Source: Haloplanus vescus
GTDB taxonomy: Archaea > Halobacteriota > Halobacteria > Halobacteriales > Haloferacaceae
Assembly (NCBI RefSeq): GCF_900107665.1
Contig: NZ_FNQT01000002.1
Location: forward strand, 250,286 to 314,285
Length of the DNA: 64,000 nt
Direction: 5' to 3'
Positions within the stretch are counted from its first letter, which is position 1. Each line of letters begins with the position of its first letter. This document shows, in pieces, positions 1 through 64,000 of this stretch. Both the position numbers and the translations under genes were made by a program. The notes beneath the pieces were generated by a model, which was not told where the DNA came from, searched no databases, and saw nothing but the letters and a program-made list of their open reading frames with translations.

Positions 1-544
1 CCGCGAACAGTTCCTCGCGCGGGCGGGCGTACTCCCCCTTTCCAGTCGGGCGGGTGAACGACGCGTATTCCTCGGTGCCGTACTGGGCGACGGTGTGGAC
101 GTGCGCTTCGCCCTCCTCCACCGTCGCGATAGCCACGTCCGGGTTCTCGGACGCGGATTCGGCCTCCTCGATGCGCTCCATCTGGTCCGGCTTGAAGTGT
201 TTGACAATCGTTAGCTCGTCGTGTTCCTCGACGTTAATCGTGTGGTGGTGGCCGAGCTGGTCCTCCCGGGAACAGCCGACGATAGTGCCGCCGACGCGCA
301 GGCGGTTGGCGAAGCGGGCGAACTCCACGTCCTCGACTTCGAGGGTGACGTGGATGTGTTCGCGTTCGCCACCGGTGTCGCGCATCTGGTCGTCGGCGCG
401 CTGGATGCGTCGACTCGTGTCGCCCTCGACGTCGTCGCCGGGTTCGAGGACGTAGGAGAGATGCCAGAGGTCGTCGACGTTCTCGGGGACGACCGTCAGT
501 CGCGTGCGCCCCTCTTCGCCGCGACCACGGCTCTGAATTCGCAT
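1..544 (-). CDS. pelA: Pelota/Dom34 mRNA surveillance protein, N-terminal part (partial)
   Basis: The gene starts at an ATG at 544 and runs off the left edge, leaving about 181 codons. The visible protein opens [18 protein letters not shown], continues with [19 protein letters not shown] and has a following beta-rich segment ([17 protein letters not shown]). This is the typical N-terminal Sm-like domain of archaeal Pelota. The family, with an EF1A-type GTPase, recognises stalled ribosomes and promotes subunit splitting. It lies 58 bp downstream of rqcH on the same strand, so the two are probably co-transcribed as a ribosome-rescue and quality-control pair. The central and C-terminal eRF1-like domains lie outside the window and cannot be checked. 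Confidence 0.9.
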
Positions 545-602
545 ATCGGTGGGTCGCGGGCCAACGACTCATGCCTTGTCATTCGATTCGGCGGCCGCGT
601 CC

Positions 603-2702
603 TCACTCGTCGACGATGTCGCTCCCGCCGGGGGGCAGGAACTCCTGAATGCGGTCGGGGCTGGCCACCTTCCGGACGAACGACTCGTCGGCGAACTGCT
701 CTTTGAACCGTCGGTAACACAGCTTCGCGGCGTCGTTCTGGGCGTATTTTCCGGGCTCCAGCCGCAGGGTCGTCGCCGCCTTCGGCTCGATTGCCGCCGG
801 CGGGCCGCCGACGACGCGCGTCTCGGGTTCACACTGGATGCCGACGGTGACGCTCGCGGACACGTCTCGGAAGTAGGTGCGGTCGCCGCGGATGACGAAC
901 CCGCCTTTCTCGATGTATTCTCCGCTCTCCGGCGTCTTCGACACCTGGTCGGGGTCGACCATGTACGCGTCACCTGCGAAGCGGCCGTCTTTCCAGACCG
1001 AGGAGTAGGCGACGGCGAACTGCGCCGCCTCTCGGAGACTGGAGTCGGGGAAATCGACGTCGCGAGCCTTCTCGCTCGGCCCCGTCGCCTTCAGAATCGT
1101 CACCGGGCCGCCGTGGGCCTGCGTGTGGAAGAAGCGGTCGTTGCTCTCCATGTACTTCTTGACGAGAGCCTCGTTCTCGTCGGCGTTCCGCCCGCCGACG
1201 ACGAGGAAGTCGTCGCTCGTGTGGAACCACCGGAAATCCTCGTACCAGTGTTCGGGCTGTTTGATGGGGACGGAAGACCGCGAGAGCCAGTCTACGTCCT
1301 CCGGTTCCTCGTCGTCGTCCGCTTCGTCCTCGTCGTCGTCGGCCTCCCATGCTTCGCGGCGCTGTTTGACCGCCTCCAACTCTTCGCGCGTGTTCTCGAT
1401 GGCCGCCTGTGCACCCTCCTTTTTCTCCTCGACTCGCTTCGCCTCCTTGTACAGCTCGTCGGCGTTTTTCTCGACGCCCATGGCGGCGTCGACCGGCACA
1501 CGCGTGCCGTCTAAGTCGACCGTCACCGTCCCCTCCTTCGAGTCGATGTCGACCACCGCCTCCGCGGCGGGGATGCCGCGTTCCGCTCCCTCTTCCAGCG
1601 TCGCTTCGATGTCGTCCCACCCCTCGCCCGCCTCGCGGGCGTCACGCACCGTCGAGATGATGTCGTCGACGAGGTCGTAGTTGGCGTACAGCGCCTCGGC
1701 GCGTTCGCGTTCCGCCTCCGCCTGCTCTTCGAACCCCTCGATGGCACCCTCTTGTTGCTCGATGATGCGCTCCTGTTTGGCGATTTCCGCCTCGAAGTCG
1801 GGGCGTTCCGTCCCCGTCGACGTCTCCTCCTCGGGTTCGCGCTGGAGTCGGTTGAAGTACTCGTCGACCGCGGTGTTGAACGAGTCGTAGGCCTCCTGTG
1901 CCAGCCCTTCACGCTCCTCTAGCGGGAACGGCGTCACGTCGACCACGTGGTCGTCTTCGAGGTACACGCGCGGTTCCACGTCGCCCTCGCGCAGGCGGTC
2001 ACCCAGTCGACCGATGGCGTCGTAGAGTGCCTCGTACACCTCTTCGTCGGCCTCGGTGATGTCGAGGGTCTTCTCGACGTTGGCGCGCGAACAGAGTTCC
2101 TCGCCGTAGAGGCCGCCGAAGTTGAGTTGGGTGGCGAGCGTCCGCACCACGTCGGTGTCGGACTCTTCCATCCGCCGGACGAAGGCGTCGTAACTCATCT
2201 CCAGCGGGTGCAGGCGCGACTCGGGGAAGCCGTACTGCGACCCCGGCGCGACGGTGCGTGACTTGAGTCGCACCGTTTCGAGGCTCTGGACGACTTCGCC
2301 CGCTTCGTCGAGGACGGCGACGTTCCCCTGCCCGAACAGTTCCGCGACGATGCGCGTGTTCTCGTCGTCGCGTTCGAACGTGAACTCGAGGATGCGGTCG
2401 AACTCGTACTGCTCGACGCCGGCGAAGTCGGCGCCGCTGAGCCGATTGCGAAGCATCATCGCGAAGTTCGGCGGGCGTCCCGGTGCGTCCGCGACGTGGT
2501 CCGGGTCGGCGACGTGGGCGCGTTTCACCTCGCCCACTTCGATCATCAGTTCCACGCGTCCGCGGTCGAAATCCCGCATCCGAAATCGGAGAAGGTCGTC
2601 GTCGTAGAGGTAGGCCTTGTCGACTTTCGCGCCCTCGTACCGGTTGAGTTCGGCGACGAGAGCGGCGAGGTCGACGCTCGTCAGTTCCCGCTTCGCGTCC
2701 AT
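603..2702 (-). CDS. rqcH: RqcH / NFACT-family ribosome quality-control protein
   Basis: This 699-aa protein has the NFACT layout. An N-terminal NFACT-N domain (VDLAALVAELNRYEGAKVDKAY, then MMLRNRLSGADF) is followed by a long charged coiled coil at about residues 300-440. Next come a very acidic linker near 450-468 and a C-terminal NFACT-R (DUF814) domain from about 480 (WYEDFRWFHTSDDFLVVGGRNA). Known family members bind 60S/50S subunits carrying peptidyl-tRNA and add C-terminal alanine tails to stalled nascent chains. Older annotations call it fibronectin-binding protein. The downstream neighbour is pelA. The start is the only ATG that keeps the conserved N-terminus and leaves an 85-bp divergent promoter region. 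The acidic linker looks like a halophilic adaptation. Confidence 0.92.
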   Translation of the reverse strand: MDAKRELTSVDLAALVAELNRYEGAKVDKAYLYDDDLLRFRMRDFDRGRVELMIEVGEVKRAHVADPDHVADAPGRPPNFAMMLRNRLSGADFAGVEQYEFDRILEFTFERDDENTRIVAELFGQGNVAVLDEAGEVVQSLETVRLKSRTVAPGSQYGFPESRLHPLEMSYDAFVRRMEESDTDVVRTLATQLNFGGLYGEELCSRANVEKTLDITEADEEVYEALYDAIGRLGDRLREGDVEPRVYLEDDHVVDVTPFPLEEREGLAQEAYDSFNTAVDEYFNRLQREPEEETSTGTERPDFEAEIAKQERIIEQQEGAIEGFEEQAEAERERAEALYANYDLVDDIISTVRDAREAGEGWDDIEATLEEGAERGIPAAEAVVDIDSKEGTVTVDLDGTRVPVDAAMGVEKNADELYKEAKRVEEKKEGAQAAIENTREELEAVKQRREAWEADDDEDEADDDEEPEDVDWLSRSSVPIKQPEHWYEDFRWFHTSDDFLVVGGRNADENEALVKKYMESNDRFFHTQAHGGPVTILKATGPSEKARDVDFPDSSLREAAQFAVAYSSVWKDGRFAGDAYMVDPDQVSKTPESGEYIEKGGFVIRGDRTYFRDVSASVTVGIQCEPETRVVGGPPAAIEPKAATTLRLEPGKYAQNDAAKLCYRRFKEQFADESFVRKVASPDRIQEFLPPGGSDIVDE

Positions 2703-2756
2703 ACCACGCCTACTCGGGCCGGCGGAAAAGGCGTGTCGTTGTCGGAGCGCGGGAAA

Positions 2757-2766
2757 CCACTATACG
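2757..2766 (+). promoter_or_regulatory. Probable TATA box of the MutS-like gene
   Basis: The motif cactatacgc lies about 25 bases upstream of the ATG at 2788. That spacing would give an almost leaderless transcript, common in haloarchaea. The 85-bp region also has to serve the divergent rqcH gene. Prediction is by eye only. Confidence 0.45.
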
Positions 2767-2787
2767 CGCGGCCCGACTGCCACCGGT

Positions 2788-4503
2788 ATGCGACTGCAGG
2801 AGTTCTGGGGTGTGGGACCGAAGACGAGCGACCGCCTCCGCGAGACGCTGGGGGCCGAGGCGGCCGTCGACGCCATCGAATCCGCGGACGTGCGCGCGCT
2901 CACCGACGCCGGGGTCACGCGCGGCCGAGCGACGCGCATCCTCCGTCGCGCCAACGACGAGGCGGGGATGGACGCCCTCGCAACGCGCGACGCACGCGAG
3001 GTGTACGACGACCTCCTCGCACTCGCGAGCGAGTACGCCCTGACGCGCCACGCCGCGGACCGAATCCGCGTGCTGACGCCGCTCTCGGACCCCGACGCCG
3101 TCACGGCCCGCCTCGATGCCGTCGAGGCCGCTCGCGAGGCGTGGGAGAGCCTCGACGACGCGAGCCGCGACGCCGTCGTCGCGGCGTTCGATGCCTACGA
3201 CGACGCGGACGGGACCGAACGCGCCGCCGTCGACGCCGCCCTCGCGCTCCGGGACGCAGGCCTCGACGGCGACACGTTCGACGCCCTCGGCGACATCGAC
3301 CCCGACGCCGTCCGCGAGGCCGCCGACGCCTTGCAGTACGTCACGCCCGACGGCGTCGCCGCGGGCGCCGACGACCGACTCGACGACGTGCGCGCCCGCC
3401 TCGACGACGCCCGCGAGCTGGAGAACTCGTCGTTCGACGTGCTCGAACGGGTGCGCGAGACGGGCGTCAGGGACCTCGAGGACTTCCGGCGCGCCTTCGC
3501 GGACTACGTCGACCGCGAGACTCGCCTTTCACGGGCGGCCGTCGAGGAGGTGGCGCCGGACGACGCCCGCGACGCCGCCGACTTCGTGAGCACGTCGCTC
3601 CGAGCGCTGGTGGACGACCTGGAGCGACGCGAGACGGAGCGCGAACGCGAAGTGGAGGACGACCTTCGCGCCGCCATCGCGGACGCCCGCGAGGACATCG
3701 ACCGGGCCGTTGCCGCCGTCGACGACGTGGCGGTCGACCTCTCCCTTGCCCGCTTCGCGGCGGCGCACGACCTCACCCGGCCCATACTCGGCGGCGACGG
3801 CCTCGCCGTCGAGGGGGCGCGCAACCTCTTTCTCGACGACCCGGAGCCGGTCGATTACGCCGTCGGCGACCACGGCCTGTCGCCGCCGAGCGGTGACCGC
3901 GTGGCCGTCCTCACCGGCGCGAACAGCGGCGGGAAGACGACGCTGCTCGAAACCTGCTGTTCGGTCGCACTACTCGCTGCGATGGGGTTGCCGGTGCCCG
4001 CCGACCGCGCCGAAGTCGGACGGTTCGACGCTATCGTCTTCCACCGCCGTCACGCGAGTTTCAACGCGGGCGTGCTGGAGTCGACGCTGAAGTCCATCGT
4101 CCCGCCGCTCACCGACGACGGGCGGACGCTGATGCTCGTCGACGAGTTCGAGGCCATCACCGAACCCGGGCGGGCCGCGGACCTCCTGAACGGCTTGGTC
4201 GACCTCACCGTCGAGCGCGGCGCCCTCGGCGTCTACGTCACGCACCTCGCCGACGACCTGAGTCCGCTCCCCGACGCCGCTCGCATCGACGGCATCTTCG
4301 CGGAGGGGCTGACCTCCGACCTCGACCTCCGGGTGGACTACCAGCCGCGCTTCGGCACCGTCGGCAAGTCGACGCCGGAGTTCATCGTCTCCCGCCTCGT
4401 CGCCAACGCGGGCGACCGCCGCGAGCGTCGCGGATTCGAACACCTCGCCGCCGCGGTGGGCGAGGAGGCAGTCCAGCAAACCCTCGCCGACGTCCGGGAG
4501 TAG
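2788..4503 (+). CDS. MutS-related ATPase with N-terminal helix-hairpin-helix
   Basis: This protein of about 571 aa begins with a helix-hairpin-helix-like segment (FWGVGPKTSDRLRETLGAE). A long helical, acidic middle follows, and it ends in a MutS-type ABC ATPase. The Walker A GANSGGKTTLLE is near residue 378, Walker B LMLVDEFEAIT near 450, and a following VTHLADDL switch-like segment is present. I see no mismatch-binding domain I (no Phe-x-Glu motif) and no C-terminal Smr nuclease. It is therefore closer to the MutS2/MutS5-like archaeal group than to canonical MutS. It probably acts on branched or recombination DNA, but substrate and role are inference. The ATG at 2788 was chosen because it follows a TATA-like box and starts the HhH segment directly; an in-frame upstream extension would run into rqcH. 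Confidence 0.75.
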   Translation: MRLQEFWGVGPKTSDRLRETLGAEAAVDAIESADVRALTDAGVTRGRATRILRRANDEAGMDALATRDAREVYDDLLALASEYALTRHAADRIRVLTPLSDPDAVTARLDAVEAAREAWESLDDASRDAVVAAFDAYDDADGTERAAVDAALALRDAGLDGDTFDALGDIDPDAVREAADALQYVTPDGVAAGADDRLDDVRARLDDARELENSSFDVLERVRETGVRDLEDFRRAFADYVDRETRLSRAAVEEVAPDDARDAADFVSTSLRALVDDLERRETEREREVEDDLRAAIADAREDIDRAVAAVDDVAVDLSLARFAAAHDLTRPILGGDGLAVEGARNLFLDDPEPVDYAVGDHGLSPPSGDRVAVLTGANSGGKTTLLETCCSVALLAAMGLPVPADRAEVGRFDAIVFHRRHASFNAGVLESTLKSIVPPLTDDGRTLMLVDEFEAITEPGRAADLLNGLVDLTVERGALGVYVTHLADDLSPLPDAARIDGIFAEGLTSDLDLRVDYQPRFGTVGKSTPEFIVSRLVANAGDRRERRGFEHLAAAVGEEAVQQTLADVRE

Positions 4504-4548
4504 ACGCCGGAGCGTGCGACTCTTAACCCCGCGACTGCTGGGGGAAGT

Positions 4549-5898
4549 ATGTTCGAGGACCGCTCGGGGCTGCTCGCCGACAACCCTCCGTTTCGGGGGT
4601 ACGGCGCGGCCGTCACTGCCGGGCCGGACGGGGCACGCGTCTTCGTCGCTGGCTTCGGCGCCGCCAATCGCGTCCTCCGGTGGGACGACGGCCGCGTCGT
4701 CGACACGGCGTGTGGCGTCCTCGCCGACGAGGGGCGACACGCCATCGGCGTCGCCGCCGCCGACCTCGACGCCGACGGCCGCGAGGAGGTGTACGTCCAC
4801 AACGTCGCCTCCTTCGGCGGCACCTCCAACGAGGCGGACCTGTTGCTCGACCCGACCGGCGAGGGGACGTGGCGTGACCTCTTCGCCGACCCGCTCAACC
4901 GCGGCCGCGAGAACTACCGCGTGGGCCGGTCGGTCGCCGCCATCGACCGCCTCGGAACCGGGCGCTACGGGATGTACGTCACCGGCTACGGTTCTCCCGG
5001 ACGGTTCTACGAGGTGGGTGACGACGGCGGTATCACGGACCTCGCCGACGCCGTCGGTCTCGACATAGTGACCGGCGGGCGCTCGGTTGTCGTCGGCCCC
5101 ATTCTCTCCGACCGGACCGACCTCTTTCTCGGCACGGAGCGCGGGCCGAACCTCCTGCTTCGGAACGCCGGCGGGACGTTCGTCGACGTGGCGCGGGAGT
5201 ACGGCGTCGACGACCCGGAGGAGAACGCCCGCGGGGCCGCGCTCGTCACCCCGGACGGCGCGTCGACGCCCGACATCGTCTGTGGCAACTGGAACGGCGA
5301 GAACCGTCTGTTCACACTCGCCGACGATGCCTTCACCGACACCGCACCGCCCGACCTCGCCCGGCCGGCGCGCGTCCGGACCGTCATCGCCGCCGACTTC
5401 GACAACGACGGCCGACAGGAACTGTTCATGAACTGCCTCGGCGCCCCGAACCGCCTCCTCGTCGACGATGGCGGGTGGACCCAGACGGGCGTCGGCGATG
5501 CCCTCGAATCCGAGGGGCTGGGGACGGGCGCCGCCGTCACCGACATCGACGGCGACGGGACGCTCGAACTCCTCGTGGTCCATGGCGAGGGGGAGGCCCA
5601 ACCCCTCTCGCTGTTCGCGGCCCCGAACGACGGCGATTGGCTTCGGGTGCGACCCCTGACGGCCAACGGTGCGCCGGCCCGGGGCGCGCGCGTCGACCTC
5701 CAGACGGACGCCGGCCACCAGTCCCGCGTCATCGACGCCGGGAGCGGCTACCTGTGCCAGATGGAACCCGTCGCCCACTTCGGCCTCGGGTCGGCGACGC
5801 CCGAATCGCTCACCGTCCGCTGGCCCGACGGCCGCGAACGCACCTACACCGACCTCGACGCACGCACCACGATGACCTGCCCCCATCCGGGGAGCTGA
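4549..5898 (+). CDS. CRTAC1-type FG-GAP/ASPIC-UnbV beta-propeller protein, no signal peptide
   Basis: The 449-aa product contains several VCBS/FG-GAP repeats with calcium-loop-like motifs (DLDADGREEV, DFDNDGRQEL, DIDGDGTLEL). It ends in an ASPIC/UnbV domain marked by SGYLCQMEPVAHFGLG and LTVRWPDGRERTYTDLD. These features define the CRTAC1 family, usually secreted adhesion-like propeller proteins. Here the protein starts MFEDRSGLLADNPPF with no hydrophobic signal or twin-arginine motif, so it looks cytoplasmic. A TATA-like tcttaacc at 4521 supports the ATG at 4549 as a near-leaderless start. The gene stands alone between the MutS-like gene and a small zinc-finger gene. The ligand and function are unknown. 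Confidence 0.75.
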   Translation: MFEDRSGLLADNPPFRGYGAAVTAGPDGARVFVAGFGAANRVLRWDDGRVVDTACGVLADEGRHAIGVAAADLDADGREEVYVHNVASFGGTSNEADLLLDPTGEGTWRDLFADPLNRGRENYRVGRSVAAIDRLGTGRYGMYVTGYGSPGRFYEVGDDGGITDLADAVGLDIVTGGRSVVVGPILSDRTDLFLGTERGPNLLLRNAGGTFVDVAREYGVDDPEENARGAALVTPDGASTPDIVCGNWNGENRLFTLADDAFTDTAPPDLARPARVRTVIAADFDNDGRQELFMNCLGAPNRLLVDDGGWTQTGVGDALESEGLGTGAAVTDIDGDGTLELLVVHGEGEAQPLSLFAAPNDGDWLRVRPLTANGAPARGARVDLQTDAGHQSRVIDAGSGYLCQMEPVAHFGLGSATPESLTVRWPDGRERTYTDLDARTTMTCPHPGS

Positions 5899-5924
5899 TC
5901 GTCGTGGCGGCGCGAGATAGCGGG

Positions 5925-5931
5925 TTTTAAG
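5925..5931 (+). promoter_or_regulatory. Probable TATA box of the small zinc-finger gene
   Basis: A ttttaag motif about 30 bases before the ATG at 5959 fits archaeal TATA spacing and would give a very short leader. Prediction is by eye only. Confidence 0.45.
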
Positions 5932-5958
5932 ACTGGCTTCCCGTTACTGACTGGAAAG

Positions 5959-6156
5959 ATGATCGACCCCACGTCAGACATTGGGGAGGACGTCGACGAG
6001 AGCACCGCACCGACGTGTCACACGTGCGGAAAGAAGATTATGCAGGAGCCGGACCACCGGGTCGTCTCGTGGGTCAAGGACGGCGACATCTCGCATCTCC
6101 ACTTCTGCGACGACGAGTGCCGAGAGGCCTGGAGCGGCCGCCGTCCGACGCCCTAG
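5959..6156 (+). CDS. Small zinc-finger protein (65 aa)
   Basis: This 65-aa acidic protein has CHTCGKKI near residue 20 and HFCDDECREAW near residue 49. The pattern is CxxC...CxxxC, as in treble-clef or TRASH-like haloarchaeal mini zinc fingers. The Asp/Glu-rich N-terminus (DIGEDVDESTAP) is probably disordered. Its molecular partner is unknown; such proteins are abundant in haloarchaea and many lack phenotypes. It stands alone with its own TATA-like box and converges on the helicase gene, with stop codons 16 bp apart. Confidence 0.75.
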   Translation: MIDPTSDIGEDVDESTAPTCHTCGKKIMQEPDHRVVSWVKDGDISHLHFCDDECREAWSGRRPTP

Positions 6157-6171
6157 CGTCGTTGTGACCGC

Positions 6172-8505
6172 TCACTCTGTCCGCTCGAACCGGTCTAACC
6201 CCAGCGACAGCATCTCCGGACTGACCGGCTGGAACTCCTCTCGCTCCCACTCCGGGAAGTAGTCGCGGACGCCGTTCCACCGGTCGCGGGCGTAGCGGGC
6301 GTCGACGAGGGCGCGAACGCCTCGCTCCTCGGGGCCGCGAATCACCCGCCCGATTGCCTGTCTCGCCTTCCGAACCGCGGGCACGGTCAGCGCCGTCTCG
6401 AATCCGCTCCGGCCGCCGCGGCCGTCGGACCCGAACGCCCGGTCGTACGCCGTCACGACGGCGCGTGTCCGCGGACTGGTCGTATCGACCAGCGGCACGC
6501 CGCAGACGACGGCGGCGTGCAACCGGTCGCCGCGGTAGTCGACGCCCTCCGTCAGCGTCCCGCGGATGCTGGTGACGAGTGTCTTGTCTCCGCCCGCGAA
6601 GAAGTCGTGTTTCAACGCTTGTGTCGTCCCGTCGTCGCTCGATTCGTCGAGCAAGACCGGCGTGTCGAGGCGGGCCTCCAACTCGCCGGCCATCCACTTC
6701 GCCTCCGCGTAGTTCGGCATCCCGACGAGGACGTTCCCCTCGCGACCGGCGACTTCGGCGACGGCGTCGACGTACACGTCTCGCGTCTCGCTCGCGTCGC
6801 CCGCGCGGTTCTCGTGGGTGAACGCCGGGGCATCGACGGCGAAACTCGCGCGGTTCTCGGCGGGGAATCCGAGTCCGTACGTTCGCTCGACGACCGGGCG
6901 CCCGTCGTCCGCGAGTTCGTCCAGTCCCGTCACCGTCCGGAACACGTCGAGGGGTTCGAGCGTCGCCGACATCAGGACGCCGCCGCCGAAGTCGTCGAGG
7001 CGGTCGGCGATGGCGTCGCCCGGCACGCAGTTGTGGAGCGAGAGTCGCGCGTTGTAGGCGCGCCGCCACGAGTCGGCGGGTTCCATTTCGTTCCACGTCC
7101 GCGAGAGGTCGATTTCCCGGAAGTGTCGCCCGTGGTCTGCGCGGTACCACGAGCCGAGGACGCGGCCGACCGTCGTAATCGCTCGCTCGCGGTCCTCCTC
7201 TTCGAGGGAGTTCAGGGCGCGCGCGACGGCGGCGCCGACGGATTCGGCGCGCACCCACACGTCGTCGCCGTAGTTCTCGCTCGCCCACTCGGTGATGGCG
7301 TCCGGTTCCGGCGTCTCCGGGTCCCGGAGCGGGATTTCGTCGTCTGAGAGGTCGTCGAGCGACGCCCGCCACGACGGGTGTTCGGCGTCGAGATGCGCTT
7401 GCACCTGACGGTCGAGTTCCTCGCGCAGGTCCCGGACGAACGACCGCGTCGTCTTCAGTTCCGCGAGGCTCACGTCCACCTCCTCCAGCTCCCCGCGGAC
7501 GACGGCCGCCTCCTGCGTCTCCGGGTCGAGTTCCACGGGCTGAATCGCCCGCGTCAGCTCCGATTCGGCGTCGCGGAGCGTCGCGTCCGCCACGCCGTCG
7601 CTCACGAGGTCACGCACCCGCGGTTCGAGCATGTGCGCCTCGTCACAGACCAGAAACGTCGAGTCGTCGAGGAGGGCGCCGGTGAAGGAGTCGACCGTCC
7701 GCGGGTCGAACGCGTGATAGTAGTTGCCGATGGCGACTTCGACGTGGGGCAAGAGTGCGCCTAGCATCGAGTGCGGACAGGTGCCGTGACTCGCCGAGAG
7801 GCCCACGAGGTCCTCGGTATCGAGGAGGCCGGCGTCCTCGAAGTCGAAGGGGACGGCCTCGATGGGGTCGCCCTCCTCCGGCAGGTCCTCCAGATACTGC
7901 GCGTAGAAGGGGCAGTATTCGGTCCCTTCGTAGTCCGCGGTTTCGGGGAGATACGGCGTCAGTTCGCCTGCCGTCTCCAGATAGTCGGGGCCGGCCGACG
8001 GGTCTTGCCCGGAGTCGAGCAACCCCGTCTGAGCCTGCCGAGCGTCGCTCGCCAGCGCCGCGGCCGTCGTCGGCCCCTCCGAACCAGTCAGGTTGCGCGT
8101 TCGCTCGCGAAGCCCCTCGCAGCGGTCGTAGACGGTCGTGTCGTCGATGTCGGCCACGTTTTCACGGCTGTACGGACACACGTCGGCCTTGCCGACGAGC
8201 GTCAGCGCCGAGACTGGCTGCCAGTCGTCGGGCAGGTTCTCGTTGATGGTGCGAACGTCCGCCTCGAACTGGCGGAGTTGCTGTTTGACGCTCGTGAGCA
8301 CGACGACTCGCTCGAACGGCGAGTCGGGGTCGCGCACCCGGTCGATGCCCGCCGTCAGCGCGAGCATGGTCTTGCCCGTGCCGCAGGCGCCCTCGATGAC
8401 CGCGAAGCCGCCCCGGTCGGCGGTGTCGATGGCCGTCTCGATGCCGTCAGCCTGTTCGGGGTACGGCTCGTCGTGGCCGAACACCGTCCGCCACGTCTCG
8501 CCCAT
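6172..8505 (-). CDS. XPD/Rad3-like superfamily 2 DNA helicase
   Basis: This 777-aa protein has Walker A GACGTGKT at residues 39-46 and a DEAH box at 288-291. Four cysteines (110, 129, 198, 243) lie between motifs I and II, matching the iron-sulfur cluster position of XPD/DinG helicases. C-terminal motifs include TSIRGTLTEGVDYRGD and QAIGRVIRGPEERG (motif VI). Family members unwind DNA 5' to 3' and act in repair. The long spacing between the second and third Cys is unlike compact XPD and resembles the haloarchaeal Rad3-like branch. It is read leftward and followed by the convergent zinc-finger gene. The exact paralogue (rad3a or rad3b) cannot be assigned here. Confidence 0.85.
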   Translation of the reverse strand: MGETWRTVFGHDEPYPEQADGIETAIDTADRGGFAVIEGACGTGKTMLALTAGIDRVRDPDSPFERVVVLTSVKQQLRQFEADVRTINENLPDDWQPVSALTLVGKADVCPYSRENVADIDDTTVYDRCEGLRERTRNLTGSEGPTTAAALASDARQAQTGLLDSGQDPSAGPDYLETAGELTPYLPETADYEGTEYCPFYAQYLEDLPEEGDPIEAVPFDFEDAGLLDTEDLVGLSASHGTCPHSMLGALLPHVEVAIGNYYHAFDPRTVDSFTGALLDDSTFLVCDEAHMLEPRVRDLVSDGVADATLRDAESELTRAIQPVELDPETQEAAVVRGELEEVDVSLAELKTTRSFVRDLREELDRQVQAHLDAEHPSWRASLDDLSDDEIPLRDPETPEPDAITEWASENYGDDVWVRAESVGAAVARALNSLEEEDRERAITTVGRVLGSWYRADHGRHFREIDLSRTWNEMEPADSWRRAYNARLSLHNCVPGDAIADRLDDFGGGVLMSATLEPLDVFRTVTGLDELADDGRPVVERTYGLGFPAENRASFAVDAPAFTHENRAGDASETRDVYVDAVAEVAGREGNVLVGMPNYAEAKWMAGELEARLDTPVLLDESSDDGTTQALKHDFFAGGDKTLVTSIRGTLTEGVDYRGDRLHAAVVCGVPLVDTTSPRTRAVVTAYDRAFGSDGRGGRSGFETALTVPAVRKARQAIGRVIRGPEERGVRALVDARYARDRWNGVRDYFPEWEREEFQPVSPEMLSLGLDRFERTE

Positions 8506-8548
8506 TACCTACCCGCTGGCGTCGTCTTCGGATAAATACCTCGTTCCG

Positions 8549-8929
8549 TCACAGCAGGCTCTCGCCCAGCACGATGACGGAGAGGTTGTTGGCGAAGACG
8601 CCGAGGCCGACGGCGACGAGGACGCCCAGCCACACCTCGATGAGGAGCGCGAAGTAGTAACTCGCCGGTTCGGGTGTCCGACGCAGGCGGTCGAGCAGGT
8701 GGCGGAAACAGAGGGCGACGAGGACGACCACCGCGAGGTGGGCCCCGACCACGACGGCGACGTCTCGGCCAAGCAGCCACCGCATCAGCGGGTTGCGCTC
8801 GGCGGCGACGCCGAGCAGTCGCGCCGCCGCGAGCGTCGTCAGCAGGTCGACTGCGAGCAAGAGAAAGAGCGCGACGGCAATCCAGTCCCAGTACTCCTCG
8901 ATGCGGCGGTCGAGGCCAGCCGTCGTCAC
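8549..8929 (-). CDS. Four-helix membrane protein (DUF5658-like)
   Basis: This 126-aa protein starts at GTG and has four hydrophobic segments: WIAVALFLLLAVDLLTTLAAA, VAVVVGAHLAVVVLVALC, ASYYFALLIEVWLGVLVAV and a short C-terminal helix. The conserved AERNPLMRWLL and VFANNLSVIV resemble the DUF5658 group of archaeal membrane proteins, from memory of the family. Function is unknown. It sits 43 bp upstream of the helicase gene on the same strand, so read-through is possible. Confidence 0.65.
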   Translation of the reverse strand: MTTAGLDRRIEEYWDWIAVALFLLLAVDLLTTLAAARLLGVAAERNPLMRWLLGRDVAVVVGAHLAVVVLVALCFRHLLDRLRRTPEPASYYFALLIEVWLGVLVAVGLGVFANNLSVIVLGESLL

Positions 8930-9054
8930 GACGACTCACCCGACGGCCTGTCGGCTCGGCGGACGCTCGGCGGACAGTCGACCGCCCGGACGGCGTCGGA
9001 TTCACCGAACACAGTTCTCAATGGGCCCACGGCACTATCCCGGTTTCGGCGCCC

Positions 9055-9414
9055 TCAGTCACTCGCGATGTCGTCGCTGGCGACGACGACCAGCGAGTCC
9101 TGCGTGGGTGCGTACACCGTCATCTCGCGTCCCTTCACGGAGTACCGGGTGCCCGCCTCAGCCACCAAGCCGGCGGCCTCCAAGTTGCCGATGTGGTGGC
9201 GGACGTTCTGGAGCGACGTCGACACCGACTCTGCGAGTTCGGAGACGGTCGCCGGACGCTCTTCGAGGGCTGTCAGAATCGCTCGCGCCGTATCAGAGGA
9301 GACGGAGTCGAGCAGCTGTTCGGCGTCGTCGTCCGTGAGCGACAGGACGCGGAGGTCCCCTTCTCCCTCGGGCGTTACGTCTCGCTCGAGACGGGTGGGC
9401 AAGAGCCCCGACAT
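9055..9414 (-). CDS. ArsR-family winged-helix regulator
   Basis: The 119-aa protein contains an ArsR-like winged helix at about residues 35-95 (DTARAILTALEERPATVSELAESV, then SLQNVRHHIGNLEAAGLV). A short beta C-terminus (GREMTVYAPTQDSLVVVA) follows. Such halophilic regulators bind promoter DNA as dimers, and their ligands are mostly unknown. It is divergent from nnr across a 129-bp region that holds a TATA-like box, so it may regulate itself or nnr; this is inference from position only. Confidence 0.8.
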   Translation of the reverse strand: MSGLLPTRLERDVTPEGEGDLRVLSLTDDDAEQLLDSVSSDTARAILTALEERPATVSELAESVSTSLQNVRHHIGNLEAAGLVAEAGTRYSVKGREMTVYAPTQDSLVVVASDDIASD

Positions 9415-9510
9415 TACGTCGTCGGTTCCGCATCGACCCCCAAAACCCTTCGCCAGAATCTCATTCGGTAACTCGAATGATACGTATGGCGGGCGACGAC
9501 GCCGTGGCGA

Positions 9511-9519
9511 ATACTATAA
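9511..9519 (+). promoter_or_regulatory. Probable TATA box of nnr-moaC
   Basis: The motif atactataa lies 25-33 bases upstream of the nnr ATG at 9544 and predicts a leaderless mRNA. It is in the divergent region shared with the ArsR-type gene. Confidence 0.5.
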
Positions 9520-9543
9520 CGGCCGTCGGAGCAACGTCCACCC

Positions 9544-10977
9544 ATGATAACGGCAGAGCGGATGGCGGCGGTGGACGAGAACGCCGCCGCCCTCGGCGTC
9601 CCGCGCAAGCAGTTGATGGAGTCGAGCGGTAACGCCGTCGCGAGGGCGGTCAGGCGCGTGGCCGCGCCCGGCGACTCGGTGGCGCTGGTCTGTGGCCGCG
9701 GCAACAACGGCGGCGACGCCTTCGTCGCCGCGCGCTTTCTCGACGACCACGACCCGACCGTCCACCTCCTCGGGCGGCCCGAGACAATCGCGACCGACAT
9801 CGCCCGCGAGAACTGGGTGGCGCTGGAACGGGCCGAATACGATACCCGCGTCGTCCGCGACGCGCAGGAACTGGCGCTCGACGACCCCGACGTGGTCGTC
9901 GACGCGATGCTCGGCACGGGCGTGACGGGCGCGCTCCGCGAACCGGAGCACACGGCCGCAGCGGCCATCAACGACACCGACGCCACCGTCGTCGCCGTCG
10001 ACGTGCCCTCGGGCGTCGACGCCGACACGGGCGAGGCGGCCGGCGTCGCCGTCGACGCCGACCACGTCGTCACCTTCCACGACGCCAAACCCGGCCTCGA
10101 CGACCACGAAGTGACCGTCGCCGACATCGGCATCCCCGAAACGGCCGAACTGTTCGCGGGGCCGGGCGACCGCACCGTCCTCTCGCGCCCGGCGGACGCC
10201 CACAAGGGCGCGTTCGGCGAAGTCCTCGTCGTCGGCGGCGGCCCCTACACCGGCGCCCCCGCCCTCGCCGCGCAGGCGGCGATGCGCGCCGGGGCCGACC
10301 TCGTTCGCGTCGTCTGTCCCGAATCCGTCGCCCGCGAGGTGCAGAGTTTCGAGGAGGGCCTCATCGTCCGGCCGTTCGAGGGCGACCGACTCACGACCGA
10401 CCACCTCGACCGGATTCGTGCCCTCGCCGCCGACCACGACGCCGTCGTCTTCGGCCCCGGCTTGGGCGACGACCCCGCGACGCTCGACGCCGTCCGCGCG
10501 TTCCTCGCCGACTACGACGGGCGCGCAGTCGTCGACGCCGACGCCCTGCAGGTCGTCCCGGATGTCGACACCGACGCCACCCTCCTCTGTACGCCCCATC
10601 AGGGCGAACTCCGCGCGATGGGCGGGCCGAGCGCCGACGACTGGCGGGAGCGACTCGACGCCGTCGCCGACTTCGCCGCCGACATCGGTCACACGCTGCT
10701 GGTGAAAGGCGCCTACGACGTGATTGCCGACGGGAGCGACGCCCGCGTGAACCGCACGGGCAACCCGGGCATGACCGTCGGCGGCACCGGCGACGTACTC
10801 GCGGGGACAGCGGGCGCCCTCCTCGCGACGCAAGCGCCCCTCAACGCGGGAACGCTCGCCGCCTACGCGAACGGCCTCGCAGGCGACCACGTCGTCGAGG
10901 ACCGTGGCTATGGCTTGCTGGCGAGCGACCTCCTCCCTGCACTGCCGCGGGCCCTGTGGGGTGATGCCGATGAGTGA
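9544..10977 (+). CDS. nnr: Bifunctional NAD(P)H-hydrate epimerase / ADP-dependent dehydratase
   Basis: The 477-aa protein fuses the two NAD(P)HX repair domains. The N-terminal YjeF_N epimerase has CGRGNNGGDAFVAAR near residue 58 and DAMLGTGVTG near 122. The C-terminal ribokinase-like dehydratase (from about residue 215) has GPGLGDDPATL, a TPHQGELRA motif and the catalytic NPGMTVGGTGDVLAG. It repairs damaged nicotinamide dinucleotide hydrates in the cytosol using ADP. The length is normal for the bifunctional form. moaC overlaps its 3' end by 8 bp, indicating co-translation. Confidence 0.95.
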   Translation: MITAERMAAVDENAAALGVPRKQLMESSGNAVARAVRRVAAPGDSVALVCGRGNNGGDAFVAARFLDDHDPTVHLLGRPETIATDIARENWVALERAEYDTRVVRDAQELALDDPDVVVDAMLGTGVTGALREPEHTAAAAINDTDATVVAVDVPSGVDADTGEAAGVAVDADHVVTFHDAKPGLDDHEVTVADIGIPETAELFAGPGDRTVLSRPADAHKGAFGEVLVVGGGPYTGAPALAAQAAMRAGADLVRVVCPESVAREVQSFEEGLIVRPFEGDRLTTDHLDRIRALAADHDAVVFGPGLGDDPATLDAVRAFLADYDGRAVVDADALQVVPDVDTDATLLCTPHQGELRAMGGPSADDWRERLDAVADFAADIGHTLLVKGAYDVIADGSDARVNRTGNPGMTVGGTGDVLAGTAGALLATQAPLNAGTLAAYANGLAGDHVVEDRGYGLLASDLLPALPRALWGDADE

Positions 10978-11455
10978 CGAGTCCGACGACCTGACTCACA
11001 CCGACGAGTCGGGGAACGTCCAGATGGTCGACGTGGGCGACAAGCCCGACACGGCGCGTCGCGCCGTCGCGCGCGGCGAGATTCACCTCCAGCCGTCGAC
11101 GATTGCGGCCATCACCGACGACCAGATCGGCAAGGGCGACGTGCTCGCCACCGCCCGCGTCGGCGCCGTGCAAGCCGTCAAGCACACGTGGGAGACGATT
11201 CCGATGTGTCACCAGATTCCGATTACGAACGTCGAGACGGAGTTCGACGTGGGCGAGGACCGCGTGACGCTGACCGTCGCTGTCGAGACGACGGGCAAAA
11301 CCGGCTGTGAGATGGAGGCGCTCGAAGGCACGACCACCGGCCTGAACGTCGTCTGGGACATGGTGAAGGCGGCGGAGAAAGACGAGGACGGCGAGTATCC
11401 CGACACCGGGATTCGAGACGTGCGGGTCGTTGAGAAGACGAAACGGACCCTGTAG
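10970..11455 (+). CDS. moaC: Cyclic pyranopterin monophosphate synthase MoaC
   Basis: This protein of about 161 aa catalyses the second half of the first step of molybdenum cofactor synthesis. Diagnostic segments are VQMVDVGDKPDTARRAVA, the KHTWETIPMCHQIP active-site region, TGCEMEALEGTT and VWDMVKAAEK. The start at 10970 (MSDESDD) was preferred; an in-frame ATG two codons upstream at 10964 is equally possible. It overlaps the 3' end of nnr by 8 bp, forming a two-gene operon. The other moa genes are not in this window. Confidence 0.95.
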   Translation: MSDESDDLTHTDESGNVQMVDVGDKPDTARRAVARGEIHLQPSTIAAITDDQIGKGDVLATARVGAVQAVKHTWETIPMCHQIPITNVETEFDVGEDRVTLTVAVETTGKTGCEMEALEGTTTGLNVVWDMVKAAEKDEDGEYPDTGIRDVRVVEKTKRTL

Positions 11456-11517
11456 CCGCGGCCGAACGTCGTCCCAGCCGACCGCGGTGCGGTCGACCGT
11501 GACGGGTTCACCCGGGA

Positions 11518-12813
11518 CTAGACTGATTCGACAGTGGCGAGGTCACTCGCCTTCGCCCGGGCGCGTTCGATAATGGCGGGACGGGCCTCGAACTCCAGCG
11601 TCACCTGTTCGCCCTCGTAGTCCTCGCGTTCGACGTTCGCGTGGTCGTGGACCCACGAGACGAGACTCATCGTGTCGTCGCCGAGGGGGAGGACGAGTCG
11701 CTCGAACTGCCAGTCGGGGAGTTCGTCCTCGATGCGGTCACGGAGCGCGTCGACGCGTTCGCCGGTCAACCCCGAGACGGCGACGGGGTTGGGCGCCAGC
11801 GCCGCCAGCGCCTCGCGTTTCTCCGCGAGTTCCTCGTCGTCGACGCGGTCGATTTTGTTCAACACGGTGACGATGGGCGCCTCGTTGCGTTCGTACAGCG
11901 TGTCGTGACAGGTGACGAGTTTCTCCCGCATCTCCTCGACGTCCTCGCTCGCGTCGACGACGAGGAGGACGAGGTCGGCGTGATAGACGGAGTCCAGCGT
12001 GGACTCGAACGACTCGACCAGCCAGTGGGGCAGGTCCGAGACGAATCCGACCGTGTCGGTGAGGAGGACATCGCGTTGCCCGGTGTCGGCGCGGCGGGTG
12101 GTCGTCCCGAGCGTCGTGAACAGGCGGTCCTCGCTCTCGGCGGTGGTTTCGAGGTCCGGGTGTCGGTCCTCGTTCTCGTCCACGTCGAGTTCGGCGGCGA
12201 GTCGCCGCATCAGCGTCGACTTGCCGGCGTTCGTGTAGCCCGCGAGCGCCACGAGGTCGAACCCCGACTCGCGCCGTTGCTCGCGCCGTGTCTCCGCCTT
12301 GTCCGCGATGGCGTCGAGTTCGCGTTTGATTTCCGCGATTTGGTTTTTGATGTCGCGCTCGCGGCTCTGGTCGTACTCCCCGAGGCCCATAAAGCCGGGG
12401 CGCTCGTCGCGCGTGGCGAGACTCGTCTTGGCCTCCGCCCGCGGGAGTTCGTAGCGCAGTTCCGCGAGTTCGACCTGCAGTTGCGCCTTGCGGGTCTGGG
12501 CGCGCTGGCCGAAGATGTCGAGAATGAGGGTGAAGCGGTCGACGACCTCGACGCCCTCCGGCAGTTTCCCGCCGATGTTGTACGTCTGGTATGGTCCGAG
12601 TCGGTTGTCGACGATGACAGTATCGGCGCCGGATTCGGCCGTCAGCGCGGCGAGTTCGTCGGCTTTCCCCTCGCCAAACGCGTAGGCGGCGTCCTCCTCG
12701 CGGGTCTGAGTGAGTTCGCCGACGACCTCGTAGCCCGCCGCTTGGGCGAGGTCTTTGATTTCGGTCAGGTCGGCGGTTCCGCGCTCGACGCGCTTGGCGA
12801 CGACCGCCTTCAT
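11518..12813 (-). CDS. hflX: GTPase HflX
   Basis: The protein is about 431 aa from MKAVVAKRVERG. It has the HflX N-terminal domain with GEGKADELAAL and RLGPYQTYNIG, and the HflX glycine-rich linker (RDERPGFMGLGEYDQSRERDIKNQI is present in shortened form). The Era-like GTPase has G1 GYTNAGKST near residue 190, G3 DTVGFVSDLP and G4 NKID. Family members bind the large ribosomal subunit and split stalled or stressed ribosomes, which fits the rescue genes elsewhere in the window. The start at 12813 was chosen over an upstream in-frame codon because the conserved domain begins there; the extra 25 residues would be basic and unlike the rest. Confidence 0.93.
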   Translation of the reverse strand: MKAVVAKRVERGTADLTEIKDLAQAAGYEVVGELTQTREEDAAYAFGEGKADELAALTAESGADTVIVDNRLGPYQTYNIGGKLPEGVEVVDRFTLILDIFGQRAQTRKAQLQVELAELRYELPRAEAKTSLATRDERPGFMGLGEYDQSRERDIKNQIAEIKRELDAIADKAETRREQRRESGFDLVALAGYTNAGKSTLMRRLAAELDVDENEDRHPDLETTAESEDRLFTTLGTTTRRADTGQRDVLLTDTVGFVSDLPHWLVESFESTLDSVYHADLVLLVVDASEDVEEMREKLVTCHDTLYERNEAPIVTVLNKIDRVDDEELAEKREALAALAPNPVAVSGLTGERVDALRDRIEDELPDWQFERLVLPLGDDTMSLVSWVHDHANVEREDYEGEQVTLEFEARPAIIERARAKASDLATVESV

Positions 12814-12924
12814 CGGCTCACCTTCGGACCGTTTGGTGCCGCGTCGGTTTCCTGCACGAGTTAGTTCCGATGTTGGCGCTCGAACCACTTAAACTCCGCT
12901 CGCCGGGCGTGTCACCGCCACAAC

Positions 12925-12932
12925 TGACTTAA
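12925..12932 (+). promoter_or_regulatory. Probable TATA box of the FUN14 gene
   Basis: The sequence acttaact is about 25-30 bases before the ATG at 12955 and suits a leaderless transcript. The 141-bp region is shared with divergent hflX. Confidence 0.4.
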
Positions 12933-12954
12933 CTGCGACTGGCCCACAACCGGT

Positions 12955-13293
12955 ATGGACGGACTGCTCGTCGCGTTACAACTGGGGATCGACCCGCAGC
13001 AACTCGGCCTCGAGTTCGGTGGCGGGGCCGCAATCGGGGGCATCATCGGTTTCGCGGCCAAGAAACTCGCCAAGATCATCGCCATCATCGTCGGCCTCGA
13101 ACTCGCACTGTTCAAATTCTTGGAGTCGCGTGAGATTCTCAGCGTCGACTGGTCGGCGCTCTCGGCGGGGATGCTGAAGACGGGGTCGAACGCGGCGAGC
13201 GGTCCGCCGGGCTGGGTGTCGACCATCCTCTCGACGCTCTCGGTGTCGGCCGGCTTCACCGGCGGCTTCCTGCTCGGCTTCCGGCGCGGATAG
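12955..13293 (+). CDS. FUN14-family membrane protein
   Basis: This 112-aa protein has the FUN14 pattern. A glycine-rich amphipathic start (FGGGAAIGGIIGFAAKKLAK) runs into the helix IIAIIVGLELALFKFLES, and a C-terminal helix contains SAGFTGGFLLGFRRG. In eukaryotes FUN14 proteins sit in mitochondrial outer membranes; the archaeal role is unknown. It converges on the SBDS gene with directly abutting stop codons (13293 and 13294), so transcription must end inside the opposite gene. Confidence 0.85.
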   Translation: MDGLLVALQLGIDPQQLGLEFGGGAAIGGIIGFAAKKLAKIIAIIVGLELALFKFLESREILSVDWSALSAGMLKTGSNAASGPPGWVSTILSTLSVSAGFTGGFLLGFRRG

Positions 13294-14019
13294 TTAGCGC
13301 ACGTTCAGGTCGTCTTCGTCCTTGACGATGCGCGTCTCTGCTTCGCCGCTCGTCAGCTCGTTCACCAGGTCGTAGAACTCGTTTTGCATCCCTGCCGGGA
13401 AGGTGAGCACGCCGACCCACGAGCCGTCGGCCTGCCACTCCTCGCGCTCTAACTCGCCGAACTGCCGAATCTTCGCCTGCGCGCTCCCGGCGTACTCGGC
13501 GGGGACTTGGACCGCCACCGTCACCTCCGCGAAGCGGATGGGGATGACGGGGCGGAGTGCGTCGAGGGCCTCGTCCACCTGCGTCTCGATGCGTTCCATG
13601 GGGTCGACGCGGAAGCCGGCCTCTTCGAGTGCGCGCTCGATGCGCTCGGGCGGGTGGGGCGCGTCGTCCATCTGCGGATTGACCGCGTTGCGCGCGATTC
13701 GGTTGATCAACTGCTTGCGCTTCTGTTCCTGCATCTGCTCGCGCTGTTCGGCAGTAATCTGGATTTCGCCTTCCCTGACCACCTCCGGAATTATCTCCAG
13801 CGGGTCGGTCGTCCCGAACACCTCTTCGAGGTCCGCTTCGGCGGGTCGGTCGCCGCGCGAGGCGTTCTCGAAGACGTCCTCGGCGGCGATGACGTCCTCT
13901 AGGTCGCCGTCGAACTCGCCGCGCTTGATGGCGAGTGCGGCGTCGGGGTCGATCAGTACCTCGAACCGCTCGCCGTGGGATTCGAGGCGCGCCGTGACGG
14001 CCTCGTCGAGCGAAATCAT
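13294..14019 (-). CDS. Ribosome maturation protein SBDS
   Basis: This 241-aa protein has the three SBDS domains. The N-terminal FYSH domain (MISLDEAVTARLESHGERFEVLIDPDAAL, shown only as landmark residues) carries DVIAAEDVFENASRG. The central helical domain contains QREQMQEQKRKQLINRIARN and the DAPHPPERIERALEEA motif. The C-terminal ferredoxin-like domain follows (RFAEVTVAVQVPAEYAG). Length matches archaeal SBDS. The eukaryotic homologue with EFL1 removes eIF6 from 60S subunits; the archaeal protein is thought to act similarly in large-subunit maturation. Its usual exosome-cluster neighbours are absent here. Confidence 0.95.
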   Translation of the reverse strand: MISLDEAVTARLESHGERFEVLIDPDAALAIKRGEFDGDLEDVIAAEDVFENASRGDRPAEADLEEVFGTTDPLEIIPEVVREGEIQITAEQREQMQEQKRKQLINRIARNAVNPQMDDAPHPPERIERALEEAGFRVDPMERIETQVDEALDALRPVIPIRFAEVTVAVQVPAEYAGSAQAKIRQFGELEREEWQADGSWVGVLTFPAGMQNEFYDLVNELTSGEAETRIVKDEDDLNVR

Positions 14020-14120
14020 GTGCCGGGATACAGCCCCCGGAAGTATATACTCTCGGCTCGGTGACGGCGCCGTCGCTCACCGGTGTCGTCGAACGGGGTG
14101 CCCTCGCGGGCGGTACTCGA

Positions 14121-14459
14121 TTAGGAGAGGTCCTCGATGGTCGAGAGGAGCGTGTCCTTGTCCTGCACGCCGATGAGACGCTCGGCCTGCTCGCCGTTGG
14201 CGTAGAACTCCAGCGTCGGGACGCTCTGGATGCCGCGGTCCTGTGCCAGTTCCTGGAGTGCGTCGATGTCGACTTTCAGCACGACGGCATCGGTCTCGGC
14301 GGCGATTTCCTCGACGGTCGGCTCCAGCATCTTGCAGGGACCACACCAGTCCGCGTAGTAGTCCACGAGGACGACGGCGTTGTCCTCCACGAGTTCGGAC
14401 AGGTGCTCGGCGCTTTCGACGTGAATCGGTTCCGACGGGTCGGCAGTCGACGTGCTCAT
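14121..14459 (-). CDS. trxA: Thioredoxin
   Basis: This 112-aa thioredoxin has the redox motif WCGPCK near residues 38-43. It also has the cis-Pro segment SVPTLEFYANGE and the family KVDIDALQELAQDRGIQ. A short Ser/Thr/Asp-rich N-terminal tail precedes the fold. It is a cytosolic disulfide reductase. It lies 101 bp upstream of SBDS on the same strand, separated by a small gap with no other gene. Confidence 0.95.
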   Translation of the reverse strand: MSTSTADPSEPIHVESAEHLSELVEDNAVVLVDYYADWCGPCKMLEPTVEEIAAETDAVVLKVDIDALQELAQDRGIQSVPTLEFYANGEQAERLIGVQDKDTLLSTIEDLS

Positions 14460-14523
14460 ACAGCAACCTAACGAGCCTATCCCCTTAACGGTTGAGCCGT
14501 GTTGGCGCGCCCGCGCACGACCG

Positions 14524-15186
14524 CTAGTCGACCCGGTATTCGAGGACGACGCCGTCGTCTACGCGCTCGACGGCGGCCAGTTCGAGCGACGGGAACTCCT
14601 CGACGAAGCCCTCGCCGTCCGCCAGTGTGGGCGCGTCTCGTCCCCCGATGACCAGCGACCCGACGAACACGCTGAGTTCGTCGACCAAGCCCGCCTCGAA
14701 CAGCGAGTAGATGAGTTCGCCGCCCCCCTCCGCCAGCAGTCGAGCCACACCCTCGGCTTCGAGGTCGGCCAGCGCCGCCGCGAGGTCGACCCGCTCGGCC
14801 CCGGCCTCGATGACCGTCGCCCCCGCCTCGCGCAGTCGTTCGACGCGGTCCTCGGGCGCCGCCGCCGAGACGAGCAGATACGTCTCGGCATCGTCGTTCA
14901 GACACGTCGCGTCGGGTGGGGTGCGGGCCCGGGAGTCGGCGACGACGCGGGCCGGATTCGCCGGTCGGCCGTTGCGAAGGCGTTCGACCCGCCGCTGTTC
15001 GGCCTTCACGCCGAGATGGGGGTCGTCCGCGAGAACGGTCCCGACACCCACGAGGACGGCGTCGGCGGCGGCGCGGAGGCGGTCGACGCGGTCGAAATCC
15101 GCCTCGCCCGAGATGCGGACCTGCCGACGCTCTCGGGTCGACAGCTTGCCGTCGACGCTGGTCGCCGCGTTGACGACGACTTCCAT
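14524..15186 (-). CDS. 2,5-diamino-6-(ribosylamino)pyrimidinone 5'-phosphate reductase (riboflavin/F420 pathway)
   Basis: This 220-aa protein belongs to the RibD C-terminal reductase/DHFR-like fold. It has VVVNAATSVDGKLSTRERR at the start, AVLVGVGTVLADDP near residue 45 and the nucleotide-binding LLAEGGGELIYSLFEAGLVDEL near 155. The archaeal stand-alone enzyme reduces the ribosyl group with NADPH in riboflavin synthesis. The start at 15186 was chosen since the conserved fold begins at once; the longer reading frame upstream would cover the rpa promoter. It is divergent from rpa. Confidence 0.88.
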   Translation of the reverse strand: MEVVVNAATSVDGKLSTRERRQVRISGEADFDRVDRLRAAADAVLVGVGTVLADDPHLGVKAEQRRVERLRNGRPANPARVVADSRARTPPDATCLNDDAETYLLVSAAAPEDRVERLREAGATVIEAGAERVDLAAALADLEAEGVARLLAEGGGELIYSLFEAGLVDELSVFVGSLVIGGRDAPTLADGEGFVEEFPSLELAAVERVDDGVVLEYRVD

Positions 15187-15265
15187 GCGAACTCGTTCGG
15201 GCGCGGGCGCAAACCGCTTTCGGTGGGCGCGACGCTCGCAGCGCGGGTCGACGCTCGCGGGCGAG

Positions 15266-15274
15266 GTTTTTAAG
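15266..15274 (+). promoter_or_regulatory. Probable TATA box of the RPA operon
   Basis: The T-rich gtttttaag lies 24-32 bases upstream of the rpa ATG at 15298 and has the classical haloarchaeal TTTTTAAG form. A leaderless transcript is expected. Confidence 0.55.
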
Positions 15275-15297
15275 ACCGCGCGACCAACTCCACACCG

Positions 15298-16572
15298 ATG
15301 CAACTCGACGACCATGCCGAGGAGCTCGCCTCCGACCTCGGCGTAGACAAAGCGGAGGTCAAAGCGGACCTGGAGAGCCTACTCGAATACAACGTGCCGG
15401 TCGAGGAAGCCAAAGCGAGCATCCGCCGGAACCACGGCGGCGATAGCGGGTCGTCGTCGTCCGCGCCGACGGCCAAATCGCTCGCCGACGTTTCCCCCGA
15501 CGACGGCTCCGTCACCGCCACCGTCCGCGTGTTGACCAAGGGGACTCGCTCGATTCGCTATCAGGGCGAGGACCAGGTCATCCGCGAGGGCGAGTTCGCC
15601 GACGAGACGGGGATTATATCCTACACCGCGTGGGAGGAGTTCGACTTCGAACCCGGTGACTCGGTCACCGTCGGCAACGCGAACGTCCGCGAGTGGGAGG
15701 GACGGCCCGAACTCAACCTCGGGACGAACACCACCGTCGCGGCGGCCACCGAGACGGTCGAGACGCCGTACGAGGTGGGCGGTGACCGCGACCTGATCGA
15801 CCTCGAACCCGGCGACCGAGGCCGGGCGGTCGAGGTCCGCGTCCAGGAACTCGACGACCGGACCATCGACGGCCGCGACGGCGAGACGGAGATTCTCTCC
15901 GGCGTCGTCGCCGACGAGACGGCCCGCCTCCCCCTCACGGATTGGGACCCCCATCCCGAACTCGAAGCGGGGGCGTCCGTCCGCCTCGAAGACGTCTACG
16001 TCCGCGAGTACCGCGGCGTGCCACAGGTGAACGTCACGGAGTTCTCGACGGTCCGACCCCTCGACCGCGAGGTGAGCGACCCCGAGACGGCGCCGCGGAT
16101 GCGCGTCGGCGAGGCCGTCGACACCGGCGGCCTGTTCGACGTGGAACTCGTCGGCAACGTCATCGAGGTGCGTGACGGCTCCGGCCTCATCGAGCGCTGT
16201 CCCGACTGCGGGCGCGTCGTCCAGAACGGGCAGTGCCGTGCCCACGGCGACGTGGACGGCGAGGACGACCTGCGCGTGAAGGCCATCCTCGACGACGGCA
16301 CGGGCACCGTCACGACCGTCCTCGACACCGACCTCACCAGCGAGGTGTACGGTGGCGACATCGAGGACGCGAAGGAGGAAGCCCGCGACGCGATGGACAA
16401 AGAAGTCGTCGCCGACGCCATCCGTGAGCGAATCGTCGGGCGCGAGTTCCGCGTCCGCGGGTCGCTCTCGGTCGACGAGTACGGCGCCAACCTCGACGCC
16501 GAGACGTTCGAGGAGTCCGGGGACGACCCGGCCGACCGCGCGAGCGAACTCCTCGCGGGGGTGGCGCGATGA
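15298..16572 (+). CDS. rpa: Replication protein A, OB-fold single-stranded DNA-binding protein with zinc finger
   Basis: This 424-aa haloarchaeal RPA starts with a helical N-terminal domain (EELASDLGVDKAEVKADL, then YNVPVEEAKASIRRN). Two OB folds follow (about 65-150 and 175-270). A third OB-like region carries a zinc finger at about residues 301-317 (CPDCGRV...CRAHG). It binds and protects single-stranded DNA in replication and repair. It is the first gene of a three-gene operon with rpap and a phosphoesterase, the order known for the Haloferax rpa1 and rpa3 operons. Which paralogue this is cannot be decided without alignment. Confidence 0.93.
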   Translation: MQLDDHAEELASDLGVDKAEVKADLESLLEYNVPVEEAKASIRRNHGGDSGSSSSAPTAKSLADVSPDDGSVTATVRVLTKGTRSIRYQGEDQVIREGEFADETGIISYTAWEEFDFEPGDSVTVGNANVREWEGRPELNLGTNTTVAAATETVETPYEVGGDRDLIDLEPGDRGRAVEVRVQELDDRTIDGRDGETEILSGVVADETARLPLTDWDPHPELEAGASVRLEDVYVREYRGVPQVNVTEFSTVRPLDREVSDPETAPRMRVGEAVDTGGLFDVELVGNVIEVRDGSGLIERCPDCGRVVQNGQCRAHGDVDGEDDLRVKAILDDGTGTVTTVLDTDLTSEVYGGDIEDAKEEARDAMDKEVVADAIRERIVGREFRVRGSLSVDEYGANLDAETFEESGDDPADRASELLAGVAR

Positions 16573-18209
16573 GCGCCACCGACGACGGGCCGGGCCGGCG
16601 CGAGGTGGCCCACCGCCTCTTCGCCGCCGAGTTCGACGACGCCACCGTCTCCTACGCCGAGAGCGACGAGGAGCGAGCGCCGAAATACGTCGTCACGCCG
16701 ACGGGCGCGCGGGTGAACCGCCTGTTCGCCGTCGGCGTCCTGACCGAAGTCGAATCGGTCAACGAGGACGTGCTCCGGACGCGCGTGGTCGACCCCACGG
16801 GCGCGTTCGTCTCCTACGCCGGCCAGTACCAACCCGACGCCGCCGCCTTCTTCGAGCGCGCCGACCCGCCGGCGTTCGTCGCGCTCACGGGCAAGGCTCG
16901 AACCTTCGAACCCGACGACGGCGACCGGGTGTACACGTCGGTCCGCCCCGAGAGCGTCTCGACGGTCGACGCCGAGACGCGCGACCGGTGGACCGTCTCC
17001 GCCGCCGAGGCGACGCTTCGCCGTGTCGCCGCGATGGCAGACGCCCACGCGATGGACCTCCGTGGCGACGAACTCGAAGCCGCGCTCCGCGAGGCGGGCT
17101 ACGACGAGTCGCTCGCGGCGGGCATCCCCATCGCCCTCGAACGCTACGGGACGAGCATCGCCTACCTCGACGCCGTTCGCGAGCTGGCACTCGACGCGCT
17201 GGAAGTCGTCGCCGGTGACCGCGACGAGGTGCGCGCCCTCGACGTGGCGCCCGACGACGCGGGCACCACCTCGCTCGGCCCGCTTCCCGAGGCGGTGCAG
17301 CGCGATACCGAGTCGGTCGAGCGAGCGACCCCGAAGAGCGCCGTCGACTCCGACGAGACGGCGACGACCGACGCCGATACGGAACCTGACGCGACCGACG
17401 ACCCGGCGACGCCCGAAGCCGATACGGAACCTGACGCGACTGACGACCCGGCGACGCCGGACGAGTCGGCAACGCCGGACGAATCGACGGCAACGGCCGA
17501 CGTAGACACCGTATCGGAGACTGCGGCGTCGCCCGACGACGCCGCGGAATCGACGGCGACCGACGAGACGGAGAGCGAACCGACGCCCGCCGAGACGGAA
17601 CCCGACGACGTTGCCGCCGAGACGAGCGAACCGTCGACAAGCACGGAGCAGTCCACCGAAGCTGCGAGCGACGCCGACGACCCCGCCAGTCCCGATGAAT
17701 CCGCCGACGCCGACGACATCGGCGAACCAGCCGACACTAGCGGCCTCGACGAATCCGCCGACACCGGCGACCTCGGCGAATTCGACGACGACGACGACCT
17801 CTACGAGCTCGACGAGGAGGAACGCGCCGAGGTGGAAGCCGAGTTCGACGTCGGCTTCGAGAGCGGCGCGGAGGTCGGCGACCCGGGCGAGGCCGATATC
17901 GATGTCCCCGGCCCCGAGGACTTGGAGGAAGGCGTCGGCGAGGTGGCCGAAGAGACACAGGACGAGGCCGACGACACCGTCGACGACGCGGACGCAGAGG
18001 CGGCCGACGAAGACGTCGACCTCGAAACCGCGGCAGTCGACGTCATGGCCGACCTCGACGAGGGCAACGGCGTCCCCCACGACGACGTGGTGGCGGCGGT
18101 GGTCGACGAACACGGTGCCGACCCCGGCGCCGTCGCCGACGCCATCGACGACGCGCTCATGAGCGGGAAGTGCTACGAGCCGAGCGAGGACCGCCTGAAG
18201 GCGATCTGA
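16569..18209 (+). CDS. rpap: RPA-associated protein (COG3390) with long acidic repeat linker
   Basis: This 546-aa protein overlaps rpa by 4 bp (ATGA). The N-terminus (REVAHRLFAAEFDDATVSYAE, VTPTGARVNRLFAVGVLTEVE) is the OB-fold core of the haloarchaeal RPA-associated family. A region of about 215 residues rich in Asp, Glu, Thr, Ser, Pro and Ala follows (about 255-470) and is surely disordered. The C-terminal 65 residues (DLETAAVDVMADLDEGNGV, then HDDVVAAVVDEHGAD) look like a small winged-helix or RPA32C-like domain. It probably works with RPA on single-stranded DNA. The linker has a tandem 45-bp duplication. The protein is long for the family because of this linker. Confidence 0.88.
   Translation: MSATDDGPGRREVAHRLFAAEFDDATVSYAESDEERAPKYVVTPTGARVNRLFAVGVLTEVESVNEDVLRTRVVDPTGAFVSYAGQYQPDAAAFFERADPPAFVALTGKARTFEPDDGDRVYTSVRPESVSTVDAETRDRWTVSAAEATLRRVAAMADAHAMDLRGDELEAALREAGYDESLAAGIPIALERYGTSIAYLDAVRELALDALEVVAGDRDEVRALDVAPDDAGTTSLGPLPEAVQRDTESVERATPKSAVDSDETATTDADTEPDATDDPATPEADTEPDATDDPATPDESATPDESTATADVDTVSETAASPDDAAESTATDETESEPTPAETEPDDVAAETSEPSTSTEQSTEAASDADDPASPDESADADDIGEPADTSGLDESADTGDLGEFDDDDDLYELDEEERAEVEAEFDVGFESGAEVGDPGEADIDVPGPEDLEEGVGEVAEETQDEADDTVDDADAEAADEDVDLETAAVDVMADLDEGNGVPHDDVVAAVVDEHGADPGAVADAIDDALMSGKCYEPSEDRLKAI
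17373..17458 (+). repeat. In-gene 45-bp tandem duplication in rpap
   Basis: Two 41-bp copies (17373-17413 and 17418-17458) differ at one base and are spaced with a 45-bp period. They encode two 15-aa copies of the acidic segment ADTEPDATDDPATPE. The frame is kept. It is a recent slippage or unequal-exchange product in the disordered linker. Confidence 0.85.
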
Positions 18210-18211
18210 GC

Positions 18212-18982
18212 GTGGCACGCGTCGAACCGGTGCCGGGCGAACCGGCCGCCGTCGCCGACTGCGGGGGTGAACAGGCCCTCGTCGTCGCCGACTACCACGC
18301 GGGCATTGAGACTGGCCTCCGCTACGAGCGCGGGGTGGAACTCCGGAGCAACGCCGAGGCGCGCCGCCAGCGACTCTGCGCACTCTGTGACCGCACCGAC
18401 CCGGACCGTGTGGTCGTCCTCGGCGACCTGATTCACCGCATCGGCGACCCCGAACGCGGCGAGGACGACGAAATCGAGGCGTTGCTCGACGCCCTTGACG
18501 CGCGGTCGACGCCCCTGACGCTCGTCCCCGGCAACCACGACGGCGGCGTCGCGGACGCCTACGGCGACCGACTGGACGTGACTGACCCCGGCGGCGTTAG
18601 ACTGGGCGACGTGGGCTTCGTCCACGGCCACACGTGGCCCGACCGCTCCGTCCTCGGCGCCGCGACGGTCTGTATGGGTCACGAACACCCGCAGGTCCGC
18701 TTGGAGGACGAGGTGGGCGGTGGCCGCGCCGAGAAGGCGTGGCTCCGGGGGCGACTCCGCATCGACCCGTTCGCGGACCACTTCGGCGTGGCCACCGAAT
18801 CCTTGGCGTGGGGCGACCCCGAACTCGTCGTCTTCCCGGCGTTCAACGACCGCTCGGGCGGGACGTGGGTCAACGTCGAGGGGCAGTCGTTCCTCTCGCC
18901 GTTCCTCCCCGACGCCCTCGCTGACGACGCCGAGGCGTACCTCCTCGACGGGACGCGTCTCGGCGCCTATCGGCGGGTCTGA
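18212..18982 (+). CDS. Calcineurin-like phosphoesterase of the RPA operon (COG1407)
   Basis: This 256-aa metallophosphoesterase has VADYHAGIE near residue 26, LGDLIHRIG, the PGNHDGG motif and GHTW/MGHEHP metal ligands. The GTG at 18212 lies 2 bp after the rpap stop and gives the normal N-terminus. COG1407 enzymes coordinate two metals and cleave phosphodiesters. In Haloferax a homologue is the third gene of rpa operons, suggesting a nucleic-acid-linked role, but the substrate is unknown. I see all catalytic motifs intact. Confidence 0.87.
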   Translation: MARVEPVPGEPAAVADCGGEQALVVADYHAGIETGLRYERGVELRSNAEARRQRLCALCDRTDPDRVVVLGDLIHRIGDPERGEDDEIEALLDALDARSTPLTLVPGNHDGGVADAYGDRLDVTDPGGVRLGDVGFVHGHTWPDRSVLGAATVCMGHEHPQVRLEDEVGGGRAEKAWLRGRLRIDPFADHFGVATESLAWGDPELVVFPAFNDRSGGTWVNVEGQSFLSPFLPDALADDAEAYLLDGTRLGAYRRV

Positions 18983-18985
18983 CGG

Positions 18986-19339
18986 TTACACGCCCGGCAC
19001 GCCGAAGGCGCCGGTCCCGACGCCGAGGACCGAGTTCAGGACGAAGAGGATGCCGAGCGCCGCGACCCACGCGATGAGGCCCATCGTCGCGACGGTCAGC
19101 CAGCCGCCGGGGTAGCGCCACTTCAGCACGCCGACCCACACGACCAGCGCGACCACGGAGCCGACGACCGGGAGCCACGAGACGATGGCCCAGCCGACGG
19201 CGCCGAGGAGCGCGGTGACGACGGCGCGGCTGTAGTCGTCGATGCCCGCGACGACGCGGGCACCGACGTAGATGGCGAGGCCGCCGACCAGCAGGGTGAC
19301 GAGAAACGTCACGAGCGCACCGGAGACTGGGAGTGCCAT
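18986..19339 (-). CDS. Hypothetical four-helix membrane protein
   Basis: This 117-aa hydrophobic protein has segments VTFLVTLLVGGLAIYVGARV, AVVTALLGAVGWAIVSWL, VGSVVALVVWVGVLKW and TMGLIAWVAALGILFVLN. The C-terminus is Gly-rich. I chose the ATG at 19339, directly before the first helix, over a slightly longer frame. It converges on the phosphoesterase with a 3-bp gap. No function can be given. Confidence 0.7.
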   Translation of the reverse strand: MALPVSGALVTFLVTLLVGGLAIYVGARVVAGIDDYSRAVVTALLGAVGWAIVSWLPVVGSVVALVVWVGVLKWRYPGGWLTVATMGLIAWVAALGILFVLNSVLGVGTGAFGVPGV

Positions 19340-19431
19340 ACACCCCTGGCTCACGCCACGCACTAAGCCCTGCGGGCCGTCGCACCCGGCGAGCGGTGAC
19401 CTTAATCGGCTCGCCCGACTAGCGCGACCGA

Positions 19432-22269
19432 ATGGCAGACGGAACGCTCGACGGGATGGACGCCTTCACCCACCTCGGCGAGCGAGTGCGGGCCGCGCTC
19501 TCGGAACGGGGATTCACCACCCCGACGGAGCCACAGCGACGGGCCATCCCCCCGCTCGCGGCGGGCGAGAACGCACTCGTCCTCGCGCCGACGGGCACGG
19601 GCAAGACGGAGACGGCGATGCTCCCCGTCTTCGACGCAATCTATCGCGCCGAGGACCGCTTCGGCATCTCCGCGCTCTACATCACGCCCCTCCGCGCGCT
19701 CAACCGCGACATGCGCGACCGACTGGACTGGTGGGGCGAGTATCTCGACGTCGAGGTGGACGTACGCCACGGCGACACCACGCAGTACCAACGCGGCAAG
19801 CAGGCCGACGACCCGCCGGACGTGCTGGTGACGACGCCCGAGACGCTACAGGCGATGCTGACCGGCGAGAAGTTGCGGACGGCGCTCGAAGACATCGAAC
19901 ACGTCGTCGTCGACGAGGTGCACGAACTCGCGTCGTCGAAGCGAGGCGCGCAGTTGACGGTGGGACTCGAACGCCTCCGCACGCTCGCGGGGTCGTTCCA
20001 GCGTATCGGCCTGTCGGCGACGGTCGGGTCGCCCGAGGAGGTAGGTCGCTTCCTGACCGGCGACCGAGGCTGTTCGCTCGTGGAAGTCGACGCCGGCACC
20101 AACGTCGACTTCCGGGTGCGGAACCCCGACCCGACCGACGAGGACGAACGGCTGGCGGGCGAACTCGCGACCGACGTCGACATCGCGAGTCACGTCCGCG
20201 CGATTCGCGACATCGTCGCCGAGCACGAGTCGACGCTGGTGTTCGTCAACACGCGCCAAACCGCGGAGGCGCTCGGCTCGCGGTTCAAGCGTCTCGACGC
20301 CCCCATCGGCGTCCACCACGGGTCGCTCTCGAAGGAAGCACGCATCGACATCGAGAAAGCGTTCAAGAGCGGCGAGGTCGACGGCCTCGTCTGTACGTCG
20401 TCGATGGAGCTCGGCATCGACGTGGGGCGGGTGGACCACGTCGTCCAGTACGGCAGTCCGCGCGAGGTGGCTCGCCTCCTCCAGCGAGTGGGGCGGGCGG
20501 GCCACCGCCGCGACGCCGTCTCCGAGGGGACGATTCTCGTCGACCACCCCGACGACACGCTGGAGGCCCTCGCCATCGCCCGCCGCGCCGTCGCGGGCGA
20601 GGTGGAGTCGGCCTCGATTCATCACGGCAGTCTCGACGTAGTGGCAAATCAGATAGTCGGCCTCGTGATGGACCACGGCGAGATTCACGCCCGCGAGGCG
20701 TACGAGACGCTGACGGCGGCGTACCCCTTCCGTGACCTCTCGGAGGCGCAGTTCCAAGAGGTGGTGCGGGAGTGTTCGGACAACCGACTCCTGTGGTTGG
20801 ACGAGGACGCCGACCGCTTGGAGAAGTCGGGTGGGACGTGGCGGTACTTCTACGCCAACCTCTCGATGATTCCCGACGAGGAGACCTACGAGGTGTACGA
20901 CCTCTCCTCGCGGGAGACCATCGGCACCCTGGACGAGAAGTTCGTCCTCAACTTCGCCACGCCGGGCGAAGTGTTCATCCAGCGCGGCGAGATGTGGCGC
21001 ATCACCGAAGTCGACGAGGAGGAGACACAGGTCGAGGTGACGCCCATCGAGGACCCGGCGGGCGAGGTGCCGTCGTGGACGGGCAAGGAGATTCCGGTCC
21101 CTGCCGCTGTCGCGGGCGAAGTGGGGGAGATGCGCGGTGTCGCCACCGACCAGTTCGGCCGGGGCGCCGACCGAACCGCCGTCGCCCGCGAGTTCCTCCC
21201 GCGCTATCCCGGCGACGAGCGCACCGTGAGCGAGGGCCTCGAACCCGTCGAGCGACAGGTCGACGCCGAGGCGCCGACGCCGACGAACGACCGCATCGTC
21301 GTCGAGGGACAGGGCCGGACCGTCGTCGTCAACGCCGCCTTCGGCCACGAGGTGAACGAGACGCTCGGCCGACTGTGCTCGGCGCTCGTCGGTCAGCGCA
21401 CCGGATCGTCGGTGGGGATGGAGGTCGACCCCTACCGCATCGAACTCGAAGTCCCCGGCCGAAGTGGGCCGAACGAGGTGGTCGACGTGTTGGAGTCGAC
21501 CGACCCCGCTCACGTCGAGGGCCTCCTCGAACTCGCCCTGAAGAACTCGGGGACGCTGAAGTTCACGCTCGCGCAGGTGGCGGCGAAGTTCGGCGCGCTC
21601 AAGCGATACCAAGGGCAGGGTCGGTTCGGCGCCGACCGCTTGCTCGCCGCCCTCGAGGACACGCCCATCTACGACGAGGCAGTCCGCGAAGTGTTCCATA
21701 CGGAACTCGCCGTCGAGGAGACGGCGCGGGTACTCGAACGGATTCAGTCGGGCGAGATAGAACTGGTGACCGCACGCGAGTTGACGCCGCTCGGCACCGG
21801 CGGGCGGTCGAGCGGGCGCGAACTCCTCGTCCCCGAGAACGCCGACGCGAGCGTCGTCGAGACGCTGAAAGAGCGGATTCAGAACGACCGCGTCATCCTC
21901 GCCTGCCTCCACTGCACGGACTGGACGCGCAAGACGAAGGTGAAACGCGTCCCAGACCAGCCCCGGTGTCCCGAGTGCGAGTCGACGCGAATCGCGTCGC
22001 TCAACCCGTGGGCCGAGGAGGTGGTGAAGGCGGTTCGCGCGAACGAGAAAGACGACGAACAGGAGCGAATGACCGAACGCGCCTACCGCTCGGCCAACTT
22101 GGTCCAGAGCCACGGCAAGCAGGCCGTCGTCGCCATGGCCGCCCGCGGCGTCGGCCCGCACAACGCCGCCCGCATCATCGCCAAACTCCGCGAGGACGAG
22201 GCCGACTTCTATCGCGACATCCTCGAACAGGAGCGCCAGTACGCCCGCACGCAGTCGTTCTGGGACTAA
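19432..22269 (+). CDS. lhr: Lhr-family superfamily 2 DNA/RNA helicase
   Basis: The 945-aa protein has Q-motif TPTEPQRRAIP, Walker A APTGTGKTET (52-61) and a DEVH box (161-164). SATVGSPEEV is motif III, and QRVGRAGHRRDAV is motif VI. The Lhr winged-helix and DUF4145-like C-terminal region follows (LKNSGTLKFTLAQVAAKFGALKR is its landmark). A four-cysteine element (CLHC...CPEC) near residues 825-850 could bind zinc. Lhr helicases translocate 3' to 5' and act on forks or RNA:DNA hybrids. Length matches Lhr-core plus zinc element, the archaeal aLhr2-like type. A taatc-like box near 19403 could be its promoter. Confidence 0.88.
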   Translation: MADGTLDGMDAFTHLGERVRAALSERGFTTPTEPQRRAIPPLAAGENALVLAPTGTGKTETAMLPVFDAIYRAEDRFGISALYITPLRALNRDMRDRLDWWGEYLDVEVDVRHGDTTQYQRGKQADDPPDVLVTTPETLQAMLTGEKLRTALEDIEHVVVDEVHELASSKRGAQLTVGLERLRTLAGSFQRIGLSATVGSPEEVGRFLTGDRGCSLVEVDAGTNVDFRVRNPDPTDEDERLAGELATDVDIASHVRAIRDIVAEHESTLVFVNTRQTAEALGSRFKRLDAPIGVHHGSLSKEARIDIEKAFKSGEVDGLVCTSSMELGIDVGRVDHVVQYGSPREVARLLQRVGRAGHRRDAVSEGTILVDHPDDTLEALAIARRAVAGEVESASIHHGSLDVVANQIVGLVMDHGEIHAREAYETLTAAYPFRDLSEAQFQEVVRECSDNRLLWLDEDADRLEKSGGTWRYFYANLSMIPDEETYEVYDLSSRETIGTLDEKFVLNFATPGEVFIQRGEMWRITEVDEEETQVEVTPIEDPAGEVPSWTGKEIPVPAAVAGEVGEMRGVATDQFGRGADRTAVAREFLPRYPGDERTVSEGLEPVERQVDAEAPTPTNDRIVVEGQGRTVVVNAAFGHEVNETLGRLCSALVGQRTGSSVGMEVDPYRIELEVPGRSGPNEVVDVLESTDPAHVEGLLELALKNSGTLKFTLAQVAAKFGALKRYQGQGRFGADRLLAALEDTPIYDEAVREVFHTELAVEETARVLERIQSGEIELVTARELTPLGTGGRSSGRELLVPENADASVVETLKERIQNDRVILACLHCTDWTRKTKVKRVPDQPRCPECESTRIASLNPWAEEVVKAVRANEKDDEQERMTERAYRSANLVQSHGKQAVVAMAARGVGPHNAARIIAKLREDEADFYRDILEQERQYARTQSFWD

Positions 22270-22460
22270 GCGTCGTTCATCCGCGTTTTCGTCGTCGTGC
22301 CGCAGACGCGACACTCGACGATTCGATAGGGCTCTCGCGAGAACGCCGCGTTCTCCCCTGCCGGGTTCTCGGTGAGAATCTCCACCGAGATATCGAGCGA
22401 TTGCTCTGCCCCACACGCGCTACAGTGCTCGGCGGTCGAGTCGGGCGTGTCACTTATCAT
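22266..22460 (-). CDS. Small two-CxxC zinc-finger protein (64 aa)
   Basis: This 64-aa acidic protein has CSACG near residue 13 and CRVCGTTTKTR near residue 50, a zinc-ribbon arrangement. Its stop overlaps the lhr stop by 4 bp in convergent orientation. It resembles widespread haloarchaeal mini zinc-ribbon proteins. Function and partner are unknown. A 74-bp palindrome lies upstream of its start, between it and the DUF2071 gene. Confidence 0.7.
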   Translation of the reverse strand: MISDTPDSTAEHCSACGAEQSLDISVEILTENPAGENAAFSREPYRIVECRVCGTTTKTRMNDA

Positions 22461-22540
22461 CGGAATCGCCTTGTATCGAGGTCAGGACTCTCCCCACTTC
22501 CCGGACCAACCTAATTGATTGGCCCCCGGCCGCCTCATAC

Positions 22541-22614
22541 GGAGTATTGTCCCCGTTTTCCGGTGGTTCGCCGAGACGGGCGGACGAACCACCGGTACTG
22601 GCGTCCAATACCCC
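22541..22614. repeat. 74-bp imperfect palindrome between two genes
   Basis: The inner arms ccggtggttcg (22560-22570) and its exact reverse complement (22585-22595) flank a 14-nt loop. Outer arms ggagtattg (22541-22549) and caatacccc (22606-22614) pair with one mismatch. Both intervening gaps are exactly 10 nt, so the whole structure is symmetric. It could be a hairpin terminator for the leftward DUF2071 gene, an operator for the small zinc-finger gene, or a mobile MITE-like relic. Confidence 0.7.
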
Positions 22615-22617
22615 GTC

Positions 22618-23313
22618 TCACGCGGTGTCGACCCGGCGTATTCGCCCCGCGGTCACGTCGCTGCCCGGACTGTAGTGGACGATGGGGTTGCCCGCGGGTC
22701 GGTCGAAGCCGTTCGCCGCGAACAGCGTGTTCTCGCGCACGTCGAGGGTCGCCGCGCTCACTTTCCACGGGTCGTGTTCGATGTCGCCGCGGTAGAGGCG
22801 CCCGCCCTCGCTCGCCGTGTAGAAGCGATAGCGCTCGGTGAGGAAGGCTTCGAGCGAGTCCGAATCGACGACTGTCGGCTCCTCCGTCGGGCCGTAGGTG
22901 GCGTCGAACCGCGCCGGGGGCGCGCCCCGGTGTGTGCGTCGACTCCGGAAGTCGATTCGACCCATTCCCCGGTCCCGGACCGACATCTCGGCCCGGTAGT
23001 AGGGGAGTTTGAACAGGCCGCGCGCAATCGCCACGCCGAGTGGGTCGTCGGCGTCGAGGTTGTAGAAGTAGACGCCCGTCCCACCGTCTGCTCGTACGTA
23101 CGTCCGCAGGTTCAGTTCGGGGAAGGAGAGGCCGACGGGGGCGCCACGGGGCCGAATCGACGCCATGCGGAAGCCGACGATGCCGAGGTAGGCGTCGCCG
23201 TCGCGCGTGTCGACGGTCAGGCCCTCGGGGAGCGTCGGTTCGACGACGCCGGGCGCGACTGGCCAGTGGGCGAAGCATAGGTCGTCCCACCGCATCGAGA
23301 GCAGCGAGCGCAT
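22618..23313 (-). CDS. DUF2071 / YqjF-like protein
   Basis: This 231-aa protein has the typical DUF2071 opening. It shows SMRWDDLCFAHWPVAP, LPEGLTVDTRDGDAYLGIVGFRM, the NLRTYVRADGGTGVYFYNLDAD block and LPYYRAEM. The conserved TERYRFYTASEGGRLYRGDIEHDPW is present. The fold resembles acetoacetate decarboxylase-like proteins, and the function is unknown. The start at 23313 fits the family N-terminus; an upstream in-frame start would overlap the cdc48 stop region. Confidence 0.85.
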   Translation of the reverse strand: MRSLLSMRWDDLCFAHWPVAPGVVEPTLPEGLTVDTRDGDAYLGIVGFRMASIRPRGAPVGLSFPELNLRTYVRADGGTGVYFYNLDADDPLGVAIARGLFKLPYYRAEMSVRDRGMGRIDFRSRRTHRGAPPARFDATYGPTEEPTVVDSDSLEAFLTERYRFYTASEGGRLYRGDIEHDPWKVSAATLDVRENTLFAANGFDRPAGNPIVHYSPGSDVTAGRIRRVDTA

Positions 23314-23351
23314 GGGAGACGAACGGCCGCGACCCAGTTTTGGCTGTCGGC

Positions 23352-25517
23352 TCACGCGCTGTCGACGAGCGATGGCGAAACGGCGTCCAGCGCCGCCTCG
23401 AAGTGCGCGGCGGTCAGCGACACCTCGTCCGCGTGTTCGTTGGCCTCGGTCCCCTCGTAGGCGTCTGCGACGGTCCGGACCGCGAGCATGGCCGCTTCCC
23501 GACAGACAGCGGCGAGGTCGGCTCCCGAGTAGCCGGCGGTGCGCGCCGCGACGGCGTCGAGGTCCACGTCGCCGGCGAGGGGTTTCTCGCGGGTGTGGAC
23601 CTCCAGAATCGCTCGCCGGGCGGGTTCGTCGGGCGCGGGCACCTCGACGTGAGACTCCAGTCGCCCCGCGCGGAGGAGCGCAGGGTCGAGGGCATCCCGG
23701 CGGTTCGTCGCCGCGAGGACGACGAGGTGGGGGTTGTCCGCGACGGCGTCGAACTCCGTCAGGAGCTGGGAGACGACGCGCTCGGTCACCTCGCTGTCGG
23801 CGCGGTCACGGGCCGTCGCGACGGCGTCGATTTCGTCGAAGAAGACGATAGCGGGCGCGGTCTGTCGGGCGCGGTCGAACACCTCCCGGACCGCCTTCTC
23901 GCTCTCGCCGACGTAGCGGTCGAGGAGTTCCGGGCCCTGCACCCGGACGAAGTTCACCTCGCTCTCGGCGGCGACGGCGCGGGCCAGCAGGGTCTTGCCC
24001 GTCCCCGGCGGGCCGTAGAGGAGGACGCCGGAGGGCGGGTCGGCGTCCGCGGCGTCGAACAGCGGCCCGTAGGTGAGCGGCCACGTCACCGCACGCGAGA
24101 GCGTCGCCTTCGCCTCCTCGAGGCCGCCGACAGACTCGAACCCTTCGGTGGGCGTCTCGGAGACGTACTCCCGCATGGCGCTGGGGTCGACGGCGGCCAT
24201 CGCCGTCTCGAAGTCCGCGCGCCCGACGGTGATGTCGCCCGTGGCCGTCCCCTCGCGGCGGGCGCGTCTGAGCGCCGACATGGCGGCCTCGGTCACCAGC
24301 GATTCGAGGTCGGCGCCGACGAACCCGTGAGTGCGACTGGCCAGTCGGTCGAGGTCCACGTCCTCGGTCATCGGGACGCGGCGCGTGTGGACGTCGAGAA
24401 TCTCGCGCCGGCCGGCGACGCCGGGGACGCCGATTTCGATTTCGCGGTCGAAGCGCCCGCCCCGCCGGAGCGCGGGGTCTAAGTCGTCGACGCGGTTGGT
24501 CGCCCCGATGACGATGACCTCGCCCCGCGCTTCGAGGCCGTCCATCAGCGAGAGGAGTTGGCCGACGATTCGGTCTTCCATCCCGCTGCCGTCCTCGCGT
24601 TTCGGGGCGATGGAGTCGATTTCGTCGAAGAAGACGATGGTCGGCGCCTCCTCGCGAGCGCGGTCGAACACCGCGCGCAGACGCTCCTCGCTGTCGCCCT
24701 TGTACTTCGAGACGATTTCCGGCCCCGAGACGGAGATGAAGGTGGCGTCGACTTCGTTGGCGACGGCCTTGGCGATGAGCGTCTTGCCAGTCCCCGGCGG
24801 GCCGTGGAGGAGGACGCCCTTCGGCGGGTCGACGCCGAGTCGGGTGAACAGTTCCGGCTCTGCGAGGGGGAGCTCTATCATCTCGCGCACGAGGTCGAGT
24901 TCGTCGTCAAGGCCGCCGATGTCCTCGTAGGCGACGCCCGTCGCGGGGCGCGAACGCTCACCCGTCGCCGCCGCAGTCGCGTCGTCGGTCGCGTCGATGT
25001 CGCTCGGTTCGGTCTGCTCGTCGCCGCCGACCACTCGAATATCGGTCGCGTCGGTCGCTCGGACGGCGCCGGCGGGCCGCGTCTCCGTGACGACGAACGG
25101 GTCGGCGTCGAGGCTCTCGACGCGCACCCGGTCGCCCTCGCGGAGGGGGCGGCTCTCGATGGTCCGTTCGAGTTCGCGCCGCACCGAGTCTCGGTCGGCG
25201 TCGACCGTCGGCGGCGCCCGCAGCGTCATCCTGTCGGCGTCGGCGACGCTCGCCCGTCGGACGCGGACGGTGTCGCCGACGGCGACGCCGGCGTCCGCCC
25301 GCGTCTCCGCGTCGACGAGGATGGCGTCCCCGGGGACGCCGGGCCGCGCCGGCCAGAGCTTCGCCACCGTTTCCCGGCTTCCCTCGATGGCGACGGCGTC
25401 GCCGCTCAACACGCCGAGTCGCTTGCGGGCCGCCTCGGGGAGTCGGGCGATGCCCCGGCCCGCGTCGCGTTTCTCGGCGCTCCGCACCGTGAGTTCGATA
25501 CCGTCGCCCGCGCTCAT
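23352..25517 (-). CDS. cdc48: Cdc48/VAT AAA+ ATPase
   Basis: This 721-aa protein has the N-terminal double-psi beta-barrel domain (about 1-180, GIARLPEAARKRLGVLSGD). Two AAA modules follow with Walker A GPPGTGKTLIAKA near residue 235 and GPPGTGKTLLARA near 498. Walker B motifs are FFDEIDSIAP and FFDEIDAVAT, and sensor residues are ATNR in both. The D1 and D2 domains look intact. It unfolds proteins for the proteasome and other quality-control routes. The extended acidic/Thr-rich linker (about 180-205) between the N-domain and D1 is longer than in Thermoplasma VAT. Confidence 0.95.
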   Translation of the reverse strand: MSAGDGIELTVRSAEKRDAGRGIARLPEAARKRLGVLSGDAVAIEGSRETVAKLWPARPGVPGDAILVDAETRADAGVAVGDTVRVRRASVADADRMTLRAPPTVDADRDSVRRELERTIESRPLREGDRVRVESLDADPFVVTETRPAGAVRATDATDIRVVGGDEQTEPSDIDATDDATAAATGERSRPATGVAYEDIGGLDDELDLVREMIELPLAEPELFTRLGVDPPKGVLLHGPPGTGKTLIAKAVANEVDATFISVSGPEIVSKYKGDSEERLRAVFDRAREEAPTIVFFDEIDSIAPKREDGSGMEDRIVGQLLSLMDGLEARGEVIVIGATNRVDDLDPALRRGGRFDREIEIGVPGVAGRREILDVHTRRVPMTEDVDLDRLASRTHGFVGADLESLVTEAAMSALRRARREGTATGDITVGRADFETAMAAVDPSAMREYVSETPTEGFESVGGLEEAKATLSRAVTWPLTYGPLFDAADADPPSGVLLYGPPGTGKTLLARAVAAESEVNFVRVQGPELLDRYVGESEKAVREVFDRARQTAPAIVFFDEIDAVATARDRADSEVTERVVSQLLTEFDAVADNPHLVVLAATNRRDALDPALLRAGRLESHVEVPAPDEPARRAILEVHTREKPLAGDVDLDAVAARTAGYSGADLAAVCREAAMLAVRTVADAYEGTEANEHADEVSLTAAHFEAALDAVSPSLVDSA

Positions 25518-25602
25518 GCTGGAGTGCTAGGGCTGGCCGACCCTTTACGCTTCGCTCTACCGTACTCGTACTGGTCTGATTAGAGTGATTTCGTTAGGGA
25601 CT

Positions 25603-25851
25603 CCTCGAAAGCCCCGCCGCGCTGGAGTCGGGGGCCTCGCTGCGCGCGCTCCCGCTGGTCGCGTGCTTGCGTCGGCCGCCTTCCTCCAGCGCGACGCCCC
25701 TTTCAGTCCCACCCGCAGCAGCTGGCCAATCAAGCGGCGCGGGTGGGACTGAAAGGGGCCGGCGGTTCGGCGAACCCGGACGACGCAAGCACCGCAACGG
25801 AGTGAGGAGCGCAGCGAGTCCCGGGAGCCGAACCGCCGGGGGCTTTCGAGG
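25603..25851. repeat. About 250-bp imperfect palindrome with perfect 20-bp core arms
   Basis: This fills the 364-bp gap between cdc48 and the FAH gene. Core arms at 25697-25716 and 25739-25758 (cccctttcagtcccacccgc and its complement) are exact and flank a 22-nt spacer. Outer arms (from cctcgaaagcccc at 25603 to ggggctttcgagg at 25851) share blocks such as tcgctgcgc and gcttgcgtcg in mirror order with many mismatches. It is symmetric about 25727. Short open frames inside read LSVPPA on both strands and are mirror images, so I do not call genes. From memory this type of GGGTGGGACTGAAAGGGG element recurs in haloarchaeal intergenic DNA. Confidence 0.75.
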
Positions 25852-25881
25852 TGGTTACAGGTTCACCGACTCATCTGAACT

Positions 25882-26703
25882 CTATTGTCGCACCACGTCG
25901 GCGGCAACAGTCCCGATTCGGTCAACCTCGGCGCGCACGTGGTCACCGGGCGTGATGTGGTGGGCGCCGGGCGTCCCCGTCGAGATGACGTCGCCGGGTT
26001 CGAGCGTCATCACCGACGAGTGACGCGCGACGAGTTCGCGCGGCGAGAAGTGCATGTTGGCGACGGTGTTTCGCGCCCGCACCTCGCCGTCGACGACGGT
26101 CCGCACCTCCACGTCGTCGAGCGACGCGTCGCGTTCGGGGACGGCGACGTGAGGGCCGAGGACGAGGAAGGTGTCGTAACTCTTCGCGCGGGTGAGATAG
26201 CGCGGGTTTCGCTGGAGGACGTCCTCCGCGGTCATATCGATGACGGGCGTGTAGCCGGCAATTACGTCGTCGGCGTCGTCGACGCTCACGTCTCGGCAGG
26301 TGCGGCCGATGACGACGGCCAACTCTGCCTCGGCGGTGACGCGTTCCGACTCCTCGGTCGGCGGGAGGCGGATGGGCCCGCCGGGTCCCGTCGCCGCCGT
26401 CGCAGGCTTGAAGAAACTCGCCGGTTCGTCCGGTGGGTCCTCCGAGAGGTCGGCGGCGTGGTCGGCGTAGTTGAGGCCGATGCCGAACAGTTTGCCCGGG
26501 CGGGACAGACACGGGCCGAACCTGAACGCGTCGCGAGCGACGGGGTCGGCCGTCGCGGCGCCGAGTTCGTCGAGGCCGGTCGTCGCTCGCGGGAGTGCGT
26601 CTCGGACGCTCGACGCGTCGGGATAGGCCGATTGGAGTGGGACGAACCCCGTGTCGTCGCCGACGAGGGGGCGACCGTCGGCGGTGCGAGCGAGATAGCG
26701 CAT
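25882..26703 (-). CDS. Fumarylacetoacetate hydrolase (FAH)-family protein
   Basis: This 273-aa protein has an N-terminal cap of about 75 residues and the FAH domain. FGIGLNYADHAADL, the metal-ligand region ESERVTAEAELAVVIG, YTPVIDMTAEDV, RAKSYDTFLVLGP and DVISTGTPGA are all recognisable. Family members hydrolyse or decarboxylate 2-oxo acids or acylpyruvates with a bound divalent metal. Substrate cannot be read from sequence. It is last in a leftward gene run after the membrane/HTH pair, 87 bp downstream. Confidence 0.85.
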   Translation of the reverse strand: MRYLARTADGRPLVGDDTGFVPLQSAYPDASSVRDALPRATTGLDELGAATADPVARDAFRFGPCLSRPGKLFGIGLNYADHAADLSEDPPDEPASFFKPATAATGPGGPIRLPPTEESERVTAEAELAVVIGRTCRDVSVDDADDVIAGYTPVIDMTAEDVLQRNPRYLTRAKSYDTFLVLGPHVAVPERDASLDDVEVRTVVDGEVRARNTVANMHFSPRELVARHSSVMTLEPGDVISTGTPGAHHITPGDHVRAEVDRIGTVAADVVRQ

Positions 26704-26790
26704 CAGCGCCCTCCGCGGTGTCGGCAGTCGTCTGTGAACATGGTCTGGCTCGCGGCGGCGACGACCATGAAGGGTCGGGAAATCGACCCG

Positions 26791-27198
26791 TCAGGTCTGG
26801 CTCTGATAGAACAGGACGACGATGGCGACGCCGACGAAGACGTGTGGGATGACGATGAACGGACTGCCACCCAGTGGGGGGAAGCCGAAGAGGACGTGGA
26901 TGACTGGGTTCGCCGTCAGCGCGTAGAGCACCAGCGCGATGCTGAGGAGGATGAGACTCCGCGTGTATCGGTTCGGCAGGTCCCGGTAGAGGGAGGCGTA
27001 CGTCCACAGGAGCGCCACCAGCAAGACGAAGTTGAACGTCGTGACGAACACCTGCACGCGAGTGAGGAAGACGAACACCTCGGGGATGTGTCCCGGTGCG
27101 CCCGGATAGTCGACTGCGAGCATGGCGACGTATCCGAGGAGCAGTCCAACGCCGGTCACGAGCGCCGTTCTGAGGCGCGGATTGATGTCAGTCTCCAT
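26791..27198 (-). CDS. Four-helix membrane protein paired with an HTH gene
   Basis: This 135-aa hydrophobic protein has four membrane segments (ALVTGVGLLLGYVAMLAV, VQVFVTTFNFVLLVALLW, SLILLSIALVLYALTA, IVIPHVFVGVAIVVLFY). Its start overlaps the upstream ArsR-like gene by 11 bp, so both are made together. Such membrane-plus-HTH pairs occur repeatedly in haloarchaea; the function is unknown. It could be a sensor or target of the HTH, which is inference only. Confidence 0.65.
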   Translation of the reverse strand: METDINPRLRTALVTGVGLLLGYVAMLAVDYPGAPGHIPEVFVFLTRVQVFVTTFNFVLLVALLWTYASLYRDLPNRYTRSLILLSIALVLYALTANPVIHVLFGFPPLGGSPFIVIPHVFVGVAIVVLFYQSQT

Positions 27199-27481
27199 TG
27201 GTCTCTAGGTCCGCTTGCTCGGCAATTTCCTCGAGGATGTCCAGATTCGCCGTCATCTGTTCGGTCAGAAAGAACATCTTCCCGTAGTCATCCCCCTGTG
27301 TCGTCACGATGTTGTTCTCCTCGAGCACTTCGAGGTGGTGCTGGACGGTCTTGTAGTTCAAATCGAGCGTCTCGGACAGTTGGTTCGTGTTCATCGGCCG
27401 GTCGTGGAGGGTGCGGACGATTCGGAGACGGTTCGCACCGCCTCGCGACCCGCCGATGAGCCACCACAGCAACTGCCGCAT
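27188..27481 (-). CDS. ArsR-type winged-helix protein
   Basis: This 97-aa regulator has RIVRTLHDRPMNTNQLSETL with the recognition helix in LNYKTVQHHLEVLEENNIV and a wing in GDDYGKMFFLT. The C-terminal helix (ANLDILEEIAEQADLE) probably makes the dimer. The ATG at 27481 was chosen because the fold starts right after it. It lies 106 bp downstream of the ABC permease on the same strand and overlaps the membrane gene. It may control this run of genes. Confidence 0.78.
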   Translation of the reverse strand: MRQLLWWLIGGSRGGANRLRIVRTLHDRPMNTNQLSETLDLNYKTVQHHLEVLEENNIVTTQGDDYGKMFFLTEQMTANLDILEEIAEQADLETNGD

Positions 27482-27587
27482 TATCGTATCCGGTGGCGAA
27501 CGCTCGGAAATAGTTTCTGGTGTGACTGGTCCCCCGCCAGCGACCACGTGGCGACGCCGTCCGCGACCAGTGGCGAATCACGACCAC

Positions 27588-28733
27588 TCACCCTCGTAGC
27601 GCTTCGACCGGGCGGTCGTTCGCGGCCTTCCACGCCGGATAGATACCACTCAGCACGCTCGTGACGACGGCGAAGGCGAACCCGTAGAGGAGATACTGCG
27701 CGCTCGCCCAGCCGAGGACGCCCGTCGCGTCGCCGGTGAGGACGCTGAACAGGACGGCGCCCACGGCGAGCGACGCCACCGCCCCGACGAACCCACCGAC
27801 GACGCCGAGAAACGCCGCCTCGGTCAGAATCATCCGCAGGACTTCCCCGCGGCGGATGCCGACGGCGCGGAGGACGCCGATTTCGCCCCGTCGCTCGATG
27901 GTGCTCATCAGCATGACGTTGAGGATGGCGACGCTCGCGACGATGAGTGAGATGGAGCCAATCCCGAGCAAGGCGAGTTGGAGCGTGTTCATGAAGGAGT
28001 CGACGTTCTCCTGGACACCTGCGTAGGTCATGATTTGCAGCTCCTCCTCGCTCTCTCGGCCGTCGCTGTTGAAGTGACTCACCAGCTGGTCGGAGATGGC
28101 CGTCGCGGCGTCTCCGTCCTCGGCGATGATGGTCACGCTGTCGTAGTACTGCTGGTCGCGGAGGCCGGACATCGGGATGACGAGCTCGCCGCGGCCGCCG
28201 CCTCCGAAGCCACTCTCCGAGGCGATGAAGCCGCGAACCCGGTAGATTTGGCCGTCGTACTGTACGGGGTCGCCGAGTTCCAACCCGAGCTCTTGGGCCG
28301 TGCTGTTGCTGATGAGCGCGCCGGTCTCGAGCCGTGCGGGCGCCTCCCCGCTGGAGACGTCGTAGAGCGCGTCCGCGTTGGTCACGGCCGTCACGCTCAC
28401 GTACGCGCGCCCGCTCCGCGTCTCTATCTCGGTGTCGTTCGTCTTCTGCGGAACGACCTGCGCGTCAGTCACCAGGTTCTCCATCTCCTCGACTTGGTCT
28501 TCGGTCACGCCGTCTTCGACGCTGTCCTGGCCCGCGGAGACGGACACCTGGTTGGTGAGGCTACCGAGGTCCGAGGTGGCCTGTTGCTGGATGGCGACGC
28601 CGGCCATGCCCAGCGACGCGATGGCGACGACGCCGATGACGATGCCGAGCGCGGCCAACCCGGTCCGCATCCGATTCCGACCGAGGTTCCGCCACGCCAT
28701 CAGGACGCTCGGGAACCGTCGCAGTACCGTCAC
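27588..28733 (-). CDS. MacB/FtsX-type ABC transporter permease
   Basis: This 381-aa permease has a first membrane helix (TGLAALGIVIGVVAIASLGM), a large external MacB-PCD domain and three C-terminal FtsX helices. The conserved MLMSTIERRGEIGVLRAVGIRRGEV sits in the FtsX part. A GTG start at 28733 overlaps the ATPase stop as GTGA. The longer frame that extends upstream is an artefact of the overlapping ATPase gene. MacB-type systems expel lipoproteins, peptides or antibiotics or transmit force; the substrate is unknown. The extracytoplasmic partner is the CARDB-like protein. Confidence 0.87.
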   Translation of the reverse strand: MTVLRRFPSVLMAWRNLGRNRMRTGLAALGIVIGVVAIASLGMAGVAIQQQATSDLGSLTNQVSVSAGQDSVEDGVTEDQVEEMENLVTDAQVVPQKTNDTEIETRSGRAYVSVTAVTNADALYDVSSGEAPARLETGALISNSTAQELGLELGDPVQYDGQIYRVRGFIASESGFGGGGRGELVIPMSGLRDQQYYDSVTIIAEDGDAATAISDQLVSHFNSDGRESEEELQIMTYAGVQENVDSFMNTLQLALLGIGSISLIVASVAILNVMLMSTIERRGEIGVLRAVGIRRGEVLRMILTEAAFLGVVGGFVGAVASLAVGAVLFSVLTGDATGVLGWASAQYLLYGFAFAVVTSVLSGIYPAWKAANDRPVEALRG

Positions 28734-29395
28734 GACTGAATCACCCCGTCGACGAGGCGGACGATTCGGTCCGCGTACGCCTCCATCTGCTCGTCGTGTG
28801 TCACCGCGACGATGGCGATGTTCTCCTCCTCTTTGAGCCGCGTCATCTCCTCGAGAATCGTCCGTCCGGTCTCCTGGTCGAGATTGCCGGTCGGCTCGTC
28901 CGCGAGGAGGATGTCCGGCTCGTTGATGAGGGCGCGAGCGATGGCGACACGCTGTTGCTGGCCGCCGGACAGTTGGGCGGGCGTGTGGTCGAGTCGGTCG
29001 CCGAGGCCAACTGTCCGGAGCAGGGTGATAGCGCGGTCGGTGCGCTGGACGCTTCGGTCCCACATCGACGGGAGTTCGACGTTCTCGACGGCGGTGAGCA
29101 TCGGGAGCAAGTGGAAATCCTGGAAGACGAATCCGAGCGACGAGCGCCGTTCCTCGGTGAGTTCGTCCTCGTCGAAGTCCGTCACCTCCCGGTCGTCGAG
29201 GCGGACAGTGCCTTCCGTCGGCGTGTCGAGCAAGCCAATCATGTTGAGCATGGTGCTCTTCCCCGACCCGGAGGGACCGGTGACGAGCACCATCTCGCCG
29301 CGGTCGGCGTGGAAGTCGATGCCTTTCAGCGCCACGACGGTCTCCTCGCCGCTCTGGTAGCGCTTGACCACGTCCGTGAGTTCGATGACGCTCAT
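28730..29395 (-). CDS. MacB/LolD-type ABC transporter ATPase
   Basis: This 221-aa ATPase has Walker A GPSGSGKST near residue 41, Q-loop FQDFHLLP, signature LSGGQQQR and Walker B LLADEPTGNLD. The H-loop is VTHDEQMEAYAD. The length and DEPTGNLD match the LolD/MacB class. It overlaps the permease (4 bp) and its own upstream CARDB gene (4 bp), forming a tightly coupled three-gene operon. Confidence 0.93.
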   Translation of the reverse strand: MSVIELTDVVKRYQSGEETVVALKGIDFHADRGEMVLVTGPSGSGKSTMLNMIGLLDTPTEGTVRLDDREVTDFDEDELTEERRSSLGFVFQDFHLLPMLTAVENVELPSMWDRSVQRTDRAITLLRTVGLGDRLDHTPAQLSGGQQQRVAIARALINEPDILLADEPTGNLDQETGRTILEEMTRLKEEENIAIVAVTHDEQMEAYADRIVRLVDGVIQS

Positions 29396-30903
29396 GGGTT
29401 GCGCCAGCGGTACACGCCGAAGCCCACGCCGACGACGACGAGCAGGGCGACGACGGCGCCAATCGCCGTCATCGGGAGGCCGCCCGAGCCGCCACCCGGT
29501 TCGTCCGGGCGACTCGCGGCGTTCTGCTCGCCGCTCGAAGCGGCCGCGCTCGCGCCCATCGACGCCGAGTCCACGTCGATTTGCTGGGTCGTCGTCACGC
29601 GGTCACCGTCGACGACGTACGTGATTTCGACGGGGACCGAGGAGACGTTCGACTGTCTCGACGCGGTGAGTTCGAACGTGCCGAACTCGCTGCCCTCAAC
29701 TTCGCCGACGTAGTACTGGCCGGACGGGGACGTCGGACTCACGGCCTCGGTGTCCGGGACGCTCACGAGGACGGATTCGGCGGTGGTGCTGCCGAGGTTC
29801 GCGGCGTCGCCCTGGATGGTGACGCCGCTTCCGGCCGCTGACGACTGGACGCTCACGAGGCGAATCTCGCCCGAGACGGCGGCCTGGTCGCGCAGGGTCG
29901 TCGTGTGGGTGGTTCCGGCCGCGGTGTACGTCGCCGTGTACGTGACCGTCCCGTCGACGGAACTCGGGATGTCGAAGGTCACCGATTCGTTCGAATCGGG
30001 GTCGATATCGCCCATCAGGTTCCGGGCGACGACCTGGTCGTCGGCCGTCGCCGTCACTTCGATGTCGGAGAAGCCCGTGTTCCCGAAGTTCGTCAGTTCC
30101 ACCTCGGTGTCGCCGTCGCTCGTCGTCTGTGCCGAGAGGTCGCCCCTGACAGCCGGTTCTTCGACGGTCATCTCGACGGACTTCGTGGCCGTCCGCGTGA
30201 CGCCCTCCGCGGTCGTATACGTGACCTCGCCCCTGAGCGTCTGTGTCCCGACTTCGTCGAACGTCACGTCGTACGCGAAGACGTGCTGTGACCCGCCGTC
30301 GATGGAGCCTCTGATTCGGTCGGGGTTGTCGACGGTGCTGCCGTTGAGTTCGAGCTGCACGCCGGTAATCTGTTCGCTGTCTCCGTTCGCAACCGTGACG
30401 TTGACCGGTGTCTCGGCGCCGGCGGCAGCGTCGTCGTCGTAGACCGTCGAGAAAGCCATCGAGACGCCGCTGGACCGTTCGACGTCGATGTACACGGGGC
30501 GCTCGATGACGAAGACGCCGCCGCTGGGCGAGGTCCCGCGGAGGACGATGTTCAGTCGCTTCTCACCCTCGCTCTCGAACGACGTCGAGAGCGGGACTTC
30601 GATGGCGTCACCCGGACCGAGGTCGCCGAGGTCGTTGGTGGTACTCCGCCGGGCTTGCCCCGGACCCTGAAGCGCCACTTCGGAAATCTCTGCGGCCCCG
30701 CTACTGCTCTCGGAGTTCTGTAGTTCGGCCGTGACCGTTATCTGCTCGCCCGGTTCGGGCGTCTGCGGTGACACCGAGACGTTGCCGATGGTGACGTAGG
30801 CGCTGTCCGACTGTGCCGACCCGATGGTCGCCATCGGAACGGCGAGACTGCTCGCCACCAGGGCAACGGCGAACGCGACTTTCGCCGGTCGGCCCCACGT
30901 CAT
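29392..30903 (-). CDS. Secreted membrane-anchored CARDB/COG1361-like protein
   Basis: This 503-aa protein has a signal peptide (KVAFAVALVASSLAVPMATIGSA). Several CARDB/Ig-like repeats rich in Thr/Ser/Asp follow (for example GNVSVSPQTPEPGEQITVTAELQN). A low-complexity Pro/Gly/Ser stretch leads to a C-terminal anchor helix (TAIGAVVALLVVVGVGFGVY) and a basic tail. It is predicted to face outward. It overlaps the ATPase gene by 4 bp. Most likely it is the external component of the MacB-like transporter, comparable to adaptor subunits elsewhere; this is inference from gene order. Confidence 0.75.
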   Translation of the reverse strand: MTWGRPAKVAFAVALVASSLAVPMATIGSAQSDSAYVTIGNVSVSPQTPEPGEQITVTAELQNSESSSGAAEISEVALQGPGQARRSTTNDLGDLGPGDAIEVPLSTSFESEGEKRLNIVLRGTSPSGGVFVIERPVYIDVERSSGVSMAFSTVYDDDAAAGAETPVNVTVANGDSEQITGVQLELNGSTVDNPDRIRGSIDGGSQHVFAYDVTFDEVGTQTLRGEVTYTTAEGVTRTATKSVEMTVEEPAVRGDLSAQTTSDGDTEVELTNFGNTGFSDIEVTATADDQVVARNLMGDIDPDSNESVTFDIPSSVDGTVTYTATYTAAGTTHTTTLRDQAAVSGEIRLVSVQSSAAGSGVTIQGDAANLGSTTAESVLVSVPDTEAVSPTSPSGQYYVGEVEGSEFGTFELTASRQSNVSSVPVEITYVVDGDRVTTTQQIDVDSASMGASAAASSGEQNAASRPDEPGGGSGGLPMTAIGAVVALLVVVGVGFGVYRWRNP

Positions 30904-31095
30904 CGCCGCACTCCGGGGCGCGTCCCGCGTTCGGTCACGATACCGTCTCGCGACGTGTGTCGCCTCCCGTGTCGTACTTCGTCGTCCGTCATGGATTCAC
31001 CCTCGCCATCGGGCGTTAAATCACCTGTCCGAGATTACACACGAAAGAGGCACAAATTCGACCAGAATCGAGGGACGGCCACTCGATTCGGGTCG

Positions 31096-31497
31096 TTACT
31101 CGTTCGCCCGAGCGAGGAAGGCGAGCGCTGCGCCGAGCAGCGCGACGTTCTGCAGGAAGGAGGTGAGCTCCTCGCCGCGCGATTCCTCATCGACGGCCCA
31201 GAAGTCGTGCATGACGGGCGTGACGCCGACGAAGAAGGCGGCGACGCTCGCCGCCGAGAGCCGCGGGAGTTTCCAGAGGCTGATGCCCAGGCTGCCGCCG
31301 AGGAGCAGTCCGCTCCCCACCGGCACGAGCGTCTCGGCCTTCGGGACGCCTTTCGCGTCGGCGTAGCCGATGCGACCCTCGAGGTTCGTGAAGTTCCGGA
31401 CGGCGAGCGCCGCGAGCCCGCTCCCGAAGAGCAGGCGGGCGAGTCGCGATGGCGGTTCGGCGCTGGGCTCCGTGGCGTCGTTGTCGGTGTCTGTCAT
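31096..31497 (-). CDS. DoxX-family membrane protein
   Basis: This 133-aa protein has four hydrophobic segments and DoxX-like features: RLLFGSGLAALAVRNFTNLEGRIGYADAKGVP in part, LVPVGSGLLLGGSLGISLW, and FLQNVALLGAALAFL. The HDFWAVDEE motif is typical. DoxX proteins are linked to quinone or sulfur redox chemistry, but many members have no assigned role. I chose the ATG at 31497; another in frame three codons earlier is possible. The 192 bases downstream, up to the CARDB gene, hold no evident gene. Confidence 0.8.
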   Translation of the reverse strand: MTDTDNDATEPSAEPPSRLARLLFGSGLAALAVRNFTNLEGRIGYADAKGVPKAETLVPVGSGLLLGGSLGISLWKLPRLSAASVAAFFVGVTPVMHDFWAVDEESRGEELTSFLQNVALLGAALAFLARANE

Positions 31498-31685
31498 CGT
31501 CCGCACAGACGGTCGGCCGAGAAATAAACGCTCGGAACTGTCGTCGAGCCGTGCCGCGGTCTGCCGGCCTCAGAGACGTTTCGGTGCGACTCCCGCGGCG
31601 CGCTCCGTGCGAGTATATATCGCTCTGGACACCAATTAGTAACCGCTTACTTGGGTCGCCGCCCAGTTTCGCGTACCCAACCCGT

Positions 31686-32369
31686 ATGACTTCCCCACAG
31701 TTCAGCGCCGCCGTCGACCCCCATCACCAGCGGTTCGACGTCGACGCCTACACCGACATCTACGTCGTCGGCGACGTCCACGGCAGCCGCGCGGCCCTCG
31801 AAGCGCTGCTCGAGGAACTCGACCTCGCTGACGACGACCTCGTCGTCTTCGTCGGTGACCTCGTCCGCAAGGGCCCGGATAGTCCCGGCGTCGTCGACAT
31901 CGTCCGTGACGACGACCGACTGGTCTCCGTCCGCGGCAACAACGAGCAGAAGGTCGTTCGCGGCGACAAACACCCCGACTGGCTCCGTGAAGGCGACCGC
32001 GCGTACTTCGAGTCGCTGCCGATCGCCATCTCCTTCGGCGACGCACTCGTCGTCCACGGCGGCGTCGACCCCGCTCGACCGCTCGCCGACCACACGCTCG
32101 ACGAGTTGCTGACGATGCGCGCTCCGCAGGGCGACGGCTACGACGGCCCGTTCTGGTACGAGACCTACGACGGCCCGCATCGCGTCTTCTTCGGGCACAC
32201 CGTCCACGAACGGCCCGTCGAGCGCCGCTATGCCGTCGGCCTCGACACTGGTTGTGTCTACGGCGGGGCGCTCACCGCCTACGACTACCGGCGTGACCGC
32301 TTCGTCACCGTCGACCCGACCACGACACACGAGTCCCGCAGCGAGTCGAAAATCGTCAATCCCGTCTGA
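31686..32369 (+). CDS. Serine/threonine phosphatase-like metallophosphoesterase
   Basis: This 227-aa enzyme has the PPP-family motifs VVGDVHGSRAAL, FVGDLVRKGPDS, VRGNNEQKV and HGGVDP, plus a GHT metal ligand near the end. The start at 31686 begins just before the fold, and tatatatc at about 31614 could be its promoter. Related enzymes are bis(5'-nucleosyl)tetraphosphatases or protein phosphatases. It converges on ppk (45 bp between stops), but a link to polyphosphate is only inference. Confidence 0.82.
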   Translation: MTSPQFSAAVDPHHQRFDVDAYTDIYVVGDVHGSRAALEALLEELDLADDDLVVFVGDLVRKGPDSPGVVDIVRDDDRLVSVRGNNEQKVVRGDKHPDWLREGDRAYFESLPIAISFGDALVVHGGVDPARPLADHTLDELLTMRAPQGDGYDGPFWYETYDGPHRVFFGHTVHERPVERRYAVGLDTGCVYGGALTAYDYRRDRFVTVDPTTTHESRSESKIVNPV

Positions 32370-32414
32370 GGCTGTCGTCCTCGGTCACCGCGTCGCTGTC
32401 GTGGACGTTCGCCG

Positions 32415-34757
32415 TCACTCGTACTCCGCCTGCAGGCGGTCCTGCGCTCCTTCTCGCGTCTTGAAGTACCGACGCTGTCCGTCCGCGGTTCGGACCGCCC
32501 ACTCGTAGGTCTCGCTCTCCGGGTGGTACCAGCGGTCGGCGTGGGTTTCGAACACCGAGGCGTCGCTCTCGACACCGCCGTCGCTCGTTGCCGGTTTCGC
32601 GGCCGTCTCGGGCACCGGTTCGACGAGCAGTTCCTCGTCGACGAGGTCGGAGTCCACGACCAGTCCCGGGCCGTATCCGCGCTCGCTCGCCTCGCGTGCG
32701 GACTGCATCAGTACCTCCTGCACGTCGCGGACGGGGTCGCCCTCTTCCGGCGTCACCTGTTCGTAGGACCCGTCGCTCTGCATCACCCACCGTCGGCGGT
32801 TGTCCCGGAGCGACGCTTCGAGAATGAATCGAAGTTGGCGGCGCAGCGACGGCGCTTCGACGGGCGTGACGGCTTCGACCCGGTGGTCAAGGTTTCGCGT
32901 CATCCAGTCCGCCGACCCGATGTACCACTCGGGGTCCCCGGCGTTCTCGAAGTAGAAGATGCGTGCGTGCTCCAGGAATCGGCCGACGATGGAGTGAACG
33001 GTGACGTTCTCGCTCACGCCTTCCAGTCCGGGGCGCAACCGACAGATGTCGCGGACGACGAGGTCGATGTCGACCCCCGCCATCGAGGCGCGGTAGAGCT
33101 CCGCGACCATCTCCGGGTCTTCGAGGCCGTTCACCTTCACGACGATACGCGCCCGCTTTCCCTCGCGGGCGTTGGCTTTCTCTCGACGAATCTTCTCGAC
33201 GAACCGCTCGCGCATCGTCACGGGTGCGATCAGGAGCTTGCGGAAACTGTCGTCGAGCGTCGGGCCCGTGAAGAAGTTGAACACCTTCGTGAGGTCCTGA
33301 CCGATGTCCCGGTCGGCAGTCAGGAGCCCGAGGTCGGAGTACCCCTTCGCCGTCTCGGAGTGGTAGTTCCCCGTGCCGACGTGGGAGTAGAGTTGCACGC
33401 CGTCGGACTCTTGGCGGACGACGAGCGCCGTCTTGGTGTGGGTCTTCAGGCCGACCGTTCCGTAGGCGACGTGGATGCCCTCCTCCTCCAGGCGGTGGAC
33501 CCATTCGAGGTTGTTCTTCTCGTCGAACCGGGCCTTGAGTTCGACCATCACCGCCACCTGCTTGCCGTTGTCCGCGGCGTCGATGAGCGTCTGAATCACC
33601 TTCGAATCGCTCGCAGTCCGGTAGATGGCGGCTTTCACCGCGAGCACGTTCGGGTCGTTCGCGGCCGCGTCGAGGAACTGTTGGACGGTGCCCTCGAAGG
33701 AGTGGTACGGGTGGTGAGCGAGGATGTCGCCGTTCCGTATCTCCGCGAAGAGGTTCGACCCGCCGTCGGACTCTCTCCCCTTCGGGCGGAGTCGGGGGTG
33801 TGGTTCCGGCGTCCACGAATCGAGTTTGAGGTCGGGCCGGTCGACGTCTATCAGCTCGAAGAAGTCCTGGAAATCTATCGGCCCCTCGCGGTAGAAGACT
33901 TCGCGGTCACCGAGGCCGAGGTTCTCGCGGAGGATGTCGACGGCGCGTTCCGGCATGTCGGCGTCGACCTCCAATCGGACGACTGTGGCGAAGCGACGCT
34001 GTTCGAGGACCTCCTCGATTTGGTCGATGAGGTCCTCCGCCACCTCCTCGTTGCGCCGCACCTCGGCGTTGCGCGTCACGCGGAACTTCGATACGTCGAC
34101 GATGTCGAGGTCGGGCAACAGGAGGTCGAGGTTGGCCTCGACGAGGTCCTCGAGGAGGACGTACTGCCCGGTCGTGTTCGGCACGTCGACGAACCGGGGC
34201 TGGTTCGGCGGAATCTTGATGCGGGTGAACGTCTCCTCGCCGCTCCCGTCGTCCGAGAGGACGCCCAGCGAGAGCGAGAGGTTCGAGATGAAGGGGAACG
34301 GATGCGCGGGGTCGAAGGCAAGCGGCGTCAGCGTCGGCAGAATCGACGCTTCGAAGTGTGCGCGCAGGTCGTCGCGCTGGGCCGCCGTCAGGTCGTCGTA
34401 GTCGCTGATTTCGATGCCGGCATCGGCGAGTTCCGGCTTGAGTTCGGTCTGCCAGTAGTCGGTCTGTTGGCGGAACAGGGGGCGCGCGGCGTCGAGAATC
34501 TCGCGCCACTGCTCTTCCGGCGTCCGGCCGTCGGGCGTCGTCTCGGTGACGCCCGCCTTCATTTGCTGTTCGAGTCCGCCCACGCGCTTCATGAAGAACT
34601 CGTCAGTGTTCTTCGTGAAGAAGGCGAGAAAGCGGAGTCGTTCGAGCGGCGGATTTCGCTCGTCCATCCCCTCGCTGAGGACGCGCGATTGAAACGCCAG
34701 TTCCGAGAGCTCCCTGTTGAGGTAGTATTCGGGCGCTGTTAGATCGGGCTCGCTCAT
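32415..34757 (-). CDS. ppk: Polyphosphate kinase 1
   Basis: The 780-aa enzyme shows all PPK1 regions. The N-domain starts YLNRELSELAFQSRVL, with FFTKNTDEFFMKRV and LTPLAFDPAHPFPFISN. The first HKD-like motif is KTHTK with His440, and a second has His625 in NLDHRVE. ILAHHPYHSFEGTVQQFL and YSHVGTGNYH are present. The last 80-90 residues are an extra acidic domain ending in a small YWHPESETYEWAVRTADGQRR-like YegP/DUF1508 segment, unusual for PPK1. It makes polyphosphate from ATP reversibly. PPK1 is patchy among haloarchaea. A TATA-like box lies about 30-40 bases upstream. Confidence 0.95.
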   Translation of the reverse strand: MSEPDLTAPEYYLNRELSELAFQSRVLSEGMDERNPPLERLRFLAFFTKNTDEFFMKRVGGLEQQMKAGVTETTPDGRTPEEQWREILDAARPLFRQQTDYWQTELKPELADAGIEISDYDDLTAAQRDDLRAHFEASILPTLTPLAFDPAHPFPFISNLSLSLGVLSDDGSGEETFTRIKIPPNQPRFVDVPNTTGQYVLLEDLVEANLDLLLPDLDIVDVSKFRVTRNAEVRRNEEVAEDLIDQIEEVLEQRRFATVVRLEVDADMPERAVDILRENLGLGDREVFYREGPIDFQDFFELIDVDRPDLKLDSWTPEPHPRLRPKGRESDGGSNLFAEIRNGDILAHHPYHSFEGTVQQFLDAAANDPNVLAVKAAIYRTASDSKVIQTLIDAADNGKQVAVMVELKARFDEKNNLEWVHRLEEEGIHVAYGTVGLKTHTKTALVVRQESDGVQLYSHVGTGNYHSETAKGYSDLGLLTADRDIGQDLTKVFNFFTGPTLDDSFRKLLIAPVTMRERFVEKIRREKANAREGKRARIVVKVNGLEDPEMVAELYRASMAGVDIDLVVRDICRLRPGLEGVSENVTVHSIVGRFLEHARIFYFENAGDPEWYIGSADWMTRNLDHRVEAVTPVEAPSLRRQLRFILEASLRDNRRRWVMQSDGSYEQVTPEEGDPVRDVQEVLMQSAREASERGYGPGLVVDSDLVDEELLVEPVPETAAKPATSDGGVESDASVFETHADRWYHPESETYEWAVRTADGQRRYFKTREGAQDRLQAEYE

Positions 34758-34785
34758 CTACGCTCTCGTTTCAGCCGCTCTACCG

Positions 34786-34799
34786 CCGATATATAAATC
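34786..34799 (-). promoter_or_regulatory. Probable TATA region of ppk
   Basis: Read leftward the sequence is gatttatatatcgg, centred about 36 bases before the ATG at 34757. This suggests a leader of roughly 10 bases. The rest of the 224-bp gap to cysE is AT-rich with other TATA-like stretches and no gene. Confidence 0.5.
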
Positions 34800-34981
34800 C
34801 CCAGAATGTATTAATAAATGGGCCGACATAGGCATACATAGTGTATATATCTGCCGAGCAGCCTGCGCTTGTTAGTCGATTCACCGTCGACCACACGATA
34901 TATCGACTATTCTAGGTTCGACGCCGTCGTGCTCGCGTTCTAGCCGTCGCGTGGCGGTAGAAGTCGTCGAAGTCGGCCCAG

Positions 34982-35854
34982 CTACCGGTTCGATTTCCGT
35001 TCCTGTTCGGGATGCTCGGAGATGAAGACGCTCGTGTCGTCCGGCACGTCGTCGGTGACCCACGAGTTCGCGCCGATACTCACGTGGTCGCCGATGTCGA
35101 CTGGGCCGAGGATGTTGCTCCCGGCGCCGATGACGACGTGGTCGCCGATATCGGGGTGTCGCTTGTAGCCTTTCGCCAGCATGTGCTCCTCGCCTTCCTT
35201 CTCCTCGAAGTGGAGGGCGCCGAGCGTGACGTTCTGGTAGATTCGCGCCCAGTCACCGACCGTGGCCGTCTCGCCGACGACGACCCCCGTCCCGTGGTCG
35301 ATGAAGAAGTAGTCGCCAATCTCCGCGCCGGGGTGGATGTCGATGCCCGTCTCGCTCTTCGCGTATTCGGCGAGTTCGCGGGCGTACGCGAAGTGCTCGG
35401 ACTGATACAGGACGTGCGCCACGCGGTGGGTCAGGATGGCGTGAAAGCCGGGATACGACCGAATGATTTCACAGTAGCTTCGTGCTGCCGGGTCGCCCTT
35501 GTAGGCGGCCTCGACGTCCTTCTTGAGCGTGCGTCGAATCGCCGGCAGTCGGTCGAGCGTCCGGTCAACGAGGTCGGTGAGTTCGGCCGCGTCGCGGTCC
35601 GAATAGGCCGTGATACCGCGGTGGATACACGACCCGAGCTGGGTCAGGCGGCGACGCGTCTCCTCGGGGGCATCGACCAACTCCGTCGCGCTCCAACACC
35701 GGGGAAAGAGGAGCTGTTTGAGCAGATGCGGTTCGTCACGGAGGAAGTCACGCCGCGGATAGTCTCGGTCGTCCTCCGTCGGAAAGGGCGCTTCGTCCGC
35801 TTGATACGCGTCGATGAGGTCGTGATGCGCATCACCAGTGTACTCGTAGCCCAT
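34982..35854 (-). CDS. cysE: Serine O-acetyltransferase (left-handed beta helix)
   Basis: The 290-aa protein has an all-helical N-domain with DPAARSYCEIIRSYPGFHAILTHRVAH, then the hexapeptide repeats GIDIHPGAEIGDYFFIDHGTGVVVGETATVGD. A GPVDIGDHVSIGANSWV block follows. These are SAT landmarks. It acetylates serine from acetyl-CoA in cysteine synthesis. The start at 35854 (MGYEYTGDAHHDL) is favoured since upstream in-frame sequence reads as basic, unlike the family. The N-terminal part is long, like the EpsC-type SATs of plants and some archaea. No cysK or other Cys gene is adjacent. Confidence 0.92.
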   Translation of the reverse strand: MGYEYTGDAHHDLIDAYQADEAPFPTEDDRDYPRRDFLRDEPHLLKQLLFPRCWSATELVDAPEETRRRLTQLGSCIHRGITAYSDRDAAELTDLVDRTLDRLPAIRRTLKKDVEAAYKGDPAARSYCEIIRSYPGFHAILTHRVAHVLYQSEHFAYARELAEYAKSETGIDIHPGAEIGDYFFIDHGTGVVVGETATVGDWARIYQNVTLGALHFEEKEGEEHMLAKGYKRHPDIGDHVVIGAGSNILGPVDIGDHVSIGANSWVTDDVPDDTSVFISEHPEQERKSNR

Positions 35855-36023
35855 TTGTATCCGGTAACGGGATGGAGTACCGTAGTTCTTCCACCTTGCT
35901 CTCGGGCGCCCTCTCTTAGAAGATGGCAGCTTCGTCGACAACATCCGGACGCTCCGGTCGCAACCCCTCCGTCGAAGATGTTCGTGAACATCTCTTTTCG
36001 TGACGAAGACGACCGTTTACCAC

Positions 36024-36335
36024 ATGTCCGACCGGGAGGCCGAATTACGTCAACTGGTCGCCGAGCTCCGAGAACACGAGGCTATCGACGACGCGTTTCT
36101 CGCGAAGAGTTTCACCGACCGCCTCGTAATCGTCGACGTCGGTGACGGCGACGAGATGCCAGCGACCGTGGTGGACCGCCTCGCCGACCACGACGTTCGC
36201 GAACGCGACGAGACGGACGGCGTCGGGGGGTCGTTCCCCAGTGACGTGGGCGACGCGACGCGACACCACTTCGTCGACGTTCAGACTCGCGGCGCGCACC
36301 AATCCTACGTCGTGGACGGATACGGGTCGTTGTGA
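36024..36335 (+). CDS. Hypothetical haloarchaeal protein (103 aa)
   Basis: The small acidic protein starts MSDREAELRQLVAELREHEA, a likely helix. A compact beta part follows (DRLVIVDVGDGDEMPATVVDRL and HHFVDVQTRGAHQSYVVDG). I do not recognise a named family. An in-frame ATG 8 codons upstream at 36000 is possible. It lies divergently from cysE and just left of the tRNA-Glu island. Confidence 0.6.
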   Translation: MSDREAELRQLVAELREHEAIDDAFLAKSFTDRLVIVDVGDGDEMPATVVDRLADHDVRERDETDGVGGSFPSDVGDATRHHFVDVQTRGAHQSYVVDGYGSL

Positions 36336-36360
36336 GGTGACGTACTCGGAAAGTGAGGAG

Positions 36361-36383
36361 TGCTCCGACAGGGATTCGAACCC
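36361..36383. repeat. Partial third copy of the tRNA-Glu 3' end
   Basis: The 23 bases tgctccgacagggattcgaaccc repeat exactly the 3' acceptor and T-arm portion of tRNA-Glu, about 100 bases left of the main left repeat. After this the match stops. It is probably an older attachment site or an integration scar. The 340-base stretch 36336-36675 holds this copy, the left repeat and no gene I would support; frames reading RVRIPVGA there are tRNA translations. Confidence 0.65.
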
Positions 36384-36457
36384 GAGTGCGAGACTCGCTG
36401 ACGCTCGTCTCGCGTGATTCGAATCCCTCTCTCCGCAGTTCCTCACTACGTTCGGAA

Positions 36458-36504
36458 AATGCTCCGACAGGGATTCGAACCCTGGTCATTGCCGTGAGAG
36501 GGCA
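36458..36504. repeat. Left 47-bp direct repeat of the tRNA-Glu island (att-like)
   Basis: The 47 bases from aatgctccgacaggg to gagagggca match 38820-38866 perfectly. They comprise the 3' end of tRNA-Glu(CUC) from beyond the discriminator through the anticodon loop. The match ends at 36504, where the copy continues with ggatt instead of tRNA sequence. This is the classic mark of site-specific integration into a tRNA gene. Confidence 0.88.
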
Positions 36505-36675
36505 GGATTGTTTGCGGAGCAAACCAATCACCTCCTTGGCCGTATCGCGGTTTTCGGCGGTCTATATCGGTTGTGCGTTAGACTCAACGGATGCTTTGTT
36601 TATAAAATCCTGGTGGCTTGTCCTGTGGACAATTTCGACCCACCGGACACTCGTGCGATGAGGTGGCCTGTGATT

Positions 36676-37326
36676 TCAGGCACCCTCACTATTCAGGAGT
36701 AGGTCAGGATACAGGTCAGAGGCTACCCCGATTATCTGGTATTCGAGTTGTTCAAGCGGAACTTCAAAATCGTGAAAGAGGCCGATGTCATCCTGTTTCC
36801 ACGCTTTCGTCCAAAAGTACGTAGGTTGGCGGAGTTGTCTCCCTCCTGAGAATAGGCGGTCGGCCCACTTCCGATACTTCTGCTTCTGGTTCTTGTCGTG
36901 GTCGAAGATGATAGCACTGAGATTCCCGATGTGATAGTAGTGGCCATCACCCCATCGAGCGAACTTTCCCGTACTGCTTCCTCGAAGGCCGCGCAGGTTT
37001 GCGCTCAAGCCCTCTCCGTCTCTCCCGTACTTGCCTGCCTTCCCGACATAGAGAGGAATCACCTCACCATCCTCCAACCAGTACATCAGGTAAATCAGGC
37101 CGTCGTATGTGTCATCAGCGGTGTGCCAGTCGTTGATGACTTTGCGCCCTTCTCCTCGAACGAGAGCCTCCATCTCCTCACTGCGTTTCAAGATTCGACG
37201 GTCATCATTCCCGTAATATTTGAACTCTGAATTGAGGTTCTCATCAGTCTCAAAAAGGGGAATCGGATTCTCTGTATCGATATATCGGCCAATCCACTCC
37301 TGCCAGATTTCTTCTTTCGTCGTCAT
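36676..37326 (-). CDS. Possible GIY-YIG-type nuclease of the tRNA-Glu island
   Basis: This protein of about 216 aa has LIYLMYWLEDGEVIPLYVGK (IY, then 13 residues, then YVGKAGKYG) near residues 75-100. That resembles the GIY...YIG core followed by LSANLRGL. Later segments are FARWGDGHYYHIGNLSAIIF, KYRKWADRLF, PTYFWTKAW and a terminal ASDLYPDLLLNSEG. A conserved final Asn-x-Glu-Gly is typical of some uncharacterised families. The start at 37326 overlaps the DUF6884-like stop as ATGA. Codon use is AT-richer than neighbours. The nuclease call is tentative; the catalytic Arg and Glu could not be placed with certainty. Confidence 0.5.
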   Translation of the reverse strand: MTTKEEIWQEWIGRYIDTENPIPLFETDENLNSEFKYYGNDDRRILKRSEEMEALVRGEGRKVINDWHTADDTYDGLIYLMYWLEDGEVIPLYVGKAGKYGRDGEGLSANLRGLRGSSTGKFARWGDGHYYHIGNLSAIIFDHDKNQKQKYRKWADRLFSGGRQLRQPTYFWTKAWKQDDIGLFHDFEVPLEQLEYQIIGVASDLYPDLLLNSEGA

Positions 37327-37748
37327 AGTCGTTCTTTGTACCAAGCCTGTGTATCTCCAATCCCCAACCCCTCGGTCGGAATCTCAATGGACACTCCGCT
37401 GTCTTTGATGAGCGGGAGAAGTTCCTCGTAGTAGTCTTGGCCAGCGTGGAGAATGAGCGTCACATCTCCCGAGAGTAGCCCTCTCTCATCTAACTGCTTA
37501 GCCACCTCCTCGGCCCACTCTCGTTTTCGAGCAACCCTTGCGCCCGAGAGCGTCTCATTGTAGGGTTCGATAAGCGCTCCGTCAGGATGAAGGAGGCCGT
37601 GTTTGGCCGAAATAATCCACCACTCGTCGTGATTCTGCTCGGCATAGTCTCGCATCTTTTCGAAGTACGAGGAGGTGTAGAGATTTCTCGGAGTGGCAGG
37701 CTCATCGCGCTTCGTCTTCACGCAACTGACAAGGCCAATTTCAGTCAT
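37323..37748 (-). CDS. DUF6884-like protein of the tRNA-Glu island
   Basis: This 141-aa protein carries the signature IGLVSCVKTKRDEPATPRNLY, then SYFEKMRDYAEQ, WWIISAKHGLLHPD and PYNETLSG, as I remember for DUF6884. That group is sometimes found near phage and defence genes and is distantly YaaA-like. The C-terminal half (VTLILHAGQDYYEELLPLI) is a Rossmann-like pattern. Enzymatic activity is unknown. It is the first gene of the leftward pair and its stop overlaps the start of the possible nuclease, so the two are made together. Confidence 0.6.
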   Translation of the reverse strand: MTEIGLVSCVKTKRDEPATPRNLYTSSYFEKMRDYAEQNHDEWWIISAKHGLLHPDGALIEPYNETLSGARVARKREWAEEVAKQLDERGLLSGDVTLILHAGQDYYEELLPLIKDSGVSIEIPTEGLGIGDTQAWYKERL

Positions 37749-37985
37749 CGGCGACTCCGTTGAATTGGCGATATTCTGTAAGGAATATCTGATACGGTGA
37801 CTGACATACTACCACTCCTTGCGTGAAGACGGATAAGCCCATACCAGAATCTGTAGTGCGATGAGTGCGAGATGTTCAGAATACTTCGAGATAGTCCCCT
37901 ACAATTTAGTGCTTCTTTCTCAAGCCGAATCCTCTGCTCGCTTGCGGCATATCGTTATGTGAGTCGGCAATAAAATACCGGAGTA

Positions 37986-38540
37986 ATGTCAGAAAATTCG
38001 CCCCAAATTGATGAGGGTGAGCGAGACGCTCTCGGAGCGATTGCTGATGATGCACTCAAGGTGTTCAGAGCAGGGCTATTTATGATAGTCATCTATATCT
38101 CAATATTATCGCTCACGCTGAGGACTGGTGGTGTGGACTACATCGAAAACATAGTAAATTCGTTCTACACTCTCAACGGAATTATGTTTTGGGCAGGGTC
38201 TATCACCAGTAGTGTTCTCGCTCACAGAATGGCCCGCCGTGTCACACTTCAACAGAACTATTCTCAGTTAGGGCACGTAAATGACAAATTCGATGTTCTG
38301 AATTTCTCCACCGCCAGTACTATCGGACTACTCATTTCCGTATTCTCACTCATATTCGGGCTTCTTGAGGGGTGGGCAAATACGGTAAATCCTTCAGCGG
38401 GTGGGGTGGGTATCCAGCAACCGATTCTCATTATTGGCTTTTCATTCGTGTTTGTGCTTGGTATCTACGTTATCCTTTCTGCTCTTGATATGATTAGGGA
38501 TAGATGGGGACCTATCAGAGAGGTTCTGAGATTGTCTTAG
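37986..38540 (+). CDS. Four-helix membrane protein of the tRNA-Glu island
   Basis: This 184-aa protein has four hydrophobic segments (AGLFMIVIYISILSL near residue 29, LNGIMFWAGSITSSVLA near 65, TASTIGLLISVFSLIFGLL near 110, ILIIGFSFVFVLGIYVIL near 144). A charged N-terminus precedes them. I do not recognise a family. It is divergent from the DUF6884-like gene across a 237-bp AT-rich region that holds no gene. It could be a membrane effector or a holin-like product; this is speculation. Confidence 0.6.
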   Translation: MSENSPQIDEGERDALGAIADDALKVFRAGLFMIVIYISILSLTLRTGGVDYIENIVNSFYTLNGIMFWAGSITSSVLAHRMARRVTLQQNYSQLGHVNDKFDVLNFSTASTIGLLISVFSLIFGLLEGWANTVNPSAGGVGIQQPILIIGFSFVFVLGIYVILSALDMIRDRWGPIREVLRLS

Positions 38541-38819
38541 TTCACTTTGGGTAGAGCAGTACTGACTTTCTCGTTTCTCGTCGCGAAACACGGCTCAGAC
38601 TATTAGAAACACTCGTACTGGTTTGAGGAGAACAGCACTCGGTTGGTCTTTTCCGAGGATGATATTCTTCGAGGGGCCATTTTTGTATTTGTCCTAACAC
38701 GTTTCGTAATCGAAGGATAGCGTCGGGGTGCGAGAAATACCCTACTTTCTTGCCGTAACGCGATTGCCTTCACAACGGCAATTTGACTACCGAAAATCGC
38801 TGTACGGGAGTAAGTTAAG

Positions 38820-38866
38820 AATGCTCCGACAGGGATTCGAACCCTGGTCATTGCCGTGAGAGGGCA
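38820..38866. repeat. Right 47-bp direct repeat, inside tRNA-Glu
   Basis: It matches 36458-36504 exactly and covers the 3' part of the intact tRNA-Glu(CUC) plus two bases beyond it. The intact tRNA is on this side, as expected when an element brings its own copy of the tRNA 3' end. Confidence 0.88.
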
Positions 38867-38896
38867 ATATGATTGGCCGGACTACACTATCGGAGC
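38822..38896 (-). tRNA. tRNA-Glu (anticodon CUC)
   Basis: Read leftward the sequence starts GCTCCGATAGTGTAGTCC and ends TCGGAGCA with discriminator A. The acceptor stem GCTCCGA pairs with TCGGAGC. The anticodon arm TTGCC-CTCTCAC-GGCAA gives anticodon CUC, hence tRNA-Glu for GAG codons. The T-arm has GGTTCGAATCC. No CCA is encoded and no intron is visible. It is 75 nt long and serves as the integration site of the island. Confidence 0.95.
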
Positions 38897-39049
38897 GCGG
38901 TCGGCGTCTCGCACGCCGATCACATCAAAACCGAGGAGGTGGCGATATTTAAACGCAACTATCTCGGACTACGGGTGGCATTCGGTCACGACCGTCGGTC
39001 GCGCGGCACGAAGGCTAAAAGGGTCTCGGGGGCGTCGACTCGGACGACC

Positions 39050-39781
39050 ATGAGTCTCGAAGACAGCGCGGCCATCGTCACGGGCGCGAGTTCCGGCATC
39101 GGTGAGGCGACCGCTCACGAGCTGGCGAGTCGGGGTGCGCGAGTCGCCCTCGCGTCGCGGAGCGAGGAGCGACTGGCGGGCATCGCCGCCGACCTCGAAA
39201 CGAAATACGGTGTCGAGACGCTCGTCGTCCCGACGGACGTCCGCGACGAGGCGGCTGTCGACGACCTGATAGAAACGGTCGTCGACGCCTTCGGCGGTCT
39301 GGACGTACTGGTCAACAACGCGGGCCTCGGCCGCGGCGACGGCGTGGCCGACCTCTCGACGGACGACTACCGGGCGATGATGGACACGAACGTCGACGGC
39401 GTCTTCTTCGCGACGCGCGCGGCGCTCCCGCATCTGCGCGAGTCGGACGGCAACCTCGTCTTCGTCGGCAGTTTCGCGGGGCAGTACCCCCGGCCGGGCA
39501 ATCCGGTGTACGCCGCGACGAAGTGGTGGGTCCGCGGCTTCGCACACAGCGTCGAGGGACGGGCGGGGCCGGACGGCGTCGGCGTCACCGTCGTCAACCC
39601 CTCGGAGGTGCGGACCGAGTTCGGCGGCGACGACGGCGAGTCCTTCGCCGAGCGGTTCGAACCGGGCGAGGTGAGCGAACCCGAAGAAATCGCCGACGCT
39701 ATCGGCTTCGCCGCCGCGCAGGACCACTCGACCGTCCACGAAATCGACGTCTATCGCCGCGACAAGTTCGAGGGCTGGTAG
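39050..39781 (+). CDS. Short-chain dehydrogenase/reductase
   Basis: This 243-aa classical SDR has TGASSGIG (12-19), NNAG near 88, a catalytic Ser in VGSFAG and Tyr153-x3-Lys157 (YAATK). The C-terminal NPSEVRTEFGG is typical. It probably uses NADP(H); the substrate is unknown. The ATG at 39050 gives the correct N-terminus; the upstream in-frame part runs through the tRNA. Confidence 0.9.
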   Translation: MSLEDSAAIVTGASSGIGEATAHELASRGARVALASRSEERLAGIAADLETKYGVETLVVPTDVRDEAAVDDLIETVVDAFGGLDVLVNNAGLGRGDGVADLSTDDYRAMMDTNVDGVFFATRAALPHLRESDGNLVFVGSFAGQYPRPGNPVYAATKWWVRGFAHSVEGRAGPDGVGVTVVNPSEVRTEFGGDDGESFAERFEPGEVSEPEEIADAIGFAAAQDHSTVHEIDVYRRDKFEGW

Positions 39782-39782
39782 G

Positions 39783-39974
39783 TCACGTACCGCTGGTCGT
39801 CGACTCGACGCCAGCGGTCGCCGCGACGTGTTTGAGTCGCTGGACGGCGCGCATCGCGTCGTGTTCGGTATCGTACGCGCTGTCGCTCACTGCGAGCACC
39901 GCCCCGTCGCCGTCCCGGAGTCGCCAGCGGACGCCCGCGTCGTCGTCGAACACCTGAAACGTGGCGTCGGGCAT
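39783..39974 (-). CDS. YegP/DUF1508-like small protein (63 aa)
   Basis: The 63-aa protein (MPDATFQVFDDDAGVRWRL, then DGDGAVLAVSDSAYDTEHDA and AVQRLKHVA) matches the DUF1508 mini-fold, known from haloarchaea. Function is unknown. It converges on the SDR with 1 bp between stops, and the next leftward gene (39977-40240) ends 2 bp before its start. Confidence 0.75.
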   Translation of the reverse strand: MPDATFQVFDDDAGVRWRLRDGDGAVLAVSDSAYDTEHDAMRAVQRLKHVAATAGVESTTSGT

Positions 39975-39976
39975 CC

Positions 39977-40240
39977 TCAGGAGAGCTGCCGGGACCACCA
40001 GCGGAGCCAGTCCGCGAGCGGACCGCGAGTCCCCTCCACGTGGACGCTGACGGTCCCGTCGAGATGCCAGCGCGCGAACTCGTCGCCGGTATCCATCCGT
40101 AGCGGCACGTCTACGGTCACCTCTTCGAACGTGCATTCGAGCTCTTCATCGCGGTCGATGGCCGTGTCAAGGACCTCGTCGACGAGGTCAAGCCACGTCT
40201 GTTCCCCGTCGGTCACCCGGCCGGACGGATCGGTCGACAT
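39977..40240 (-). CDS. Hypothetical acidic protein (87 aa)
   Basis: This 87-aa protein has a helical start (TWLDLVDEVLDTAIDRDEEL), then beta strands (CTFEEVTVDVPLRM, ARWHLDGTVSVHVEG) and a Trp-rich tail (LADWLRWWSRQLS). It looks like a small haloarchaeal conserved protein. No function can be stated. It is co-directional with the DUF1508-like gene, 2 bp apart, so likely co-transcribed. Confidence 0.6.
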   Translation of the reverse strand: MSTDPSGRVTDGEQTWLDLVDEVLDTAIDRDEELECTFEEVTVDVPLRMDTGDEFARWHLDGTVSVHVEGTRGPLADWLRWWSRQLS

Positions 40241-40325
40241 CGATTACTACCAGTGTCGACTCCGGCTTGTATCTTCGCCCCGTACCGCCGAAGCGCTTTC
40301 ACCGCCCCGCGTCGAACGCCACCGC

Positions 40326-40985
40326 ATGCCAATCACCGACCCCGAATCCGGGCTTCGACAGGTGCTCGAGCGTCGCCGGCTCAACGCGGCGCTCGCGTGG
40401 GTCTTCGTCGCCGTCCTCGTTCTCGTCGGCGGCGCCGCGGTCTGGAACGGGCGCGCGCTCTGGGCTGGCTTCACGCTCGCGCTCGTCGCCCTCGCACTTC
40501 TCCCCCCGCTTGCCTTCCGCCGCGCCGACGCGATGGTGCCGTGGGAGGTGCTGGCCCTCGCCTCCGTCCCAGCGCTGGGACGACTGCTCGTCGTCGGCCA
40601 GACCGTCGGCGGCGTGACGCTCACCGGCCGGGTCACCACGTACGTCGCCGTCGCCGCCGCGGCGCTCATTCTCGCGGTCGAACTCGACGTGTTCACGCCA
40701 GTCAGGATGAACCACTCCTTCGCGGTCCTGTTCGTCGTCATCGCCACCGTCGCCGCCGCCGGCGTGTGGGCCGAGGCGCGGTGGCTCTCCGACGTCTTCG
40801 CCGGGACACAGTTCCTGCTCGACGGTCGGCCGGAACACGACATCGAGACAGCGCTCATGTGGGACTTCGTCGCTGCGACTGTCGCGGGCGTCGTCGCCGG
40901 CGTCCTCTTCGAGTGGTACTTCCGGCGCTACGCAGACGTGGACGCGCGCGCTCCGGTGACGCCTGCACAGGGAGGTGAGCCCTGA
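40326..40985 (+). CDS. Multi-pass membrane protein (219 aa)
   Basis: This 219-aa protein has at least five hydrophobic segments, for example LAWVFVAVLVLVGGAAVW, FTLALVALALLPPLAF, VTTYVAVAAAALILAVEL, HSFAVLFVVIATVAAAGVW and FVAATVAGVVAGVLFEWYF. The TALMWDFVAAT motif resembles the DUF2238/YjdF-like neighbour. The stop overlaps the next start by one base. The two may form one membrane module of unknown function. Confidence 0.65.
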   Translation: MPITDPESGLRQVLERRRLNAALAWVFVAVLVLVGGAAVWNGRALWAGFTLALVALALLPPLAFRRADAMVPWEVLALASVPALGRLLVVGQTVGGVTLTGRVTTYVAVAAAALILAVELDVFTPVRMNHSFAVLFVVIATVAAAGVWAEARWLSDVFAGTQFLLDGRPEHDIETALMWDFVAATVAGVVAGVLFEWYFRRYADVDARAPVTPAQGGEP

Positions 40986-41638
40986 TGCGGATTCGCGACC
41001 GTCTCGGCTTCTCCACCCAGCAGCAGCGACAGGTCACCCGCGTGATGCAGGTGGCCCTCATCGGTCTCGTGGGCTTGGGCCTCGAACGCGGCAACGTCGG
41101 CATCGTCGTCAACGCGTCGGTCGGTCTCGTGGTGACGCAACTCCCGGCCGTGCTCGAACGCGACTACCAGATACCGATGGACCCAGCGCTGACGCTGTGG
41201 ATAACCATCGCCGTCTTCTTCCACGCGCTCGGGACCGCCGGCCTTCCGGGGTCCAGCACCAACTTCTACCGGAGCATCTGGTGGTGGGACCACCTCACGC
41301 ACACGCTGTCGTCCTCCATCGTCGCCGCCGCAGGCTACGCCACCGCCCGCGCCGTCGAACTTCACTCCGACGCCGTCTCGCTCCCCGGGCGATTCATGTT
41401 CGTGTTCATCCTCCTTCTCGTCCTCGCGTTCGGCGTCTTCTGGGAGGTCATCGAGTTCGCGGTGGCGGGGATTGCCTCGGCCACTGGGTCACAGAGCGTC
41501 CTCACGCAGTACGGACTCGGGGACACGATGCTCGACTTGCTGTTCGACACGCTCGGCGGCGTCGTCGTCGCGGTGTGGGGAACCGCTCACCTGACGGACC
41601 TCACGGGCGCGATAGCGGACCGGTTCGACCGGCAGTGA
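40985..41638 (+). CDS. DUF2238/YjdF-like membrane protein
   Basis: This 217-aa protein has WWWDHLTHTLSSSIVAAAGYA, then VFWEVIEFAVAG and YGLGDTMLDLLFDTLGGVVVAVWG. These conserved His/Asp/Glu-bearing helices are typical of the YjdF/DUF2238 family. The polar residues in the membrane suggest a metal or proton site; activity is unknown. It overlaps the preceding membrane gene by one base. Confidence 0.75.
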   Translation: MRIRDRLGFSTQQQRQVTRVMQVALIGLVGLGLERGNVGIVVNASVGLVVTQLPAVLERDYQIPMDPALTLWITIAVFFHALGTAGLPGSSTNFYRSIWWWDHLTHTLSSSIVAAAGYATARAVELHSDAVSLPGRFMFVFILLLVLAFGVFWEVIEFAVAGIASATGSQSVLTQYGLGDTMLDLLFDTLGGVVVAVWGTAHLTDLTGAIADRFDRQ

Positions 41639-42169
41639 TTACGCCCGCCGCTCGCTGACGGCGTGGGCGACGGAGACGAGCGCGAACACCGCCCACGCGA
41701 CGACGGCGCACTCGACGCCCGATAGCGACGCGAACGGCGGGGCGCCGAGGGCGGCCAGTCCGAGCAGTACCACGAGGGCCGCGCCCGCGACGAGATACCA
41801 CCGCCACCAGCGACGGGGCGCCCCCGACACGTCCACGTCGAGATACGGGAGGCAGGCCGCGGCGCCCGGACCGAGCTCTATTTCCCCGGCGCGACGGTCG
41901 TACGACACCACCTCTTGGTCGGCGAGTTTCGGCAGATGCATCTGGTAGAGCGCGGTCTGGACGCGCTTGCGCTGCTCGTAGGTCACTGCCGCCGGGTCGC
42001 AGTCGTTCTCGACGGCGGCGATGTACTCGCTCAGGTCGCGCAGGTCGGCCGGAGCGTCGTGGTCGCGAAGATACCGAATGACTTCGCGCCGTCGCTCGTT
42101 TCGAAGCAACGCGAACAGGTCGTTGCGGGCGAGCTCCGCCGACTCGTCGGGACTGCGTTCGGCCACCAT
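41639..42169 (-). CDS. Winged-helix protein with two C-terminal membrane helices (DUF7344-like)
   Basis: The protein is about 176 aa. Residues 1-100 hold a haloarchaeal HTH (LFALLRNERRREVIRYLRDH, then RKRVQTALYQMHLPKLADQEVV). Two helices follow (WYLVAGAALVVLLGLAALG and VVAWAVFALVSVAHAV). It is a membrane-tethered regulator of a type abundant in haloarchaea. Targets are unknown. It ends exactly next to the DUF2238-like gene and is divergent from dodecin. The 253 bases between its start and dodecin carry no gene. Confidence 0.75.
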   Translation of the reverse strand: MVAERSPDESAELARNDLFALLRNERRREVIRYLRDHDAPADLRDLSEYIAAVENDCDPAAVTYEQRKRVQTALYQMHLPKLADQEVVSYDRRAGEIELGPGAAACLPYLDVDVSGAPRRWWRWYLVAGAALVVLLGLAALGAPPFASLSGVECAVVAWAVFALVSVAHAVSERRA

Positions 42170-42422
42170 CTCACCTCCGTCGTCGCGTGGCGGTGTCGGC
42201 GTGACGCTCCCCGGCCGCACCGCTCGGGCCGGTGTCGTGTCTCGTCACGTCGGCCCCCCGAACTGACCCGTCGACCGTTCCCCCCGAAGTCGCGAACACG
42301 ATGCCAGGTCCATTGTGGATGGTTCTGTCAATAGCGGGTTATATGTTGGGGCTGTGGCTATCGATGCCCTCCGATTTAGGGCCGGGATTTTAATCTTCGC
42401 CCACTCGATAGGATGGTACGCC

Positions 42423-42623
42423 ATGGTGTTCAAGAAAATCACACTGGTCGGGACGAGTCCGGACAGTTTCGATGCCGCCGTCGACGACGCCATCGACCGC
42501 GCGGACGAGACGCTTGACAACGTGAAGTGGGTCGAGGTGGACGAACTCGGCGTCGAGGTCGCGAGCGTGCCGTCGCGGGAGTACCAGGCCGAAGTCGAAG
42601 TCGCGTTCGAACTCGAAGGCTGA
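42423..42623 (+). CDS. Dodecin (flavin-binding)
   Basis: This 66-aa protein starts [20 protein letters not shown] and has [19 protein letters not shown] and [13 protein letters not shown], the full dodecin fold. Archaeal dodecin forms hollow dodecamers that store riboflavin or FMN and protect cells from light. The Trp in VKWVEVDE is the flavin-stacking residue of halobacterial dodecin. The ATG at 42423 was chosen; the frame upstream is non-homologous. Confidence 0.93.
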
Positions 42624-42679
42624 CGCTCCCGGCGCCCGAATCGCATAGATTGAAACCGCCCGGTGCCGTCTCCGAAGGC

Positions 42680-43087
42680 ATGACGCTGGTGGTCGTCCCC
42701 GTCCGCTATCCGCTCAGTCGGCACTCCCGGGCGACACTCGCCGAGGCGCTTCGCATCGCCGAGGACCGGGACGCCGACCTCACCATCCTCCACGTCGACC
42801 TCTATCAGGAGGGACGGGAAGTGACGCGGACGGAGCTCAAGCAGGCCGTCGAACACGAGTTCGGGGCGCTCGCCTGCGCCCGCTACGTCGTCCGCCGCGG
42901 CTTTCTCGTCGAGGAGACCATCCTCGACGAGGTGGCGGCGGAGGACGCCGACGTGGTCGTCATCGGCTCGAAGCAGGTCAGTCGATGGCGGCGTACCTTC
43001 AGTCGCCTCCTCGACGACCCCGACATCGACCGCTTCCTGCGCCAGAAACTCGACTGCGAAGTCATCACCGTCGACGCCGGCCGGTAG
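42680..43087 (+). CDS. Universal stress protein (UspA family)
   Basis: This 135-aa protein has VVVPVRYPLSRHSRATLAEAL and the nucleotide-binding loop region VVIGSKQVSRWRRTFSRLL. That is the UspA fold with a G-x-x-x-S-like stretch changed to GSKQVSRWRR, so ATP binding may be altered. It follows dodecin by 56 bp. It is probably a cytosolic stress protein. Confidence 0.8.
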   Translation: MTLVVVPVRYPLSRHSRATLAEALRIAEDRDADLTILHVDLYQEGREVTRTELKQAVEHEFGALACARYVVRRGFLVEETILDEVAAEDADVVVIGSKQVSRWRRTFSRLLDDPDIDRFLRQKLDCEVITVDAGR

Positions 43088-43102
43088 GGGACGGCGACCG
43101 AG

Positions 43103-44125
43103 TCACTCGCCGTCGCCGGCGTCCGACTCCAAGTCATCGCTCTCCATCGGCGTCGCTTCGGGGGCGTCGCTCGCCGTCTCGGCCTCCGGCGGCGGCAGGT
43201 CCGAGCCATCCTCCACGGCGACCCGCGCTCGACCGCTGTTCTCGTCGAACACGAGGTGCTGGTGCGGGTAGGCAATCTCCACGTCGGCCTCTTCCAGCCC
43301 CGCCCAGATGCGCTCGCGGACGACCGATTCGATTCGCGGAATCTTGTAGGGTGTCCGCACCCAGAACCGGAGCGAGAGGCGGACGCCGTTGTCGGCGTAG
43401 GCGTCGATGAGACAGGTGGGCTTTGCGGGGTAGCGCGCGCTCCCGATGCGGATGTCCGGGCCGCCCTCTATCACGCCCTCGACGTTGCGCGCGGCGCGTT
43501 CCATGAGTCGCCGCGCGTCGTCCAGACTCCCCTCGTAGGTGACGAGTAGCGGGATGGAGACGCGCGTGCGTTCGTCCTCCGCGGAGAAGTTGGTCACGTC
43601 TCGCTCGCGCATCGAGGAGTTCGGGACGACGAGAAAGGTGTTTTCGAGCGTGAATATCTTCGTGTAGCGAAGGGTGATGTCGTCGACGAAGCCGCGGCGG
43701 CCGTCCTCCAACTCTATCATGTCGCCTATCTCGTAGGGGTTGTCCGCGAGGACGAACACGCCGTTGATGATGCTCCCGACGATGGGCGCGAGGACGATAC
43801 CGAGGACGGCAGAGAAGACGGTCACCGAGAGGACGATGTCGCCGATGCCGAGGCCGACGATGCTCCCGGCGGCGAGCGTCGCGACGACGACGGTCGACCC
43901 GCGGAGCAGTCCGAGGACGGTCTGGGCGACGCTCTGTCGGTGGAAGCGGCGCGCGACGGGCCGCCCGAGCAGGCGGACGAGGAACTTCGAGAGGACGACG
44001 CCCAGCGCAACGACCGCCAGCGCGGCGACGATTCGGACCGCGGTGAGCGTCCATAGCCACTCCAGCAACGGGCCGAGTTCTGCCGGTGCTCCCGTCCCCG
44101 TCTGTGCGACCGCCCCGCTGTTCAT
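43103..44125 (-). CDS. MscS-family mechanosensitive channel
   Basis: This 340-aa protein has three N-terminal helices, then the MscS core. ADNPYEIGDMIELEDGRRGFVDDITLRYTKIFT and NSSMRERDVTNFSAEDE are diagnostic, and SIINGVFVLADNPYE is the beta-domain entry. The C-terminal tail after about residue 305 is acidic and disordered. It releases solutes under osmotic downshock. The ATG at 44125 starts just ahead of the first helix; a longer in-frame stretch is unrelated. Confidence 0.9.
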   Translation of the reverse strand: MNSGAVAQTGTGAPAELGPLLEWLWTLTAVRIVAALAVVALGVVLSKFLVRLLGRPVARRFHRQSVAQTVLGLLRGSTVVVATLAAGSIVGLGIGDIVLSVTVFSAVLGIVLAPIVGSIINGVFVLADNPYEIGDMIELEDGRRGFVDDITLRYTKIFTLENTFLVVPNSSMRERDVTNFSAEDERTRVSIPLLVTYEGSLDDARRLMERAARNVEGVIEGGPDIRIGSARYPAKPTCLIDAYADNGVRLSLRFWVRTPYKIPRIESVVRERIWAGLEEADVEIAYPHQHLVFDENSGRARVAVEDGSDLPPPEAETASDAPEATPMESDDLESDAGDGE

Positions 44126-44188
44126 GCAGGTCACACTCCGGCACCGAAAAAAAGGGTTTCCACGCCGCGGTCGGCGGCGTTCGGAAGC

Positions 44189-44197
44189 TACTAAATC
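44189..44197 (+). promoter_or_regulatory. Probable TATA box of priS-gins51
   Basis: The motif tactaaatc is 25-33 bases upstream of the priS ATG at 44222, in the region shared with divergent mscS. A leaderless transcript is expected. Confidence 0.45.
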
Positions 44198-44221
44198 GTC
44201 CACGACGCAGGGCGTAGACGA

Positions 44222-45382
44222 ATGGACCGACGGACACGCGAGTATCTCGCCGGCCGGTTCGGTGACTACTACCGGAGCGCCGACCCGACGCTCCCGCCCG
44301 ACCCCGGCACCCGCGAGTGGGGCCACATCCCGTGGACGAGCGGCGAGTCCACGACGATGGTCCGCCACCAGTCTATCTACGACCTCGGCGACGTGAGCGA
44401 CTTCCTCGCGCGCGAGGCGCCCCGCCACGTCTACTTCTCCGCCGCGCGATACGACGACCCCGGCGCCAAGACCATGGACGAGAAGGGGTGGCGCGGGGCC
44501 GACCTCGTGTTCGACCTCGACGCCGACCACCTCCCGAGTGTCGACCCCGAGGCCGCCACCTACGCCGAGATGCTCGCGGCGTGTCAGGACGCCCTCCTGC
44601 GACTGCTCGACATCCTCGAAACCGACTTCGACTTCGACGACCTGACCGTCGTCTTCTCCGGCGGCCGCGGCTATCACGTCCACGTCCGCGACGACGAGTT
44701 GGCGCCCCTCGACTCGGAGGCGCGCCGCGAAATCGTCGACTACGTCCGCGCGGTCGACCTCGATATGGAGGGGCTGATTCGCACGCGGGCCGTCGGCGGG
44801 ACGACCCGGCGCGAACTCCGCACCCGCGGCGGGTGGGGCAAGCGCACCCACGAACGCCTGCTGGATTTCGTCGCGGAGCTCCGCGAGCTGGACGAGGACG
44901 ACGCGACGGCGCGGCTCATGGAGTTCGGCGGCATCGGCGAGGGATACGCGGGCACGCTGCTCGACGCCTTCATCGACAATCCGAACGCCGTCGAACGCGG
45001 CAACGTCGAAGCCGGTGGGCCGGGCGCACGAATACTGGTCGAGGCGCTCGCCGAGGAGACGGTGGCCGAGGAGACGGCGCCCATCGACGAACCGGTGACG
45101 ACCGACACCCATCGACTTATCCGGCTCCCGGGGACGCTCCACGGCGGAAGCGGGCTGGTCGTCCGCCGTCTCGACCGGGACGAGGTCGCCGATTTCGACC
45201 CGCTCGTCGACGCCGTCCCCGAGCGATTCACCGACCACACTGTCCGGGTTGAGGTGACGGAACCAGGCACCGTCGAACTCGCTGGCGACAGCTTTACACT
45301 GGACGCTGGTGAGTGTTCGATACCGGAGTGCGTCGGCGTGTTCCTGATGACGCGCAACCGAGCCCGGAAGGTCCAAGAATGA
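44222..45382 (+). CDS. priS: DNA primase small (catalytic) subunit PriS
   Basis: The 386-aa protein has catalytic DLDADH with Asp98 and Asp100 near residue 98. VVFSGGRGYHVHVRD is the nucleotide-binding His region. A further RLPGTLHGGSGLVVRRL motif is typical of archaeo-eukaryotic primases. It makes RNA/DNA primers with PriL. Its 3' end overlaps gins51 by 4 bp, the usual haloarchaeal priS-GINS pair. Confidence 0.95.
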   Translation: MDRRTREYLAGRFGDYYRSADPTLPPDPGTREWGHIPWTSGESTTMVRHQSIYDLGDVSDFLAREAPRHVYFSAARYDDPGAKTMDEKGWRGADLVFDLDADHLPSVDPEAATYAEMLAACQDALLRLLDILETDFDFDDLTVVFSGGRGYHVHVRDDELAPLDSEARREIVDYVRAVDLDMEGLIRTRAVGGTTRRELRTRGGWGKRTHERLLDFVAELRELDEDDATARLMEFGGIGEGYAGTLLDAFIDNPNAVERGNVEAGGPGARILVEALAEETVAEETAPIDEPVTTDTHRLIRLPGTLHGGSGLVVRRLDRDEVADFDPLVDAVPERFTDHTVRVEVTEPGTVELAGDSFTLDAGECSIPECVGVFLMTRNRARKVQE

Positions 45383-46317
45383 ACGTGGAGGAACTGCGCA
45401 CCGTCCAGCGCACCGAACGGCAGAAAGACAGCCTCCAGCACCTGCGGGACTCGTTCTATCGCGACGTTGCGGAGTACATCGCCGAACGCAAGGACGAACG
45501 CGAACGCATCGCCGAACAGGCGGACGACCCCTTCTCCTCGCCGGAAGTGAGCCGCCTCTCGGACGAAATCGAGACGGCCGAGGAAGTCGTCGAGAGCATC
45601 TACGAGCGCCGCATCGGCAAAATCGTCAAGCGCGCCACCTTCGCCGCGGCGGGCATGGCCACAGAGGATGAGGGGCTCACCCACGAGGAGCGCGACCTGT
45701 TCGAGGACTTGGTCGCGCGCATCAAGGACAACCGCGAGACGGTGCTCGACGCCCTCGACGGCGGCGCGGCGAACATGGGCGCGGACGACTCGGACGAGGT
45801 GGCCACGGAGCCGACCCCCGACCCCGAACCGGCGGCCACGCCTGACGACCCCACCGGGCCAGCGCCCGACCCCGACGACATCTTGGCGGAGGCGATGGGC
45901 GGCGGGGACGGCGGGGAGTCGGACGCCCAGACGGCAGACGCTCAGTCGGCGGACGCCACGTCCACCACCGCGACCGACACCACGCCGGCCAGCGAAACTG
46001 ACGCGCCGTCGTCGGACACCACGTCGACCACCCCGACCGACGCTCCCGTTCCCGAGGCGTCGGCGGCGCCGGCCGAGTCGCCGGACGCCCCGACCCCCGA
46101 CGGCCCGACGCCCGACGGCGGGAGCGCCGTCGCCTCGCCCTCGCCGTCGGACGACACCGAGCGCACGACGCTGCGCATCACGCGCGACGTGGGCGAGATA
46201 TTCGGCGTCGACGAACGGGAGTACGACCTCGCCAACGAGGACGTGGTGACGCTCCCGACGCCGAACGCCGAACCACTCTTGGAACGCGACGCCGCCGAGC
46301 GACTCGACGCCGAGTGA
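45379..46317 (+). CDS. gins51: GINS complex subunit (Gins51 type) with long acidic linker
   Basis: This 312-aa protein has the helical A domain (YRDVAEYIAERKDERERIAEQ, VVESIYERRIGKIVKRATFAA). A disordered Pro/Thr/Ser/Asp stretch of about 110 residues separates it from the small B domain (TTLRITRDVGEIFGVDEREYDL). That A-then-B order fits Gins51. GINS binds the MCM helicase and connects it to primase and polymerase. Its start overlaps the priS stop (ATGA). The linker is unusually long and low-complexity. Confidence 0.85.
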   Translation: MNVEELRTVQRTERQKDSLQHLRDSFYRDVAEYIAERKDERERIAEQADDPFSSPEVSRLSDEIETAEEVVESIYERRIGKIVKRATFAAAGMATEDEGLTHEERDLFEDLVARIKDNRETVLDALDGGAANMGADDSDEVATEPTPDPEPAATPDDPTGPAPDPDDILAEAMGGGDGGESDAQTADAQSADATSTTATDTTPASETDAPSSDTTSTTPTDAPVPEASAAPAESPDAPTPDGPTPDGGSAVASPSPSDDTERTTLRITRDVGEIFGVDEREYDLANEDVVTLPTPNAEPLLERDAAERLDAE

Positions 46318-46356
46318 GGGCCACAGATACTTTGTGCACCGCTCCCAAGGCGGGCT

Positions 46357-47916
46357 ATGACTTCCCGTCGGAGTCGCGCGCTGGGGGCGTTGGTCGTCGG
46401 ATTACTGCTCGTCGCCAGCGTCGCGCCCGCCGTCGCGACGGCCGAGACTGACGCGACCGACCCGTGGACCACCGTCGCCAACCACGGCGGCGAGGCGACG
46501 CCGACACCGAGCGAGCAGGCCGTCCTCCACCAGCGCGGCATCGTCTCGCGCAACGACGAACCCGGGAGCGTGACGCTCACCTTCGAGTACGACGTTCCGT
46601 CGTCGGTCTCGGGGCTTCGCGTCGCCGTCCCGGTGCTCTCGCTCGACGGCATCACCGTCGAGGGGATGGAGGGCTTCGAGCGGACCGAGCGCGGCCGCTT
46701 CCTCTGGGACACCGAGACGGAGTCGCCGACCATTTCGATTCGGATGGCGGTCGGTGACTCGATGGCCAGCGGCGTCCGCGGGATGGAGCGCGACGACTGG
46801 GCCTTCGTCTCCGAACCGAACACGCGGGTGCAGGTGCGGACCGACGCCCGCCCGCTCCAGACGTCGTCGCTCACGGTCGCCGAGGGCGAGGAGGGCTTCG
46901 CCCGGAGTCACCTCGCCTACGTCGGCCCGCACGAGCGACGGAACGTCACCGTCGCCGACGAGCGAGCGACGTTCATTCTCGGTGACCAGGACGCCGACCC
47001 GCAGCGAGCCATCGAGTTCCTGCGGACCGCGAACGAGCACTTCGACCTCGGGGTGCAACGCGACTCCATCACCGTGTTCGTCCTCCCGTTGAGCGGGTTG
47101 GAGGAGGCGCCCGTTCAGGCCGCCACCGTCGACACCGCGTTCTGGGTCGGGAGCGCGGGCGTCCGCCTCGATTCGACGGGCTCGGTGTTCGCACACGAGT
47201 ACGTCCACACGCGACTGAGCACCGCCGGTCGCTCCGACGCGGCGTGGCTGACCGAGGCCGTCGCGGAGTATTACGGCCGCGTGTTCGCCTTCAACGACGG
47301 CGTCGGTGACTACGACTCGTTCCTTGAGGGCCTCCGCGCACAGCAGTACGCCCCCGACCGGCGCTCGGTCGTGCTCACCGACGGCGAGACGTGGCAGGGG
47401 ACGACCGCTCACTACGAGAAGGGCGCGCACGTCCTCGCCGCGCTCGACGCCGAAATCCAGCGGCGCACCGACGGCGAGAAGTCGCTGCGCGACGTGTTCG
47501 CGGGACGGTCGGAGCCGTTCCAGGACTACCAGACCTTCCGCGCGGCGGTCATCGAAGTCACCGGCGAGGAGTCGATAGGCACGTGGCTGGACCGGTACGC
47601 GACGACCGACGCCCTGCCGCCGTTGCCGACCGACCCTCAGTATTACGTCGCCGAACCGTCGCTCGACCCCGACGGCGACGGGATGGCGAGCGGCGCCGAA
47701 CTCGACGCCGGACGACACCCGTTCGTCGAGGGGGCCGCAGAGGAGCGACTCGCCGCGGAGCGAACGACGGCGGCCGACGGAACTGACACGCCCGAATCGA
47801 CTGAGATGGCTACTGAGACGCCGGAAACGGGAACCAGCGGGTCGGCGCCCGGATTCGGTGCCGTCGCCCTCCTCGCGGCACTCGCGGCGCTCTGGGTCGG
47901 GGTGGGGCGGCGATAG
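46357..47916 (+). CDS. Secreted HEXXH metalloprotease-like protein with PGF-CTERM anchor
   Basis: This 519-aa protein has a signal peptide (ALGALVVGLLLVASVAPAVATA). A beta-rich N-part precedes a gluzincin site with His280, Glu281 and His284 in HEYVH and a likely third ligand Glu300 in TEAVAEYY. The C-terminus is a Thr/Glu linker followed by PGFGAVALLAALAALWVG and basic residues. That is a PGF-CTERM signal, removed by archaeosortase ArtA and replaced by a lipid anchor. A calcium-loop DPDGDGMASGAE is near the C-terminus. It is predicted as a cell-surface peptidase. Confidence 0.85.
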   Translation: MTSRRSRALGALVVGLLLVASVAPAVATAETDATDPWTTVANHGGEATPTPSEQAVLHQRGIVSRNDEPGSVTLTFEYDVPSSVSGLRVAVPVLSLDGITVEGMEGFERTERGRFLWDTETESPTISIRMAVGDSMASGVRGMERDDWAFVSEPNTRVQVRTDARPLQTSSLTVAEGEEGFARSHLAYVGPHERRNVTVADERATFILGDQDADPQRAIEFLRTANEHFDLGVQRDSITVFVLPLSGLEEAPVQAATVDTAFWVGSAGVRLDSTGSVFAHEYVHTRLSTAGRSDAAWLTEAVAEYYGRVFAFNDGVGDYDSFLEGLRAQQYAPDRRSVVLTDGETWQGTTAHYEKGAHVLAALDAEIQRRTDGEKSLRDVFAGRSEPFQDYQTFRAAVIEVTGEESIGTWLDRYATTDALPPLPTDPQYYVAEPSLDPDGDGMASGAELDAGRHPFVEGAAEERLAAERTTAADGTDTPESTEMATETPETGTSGSAPGFGAVALLAALAALWVGVGRR

Positions 47917-47920
47917 CGTC

Positions 47921-49339
47921 TCAGTCGTCGTCCGCGCTCAGAATCCCGCGGTGGGTCATCCGCTCTGGGTCGAGGACGTCGTCGGCCTCGGATTCGGTCA
48001 GGTACCCCTTCTCGACGGCCACCTCGCGGACGGTCTTGCCGGTCTTCAGCGCCGCCTTGGCGACTTCGGAGGCCTTGTCGTAGCCGATGGCGGGGTTGAG
48101 CGCTGTCGCGAGCGCCATCGAGCGCTCGACGGCGTCGGCACAGTGTGCCTCGTTGGCCTCCAACTTCGCCACGAACTTCTCGGCGAACGTCTCCGAGGCG
48201 TTGGCGAGGAGGTCGGCCGACTGGAGGAAGTTGTGGGCGACGACGGGCTTGTAGAGATTGAGGTCGAGTTGCCCGCCTGCGGCGCCCGCGGAGACGGCAG
48301 CGTCGTTGCCGACGACCTGCGTGTGGACCTGATTCACCGCCTCGGCGACGACGGGGTTGATTTTCCCGGGCATAATCGACGACCCCGGCTGGTTCTCGGG
48401 TTGCTCGATTTCGCCCAACCCGTTTCGCGGTCCCGAGGCGAGCAAGCGGAGGTCGTTCGCAATCTTGTTCAGCGACCCCGCGACGGTCCGGAGGGCGCCG
48501 TGGGCCTCGCTCATGGCGTCGTGGGCCGCCTGTGCCTCGAAGTGGTCGTCGGCCTCGCGGAACGGGAGGCCAGTCTCGTCGGCGATGTACTCCGCGGCGC
48601 GTTCGGGGAACTCGGGGTGGGTGTTCAGTCCCGTCCCTGTCGCCGTCCCTCCGAGGGCGAGTTCGGCGAGGCGGGGGGCGACCGACTCACAGCGCTCGAT
48701 GCCCTTCTCTACCTGCGTGCGGTAGCCGCCGAACTCCTGATCGAGACGGACGGGCGTGGCGTCTTGGAGGTGGGTGCGCCCCGTCTTGACGACGCCGTCG
48801 AACGCCGCCGCCTTCGCGTCGAGTTCGTCGGCGAGGGTTTCGAGGGCGGGCACGAGGTCGTACTCCACCGCCTCCAGCGACGCGACGTGCATCGCCGTGG
48901 GGATGACGTCGTTCGAGGACTGCCCGAAGTTGACGTGGTCGTTGGGATGGACCACCCGGTCGCCCACCTCGCTACCCATCAGTTCCGCCGCGCGGTTGGC
49001 GATGACCTCGTTGGCGTTCATGTTCGAGGAGGTGCCCGACCCCGTCTGGAAGATGTCGACTGGGAACTGGTCGTCGTGGTCGCCCGCGATGACCTCGTCC
49101 GCCGCGTCGACGATGGCGTCCGCCACGTCCTCGTCGACGAGGTCGAGGTCGCGGTTGGCGCGCGCCGCCGACTTCTTGACGATGCCGAGGGCGCGGACGA
49201 ACCGCCGTCCGAACGTCGCGTCGCTAATCGGGAAGTTCTCGACTGCGCGCTGGGTCTGGGCGCCCCAGTAGGCGTCGGCGGGCACCGCTATCTCACCGAG
49301 ACTGTCTCGCTCGACGCGGAAGTCGGAGTCGTCGCTCAT
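47921..49339 (-). CDS. fumC: Class II fumarate hydratase
   Basis: The 472-aa enzyme has TGSGTSSNMNANEVIANRA, HPNDHVNFGQSSND, the TGRTHLQDATPV region and the signature GSSIMPGKINP near residue 318. It converts fumarate to malate in the TCA cycle. Length and motifs match FumC rather than adenylosuccinate or argininosuccinate lyase. It converges on the protease gene with 4 bp between stops. Confidence 0.95.
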   Translation of the reverse strand: MSDDSDFRVERDSLGEIAVPADAYWGAQTQRAVENFPISDATFGRRFVRALGIVKKSAARANRDLDLVDEDVADAIVDAADEVIAGDHDDQFPVDIFQTGSGTSSNMNANEVIANRAAELMGSEVGDRVVHPNDHVNFGQSSNDVIPTAMHVASLEAVEYDLVPALETLADELDAKAAAFDGVVKTGRTHLQDATPVRLDQEFGGYRTQVEKGIERCESVAPRLAELALGGTATGTGLNTHPEFPERAAEYIADETGLPFREADDHFEAQAAHDAMSEAHGALRTVAGSLNKIANDLRLLASGPRNGLGEIEQPENQPGSSIMPGKINPVVAEAVNQVHTQVVGNDAAVSAGAAGGQLDLNLYKPVVAHNFLQSADLLANASETFAEKFVAKLEANEAHCADAVERSMALATALNPAIGYDKASEVAKAALKTGKTVREVAVEKGYLTESEADDVLDPERMTHRGILSADDD

Positions 49340-49377
49340 GCGCGAGCGAACGACAGCCGCGTCGTAAAAACTACCGC

Positions 49378-49647
49378 TTACGCGTCCGGGCCGTGCTTCT
49401 CGTACGCCTCCGGCGTGTAGGTCTGCATCTCCATCGCGTGGATGTCAGTCGTCATGTGACCCTCCAGCGCGTCGTAGACGAGTTCGTGTTGGTCGACCAG
49501 CGAGAGTCCCTCGAACGCCGGCGAGACGACGACGGCGGCGAAGTGGGCGTCCTCGTGGTCCTCGTCCGGGACGCGCGGCTTGGTGACCGTCGCCTCGGCG
49601 TCTTCGATTCCGTCTTCGATCAGTCGCTCGACTTCCGCGGTGTCCAT
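49378..49647 (-). CDS. BolA-family protein
   Basis: This 89-aa protein has the BolA fold: VERLIEDGIEDAEATVTKPR, HFAAVVVSPAFEGLSLVDQHELVYDAL, then DIHAMEMQTYTPEAYE. The invariant His of BolA is present in HFAAVVV. BolA proteins act with monothiol glutaredoxins in Fe-S trafficking; in haloarchaea the role is untested. It lies 38 bp upstream of fumC on the same strand. The start at 49647 matches the family. Confidence 0.85.
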   Translation of the reverse strand: MDTAEVERLIEDGIEDAEATVTKPRVPDEDHEDAHFAAVVVSPAFEGLSLVDQHELVYDALEGHMTTDIHAMEMQTYTPEAYEKHGPDA

Positions 49648-49691
49648 ACCCAATCCGGGCGGGCACGGCACAAAAACCGTCCGCTACCCTG

Positions 49692-50015
49692 CTACATCTG
49701 GTAGCGGCGTTCGTCGTCGCGCTGGGGGTACTGGTCCGCCCCCGTCATCTCCTCGTAGGTCATCCCCGAGAGATACTCGTCGTAGGTCACGTCGTACCCC
49801 TGCCGGAGGTGGAAATCCAGGTCGCCGGTGTCGACGGTTGACCGGTAGAGGGCGTGGACCGCCCGCCGGACGAGTTCCGACTCGTCGTCCGTGTCGAACG
49901 CCGCCGACAGCATCGCGAGTTCGTTTCGCGTCTCGCGGTCCAGGTCCACGAGCAACTCGTCGCCCAGGGCGCTGTACGCATCTTTCACGTCCGCATTCAG
50001 GTCGTCGAGACTCAT
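49692..50015 (-). CDS. Hypothetical haloarchaeal protein (107 aa)
   Basis: The 107-aa protein begins MSLDDLNADVKDAYSALGDEL and has AAFDTDDESELVRRAVHAL, similar to a ribbon-helix-helix-like pattern, then an unfolded C-terminus with YDEYLSGMTYEEMTGADQYP. I do not recognise a family with certainty. It is 44 bp upstream of the BolA-like gene and probably co-transcribed. The divergent neighbour is mutY. Confidence 0.6.
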   Translation of the reverse strand: MSLDDLNADVKDAYSALGDELLVDLDRETRNELAMLSAAFDTDDESELVRRAVHALYRSTVDTGDLDFHLRQGYDVTYDEYLSGMTYEEMTGADQYPQRDDERRYQM

Positions 50016-50104
50016 GGCCGGGCAAACGCTCGGCCGCCGAAAACCCCTTTCGACTCCGCGGTCGAACCCCACGCCTTAATCCGTCTCGACCGTACCGATG
50101 GTCG

Positions 50105-51022
50105 ATGACCGAGATTGAGGGCGCCCTCGACGGCGACACCGACGCCGTCCGCGCGGCGCTCGTCGAGTGGTACGAGGACGACCACCGCGACTACCCGTGG
50201 CGCCGGACCGACGACGCCTACGAGATTCTCGTCTCGGAGGTGATGAGCCAGCAGACGCAACTTGACCGCGTTGTCGAGGCGTGGGACGCCTTCCTCGACC
50301 GCTGGCCAACCGTCGACGCCCTCGCCGACGCCGACCGGAGCGAGGTGGTCGCCTTCTGGTCCGACCAGCGACTCGGCTACAACAACCGCGCGCGCTACCT
50401 CCACGAGGCCGCCGGACAGGTCGTCGACGACTTCGGCGGCGAGTTCCCGCAGACGCCCGCCGAACTCTCGGAGCTGATGGGCGTCGGTCCCTACACCGCC
50501 AACGCCGTCGCGAGCTTCGCCTTCAACAACGGCGACGCCGTCGTCGACACCAACGTCAAGCGCGTCCTCCACCGCGCCTTCGACGTGCCCGACGACGACG
50601 CCGCCTTCGAACGCGTCGCGAGCGACCTCATGCCACCCGGCGAGTCCCGCGTCTGGAACAACGCCATCATGGAACTCGGCGGCGTCGCCTGTCAGAAGAA
50701 CCCGCGCTGTGACGAGGCCGGGTGTCCGTGGCGCGAGTGGTGCGACGCCTACCAGACCGGCGATTTCACCGCGCCCGACGTGCCGACACAGCCGAGCTTC
50801 GAGGGGAGTCGCCGGCAGTTTCGGGGGCGTATTATCCGCCTCCTCGGCGAACACGAGGAGATGGAACTGGATGCGCTCGGCCACCGCATCCGCGTCGACT
50901 ACGCACCCGACGGCGACTACGGCCGTGAGTGGCTTTGTGGCCTCCTCGATGACTTGGAGGCGGACGGACTGGTCGCCACCGACGACCGAGACGGAGAGCC
51001 AGTCGCGCGCCTCGAACGGTAG
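50105..51022 (+). CDS. mutY: A/G-specific adenine DNA glycosylase (MutY-like)
   Basis: This 305-aa protein has the HhH-GPD fold: YPWRRTDDAYEILVSEVMSQQTQ, LMGVGPYTANAVASFAFN (HhH) and catalytic Asp in VDTNVKRVL. A Cys cluster (CQKNPRCDEAGCPWREWC) gives C-x5-C-x4-C-x5-C, whereas canonical MutY has C-x6-C-x2-C-x5-C. A C-terminal winged-helix-like part (LDALGHRIRVDYA) replaces the MutT-like domain. It removes A opposite 8-oxoG. A ccttaatcc TATA-like box lies near 50074. Confidence 0.88.
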   Translation: MTEIEGALDGDTDAVRAALVEWYEDDHRDYPWRRTDDAYEILVSEVMSQQTQLDRVVEAWDAFLDRWPTVDALADADRSEVVAFWSDQRLGYNNRARYLHEAAGQVVDDFGGEFPQTPAELSELMGVGPYTANAVASFAFNNGDAVVDTNVKRVLHRAFDVPDDDAAFERVASDLMPPGESRVWNNAIMELGGVACQKNPRCDEAGCPWREWCDAYQTGDFTAPDVPTQPSFEGSRRQFRGRIIRLLGEHEEMELDALGHRIRVDYAPDGDYGREWLCGLLDDLEADGLVATDDRDGEPVARLER

Positions 51023-51023
51023 G

Positions 51024-52061
51024 TCAGTCGACGCGCTCGCCGTCCACCGCCGGATGCGTCTCCGGAGCGTTCGCCAGCAACCGGTCGTAGACGTCGCGGA
51101 CGCGGTCACGCAGGGCGGCCACGTCCGCCGCCGTCTCGCTGCCCGCGACGAGTGCCAGCGCCCCGCCCATCCCCACGCCCTCCTTCGCTTCGCCGCGGAC
51201 GTAGGCGTTCGTCGCGGGATGGTCGACGCCCTCGAATCCGGGCGCTGTCACACGGAGGTCCACGTCCAGCGCGTCCGCGAGGCTACGAACGTCGGCGGCG
51301 TCGTCGGCGGCGATGAACGACGTCGTCGCCTGCGTCAGGGAGTCGGTCAGGCCGAAGTGACGAACGAGCGCCGCGACGGCGCTCATCTGAGTACCGCCCC
51401 CGAGCGTGACCGCCGTACCGGACTCCAGTGCGCCGACGGCCAGTCCGGACACCGCCGCGAGGACGGGGTCGCCGACGGCGCGCACGGCGTCGAGCGGAGC
51501 GCCCGCGGCCGCGCCGGGCGAGAGGTCGCTGGCTTCGAGGGCCTCGCCCACGACGCGGCGCTTGAGCGTCGTGGGGTTCTCCGGGAGCGACGACGAGACA
51601 CCAGTTTCCTCGCCGAGCGCCGTCAGGACGCCCTTTGCCGTCGTCGTCCCGCCGGGAATTGTCTCGGCGAGGACGAGTTCGTCGTCGGGGAGCGAGGCGC
51701 CGAACGCGCGGGCAGCGTCGAACGTCGCCTCGGCGTCGGGCACCGCCTCCGGCGTTCGGATGTCGGCGCCCGGGGCGCCGGGGAGCGTGACCGTCGGCGC
51801 CGTCGTGTCGCTCGCCGTCCCGGCGTCGACGACGACGCTCTCGAACCCGAGGAGTTCGCGCGCGGCGCGGGTCACGACTGCCGGCGTCGGGCATCCGGAA
51901 GGACTCACGGGGACGACCGGCGCGTTGGTCGGCCGGCCGTAGGCGAGGATTTCGGCGTCGGCGCTGGGTGTGTGCGCCATCAGTTCGGGCGTCGCGCCCG
52001 CGGCGCTGATGCCGTCGATGCGTGCCGTTTCGGTGGTGCCGATGGTGAGAACGAATTTCAT
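51024..52061 (-). CDS. CobT-like nicotinate-nucleotide dimethylbenzimidazole phosphoribosyltransferase homologue
   Basis: This 345-aa protein resembles the archaeal CobT/UPF0284 family: [35 protein letters not shown] at the start, [28 protein letters not shown] and [10 protein letters not shown]. CobT activates the lower-ligand base for cobalamin. Archaeal members are remote, and the catalytic Glu of bacterial CobT is not obvious. It sits 2 bp downstream of cbiO at the end of the cobalt-import operon, supporting a cobalamin role. Cobamide-loop enzymes CobS and CobU are not in this window. Confidence 0.82.
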
Positions 52062-52063
52062 AG

Positions 52064-52765
52064 TTAGACGCCGAACCGCCGGAGTCCGTATCGCTCCGCG
52101 TCGATGCCCTCCAGCGTCGCTCCGCGATACGCGATTTCGCCGTCGTCGAGGACGGTGAACGCGTCGCCGACGGCCGAGGCGAAGCCCGGGTAATGCGTCG
52201 AGACGACGAACGTGATGCCCTCGTCGGTCAGGCCGCGAATCAGGTCGACGAGCGCGCGCGTCCCCTCGCCGTCGAGGCCGGCCGTCGGTTCGTCGAGGAC
52301 GACGTAATCGGGGTTCATCGCGAGGACGCCCGCGAGCGCGACCCGTTTTCGCTCGCCGTTGCTCAGGCGGCTACAGAGCCTGTCCTCGTACCCCGCCAGT
52401 CCGACCCGTTCGAGGGTTCGACTCACCGATTCTGCCTCGCCGCCCTCCATGTTGTGCGGGCCGAAGGCAACGTCCTGTTCGACGGTCGGCGCGACGAGTT
52501 GGTCCTCCGGTTGCTGGAAGACGAACCCGACACGACGGCGGACGGCTTTCAGCGAGTCGCTGTCGTATTCGAGGCGCTCACCGCCGATTTCGACGTGGCC
52601 GCGGTCGGGTTCCAGCAGGCCATTGAACTGCTTGAGCAGGCTCGACTTCCCGGCGCCGTTGCGGCCGAGGAGCACGGTCACCGCCGCCGACTGCGCGGTG
52701 AAGTCCACGCCGCGGAGCACGGACTGGTCGCCGTAGCCGAAGTGGAGGTCGACGGTCTCTATCAC
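52064..52765 (-). CDS. cbiO: Cobalt ECF transporter ATPase CbiO
   Basis: This 233-aa ATPase (counted from the GTG at 52765) has Walker [13 protein letters not shown]-loop FQQPEDQL, signature LSNGERKRV (with Asn in place of the usual Gly) and Walker [22 protein letters not shown] is typical of ECF A-components. The GTG forms a 4-bp overlap with the cbiQ stop; a GTG nine bases earlier also exists. It drives cobalt uptake with CbiQ, CbiN and CbiM. Confidence 0.93.
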
Positions 52766-53487
52766 ACCACCCACCTCGCGGCGACCAGCACGGAAAGGGC
52801 GACGCCGGCGACGGCGTAGCCGCCGCTCTCGTAGTCGGGGACGGGCATCCGGCCCGCGTAGTTTCGGGCGTTCATCGCCGTCTCGAAGGCCTCCGCCCTG
52901 TCGACCGAACTCACGAGCAGCGAGGCAGCGACGAGTTTCGTCGTCCGAAAGAGGTTACGCCGGGAGTCGAAGCCACCGCGCAGTCGCGCCGCGGTGTGGC
53001 GGCGAGTCGCTTGCCCGACGAGCACTTGGATGCCGCGATAGACCAAGAGGAGGAGTTCCACAACGGGGTCCGGGAGGTGAAGGTCGTCGAGGGCGGCGAC
53101 GAGCTGCGGGACCGTCGTCGTCAGCGCCAGAAAGGACAGTACGGAGAGCGAGGCCATCGCTCGCAGTCCCGTCGTCGCCGCGAGGTCGAGGCCGCGGTCG
53201 GAGAGAGCGAGAATCCAGAGTTCGACCACCGGGTCGCCGGGCGTGACGAGGGCGACGAGGAGGAGACTCGGGACCAGAAAGGAGAGCGGGTAGCCGAGGA
53301 AGGCGACGTACGCGCGCCCGACGGCGTGTACCGACAGGAGGGCGAAGGTCGCGAAGGCGGCGACGTACACCGCCGTCCGGGTCGTCGTCGCGGTGAGCAC
53401 CAGGGCGGCGAGGACGACGTAGACCCGGAGGGGCCCCTCGACGGCGGGCGTCGCGTCCACCTGCACGTCCTCAAGCGTCCGATGCAT
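52762..53487 (-). CDS. cbiQ: Cobalt ECF transporter T-component CbiQ
   Basis: The 241-aa protein has membrane helices and the coupling motifs ARLRGGFDSRR and AFETAMNARNYAGRM (the T-component A-R-G signature). The start at 53487 gives a normal length and overlaps cbiN by 17 bp. It links the ATPase dimer to CbiM/CbiN. Confidence 0.9.
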   Translation of the reverse strand: MHRTLEDVQVDATPAVEGPLRVYVVLAALVLTATTTRTAVYVAAFATFALLSVHAVGRAYVAFLGYPLSFLVPSLLLVALVTPGDPVVELWILALSDRGLDLAATTGLRAMASLSVLSFLALTTTVPQLVAALDDLHLPDPVVELLLLVYRGIQVLVGQATRRHTAARLRGGFDSRRNLFRTTKLVAASLLVSSVDRAEAFETAMNARNYAGRMPVPDYESGGYAVAGVALSVLVAARWVV

Positions 53488-53734
53488 CGCTCGTTCGGAG
53501 GCGGTCGAGATAGTAGCTGAGCGCCGTCGCCCCGACACCCCCTTGCAGGGCGAACAGGGCGCTTTCGCCGGTCGTCCCCGGCGACCACACCGGCGACACC
53601 CACTGCTCGTAGCCCGGTGCTTGCTCGGTGGCGAGGGCGACGGCTTGCTGGTCCGTTCCGGTCCCGCCGCCGACGGTCGTCACGACGAGGATGCCGAGGG
53701 CGACGACGACGCCGACGAGCAGAAATCGCTTCAC
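53471..53734 (-). CDS. cbiN: Cobalt ECF accessory membrane protein CbiN
   Basis: This 87-aa protein begins with a GTG at 53734 that overlaps the cbiM stop (GTGA). It has an N-terminal helix (RFLLVGVVVALGILVVTTV), a short external loop with YEQWVSPVWSPGTTGE and a C-terminal helix. CbiN proteins help load cobalt into CbiM. Sequence conservation is weak; the call relies on size, topology and order between cbiM and cbiQ. Confidence 0.82.
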   Translation of the reverse strand: MKRFLLVGVVVALGILVVTTVGGGTGTDQQAVALATEQAPGYEQWVSPVWSPGTTGESALFALQGGVGATALSYYLDRLRTSDASDA

Positions 53735-54393
53735 GACGGGACCCCCAGTCGGCGGTCGCTGATGGTGTCGATGCGGAGGAGGTAGCCCACCATCGCCGCG
53801 GCGAGGAAGCCTTCGAGAATCCCAATTGGGAGCTGCGTGAGCGCGAAGACGGCGGCGAAATCGAGCGTCGAAGCGAGGGCGCCGCTCACGCCCTCGCCCG
53901 CGGGGAAGGCCGCGCCGAGTTGGACGGATGTCGTCAGATACGTCGCCCAGTCGGTGACGACGGCGGCGACGAACGTCGACTGCTGGAGCGTGAGCCGTGA
54001 CCGAACGAGTCGGTACGCCATCCACCCGACGAACGGGCCGACGACCCCCATCGATGTGACGTTCGCGCCGAGGGTCGTCAGCCCCCCGTGCGCGAGGAGG
54101 ACGGACTGATACAGGAGGACGATGGTGGAGACGAAGGCGGTAATCGCCGGGCCAAAGAGGACGACCAGGACGCCGGTGCCGGTCGGGTGCGACGAGCTCC
54201 CGGCGACGGAGGGGAGTTTGAGCGCCGAGAGGACGAAGACGAACGCCGCGGCGACGGCGACGAGCGCCTTCGTCCGGGTGTCCGTCCGAATCGTCGACAG
54301 CGTCCGGCGCGCGCCGTACGCGACGAACGGGAGGGCGACGACCGTCCAGAGAATCGCCCAGACTGGCGGCAGGAACCCTTCCATGATGTGCAA
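53731..54393 (-). CDS. cbiM: Cobalt ECF substrate-specific protein CbiM (TTG start)
   Basis: This 220-aa protein reads MHIMEGFLPPVWAILW at the N-terminus if translation starts at a TTG at 54393. An ATG at 54384 would remove Met1-His2-Ile3. In characterised CbiM/NikM proteins the N-terminal Met and His2 bind the metal, so I favour the TTG. SSHPTGTGVLVVLFGPAITAF and GANVTSMGVVGPF are further family landmarks with conserved His. It is the membrane-embedded cobalt-binding unit. It is first in the leftward operon and divergent from cobA. Confidence 0.92.
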   Translation of the reverse strand: MHIMEGFLPPVWAILWTVVALPFVAYGARRTLSTIRTDTRTKALVAVAAAFVFVLSALKLPSVAGSSSHPTGTGVLVVLFGPAITAFVSTIVLLYQSVLLAHGGLTTLGANVTSMGVVGPFVGWMAYRLVRSRLTLQQSTFVAAVVTDWATYLTTSVQLGAAFPAGEGVSGALASTLDFAAVFALTQLPIGILEGFLAAAMVGYLLRIDTISDRRLGVPS

Positions 54394-54444
54394 GTCGAAA
54401 TCACTCCGTGTGAGAGCCGATTACCTCGCCCATCAAAACAATAC

Positions 54445-54464
54445 CGCTTGCGATAATGCAAGCG
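54445..54464. promoter_or_regulatory. Candidate operator: perfect 7-bp inverted repeat between cbiM and cobA
   Basis: cgcttgc and its complement gcaagcg flank gataat (20 bases total). It is in the 150-bp divergent region between the cobalt-import and cobalamin-synthesis operons. A weaker relative (tgctt...gcaagca) is at 55514-55533 in front of cbiT. The sequence suggests a dimeric metal- or B12-responsive repressor site. No canonical cobalamin riboswitch is visible. Confidence 0.5.
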
Positions 54465-54543
54465 CACTTTGACTCTCGGCGCGCTGACACCCCTGTCCGA
54501 ACACAAGTGGATTGAAGTTACTGCAAATAACGCTTACGTAGCG

Positions 54544-55458
54544 ATGGACGACGACACCGCTCGCGAGTCGGCGCAGTCGGGAGACTCGTCGCCGGCAGCC
54601 GATTCGGGCGGGGAACGCGAGGAGCAGTCCGGTGCCGACTCGCTCCCGCCGTTCGACGAACAGACGACGGTCCCCGAGTCGTCCCGGGCCGCGGGCGGGA
54701 CGGTGTATCTCGTCGGCGCGGGCCCCGGCGACCCGTCGCTGTTGACCGTGCGGGCGCGGCGACTCGTCGAGACGGCCGACGTGGTGTTGCACGACGCCCT
54801 CACGCGCGACACGCTCATCGACCGGATTCCCACCTCGGCCGAGGTGTTCGATGTCGGCAAGCGCGTCGAGTACAAGACGCCACAGTCCGAAATCAACGAC
54901 CTGCTGGTCAGCCACGCCGAGGACGGCGATTCCGTCGTCCGGTTGAAGGGCGGCGACCCCTTCGTCTTCGGGCGCGGCGGCGAGGAGGCCCAACACCTCG
55001 CCGAGCAGGGCGTCCCCTTCGAAATCGTGCCGGGCGTCTCCAGCGTCATCGCGGCCCCCGGACTGGCAGGGATTCCGCTCACCCACCGCGACCTCTCCTC
55101 GCGATTCACGGTCATCACGGGCCACGAGACGCCGGACAAAGCCGAGAGTTCGCTCGACTGGGCCGCCATCGCCAGCGAGATAGCGAACGGGTCGACGCTC
55201 GTGGTCCTCATGGGCGTGCGAACGCTCGAACGCAACGTCTCCGCGCTCCGGACCCACGGCGTCGACGGCGACGTGCCGGTCGCACTCGTCGAGAAGGCGG
55301 CGTGGGAGGACCAGACTGTCGTTGAGGGCACCCTCGACACCATCGTCGACGTGGTGGAGCAGTCCTCGATTTCCGCGCCGGCGACCACCATCGTCGGCGA
55401 CGTGGTGTCGGTCCGGGACGACGTTGCCGACGAGCTTCAGGACTTCGACCCTGTCTAA
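54544..55458 (+). CDS. cobA: Uroporphyrinogen-III C-methyltransferase (SUMT)
   Basis: This 304-aa protein starts with about 50 acidic, disordered residues. The SUMT core then begins with GTVYLVGAGPGDPSLLTVRA near residue 52, VRLKGGDPFVFGRGGEEA, EIVPGVSSVIAAP and GIPLTHRDLSS. It transfers two methyl groups from S-adenosylmethionine to uroporphyrinogen III, giving precorrin-2. It starts the cobalamin branch and is first in this operon. The ATG at 54544 is closest to the conserved part; the upstream in-frame sequence overlaps the regulatory region. Confidence 0.93.
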   Translation: MDDDTARESAQSGDSSPAADSGGEREEQSGADSLPPFDEQTTVPESSRAAGGTVYLVGAGPGDPSLLTVRARRLVETADVVLHDALTRDTLIDRIPTSAEVFDVGKRVEYKTPQSEINDLLVSHAEDGDSVVRLKGGDPFVFGRGGEEAQHLAEQGVPFEIVPGVSSVIAAPGLAGIPLTHRDLSSRFTVITGHETPDKAESSLDWAAIASEIANGSTLVVLMGVRTLERNVSALRTHGVDGDVPVALVEKAAWEDQTVVEGTLDTIVDVVEQSSISAPATTIVGDVVSVRDDVADELQDFDPV

Positions 55459-55513
55459 TCCCGCGAATCGCCACGCGCCGAGCGGCGGCGCCGCACGCCC
55501 CCGAATGAAAGCC

Positions 55514-55533
55514 TGCTTTTAGTAGGGCAAGCA
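55514..55533. promoter_or_regulatory. Candidate operator-like site in front of cbiT
   Basis: The 20 bases contain tgctt and gcaagca half-sites in a spacing similar to the cbiM-cobA inverted repeat. They lie in the 99-bp gap between cobA and cbiT, next to the T-rich ttttagta and tttttaccg stretches. The gap implies that cbiT may have its own promoter. Confidence 0.35.
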
Positions 55534-55557
55534 CAATTGTTTTTACCGGGGGCTGAA

Positions 55558-56118
55558 ATGGTGGAGGTGATGCCCCAGGTAGCGCTTCCGCACGACGCGA
55601 AGGCCGGCCCGACGAAGTCGGAGATTCGGGCGGTCACGCTCGGGAAGTTAGACGTACGACCGTCGGACCACTTCGTCGATGTCGGCTCCTGTACCGGTGC
55701 GATAACCATCGAGGCGGCGCAACGCGCCGGTCGCGTGACGGCCGTCGAGCGGAAACCAGAGCGACTGGAGGTGACGCGAAAGAACCTCGACGCCAACGAG
55801 TACGACGCCGAGGTGACGCTTCGCGAAGCGGAGGCGCCGGCGGGGCTTCCCGACGACGCCGACGCCATGTTCATCGGCGGCAGTCGGAACTTCGAAGCCG
55901 TCCTCGACCACGCCGCGGAGACGGGCGTCGACCGCATCGGGATGAACGTCTCTCGGGTCGAAGTCGCGGGCGACGCCATCGAGGCCTTCCGGGACCGCAA
56001 CCTGCTCTCGGAGGTGCTTCAGATGCAGGTGAGTCACGGCTACGAACTCGCGGGCGCGACGAGTTTCAAATCCGACAACCCCGTCTACGTCATCGTCGGG
56101 CGAGGTGACGAGGCGTGA
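55558..56118 (+). CDS. cbiT: Cobalt-precorrin-6B C15-methyltransferase (decarboxylating) CbiT
   Basis: This protein of about 186 aa has the Rossmann methyltransferase pattern. It shows LPHDAKAGPTKSEIRAVTLGKL, then FVDVGSCTGAITIEAAQRAGRVTAVE and FIGGSRNFEAVL. These match CbiT, which methylates C15 and decarboxylates the acetate side chain. Two ATGs at 55558 and 55570 are possible; the conserved fold starts after either. CbiE, its usual partner, is not in the window. Confidence 0.9.
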   Translation: MVEVMPQVALPHDAKAGPTKSEIRAVTLGKLDVRPSDHFVDVGSCTGAITIEAAQRAGRVTAVERKPERLEVTRKNLDANEYDAEVTLREAEAPAGLPDDADAMFIGGSRNFEAVLDHAAETGVDRIGMNVSRVEVAGDAIEAFRDRNLLSEVLQMQVSHGYELAGATSFKSDNPVYVIVGRGDEA

Positions 56119-56819
56119 CCGTCTACGGCGTCGGCCTCGGCCCCGGTCAGGCCGACCTGATTACCGTCCGCGGCAAGCGCGTCCTCGAAACCGTCGACAC
56201 CGTCTACTCGCCCGGCCGACTCTCGCGGTCGGTCGTCCGGGAGTACGTCCCCGAGTCGAAGCTCGGCGACCTCGATTTCCCGATGACGCGCGACCCGGAC
56301 AAGCTCCGGGCGGCGTGGCGGGAGGCGGGGCGCGCCGTCGCCGACGGCGCGGCCGAGGACGACGTTGCTTTCGTCACCCTCGGCGACCCGAACGTCTACT
56401 CGACGTTCGGCCACCTCCGGCGGACGCTCGACACCTTCCACCCCGCCGTCGACGTGGAAGTCGTCCCCGGCGTGAGCGCCGTGACGGCCTTCGCGACGGC
56501 GCTCGGCGTCGAAATCGAGGCCGGGACCGGCCTCTCGCTCCGCGAGGCGGCCGACGGCGCGGCCCCGACCGGCCCGGAGCGGATGATTCTGTTCAAGGTG
56601 ACCGACGCCGTCGCCACCGACGAGAAACTCACCGCCGCGGGCTACGACGTTCGCTACGGGCGTCGACTCTTCATGGAACAGGGCGAGACAGTCGTCACGT
56701 CGGACCCGACCGAGGTGGCCGAACGCGACTACTACACGCTCGCGTACGCCGAGAAACACGGCCTCGACCGTGACCTCGCGACGGCCGACTTCGACGCGGA
56801 GACGGAGCGGTCGGCGTGA
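56115..56819 (+). CDS. cbiL: Precorrin-2 C20-methyltransferase CbiL
   Basis: This 234-aa protein opens at a GTG (56115) that overlaps the cbiT stop. It has VYGVGLGPGQADLITVRGKRVL, VTLGDPNVYSTFGHLRR, VEVVPGVSAVTAFATAL and RMILFKVTDAV, all typical of CbiL. It methylates C20 of cobalt-factor II, using S-adenosylmethionine. The order fits an early anaerobic step. Confidence 0.92.
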   Translation: MTVYGVGLGPGQADLITVRGKRVLETVDTVYSPGRLSRSVVREYVPESKLGDLDFPMTRDPDKLRAAWREAGRAVADGAAEDDVAFVTLGDPNVYSTFGHLRRTLDTFHPAVDVEVVPGVSAVTAFATALGVEIEAGTGLSLREAADGAAPTGPERMILFKVTDAVATDEKLTAAGYDVRYGRRLFMEQGETVVTSDPTEVAERDYYTLAYAEKHGLDRDLATADFDAETERSA

Positions 56820-57628
56820 GCGACGACTACACCGCCGGCGACGTGCGCGAGGGCATCCCCTTCATCGGCGCCGGCCCCGGCGACCCCGGACTCCTCACCG
56901 TCACCGGCCGGGAGCTGGTGGAGGCGGCCGACCTCGTCGTCCACGCGGGGTCGCTGGTGAACAGCGAACTGCTCGACGCGTTCTGTGCGGACGCCGAACA
57001 GGTCAACAGCGTCGGCAAGGACCTCGAAGAACTCGTGCCGCTGATGACGGAGGCCTACGAGGACGACCGGACGGTCGTGCGCCTGCACAGCGGCGACCCG
57101 GCCATCTACGGGGCGGCGCTGGAGCAGATGGACGCCCTCGAAGCCAACGGCGTCCCGACGTACTTCGTCCCCGGCGTCACCTCCGCGTTCGCCGCGAGTG
57201 CGACGCTCGGCACGCAGTTGACGCTCAACGAGGTGGCCAACCACGTGGCCTTCACCCGGCCGCAGGGCAAGACCCTCTCCGAGAAGGAAGACCACATCAG
57301 CGACTTCGTCGGTTTCGGCGACGTGACGACGTGCATCTACCTGGGAACCCACGCCGTCAGCGACACGATGGACCGCCTCCTCGACGACGGTCACGACCCC
57401 GAGACGCCCGTGGCGGTCGTCTATCACGCCTCGTGGCCCGACGAGGACGTGATTCGCGGCACCATCGACACCATCGGCGAGAAGGTCGAGGAGGCGGGCT
57501 ATCGCGCGTCGGCGATGGTCGTCATCGGCGAGGCGGCGACCGGCGCGGGCTACGAGCGCTCGTACCTCTACGGCGACTGGGCGAACAGCGACGACGACCA
57601 ATCAGACGAGACGGATACAGATGAGTAA
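56816..57628 (+). CDS. cbiF: Precorrin-4 C11-methyltransferase CbiF
   Basis: This 270-aa protein has FIGAGPGDPGLLTVTGRELVEAADLVVHAGSLV, VRLHSGDPAIYGAALEQM, FVPGVTSAFAASATLG and LTLNEVANHVAFTRPQGKT. These define CbiF. It overlaps cbiL by 4 bp (GTGA) and cbiG by 8 bp. It acts at the C11 methylation step in the middle of the anaerobic pathway. Confidence 0.94.
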   Translation: MSDDYTAGDVREGIPFIGAGPGDPGLLTVTGRELVEAADLVVHAGSLVNSELLDAFCADAEQVNSVGKDLEELVPLMTEAYEDDRTVVRLHSGDPAIYGAALEQMDALEANGVPTYFVPGVTSAFAASATLGTQLTLNEVANHVAFTRPQGKTLSEKEDHISDFVGFGDVTTCIYLGTHAVSDTMDRLLDDGHDPETPVAVVYHASWPDEDVIRGTIDTIGEKVEEAGYRASAMVVIGEAATGAGYERSYLYGDWANSDDDQSDETDTDE

Positions 57629-58577
57629 CAACTCCGACAACGACTGTAGCGCACCGGACAGCGACGGCGAGGTGGCCGACGAGATTGCGATAATCAGCTT
57701 CGAGCGCAAACTCGACACGGCCGAGGAGATTCGCGATGACCTCGCTGACGACTACGACCGCATCGACATCCTCGAATACCACGGCGAGGTGTTCGCCGAC
57801 CACTGGGGCGAGTACGACTGCTTCGTCGGCCTCATGGCCAGCGGCATCGCCATGCGGAAGACGGCGCCCCTCCTCGACGACAAGTGGGACGACCCCGCCG
57901 TGGTCGTCGTCGACGAGGAGCTCACGTGGGCGATTCCGCTCACCGGCGGCCACCACGGCGCGAATCAGGTCGCCTACGACCTCTCGAAACTGGGCGCCGT
58001 GCCCGCGATGACGACGGCGTCGGAGGCGGCAGGCAAGCAGGGCGTCGAGAGTCGTGCCAAGGCCCTCGACACCCACGTCGTCAACGGGGATTCGACCGTC
58101 GAGACCAACCTCGCCGTCCTCAACGAGGAACTCGGCCCCGTCGCCCGCCTCGACGGGCCGAAGGCGGTCCTCGCCGACGACGACGTGACCGTCCTCAAGC
58201 GGAACGCGGACGACGGCGTCGTCATCGGCACCGGCAGCGTCTCCGGGGCCGACAAGGAGCAGTTCCTGACGGCGTGGACCGAAGCCCTCGAGGACGTGAA
58301 CAAGTCGCCCGACGACGTGGAGTTCGTCGCGACAGCGACGCGGAAGGAAGACGAACCCGGCCTCACGGCCGCGGCCCAAGAGTTCGGCGTCGGCGTGGCG
58401 TATCTCGACAAGGAGACGCTGGAAGAGTTCGAGGGACCCACTCCCTCGAAGTCGAAGGAACTCATCGGCTGGCCCGGCATCTCCGAGGCGAGTGCCATCG
58501 CCGCCGGCCGTGACCACGAACTCCTCTTGGAGAAGCGACGACACGACGACGCCGTGACCGTGGCGGTGGGACGATGA
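57621..58577 (+). CDS. cbiG: Cobalt-precorrin-5A hydrolase CbiG
   Basis: This 318-aa protein has the CbiG pattern: CFVGLMASGIAMRKTAPLLDDKW, VVVDEELTWAIPLTGGHHGANQVA, TASEAAGKQGV and a C-terminal part with FVATATRKEDEPGLTAAA and VAYLDKETLEEFEGPTPS. It opens the delta-lactone and releases acetaldehyde. The N- and C-domains are both present. It overlaps cbiF and cbiH by several bases. Confidence 0.93.
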   Translation: MSNNSDNDCSAPDSDGEVADEIAIISFERKLDTAEEIRDDLADDYDRIDILEYHGEVFADHWGEYDCFVGLMASGIAMRKTAPLLDDKWDDPAVVVVDEELTWAIPLTGGHHGANQVAYDLSKLGAVPAMTTASEAAGKQGVESRAKALDTHVVNGDSTVETNLAVLNEELGPVARLDGPKAVLADDDVTVLKRNADDGVVIGTGSVSGADKEQFLTAWTEALEDVNKSPDDVEFVATATRKEDEPGLTAAAQEFGVGVAYLDKETLEEFEGPTPSKSKELIGWPGISEASAIAAGRDHELLLEKRRHDDAVTVAVGR

Positions 58578-59389
58578 GCGACGACTACGGCACGCTCTAC
58601 GTCGTCGGCATCGGCCCCGGTCTGCCCGCGGATATGACTCAGCGTGCCCGCGAGGTCATCACGGACGCCGACTGTGTCATCGCCTCGAACCTCTATCAGG
58701 AGTTCCTCCGCGAGGACGGCACCCTGCCGCCGGAGGGCGAGGCCGGAGACGACGACCCCGAAATCGTTCGCTCGTCGATGGGCCAGCAGGTCGAACTCAC
58801 CCGCGAGGCGTTCGAACGCGTCCGGAACGGCGAGGACGTGGCGAACGTCTCCGGCGGCGACCCCAACGTGTACGGCAAGTCTGACCTCGTGTTCACGATG
58901 GCCGAGGAGGACGACGTCACGGACGTGCCCATCGAAATCGTCCCCGGCGTGACGGCGGCGCTGGGCGGCGCGGCGATGATGGGCGCGCCCCTCTCGAACG
59001 ACTTCTGTACGGTGTCGCTGTCCGACAAGTGGCGCGGGTGGGACGAAATCGAGGAGAAGCTCCGCGCCGCCGCGGTCAGCGACTTCGTCATCGTCCTCTA
59101 CAACTGCTGGCGCAACTACGGCCGCGCCATCGACATCATCCGCGAGGAACGGGCCGACGACGTGCCGGTCGGCATCTTCAACGACGCCGGCCGCGCCGAC
59201 GCCGGCCGGAACGTCGACGGCGAGACGTACACCGTCACCACCCTCGGCGACGCGGACGCCCACGAGGAGGAGGTGGGCGGTATGGGCACGTCCATCCTCG
59301 TCGGCACCCACGAGACGGAGACGTGGAGCAACGACCACCGAACGCACCTCGTCACCCCGCGCGGCGGGCGTGACGTCGACGACTTCTAA
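58574..59389 (+). CDS. cbiH: Precorrin-3B C17-methyltransferase CbiH (first copy)
   Basis: This 271-aa protein has LYVVGIGPGLPADMTQRAREVI, VSGGDPNVYGKSDLVF, EIVPGVTAALGGAAMMGAPLS and FVIVLYNCWRNYGRAIDIIREE. These fit the CbiH/CobJ family, which methylates C17 and contracts the ring. It is one of two adjacent CbiH-like genes. Overlap with cbiG is 4 bp. Confidence 0.9.
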   Translation: MSDDYGTLYVVGIGPGLPADMTQRAREVITDADCVIASNLYQEFLREDGTLPPEGEAGDDDPEIVRSSMGQQVELTREAFERVRNGEDVANVSGGDPNVYGKSDLVFTMAEEDDVTDVPIEIVPGVTAALGGAAMMGAPLSNDFCTVSLSDKWRGWDEIEEKLRAAAVSDFVIVLYNCWRNYGRAIDIIREERADDVPVGIFNDAGRADAGRNVDGETYTVTTLGDADAHEEEVGGMGTSILVGTHETETWSNDHRTHLVTPRGGRDVDDF

Positions 59390-59391
59390 CT

Positions 59392-60408
59392 ATGAGCCAA
59401 GAGACAGACACCGATTCGACGTGTGGCGCGACGACCGAGACGAACAGTTCGAGCTGTGGCGGTTCCACGGCGAGCGAGTCGTCCGAGTCGAAATGCGGCG
59501 GGTCGACCACCAGCGATACCTCCGAGTCGAAGTGCGGCGGGTCCTCCCCGGACTCCTCCGAGTCGTCCTGTGGCGGGTCGAAATCCGACGCCACCGACGA
59601 GAACGTCTCCGCGACGGCTGACGACTTCGACGTCGACCCCGGCCGCCTCGTGGCCGTTGGCCTCGGCCCCGGCAAGCCGGCCGAGATGACCACCCGCGCG
59701 AAGGAGTCGCTCCGCGGCGTCGACCACATCGTCGGCTACACGACGTACGTCGACCTCCTGCCGGACGACATCGTCGAGGGCGCCGAGGACATCTACTCGA
59801 CGCCCATGTGCGGCGAGGTGTCCCGGACCGAGGAGGCAATCGACCGGACGCTCGCGGGCAACGACGTGGCCATCATCGGCAGCGGCGACCCGAACGTCTA
59901 CGCGCTCGGCGGCCTCGCGCTCGAAATCCTCGAATCCAAGGGCGGGTCGGCGAGCGCCGTCGACTTCGAGGTGGTGCCGGGCGTCCCCGCCGCGCAGTCG
60001 TGTGCCGCCCGCTTGGGCGCACCCCTCGTGAACGACACCGTCAGCATCAGCCTCTCCGACCACCTGACGCCGATGCCGACCATCGAGTCCCGACTTCACG
60101 CCACCGCGAAGGAGGGGTTCACCATCGCCATCTACAACCCGTGGAGTCGCAAGCGCCGCGATAACTACCAGAAGTGCTGTGAGATTCTCCTCGAACACCG
60201 CGACCCCGAGACGCCGGTCGGCATCGTCCACGCCGCGGGGCGCGAGGACGAGGAGACGGAAATCGTCGAACTGCGCGACCTCCCCGACCTCGGCGAGAGC
60301 GACATCATCGACATGACGACGACGCTCCTGGTCGGCAACGACGAGACGTACGTCTGGGACGGTCGAATGGTCACCCCCCGCGGCTACGAGCGAAAGTATG
60401 AGTACTGA
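59392..60408 (+). CDS. cbiH: CbiH-like C17-methyltransferase with Cys-rich N-terminal extension (second copy)
   Basis: The 338-aa protein has about 80 extra N-terminal residues in a Ser/Thr/Glu-rich stretch. Five cysteines (11, 22, 35, 48, 60) follow a period of about 11-13 residues, in repeated CGGS motifs (the first is CGAT). A normal CbiH core then begins at GRLVAVGLGPGKPAEMTT, with IIGSGDPNVYALGGLAL, EVVPGVPAAQSCAARLGAPLVN and IAIYNPWSRKRRDNYQK. The extension could bind cobalt or iron-sulfur, which is inference only. The gene lies 2 bp after the first cbiH and overlaps the ferredoxin gene. Confidence 0.88.
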   Translation: MSQETDTDSTCGATTETNSSSCGGSTASESSESKCGGSTTSDTSESKCGGSSPDSSESSCGGSKSDATDENVSATADDFDVDPGRLVAVGLGPGKPAEMTTRAKESLRGVDHIVGYTTYVDLLPDDIVEGAEDIYSTPMCGEVSRTEEAIDRTLAGNDVAIIGSGDPNVYALGGLALEILESKGGSASAVDFEVVPGVPAAQSCAARLGAPLVNDTVSISLSDHLTPMPTIESRLHATAKEGFTIAIYNPWSRKRRDNYQKCCEILLEHRDPETPVGIVHAAGREDEETEIVELRDLPDLGESDIIDMTTTLLVGNDETYVWDGRMVTPRGYERKYEY

Positions 60409-60655
60409 AACCTACCGCGTCGAACTCGACCGCGAGGCCTGCGACGGCATCTTCGCCTGTCTCGTGCGCGACGAGCGATTCGTCGAGGACGACACCGGAC
60501 TCGCGACGGTCGACCCGACGGCCGACGGCGTCGTGGACGTGGACCAGACGGAGAGCCGCGTCGTCGCGACGTTCGACGGCGACATCGAGGACGCGGAGTT
60601 GGCGGCGCGAGCCTGCCCGCCCAACGCCATCACCGTCCGGGAGGGGTCGGAATGA
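60398..60655 (+). CDS. Small ferredoxin-like protein (85 aa)
   Basis: This 85-aa protein has CDGIFACLVRDERF (C-x5-C) near residue 15 and a distant CPPNAI near 74, the pattern C-x5-C...CP. This fits a [3Fe-4S]-type ferredoxin or a ferredoxin missing one Cys. It overlaps the second cbiH by 11 bp and the next gene by 4 bp, so is made with them. A role as electron donor for cobalt reduction or ring contraction is plausible but untested. Confidence 0.78.
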   Translation: MSTETYRVELDREACDGIFACLVRDERFVEDDTGLATVDPTADGVVDVDQTESRVVATFDGDIEDAELAARACPPNAITVREGSE

Positions 60656-61314
60656 GCGCCGACGCGCCCGGGGACCTCCTCGAGAGCCACCCGGAGACGG
60701 CCTACTTCTGGGGCCACGTCGCGGGCGACGGCGACGTGCGGGCGGACGAACTCACGGTTCGCGCGCCGGACGAGGAGTGCGCGGACCGCCTCGTCGCCAT
60801 CGCCGGCGGCGGCGCGGTCGACCACCAGCAGACCGAACGGCCCTACGCCCACGACACGTCCATCACCCGCACCGAAGACGAGTATCACGTCACCGTCAGC
60901 GGCGACGTGGCCGGGCGCGCCAGCGCCGCCTTCGGCCTCCCGACCGGCGACGACCCCGGCGGCTATCGGTTCGATGCCCTCGCCGACGCGAGCCGCGAGC
61001 TTCTCCGCGGCCTTCTGGAGAGCTGCGGGACGGTCTGTTTCAAGTCCTCGTCGGGCACCGTGGGCATCTCCTTCGTCCACGACGACCGGGCGTTGCTCGA
61101 AACCGTCCAGCGACTGCTGGCGGACTGCCCGGTCGACGCGCCGACCGACGAGATACAGGAAACCTCGTCCGGCGGTTACTGGTTCGGCATCGACGACGAC
61201 GCGGCCGACGACTTCGGGCAGTGGGTGTACGACGGGAGCGAGGACTCCGGTCTGTTCGCGCCGACGCGGCGCCGAAAACTCCTGCGGAGCCTGGAGCAGG
61301 CGGCAGAGGCATGA
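60652..61314 (+). CDS. LAGLIDADG-like protein inside the cobalamin operon
   Basis: This 220-aa protein has YFWGHVAGDGDV (residues 18-29) and LLRGLLESCGTV (117-128), matching the two signature helices of the LAGLIDADG homing endonuclease fold. The first keeps an acidic Asp (position 26); in the second, the catalytic acid is replaced by Cys125. Its beta-strand-rich halves and SRELLRGLL position look like a tandem fold. It sits between ferredoxin and cbiX with 4-bp overlaps on each side and is named a cobalamin biosynthesis protein in other haloarchaea, as I recall. It is more likely a domesticated binding protein than an active nuclease. Confidence 0.7.
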   Translation: MSADAPGDLLESHPETAYFWGHVAGDGDVRADELTVRAPDEECADRLVAIAGGGAVDHQQTERPYAHDTSITRTEDEYHVTVSGDVAGRASAAFGLPTGDDPGGYRFDALADASRELLRGLLESCGTVCFKSSSGTVGISFVHDDRALLETVQRLLADCPVDAPTDEIQETSSGGYWFGIDDDAADDFGQWVYDGSEDSGLFAPTRRRKLLRSLEQAAEA

Positions 61315-62522
61315 CCGAGGAGCGACCGCTCGCCGACGACGCCGTCCTCCTCGTCGGCCACGGGTCGCGCCGCGAGAAGTCGAACGAGCAGGTGCGAACG
61401 CTCGCCGCGGACCTCGAAACCGAACTCGGCGTGCCGGTCGACGCGGCCTTCCTCGAACTCGCGGAGCCGACGATTTCGGCGGGCATCGACACGCTCGCGC
61501 CCGCCTGCCAGACGCTGACGGTCGTCCCGCTGTCCCTGTTCGGCGCGACCCACGTCAAAAACGACGTACCGCTGGCCGTCCAGACGGCCCGCGCCGAGCA
61601 CCCGGACCTGACCATCCACTACGGCTCACATCTCGGCGTCCACCCGTCGCTCGTCGAGTTGCTCGACGACCGGGTGCGCGCCGTCGAGTCCGACCTCGGC
61701 GTCGACCGCACCACTGACGACGTGAGCGTCGTCATCTGCGCTCGCGGGTCGAGCGACCCCGACTCCAACGCCGACGTGCACAAACTGGCGCGCCTCCTCT
61801 ACGAGGGCCGGGAGTTCCACCGCGTCGACGCCTCCTTCATCGGCGTGACCGACCCGCTCCTCGACGAGACGCTCCACACCGTCACCAAGGACCGCCCCGA
61901 CGCGGTGGTCGTCGTGCCGTACATGCTGGGCGACGGCACGCTGACACAGCGAATCCGCGACCGGACGGCCGACTTCGACGACGAGTACCCCTACGTCGCC
62001 GCAGGCGCGGGCGACCCACTCGGGGTCGACGACCGGGTCGTCGACGTGTTGGCCGACCGCTGGCAGGAGGCCCGCTCCGACAGCGTGGAGATGTCCTGTG
62101 ACACCTGCAAGTACAAGGTCGAACTCACGGGCTACGAGGACGACCAAGGTGGCGCGCGGGCCATGCTGCGCTCGCTCGTCCATCAGGCCGAGCACGCAGA
62201 CCGGGAGTCGGTCGACGACGACCCGCACGTCCACGACGCGCCGGAGAAGCACGTCGCCGTCTGCACGAACCAGACCTGCGCCGAGAGCGGGGCCGCGGCG
62301 GTCATCGAGGAGCTGCGACAGGGCGTCCGCAACACCGACGACTGCGACGCCCGCGTCACTCGAACCTCCTGTCTCGGGCAGTGTGGCGACGGCCCGATGG
62401 TCGCCGTCTACCCCGATGGCGTCTGGTACGGCGGCGTCACCGCCGACGACACCGACCGCATCGTCTCGTCCCACCTCGACCGGGACCGAATCGTTTCTGA
62501 CCTCGTACACCAAACCCTGTAA
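61311..62522 (+). CDS. cbiX: CbiX sirohydrochlorin cobaltochelatase fused to a [2Fe-2S] thioredoxin-like domain
   Basis: This 403-aa protein has two CbiX-like halves. The first has LLVGHGSRREKSNEQVR with His17, and FGATHVKNDVPLAV with a second His. The second half starts VVICARGSSDPDSNADVH, where the His of the first half is replaced. A CxxC (CDTCK) follows near residue 263. The C-terminus has CTNQTCAESGAAAVIEEL and TSCLGQCGDGPMVAVYPDGVWYG, a thioredoxin-like [2Fe-2S] ferredoxin. It inserts cobalt into sirohydrochlorin. A cluster-bearing fusion may serve redox sensing or delivery. The start at 61311 overlaps the previous gene by 4 bp. Confidence 0.93.
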   Translation: MTEERPLADDAVLLVGHGSRREKSNEQVRTLAADLETELGVPVDAAFLELAEPTISAGIDTLAPACQTLTVVPLSLFGATHVKNDVPLAVQTARAEHPDLTIHYGSHLGVHPSLVELLDDRVRAVESDLGVDRTTDDVSVVICARGSSDPDSNADVHKLARLLYEGREFHRVDASFIGVTDPLLDETLHTVTKDRPDAVVVVPYMLGDGTLTQRIRDRTADFDDEYPYVAAGAGDPLGVDDRVVDVLADRWQEARSDSVEMSCDTCKYKVELTGYEDDQGGARAMLRSLVHQAEHADRESVDDDPHVHDAPEKHVAVCTNQTCAESGAAAVIEELRQGVRNTDDCDARVTRTSCLGQCGDGPMVAVYPDGVWYGGVTADDTDRIVSSHLDRDRIVSDLVHQTL

Positions 62523-62524
62523 TC

Positions 62525-62902
62525 ATGGCTTGCGCTGAACTCGAAGCACTCCGACTCGCACTGATGAACCTGACCGGCTCCGTCGACGAGAGCGTCCGAC
62601 AGCACGCCGAAGCCGAAATCGGCGACGAACTCGAGGAGGACGGCCCGATTGCGGCGCTGGCGAACGCCTCGACGCTGGACGAAATCCAGCGCCACCTCGA
62701 CGCCGCACTCGTCGACCTCGAAGAGGAGGCGATGCAGGCGGACACCGACGACCCCGACGGCGCGTACCTCCGGGGTCGCGTCGTCGCCGTCCGTGACGCC
62801 GAGCGCACGGTCCGTCGCCTCCGCACCCAGACCGACGCCTTGCTCGACGACCTCGGCGAGGCACACCACACGCTCCACGAGACGTTCCCGACCGAGGAGT
62901 GA
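62525..62902 (+). CDS. DUF3209-like protein (125 aa)
   Basis: This 125-aa acidic helical protein (MACAELEALRLALMNLTG, then DEIQRHLDAALVDLEEEA, ERTVRRLRTQTDALLDDLGE) resembles DUF3209, which I recall next to cbiX in haloarchaea. It has a Cys near the N-terminus and two His pairs (HH and H...H) near the C-terminus. Function is unknown; it may be a chelatase partner. It is 2 bp after cbiX and overlaps the next gene by one base. Confidence 0.75.
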   Translation: MACAELEALRLALMNLTGSVDESVRQHAEAEIGDELEEDGPIAALANASTLDEIQRHLDAALVDLEEEAMQADTDDPDGAYLRGRVVAVRDAERTVRRLRTQTDALLDDLGEAHHTLHETFPTEE

Positions 62903-64000
62903 TGGACGGACTCGTCGACTGGCGCCGGCACGCTCTCGGCGACCTCACCCCCGCCGGGAGCCGTCACAACTGGGCGCGCTCTGCGGCGGCCGTCGACGAC
63001 GGCACGGTCTTCGCCGGCGGCGCGGACGGCGCTGTGACTGCCGTCCGACCGACCGCGACCCCGTCCGAGGTGTGGGACGCCGACGGCGAAGCGGCGGCCG
63101 ACACCGAGCGCTACGCCGTCTCGATGGCCGCGCGGGGGGACACCCTCGCCGTCGGCGAACGCGGACCGGCTGGCCGCGTCGCGTCGCTCTCGGCCGCGAC
63201 GGGCGACCGACGGTGGACATACGAGACGGTCGACGACGTGGGGGAAGCGACCGACCCGTCGCTCCTGTTCCAACCCTACGTCGTCGACGTGGCCGTGGTC
63301 GGGGAGACGACCGTCGCCGCCGCGCGACGCTACGACCGCGACGGCGAGGAGCGGTCGTGGTCGAGCGTCGTCCTCGGATTCGACCCGGACGGCGACGTTC
63401 GCTGGCGCTACCACGCCCGCGCCTCCCCCATCGCACTCGACGCCGACGCCGGCCGCGTCGCCGTCGCGTACAACCGCTGTACCGAGGCGCACGTCCACGG
63501 CTTGGTCGTCCTCGATGCCGACACCGGCGAGCCCACGATGTTCTGGGACCCCGGGACGGCGGGCGACCGCCGCGTCGGTGACGTAGCGCTCGCTCCCGAC
63601 GGCATCGCCGTCGCCAGCCACGGCGACAAACACGGCTATCGCCTCGACGCCGACGGCGGCGAGCAGTGGCGGGTCGATTTGGCGAGCGAGCAGGTCGTCG
63701 ACGGCGAGACGGTCTACGCCTACCCGAATCACGTCTGTGACGCCGACGGCGTCACCGTCTTCGTCACGGGCAACACCTACGCCGAGTCGACGCGCGACCC
63801 CGACGCGCGCCACCCGCGAGAACACACGGTCGTCGCCGTCGCGGAGGGCGAAGTGGCGTGGACCCACGAAGTCGGCGGCTTCGCCCGCGGCGTGTCGACG
63901 GCCGGGTCGCTCGTCGCCGTCCCCGCGGCCCAGCACTTCCGCGACCGGGACGCCGAGACGCACGCGGTCCACCTCTTCGACGCCCGCGAGGGGCATCGCT
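62902..64000 (+). CDS. PQQ-type beta-propeller protein, partial at the right edge
   Basis: The visible 366 codons show repeated blade-like segments such as DGTVFAGGADGAVTAVRP, SAATGDRRWTYETVDD and DADGGEQWRVDLAS, similar to PQQ/WD40-like repeats. No signal peptide is seen (MDGLVDWRRHALGDLTP), so it is likely cytoplasmic. It is last in the visible cobalamin operon and directly coupled to the DUF3209-like gene. The C-terminus lies outside. The Trp-docking motifs of real quinoprotein dehydrogenases are not all visible, so a scaffold or sensor is as likely. Confidence 0.78.
   Translation, partial: MDGLVDWRRHALGDLTPAGSRHNWARSAAAVDDGTVFAGGADGAVTAVRPTATPSEVWDADGEAAADTERYAVSMAARGDTLAVGERGPAGRVASLSAATGDRRWTYETVDDVGEATDPSLLFQPYVVDVAVVGETTVAAARRYDRDGEERSWSSVVLGFDPDGDVRWRYHARASPIALDADAGRVAVAYNRCTEAHVHGLVVLDADTGEPTMFWDPGTAGDRRVGDVALAPDGIAVASHGDKHGYRLDADGGEQWRVDLASEQVVDGETVYAYPNHVCDADGVTVFVTGNTYAESTRDPDARHPREHTVVAVAEGEVAWTHEVGGFARGVSTAGSLVAVPAAQHFRDRDAETHAVHLFDAREGHR

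Follow-up and report, generated by a model that had tools for sequence, protein, structure and literature searches.

The BIME/REP sequences of enterobacteria are high-copy intergenic repeats made of hairpin units of 20-40 nt, which stand in head-to-head pairs around a short centre, and GOLLD, ROOL and OLE are large RNAs of plasmids and phages. For the IS6 family of transposable elements, duplications of 8 bp, GG tips and an internal cTGTt have been given as traits (PMC7986276; PMC6807381), and it has been argued that the archaeal members merit a family of their own (PMC6807381). MITEs of the IS6 type are a known kind of element: MITEHarch3 and MITEBth2 are listed in ISfinder (PMC6807381), with sizes given as 227 and 336 bp (PMC7986276), and MITEHsal2 of Halobacterium, which is 411-413 bp long, has been described with 8- and 6-bp duplications (PMC10264941). 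Other haloarchaeal systems include the PATEs and SMRs of Haloquadratum, small palindromic repeats without a transposase that insert into the palindromes of other elements, SMR-A being ~110 bp long (PMC3119063), and the TnpB ωRNA/sotRNA of IS200/IS605 elements in Halobacterium, a structured RNA on a mobile element (PMC12558985). In a halite metatranscriptome, 22 conserved intergenic RNAs without an assigned function have been reported for Halobacteria (PMC7002113).

Comparison of the locus with described systems

The locus analysed here lies in a stretch of 64,000 nt from the genome of Haloplanus vescus, referred to below as the window. We consider it probable that the locus is a non-autonomous MITE with archaeal IS6-type ends, carrying a structured unit that is found class-wide and most likely acts as RNA. 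It is like the archaeal IS6 MITEs in its IS6-type ends with GG tips, its 8-bp duplications, its haloarchaeal host and its size of 320-378 bp (copies without large inserts). It differs from them, as far as their accounts go, in the conserved, covarying RNA-like module that it contains and that is also present in carriers without IS6 ends, the comparison with MITEHarch3 being one with its description only. The carrier itself may already have been named, for example as MITEHarch3.

With the BIME/REP sequences the element shares head-to-head hairpin units, high copy number and intergenic position, whereas its unit is ~113 nt long instead of 20-40, is found with IS6-type ends and shows a strand-specific excess of G·U pairs, and no RAYT was detected among the neighbours of 133 units. 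Unlike the element here, the SMRs are described as having neither a target duplication nor known transposon ends, and the PATEs as being without inverted terminal repeats (both by the description in PMC3119063). The TnpB ωRNA/sotRNA, as presented in PMC12558985, has a different layout; no recurrent tnpB was found beside 133 units here, and these have no Rfam match. The possible large structured RNA considered below recalls GOLLD, ROOL and OLE in adjoining one protein gene on plasmids, but this plasmid locus is without an Rfam match and the large-RNA status of its spacer is putative.

When the element was compared with Rfam 15, only sub-threshold matches of miRNA models to the perfect palindrome were obtained, none above the gathering threshold, and the unit and the plasmid locus gave no match up to E 0.1. 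The core string, the RNA-like module, its range of carriers and its OB-fold neighbourhood were not found in the open-access literature searched, and the plasmid of strain DL31, examined with regard to MITEHarch3, gave no head-to-head pair at E<=0.001. As judged by Rfam and the open-access literature, the structured-RNA module is undescribed.

Boundaries and mobility of the insertion

The whole inserted element occupies positions 25567-25886 of the window (320 bp), as delimited by its terminal repeats and nominal ends and by the segment missing in relatives. The preliminary description had placed it at 25603-25851, which captures the mirrored part and omits the terminal inverted repeats, ~36 nt on each side. 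The left terminal inverted repeat of the IS6 type (CGTACTGGTCTGATTAGA, 25567-25584, + strand) is diverged, sister copies carrying GGTACTGTTCAGATTAGC in its place, and so is the right one (25869-25886, - strand). Next to them, ACCGTACT (25559-25566) and GTCGCACC (25887-25894) are the candidates for the left and right target duplication; they are identical at 4 of 8 positions, and by eye the 4 differences are all transitions. The target duplication of the window copy is, in our reading of these two octamers, old or eroded. Neither a transposase gene nor any fitting ORF is contained in the 320 bp.

On the right, the element is overlapped by a gene of the FAA-hydrolase family (PF01557, 25882-26703, - strand), whose stop codon (25882-25884) lies inside the right terminal repeat. 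The insertion junction supplies the end of this gene, VRQ-stop, and the frame is one codon longer than in relatives, where the FAA-hydrolase genes terminate earlier, at CGG-TAG. The original stop triplet seemingly lies beyond the opposite end of the element. On the left, the start codon of a gene for a CDC48-type AAA ATPase (23352-25517, - strand) is 50 bp away from the end of the element.

With window positions 25300-26300 as the query, the FAA-hydrolase part, the CDC48 part or both were matched in all 12 genomes of the genus. An empty site was found in 5/5 informative relatives, i.e. those in which both flanking genes are adjacent (G002, G004, G007, G010 with two contigs, and G011): the two genes are separated by 8-75 nt, with no part of 25558-25888 between them. 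Relatives in which the two parts were non-adjacent, or in which one part alone was found, were left out of this count.

The preliminary description had made the idea of a dispersed repeat depend on the core not being unique in the genome. Since the 16-base core GTGGGACTGAAAGGGG occurs 6 times in the H. vescus genome (2.78 Mb, 10 contigs), and its backwards-read pattern 0 times, this objection falls away. By DNA similarity 4 copies were recovered, one of them without a hairpin, and the smaller contigs additionally hold three diverged single units. The outer sequence beyond GAAAGCCCC/GGGGCTTTC is common to the sister copies and terminates in GGTASTGTTNAGATWAGC. In a set of 27 distinct copies, taken from the genus and Halonotius, the direct repeats at the ends matched exactly over 8 bp in 5 copies and over 9 bp in 3, no excess was seen at 6, 7 or 10 bp, and the mean identity of the 8-bp flanks was 54%, compared with 30% when flanks were swapped. 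At C1:1416872, the H. vescus genome has an IS that shares this end over 18 bp, GGTAGTGTTCAGATAAGC, and encodes a transposase of the DDE_Tnp_IS240 type (PF13610, IS6/IS240). The insertion, its IS6-type ends and the duplications at sister copies establish that the element is mobile; matching terminal repeats, 8-bp duplications, empty sites and the lack of an internal transposase identify it as an IS6-type MITE, of which the window copy is a diverged example.

Two further observations concern the integrity of the copies. Shortened copies that have lost an entire hairpin between GGGG repeats, with ...GAAAGGGGGCTTTC or a sequence near it left behind, were seen at L001/L010 (C1:816363 of the H. vescus genome), L103, L120, L134 and L150. 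At L259/L304 (G305:C2:324000-325000), one element is flanked by a tandem array of a ~45-bp end piece (GCTAGCGGGGCTTTCTGGCGGTTCGC...), which repeats the 3' end of the unit.

Mirrored structure and its two units

The mirrored part of the element is 249 nt long. Its outer inverted arms (25603-25645 and 25809-25851) are 72% complementary, and its inner inverted arms (25663-25716 and 25739-25792), which are 22 nt apart, are 78% complementary and include the exact inverted core GCGGGTGGGACTGAAAGGGGC of 21 nt. The 249 nt were folded to -181.5 kcal/mol (z -10.64), and 0 of 200 shuffles were as good. The two halves are thus inverted relatives with an exact core, as had been noticed before.

A central spacer (25716-25739) lies between two structured units that read outward from the centre, unit A leftward (25601-25715, - strand) and unit B rightward (25740-25853, + strand). 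They score 100.7 and 123.5 bits, respectively, with R1, a covariance model of haloarchaeal units that has both of them among its 34 building sequences, and the z values of their own folds are -3.23 and -2.12. Each half is a unit of ~113 nt, in which the core GGGTGGGACTGAAAGGGGC leads into a variable stem of ~13 bp and then into a second one. An internal loop of conserved sequence (GACGYAAG / GCRCAGCGAG) comes next, followed by a third, short stem whose tip varies and by the closing GGGGCTTTC. The 16-base core is at 25697-25712 (- strand) in unit A and at 25743-25758 (+ strand) in unit B. The basal and variable stems are inverted repeats that span 25607-25704 in unit A (- strand; arms 25607-25627 and 25684-25704) and 25751-25847 in unit B (+ strand; arms 25751-25771 and 25827-25847). 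The string GTGGGACTGAAAG may resemble the 3' end of CRISPR repeats.

The stems of the two halves, CCGGCGGTTCGGC and CGTCGCGCTGGAG, are unrelated in sequence, and each of them is nearly perfectly paired. The outer blocks, which the preliminary description regarded as degraded or diverged, therefore represent covariation, each half forming its own hairpin with a different, well-paired stem. Nor is there support for its further argument, that gene conversion or selection acting on the core is indicated by an exact core between degraded flanks, as the flanks are preserved as structure.

Selection on pairing and on one strand

At least 10 of the 13 stem pairs can be formed in 107 of the 133 places with the exact core, and these have 95 different 5' stems; the other 26 places, without a 10-pair stem, were left out of the stem counts. 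In an RNAalifold analysis of 34 units (alignment A1), double changes were found in 18 of 27 pairs; 4 of the 36 candidate units (L078, L086, L099 and L101) had been left out of this alignment, and because A1 was chosen for the exact core, the invariance of the core is partly by construction. A second alignment (A2) consisted of 131 units fitted to the model, from 100 sources (80 listed contig loci, the window and 19 others). In A2, 96.5% of the pair cells were paired versus 72.0% in shuffles, double changes occurred in 22 of 27 pairs, and the covariation score was 0.503 versus 0.124, with 0 of 500 shuffles as high; fitting to a model biases these values toward the structure, and the first stem abuts the core, which leaves little room for realignment. 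When the structure was slid along the alignment, the paired fraction fell to 33-46%.

The mismatch types were also counted. In 100 distinct stems there were 43 G·U and 9 A·C (35 and 6 where closure was by Watson-Crick pairs alone), and in the 131 units 87 G·U and 18 A·C (p 5e-12). Reading the opposite strand turns every G·U into A·C; it is therefore the pairing of the outward strand that matters, which points to RNA. Covariation and a strand-specific tolerance of G·U, both looked for as marks of a structured RNA, were found in the unit. These results support selection for base pairing in the strand running outward from the core, and the unit most likely works as RNA. The early suggestion of a structured RNA is supported to this extent, by strong pair covariation and by the G·U excess.

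Distribution and carriers

Within the genus, the exact core was present in 8 of 12 genomes and a match to the model in 12 of 12. In the class-wide sample, for which at most 8 candidates were scored per genome, units were found in 334 of 391 genomes and in 76 of 86 genera (E<=1e-4), and in the phylum-wide sample 48 of 294 genomes matched, all 48 in the same order. Nine genomes that were searched more deeply had 15-105 matches each, the top two having 105 and 95. Many of the matches are head-to-head pairs with ~14-26 nt between the units (20 pairs among the matches listed), which is the arrangement of inverse-oriented, paired hairpin units known as REP/BIME. The proposal of a haloarchaeal REP/MITE-like unit inserted head-to-head is thus supported, the units being dispersed, mobile and head-to-head. 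All 120 stretches found in named genomes by an 18-base core were haloarchaeal, and the exact core occurred 0 times in the viral contigs searched. A match to the unit was located at 25995-26106 on a plasmid of Haloplanus sp. GDY1, and the relative G003 has the unit at 25992-26106.

An IS6-type right end was found within 90 nt of only 20 of 133 units (control, 0 of 132). In G305 and G281, paired units with the same interior lack IS6-type ends; hence the module is not confined to a single transposon. Many of the G305 pairs have a CTAG-containing sequence in place of the IS6-type ends.

Genomic context of the units

Genes in the neighbour, context and targeting analyses were called with a home-made ORF rule. 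Among 61 pairs, 6 overlapping a called ORF were set aside and 55 had clear neighbours, which were co-directional in 31 cases, divergent in 18 and convergent in 6. The element edges are located sharply at 80-93 nt from the next start codon (61 pairs); once the ends are counted, the edge is ~40 nt outside the start codon and the core promoter is spared. Targeting of promoters was considered and rejected: with the original gaps and a promoter margin of 38 nt, 23 of the 43 informative pairs fell into the 40-58 nt class against 19.3 expected.

When the ORFs flanking 133 units were clustered, no cluster had more than 6 members, the few present looked like orthologous sites, and no recurrent neighbour other than the plasmid OB-fold gene described below was found. 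For 103 single units, the upstream gene was on the same strand in 50 cases and on the opposite strand in 40, so orientation is not strong; this weak bias counts against a cis-acting 3' element, which might show one.

A plasmid locus beside an OB-fold gene

A search of a plasmid collection gave 47 matching records, of which 15 were examined. In 13 of these a divergent gene, annotated as coding for a DNA-binding, OB-fold or hypothetical protein, has its start ~420-570 nt away from the unit; in L356 a short hypothetical gene adjoins the unit and the DNA-binding gene is behind it. The two records that do not fit are L355, with a TFB gene, and L368, which is unclear. The same divergent locus of gene, spacer and unit was observed at L354 and L357-L367. 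OB-fold Pfam models matched 5/5 proteins (4 from plasmids, 1 from the H. vescus genome) weakly, at or under the curated cut-off, and one OB-fold protein weakly matches solved single-strand-binding proteins.

The OB-fold gene is present in 79 of 145 genomes of the class. At 30 of its loci, at least 400 nt of the spacer was conserved in 27 and an R1 match was obtained in 16, all 16 in the same divergent layout; by eye, 8 more loci have a variant unit, and three loci are truncated. The H. vescus genome holds three such loci, L014 (C4:158704-161810), L015 (C4:54698-57804) and L017 (C5:85282-88355). The printed stretches of L014 and L015 are identical, so that contig C4 holds the locus twice.

Spacer and unit could be folded as one, with GAAGGC pairing with GCUUUC, and on such a joint fold the MITE pair would follow the same plan in miniature. 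In a 28-row alignment that mixes two unit types, misaligned by MAFFT, which weakens the test, double changes outside the unit were found in 21 of 121 predicted pairs and G·U numbered 78 versus 97 A·C, with no RNA-strand signature. The whole plasmid locus as one RNA was kept as a rival explanation, for which a fold was found but covariation and G·U counts outside the unit were unsupportive.

Proposed mechanism and alternative explanations

In the reading that we consider probable, an IS6-type transposase most likely moved the element in trans, with 8-bp target duplications; its insertion between the FAA-hydrolase and CDC48 genes is shown by the empty sites. Instead of transposon sequence, its interior holds the ~113-nt unit, a module found throughout the haloarchaeal class, which occurs singly or as a head-to-head pair. 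Because the two units point away from each other, read-through from the left or from the right would give a transcript with exactly one unit in working orientation, in a four-helix fold. The folded transcript might act in cis, either by binding a protein or by shielding or ending read-through RNA; such action could make insertions into short promoter-adjacent gaps tolerable, and this tolerance might let different carriers pick up the module. If this is true, an RNA structure that is absent from RNA-family libraries and was spread by ordinary transposon ends is present in tens of copies in most haloarchaea, and much of the unannotated intergenic DNA of the class would be explained. It would also become testable whether MITEs can persist through transcripts whose folds are useful or do no harm, and what role the conserved unit adjoining the plasmid OB-fold gene has.

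The plasmid locus beside the OB-fold gene may be the original home of the module. One tentative idea is that plasmids encode a structured RNA of ~570-720 nt and, divergently from it, an OB-fold protein that is single-strand-binding-like, and that the 3' domain of this RNA escaped as a mobile module. It is conceivable, with the same reserve, that the escaped domain was carried by several kinds of transposon ends through most haloarchaeal chromosomes, singly or as pseudo-symmetric four-helix miniatures. The unit would then be the 3' domain of a plasmid ncRNA transcribed away from the OB-fold gene, whose protein would bind it, and the chromosomal MITEs would be miniatures holding the closing helix, the 5' hairpin, the core helix and the 3' hairpin. 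This possible but doubtful explanation is consistent with the divergent OB-fold or 'DNA-binding protein' gene beside the unit in 13/15 plasmid records, the spacer of at least 400 nt kept in 27/30 loci, the divergent layout of 16/16 R1 matches (with 8 variants by eye), the joint fold of spacer and unit, the three loci in the H. vescus genome and the lack of an Rfam match. Outside the unit, however, the 21/121 double-change pairs and the 78 G·U against 97 A·C do not agree with it, L355 and L368 are misfits among the 15 plasmid records, and the spacer could instead be a DNA signal such as an origin or a promoter region.

An element that acts as DNA, i.e. a REP/BIME-like hairpin pair which is recognised in single-stranded or cruciform form by a Y1 (IS200/RAYT-like) or other nuclease and whose RNA look is a by-product, would account for the BIME-like head-to-head pairs with their short centre, and also for the exact hairpin loss between GGGG repeats (C1:816363 of the H. 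vescus genome and others), which is expected of hairpins in replicating DNA. We regard it as unlikely, because a cruciform would treat both strands alike whereas one strand shows G·U in large excess over A·C; in addition, no recurrent Y1 transposase was found next to the 133 units, although a RAYT need not be nearby. Template switching is a known mutational route in palindromes, and many units contain inserts in the form of nested perfect hairpins, both of which would suit a neutral MITE whose stems stay paired through the mending of palindrome mismatches by template switching. Such a process would explain neither why G·U is favoured over A·C on one strand nor why unpaired loop bases are conserved class-wide, and it appears improbable as the explanation. 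The GC-rich hairpins in intergenic gaps could bring to mind an ordinary bidirectional transcription terminator, but they have no U-run and the convergent context is the rarest (6/61 pairs, against 18 divergent), which makes this reading hardly credible.

Variant layouts of the unit

About 30 of the 107 well-paired units are longer than 140 nt and contain extra hairpins, often two consecutive ones, which are inserted into stems or loops and leave the fold unbroken. The extra hairpins resemble small palindromic repeats in their own right, for example in L022, L024, L041, L067, L077, L089 and L095. A third layout, with a larger central domain ahead of the core whose arms are CCTCCCCAGCCG...CGGCTGGGGAGG, was seen in L049, L054, L058, L067, L068 and L102; its centre is intermediate between the short centre of the MITE and the long spacer of the plasmids. 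In L074 and L126, which come from different haloarchaea, the unit is located in the same gap, with flanking genes that cluster together and look by eye like those of a cobalamin pathway, and either shared ancestry or repeated insertion could account for this.
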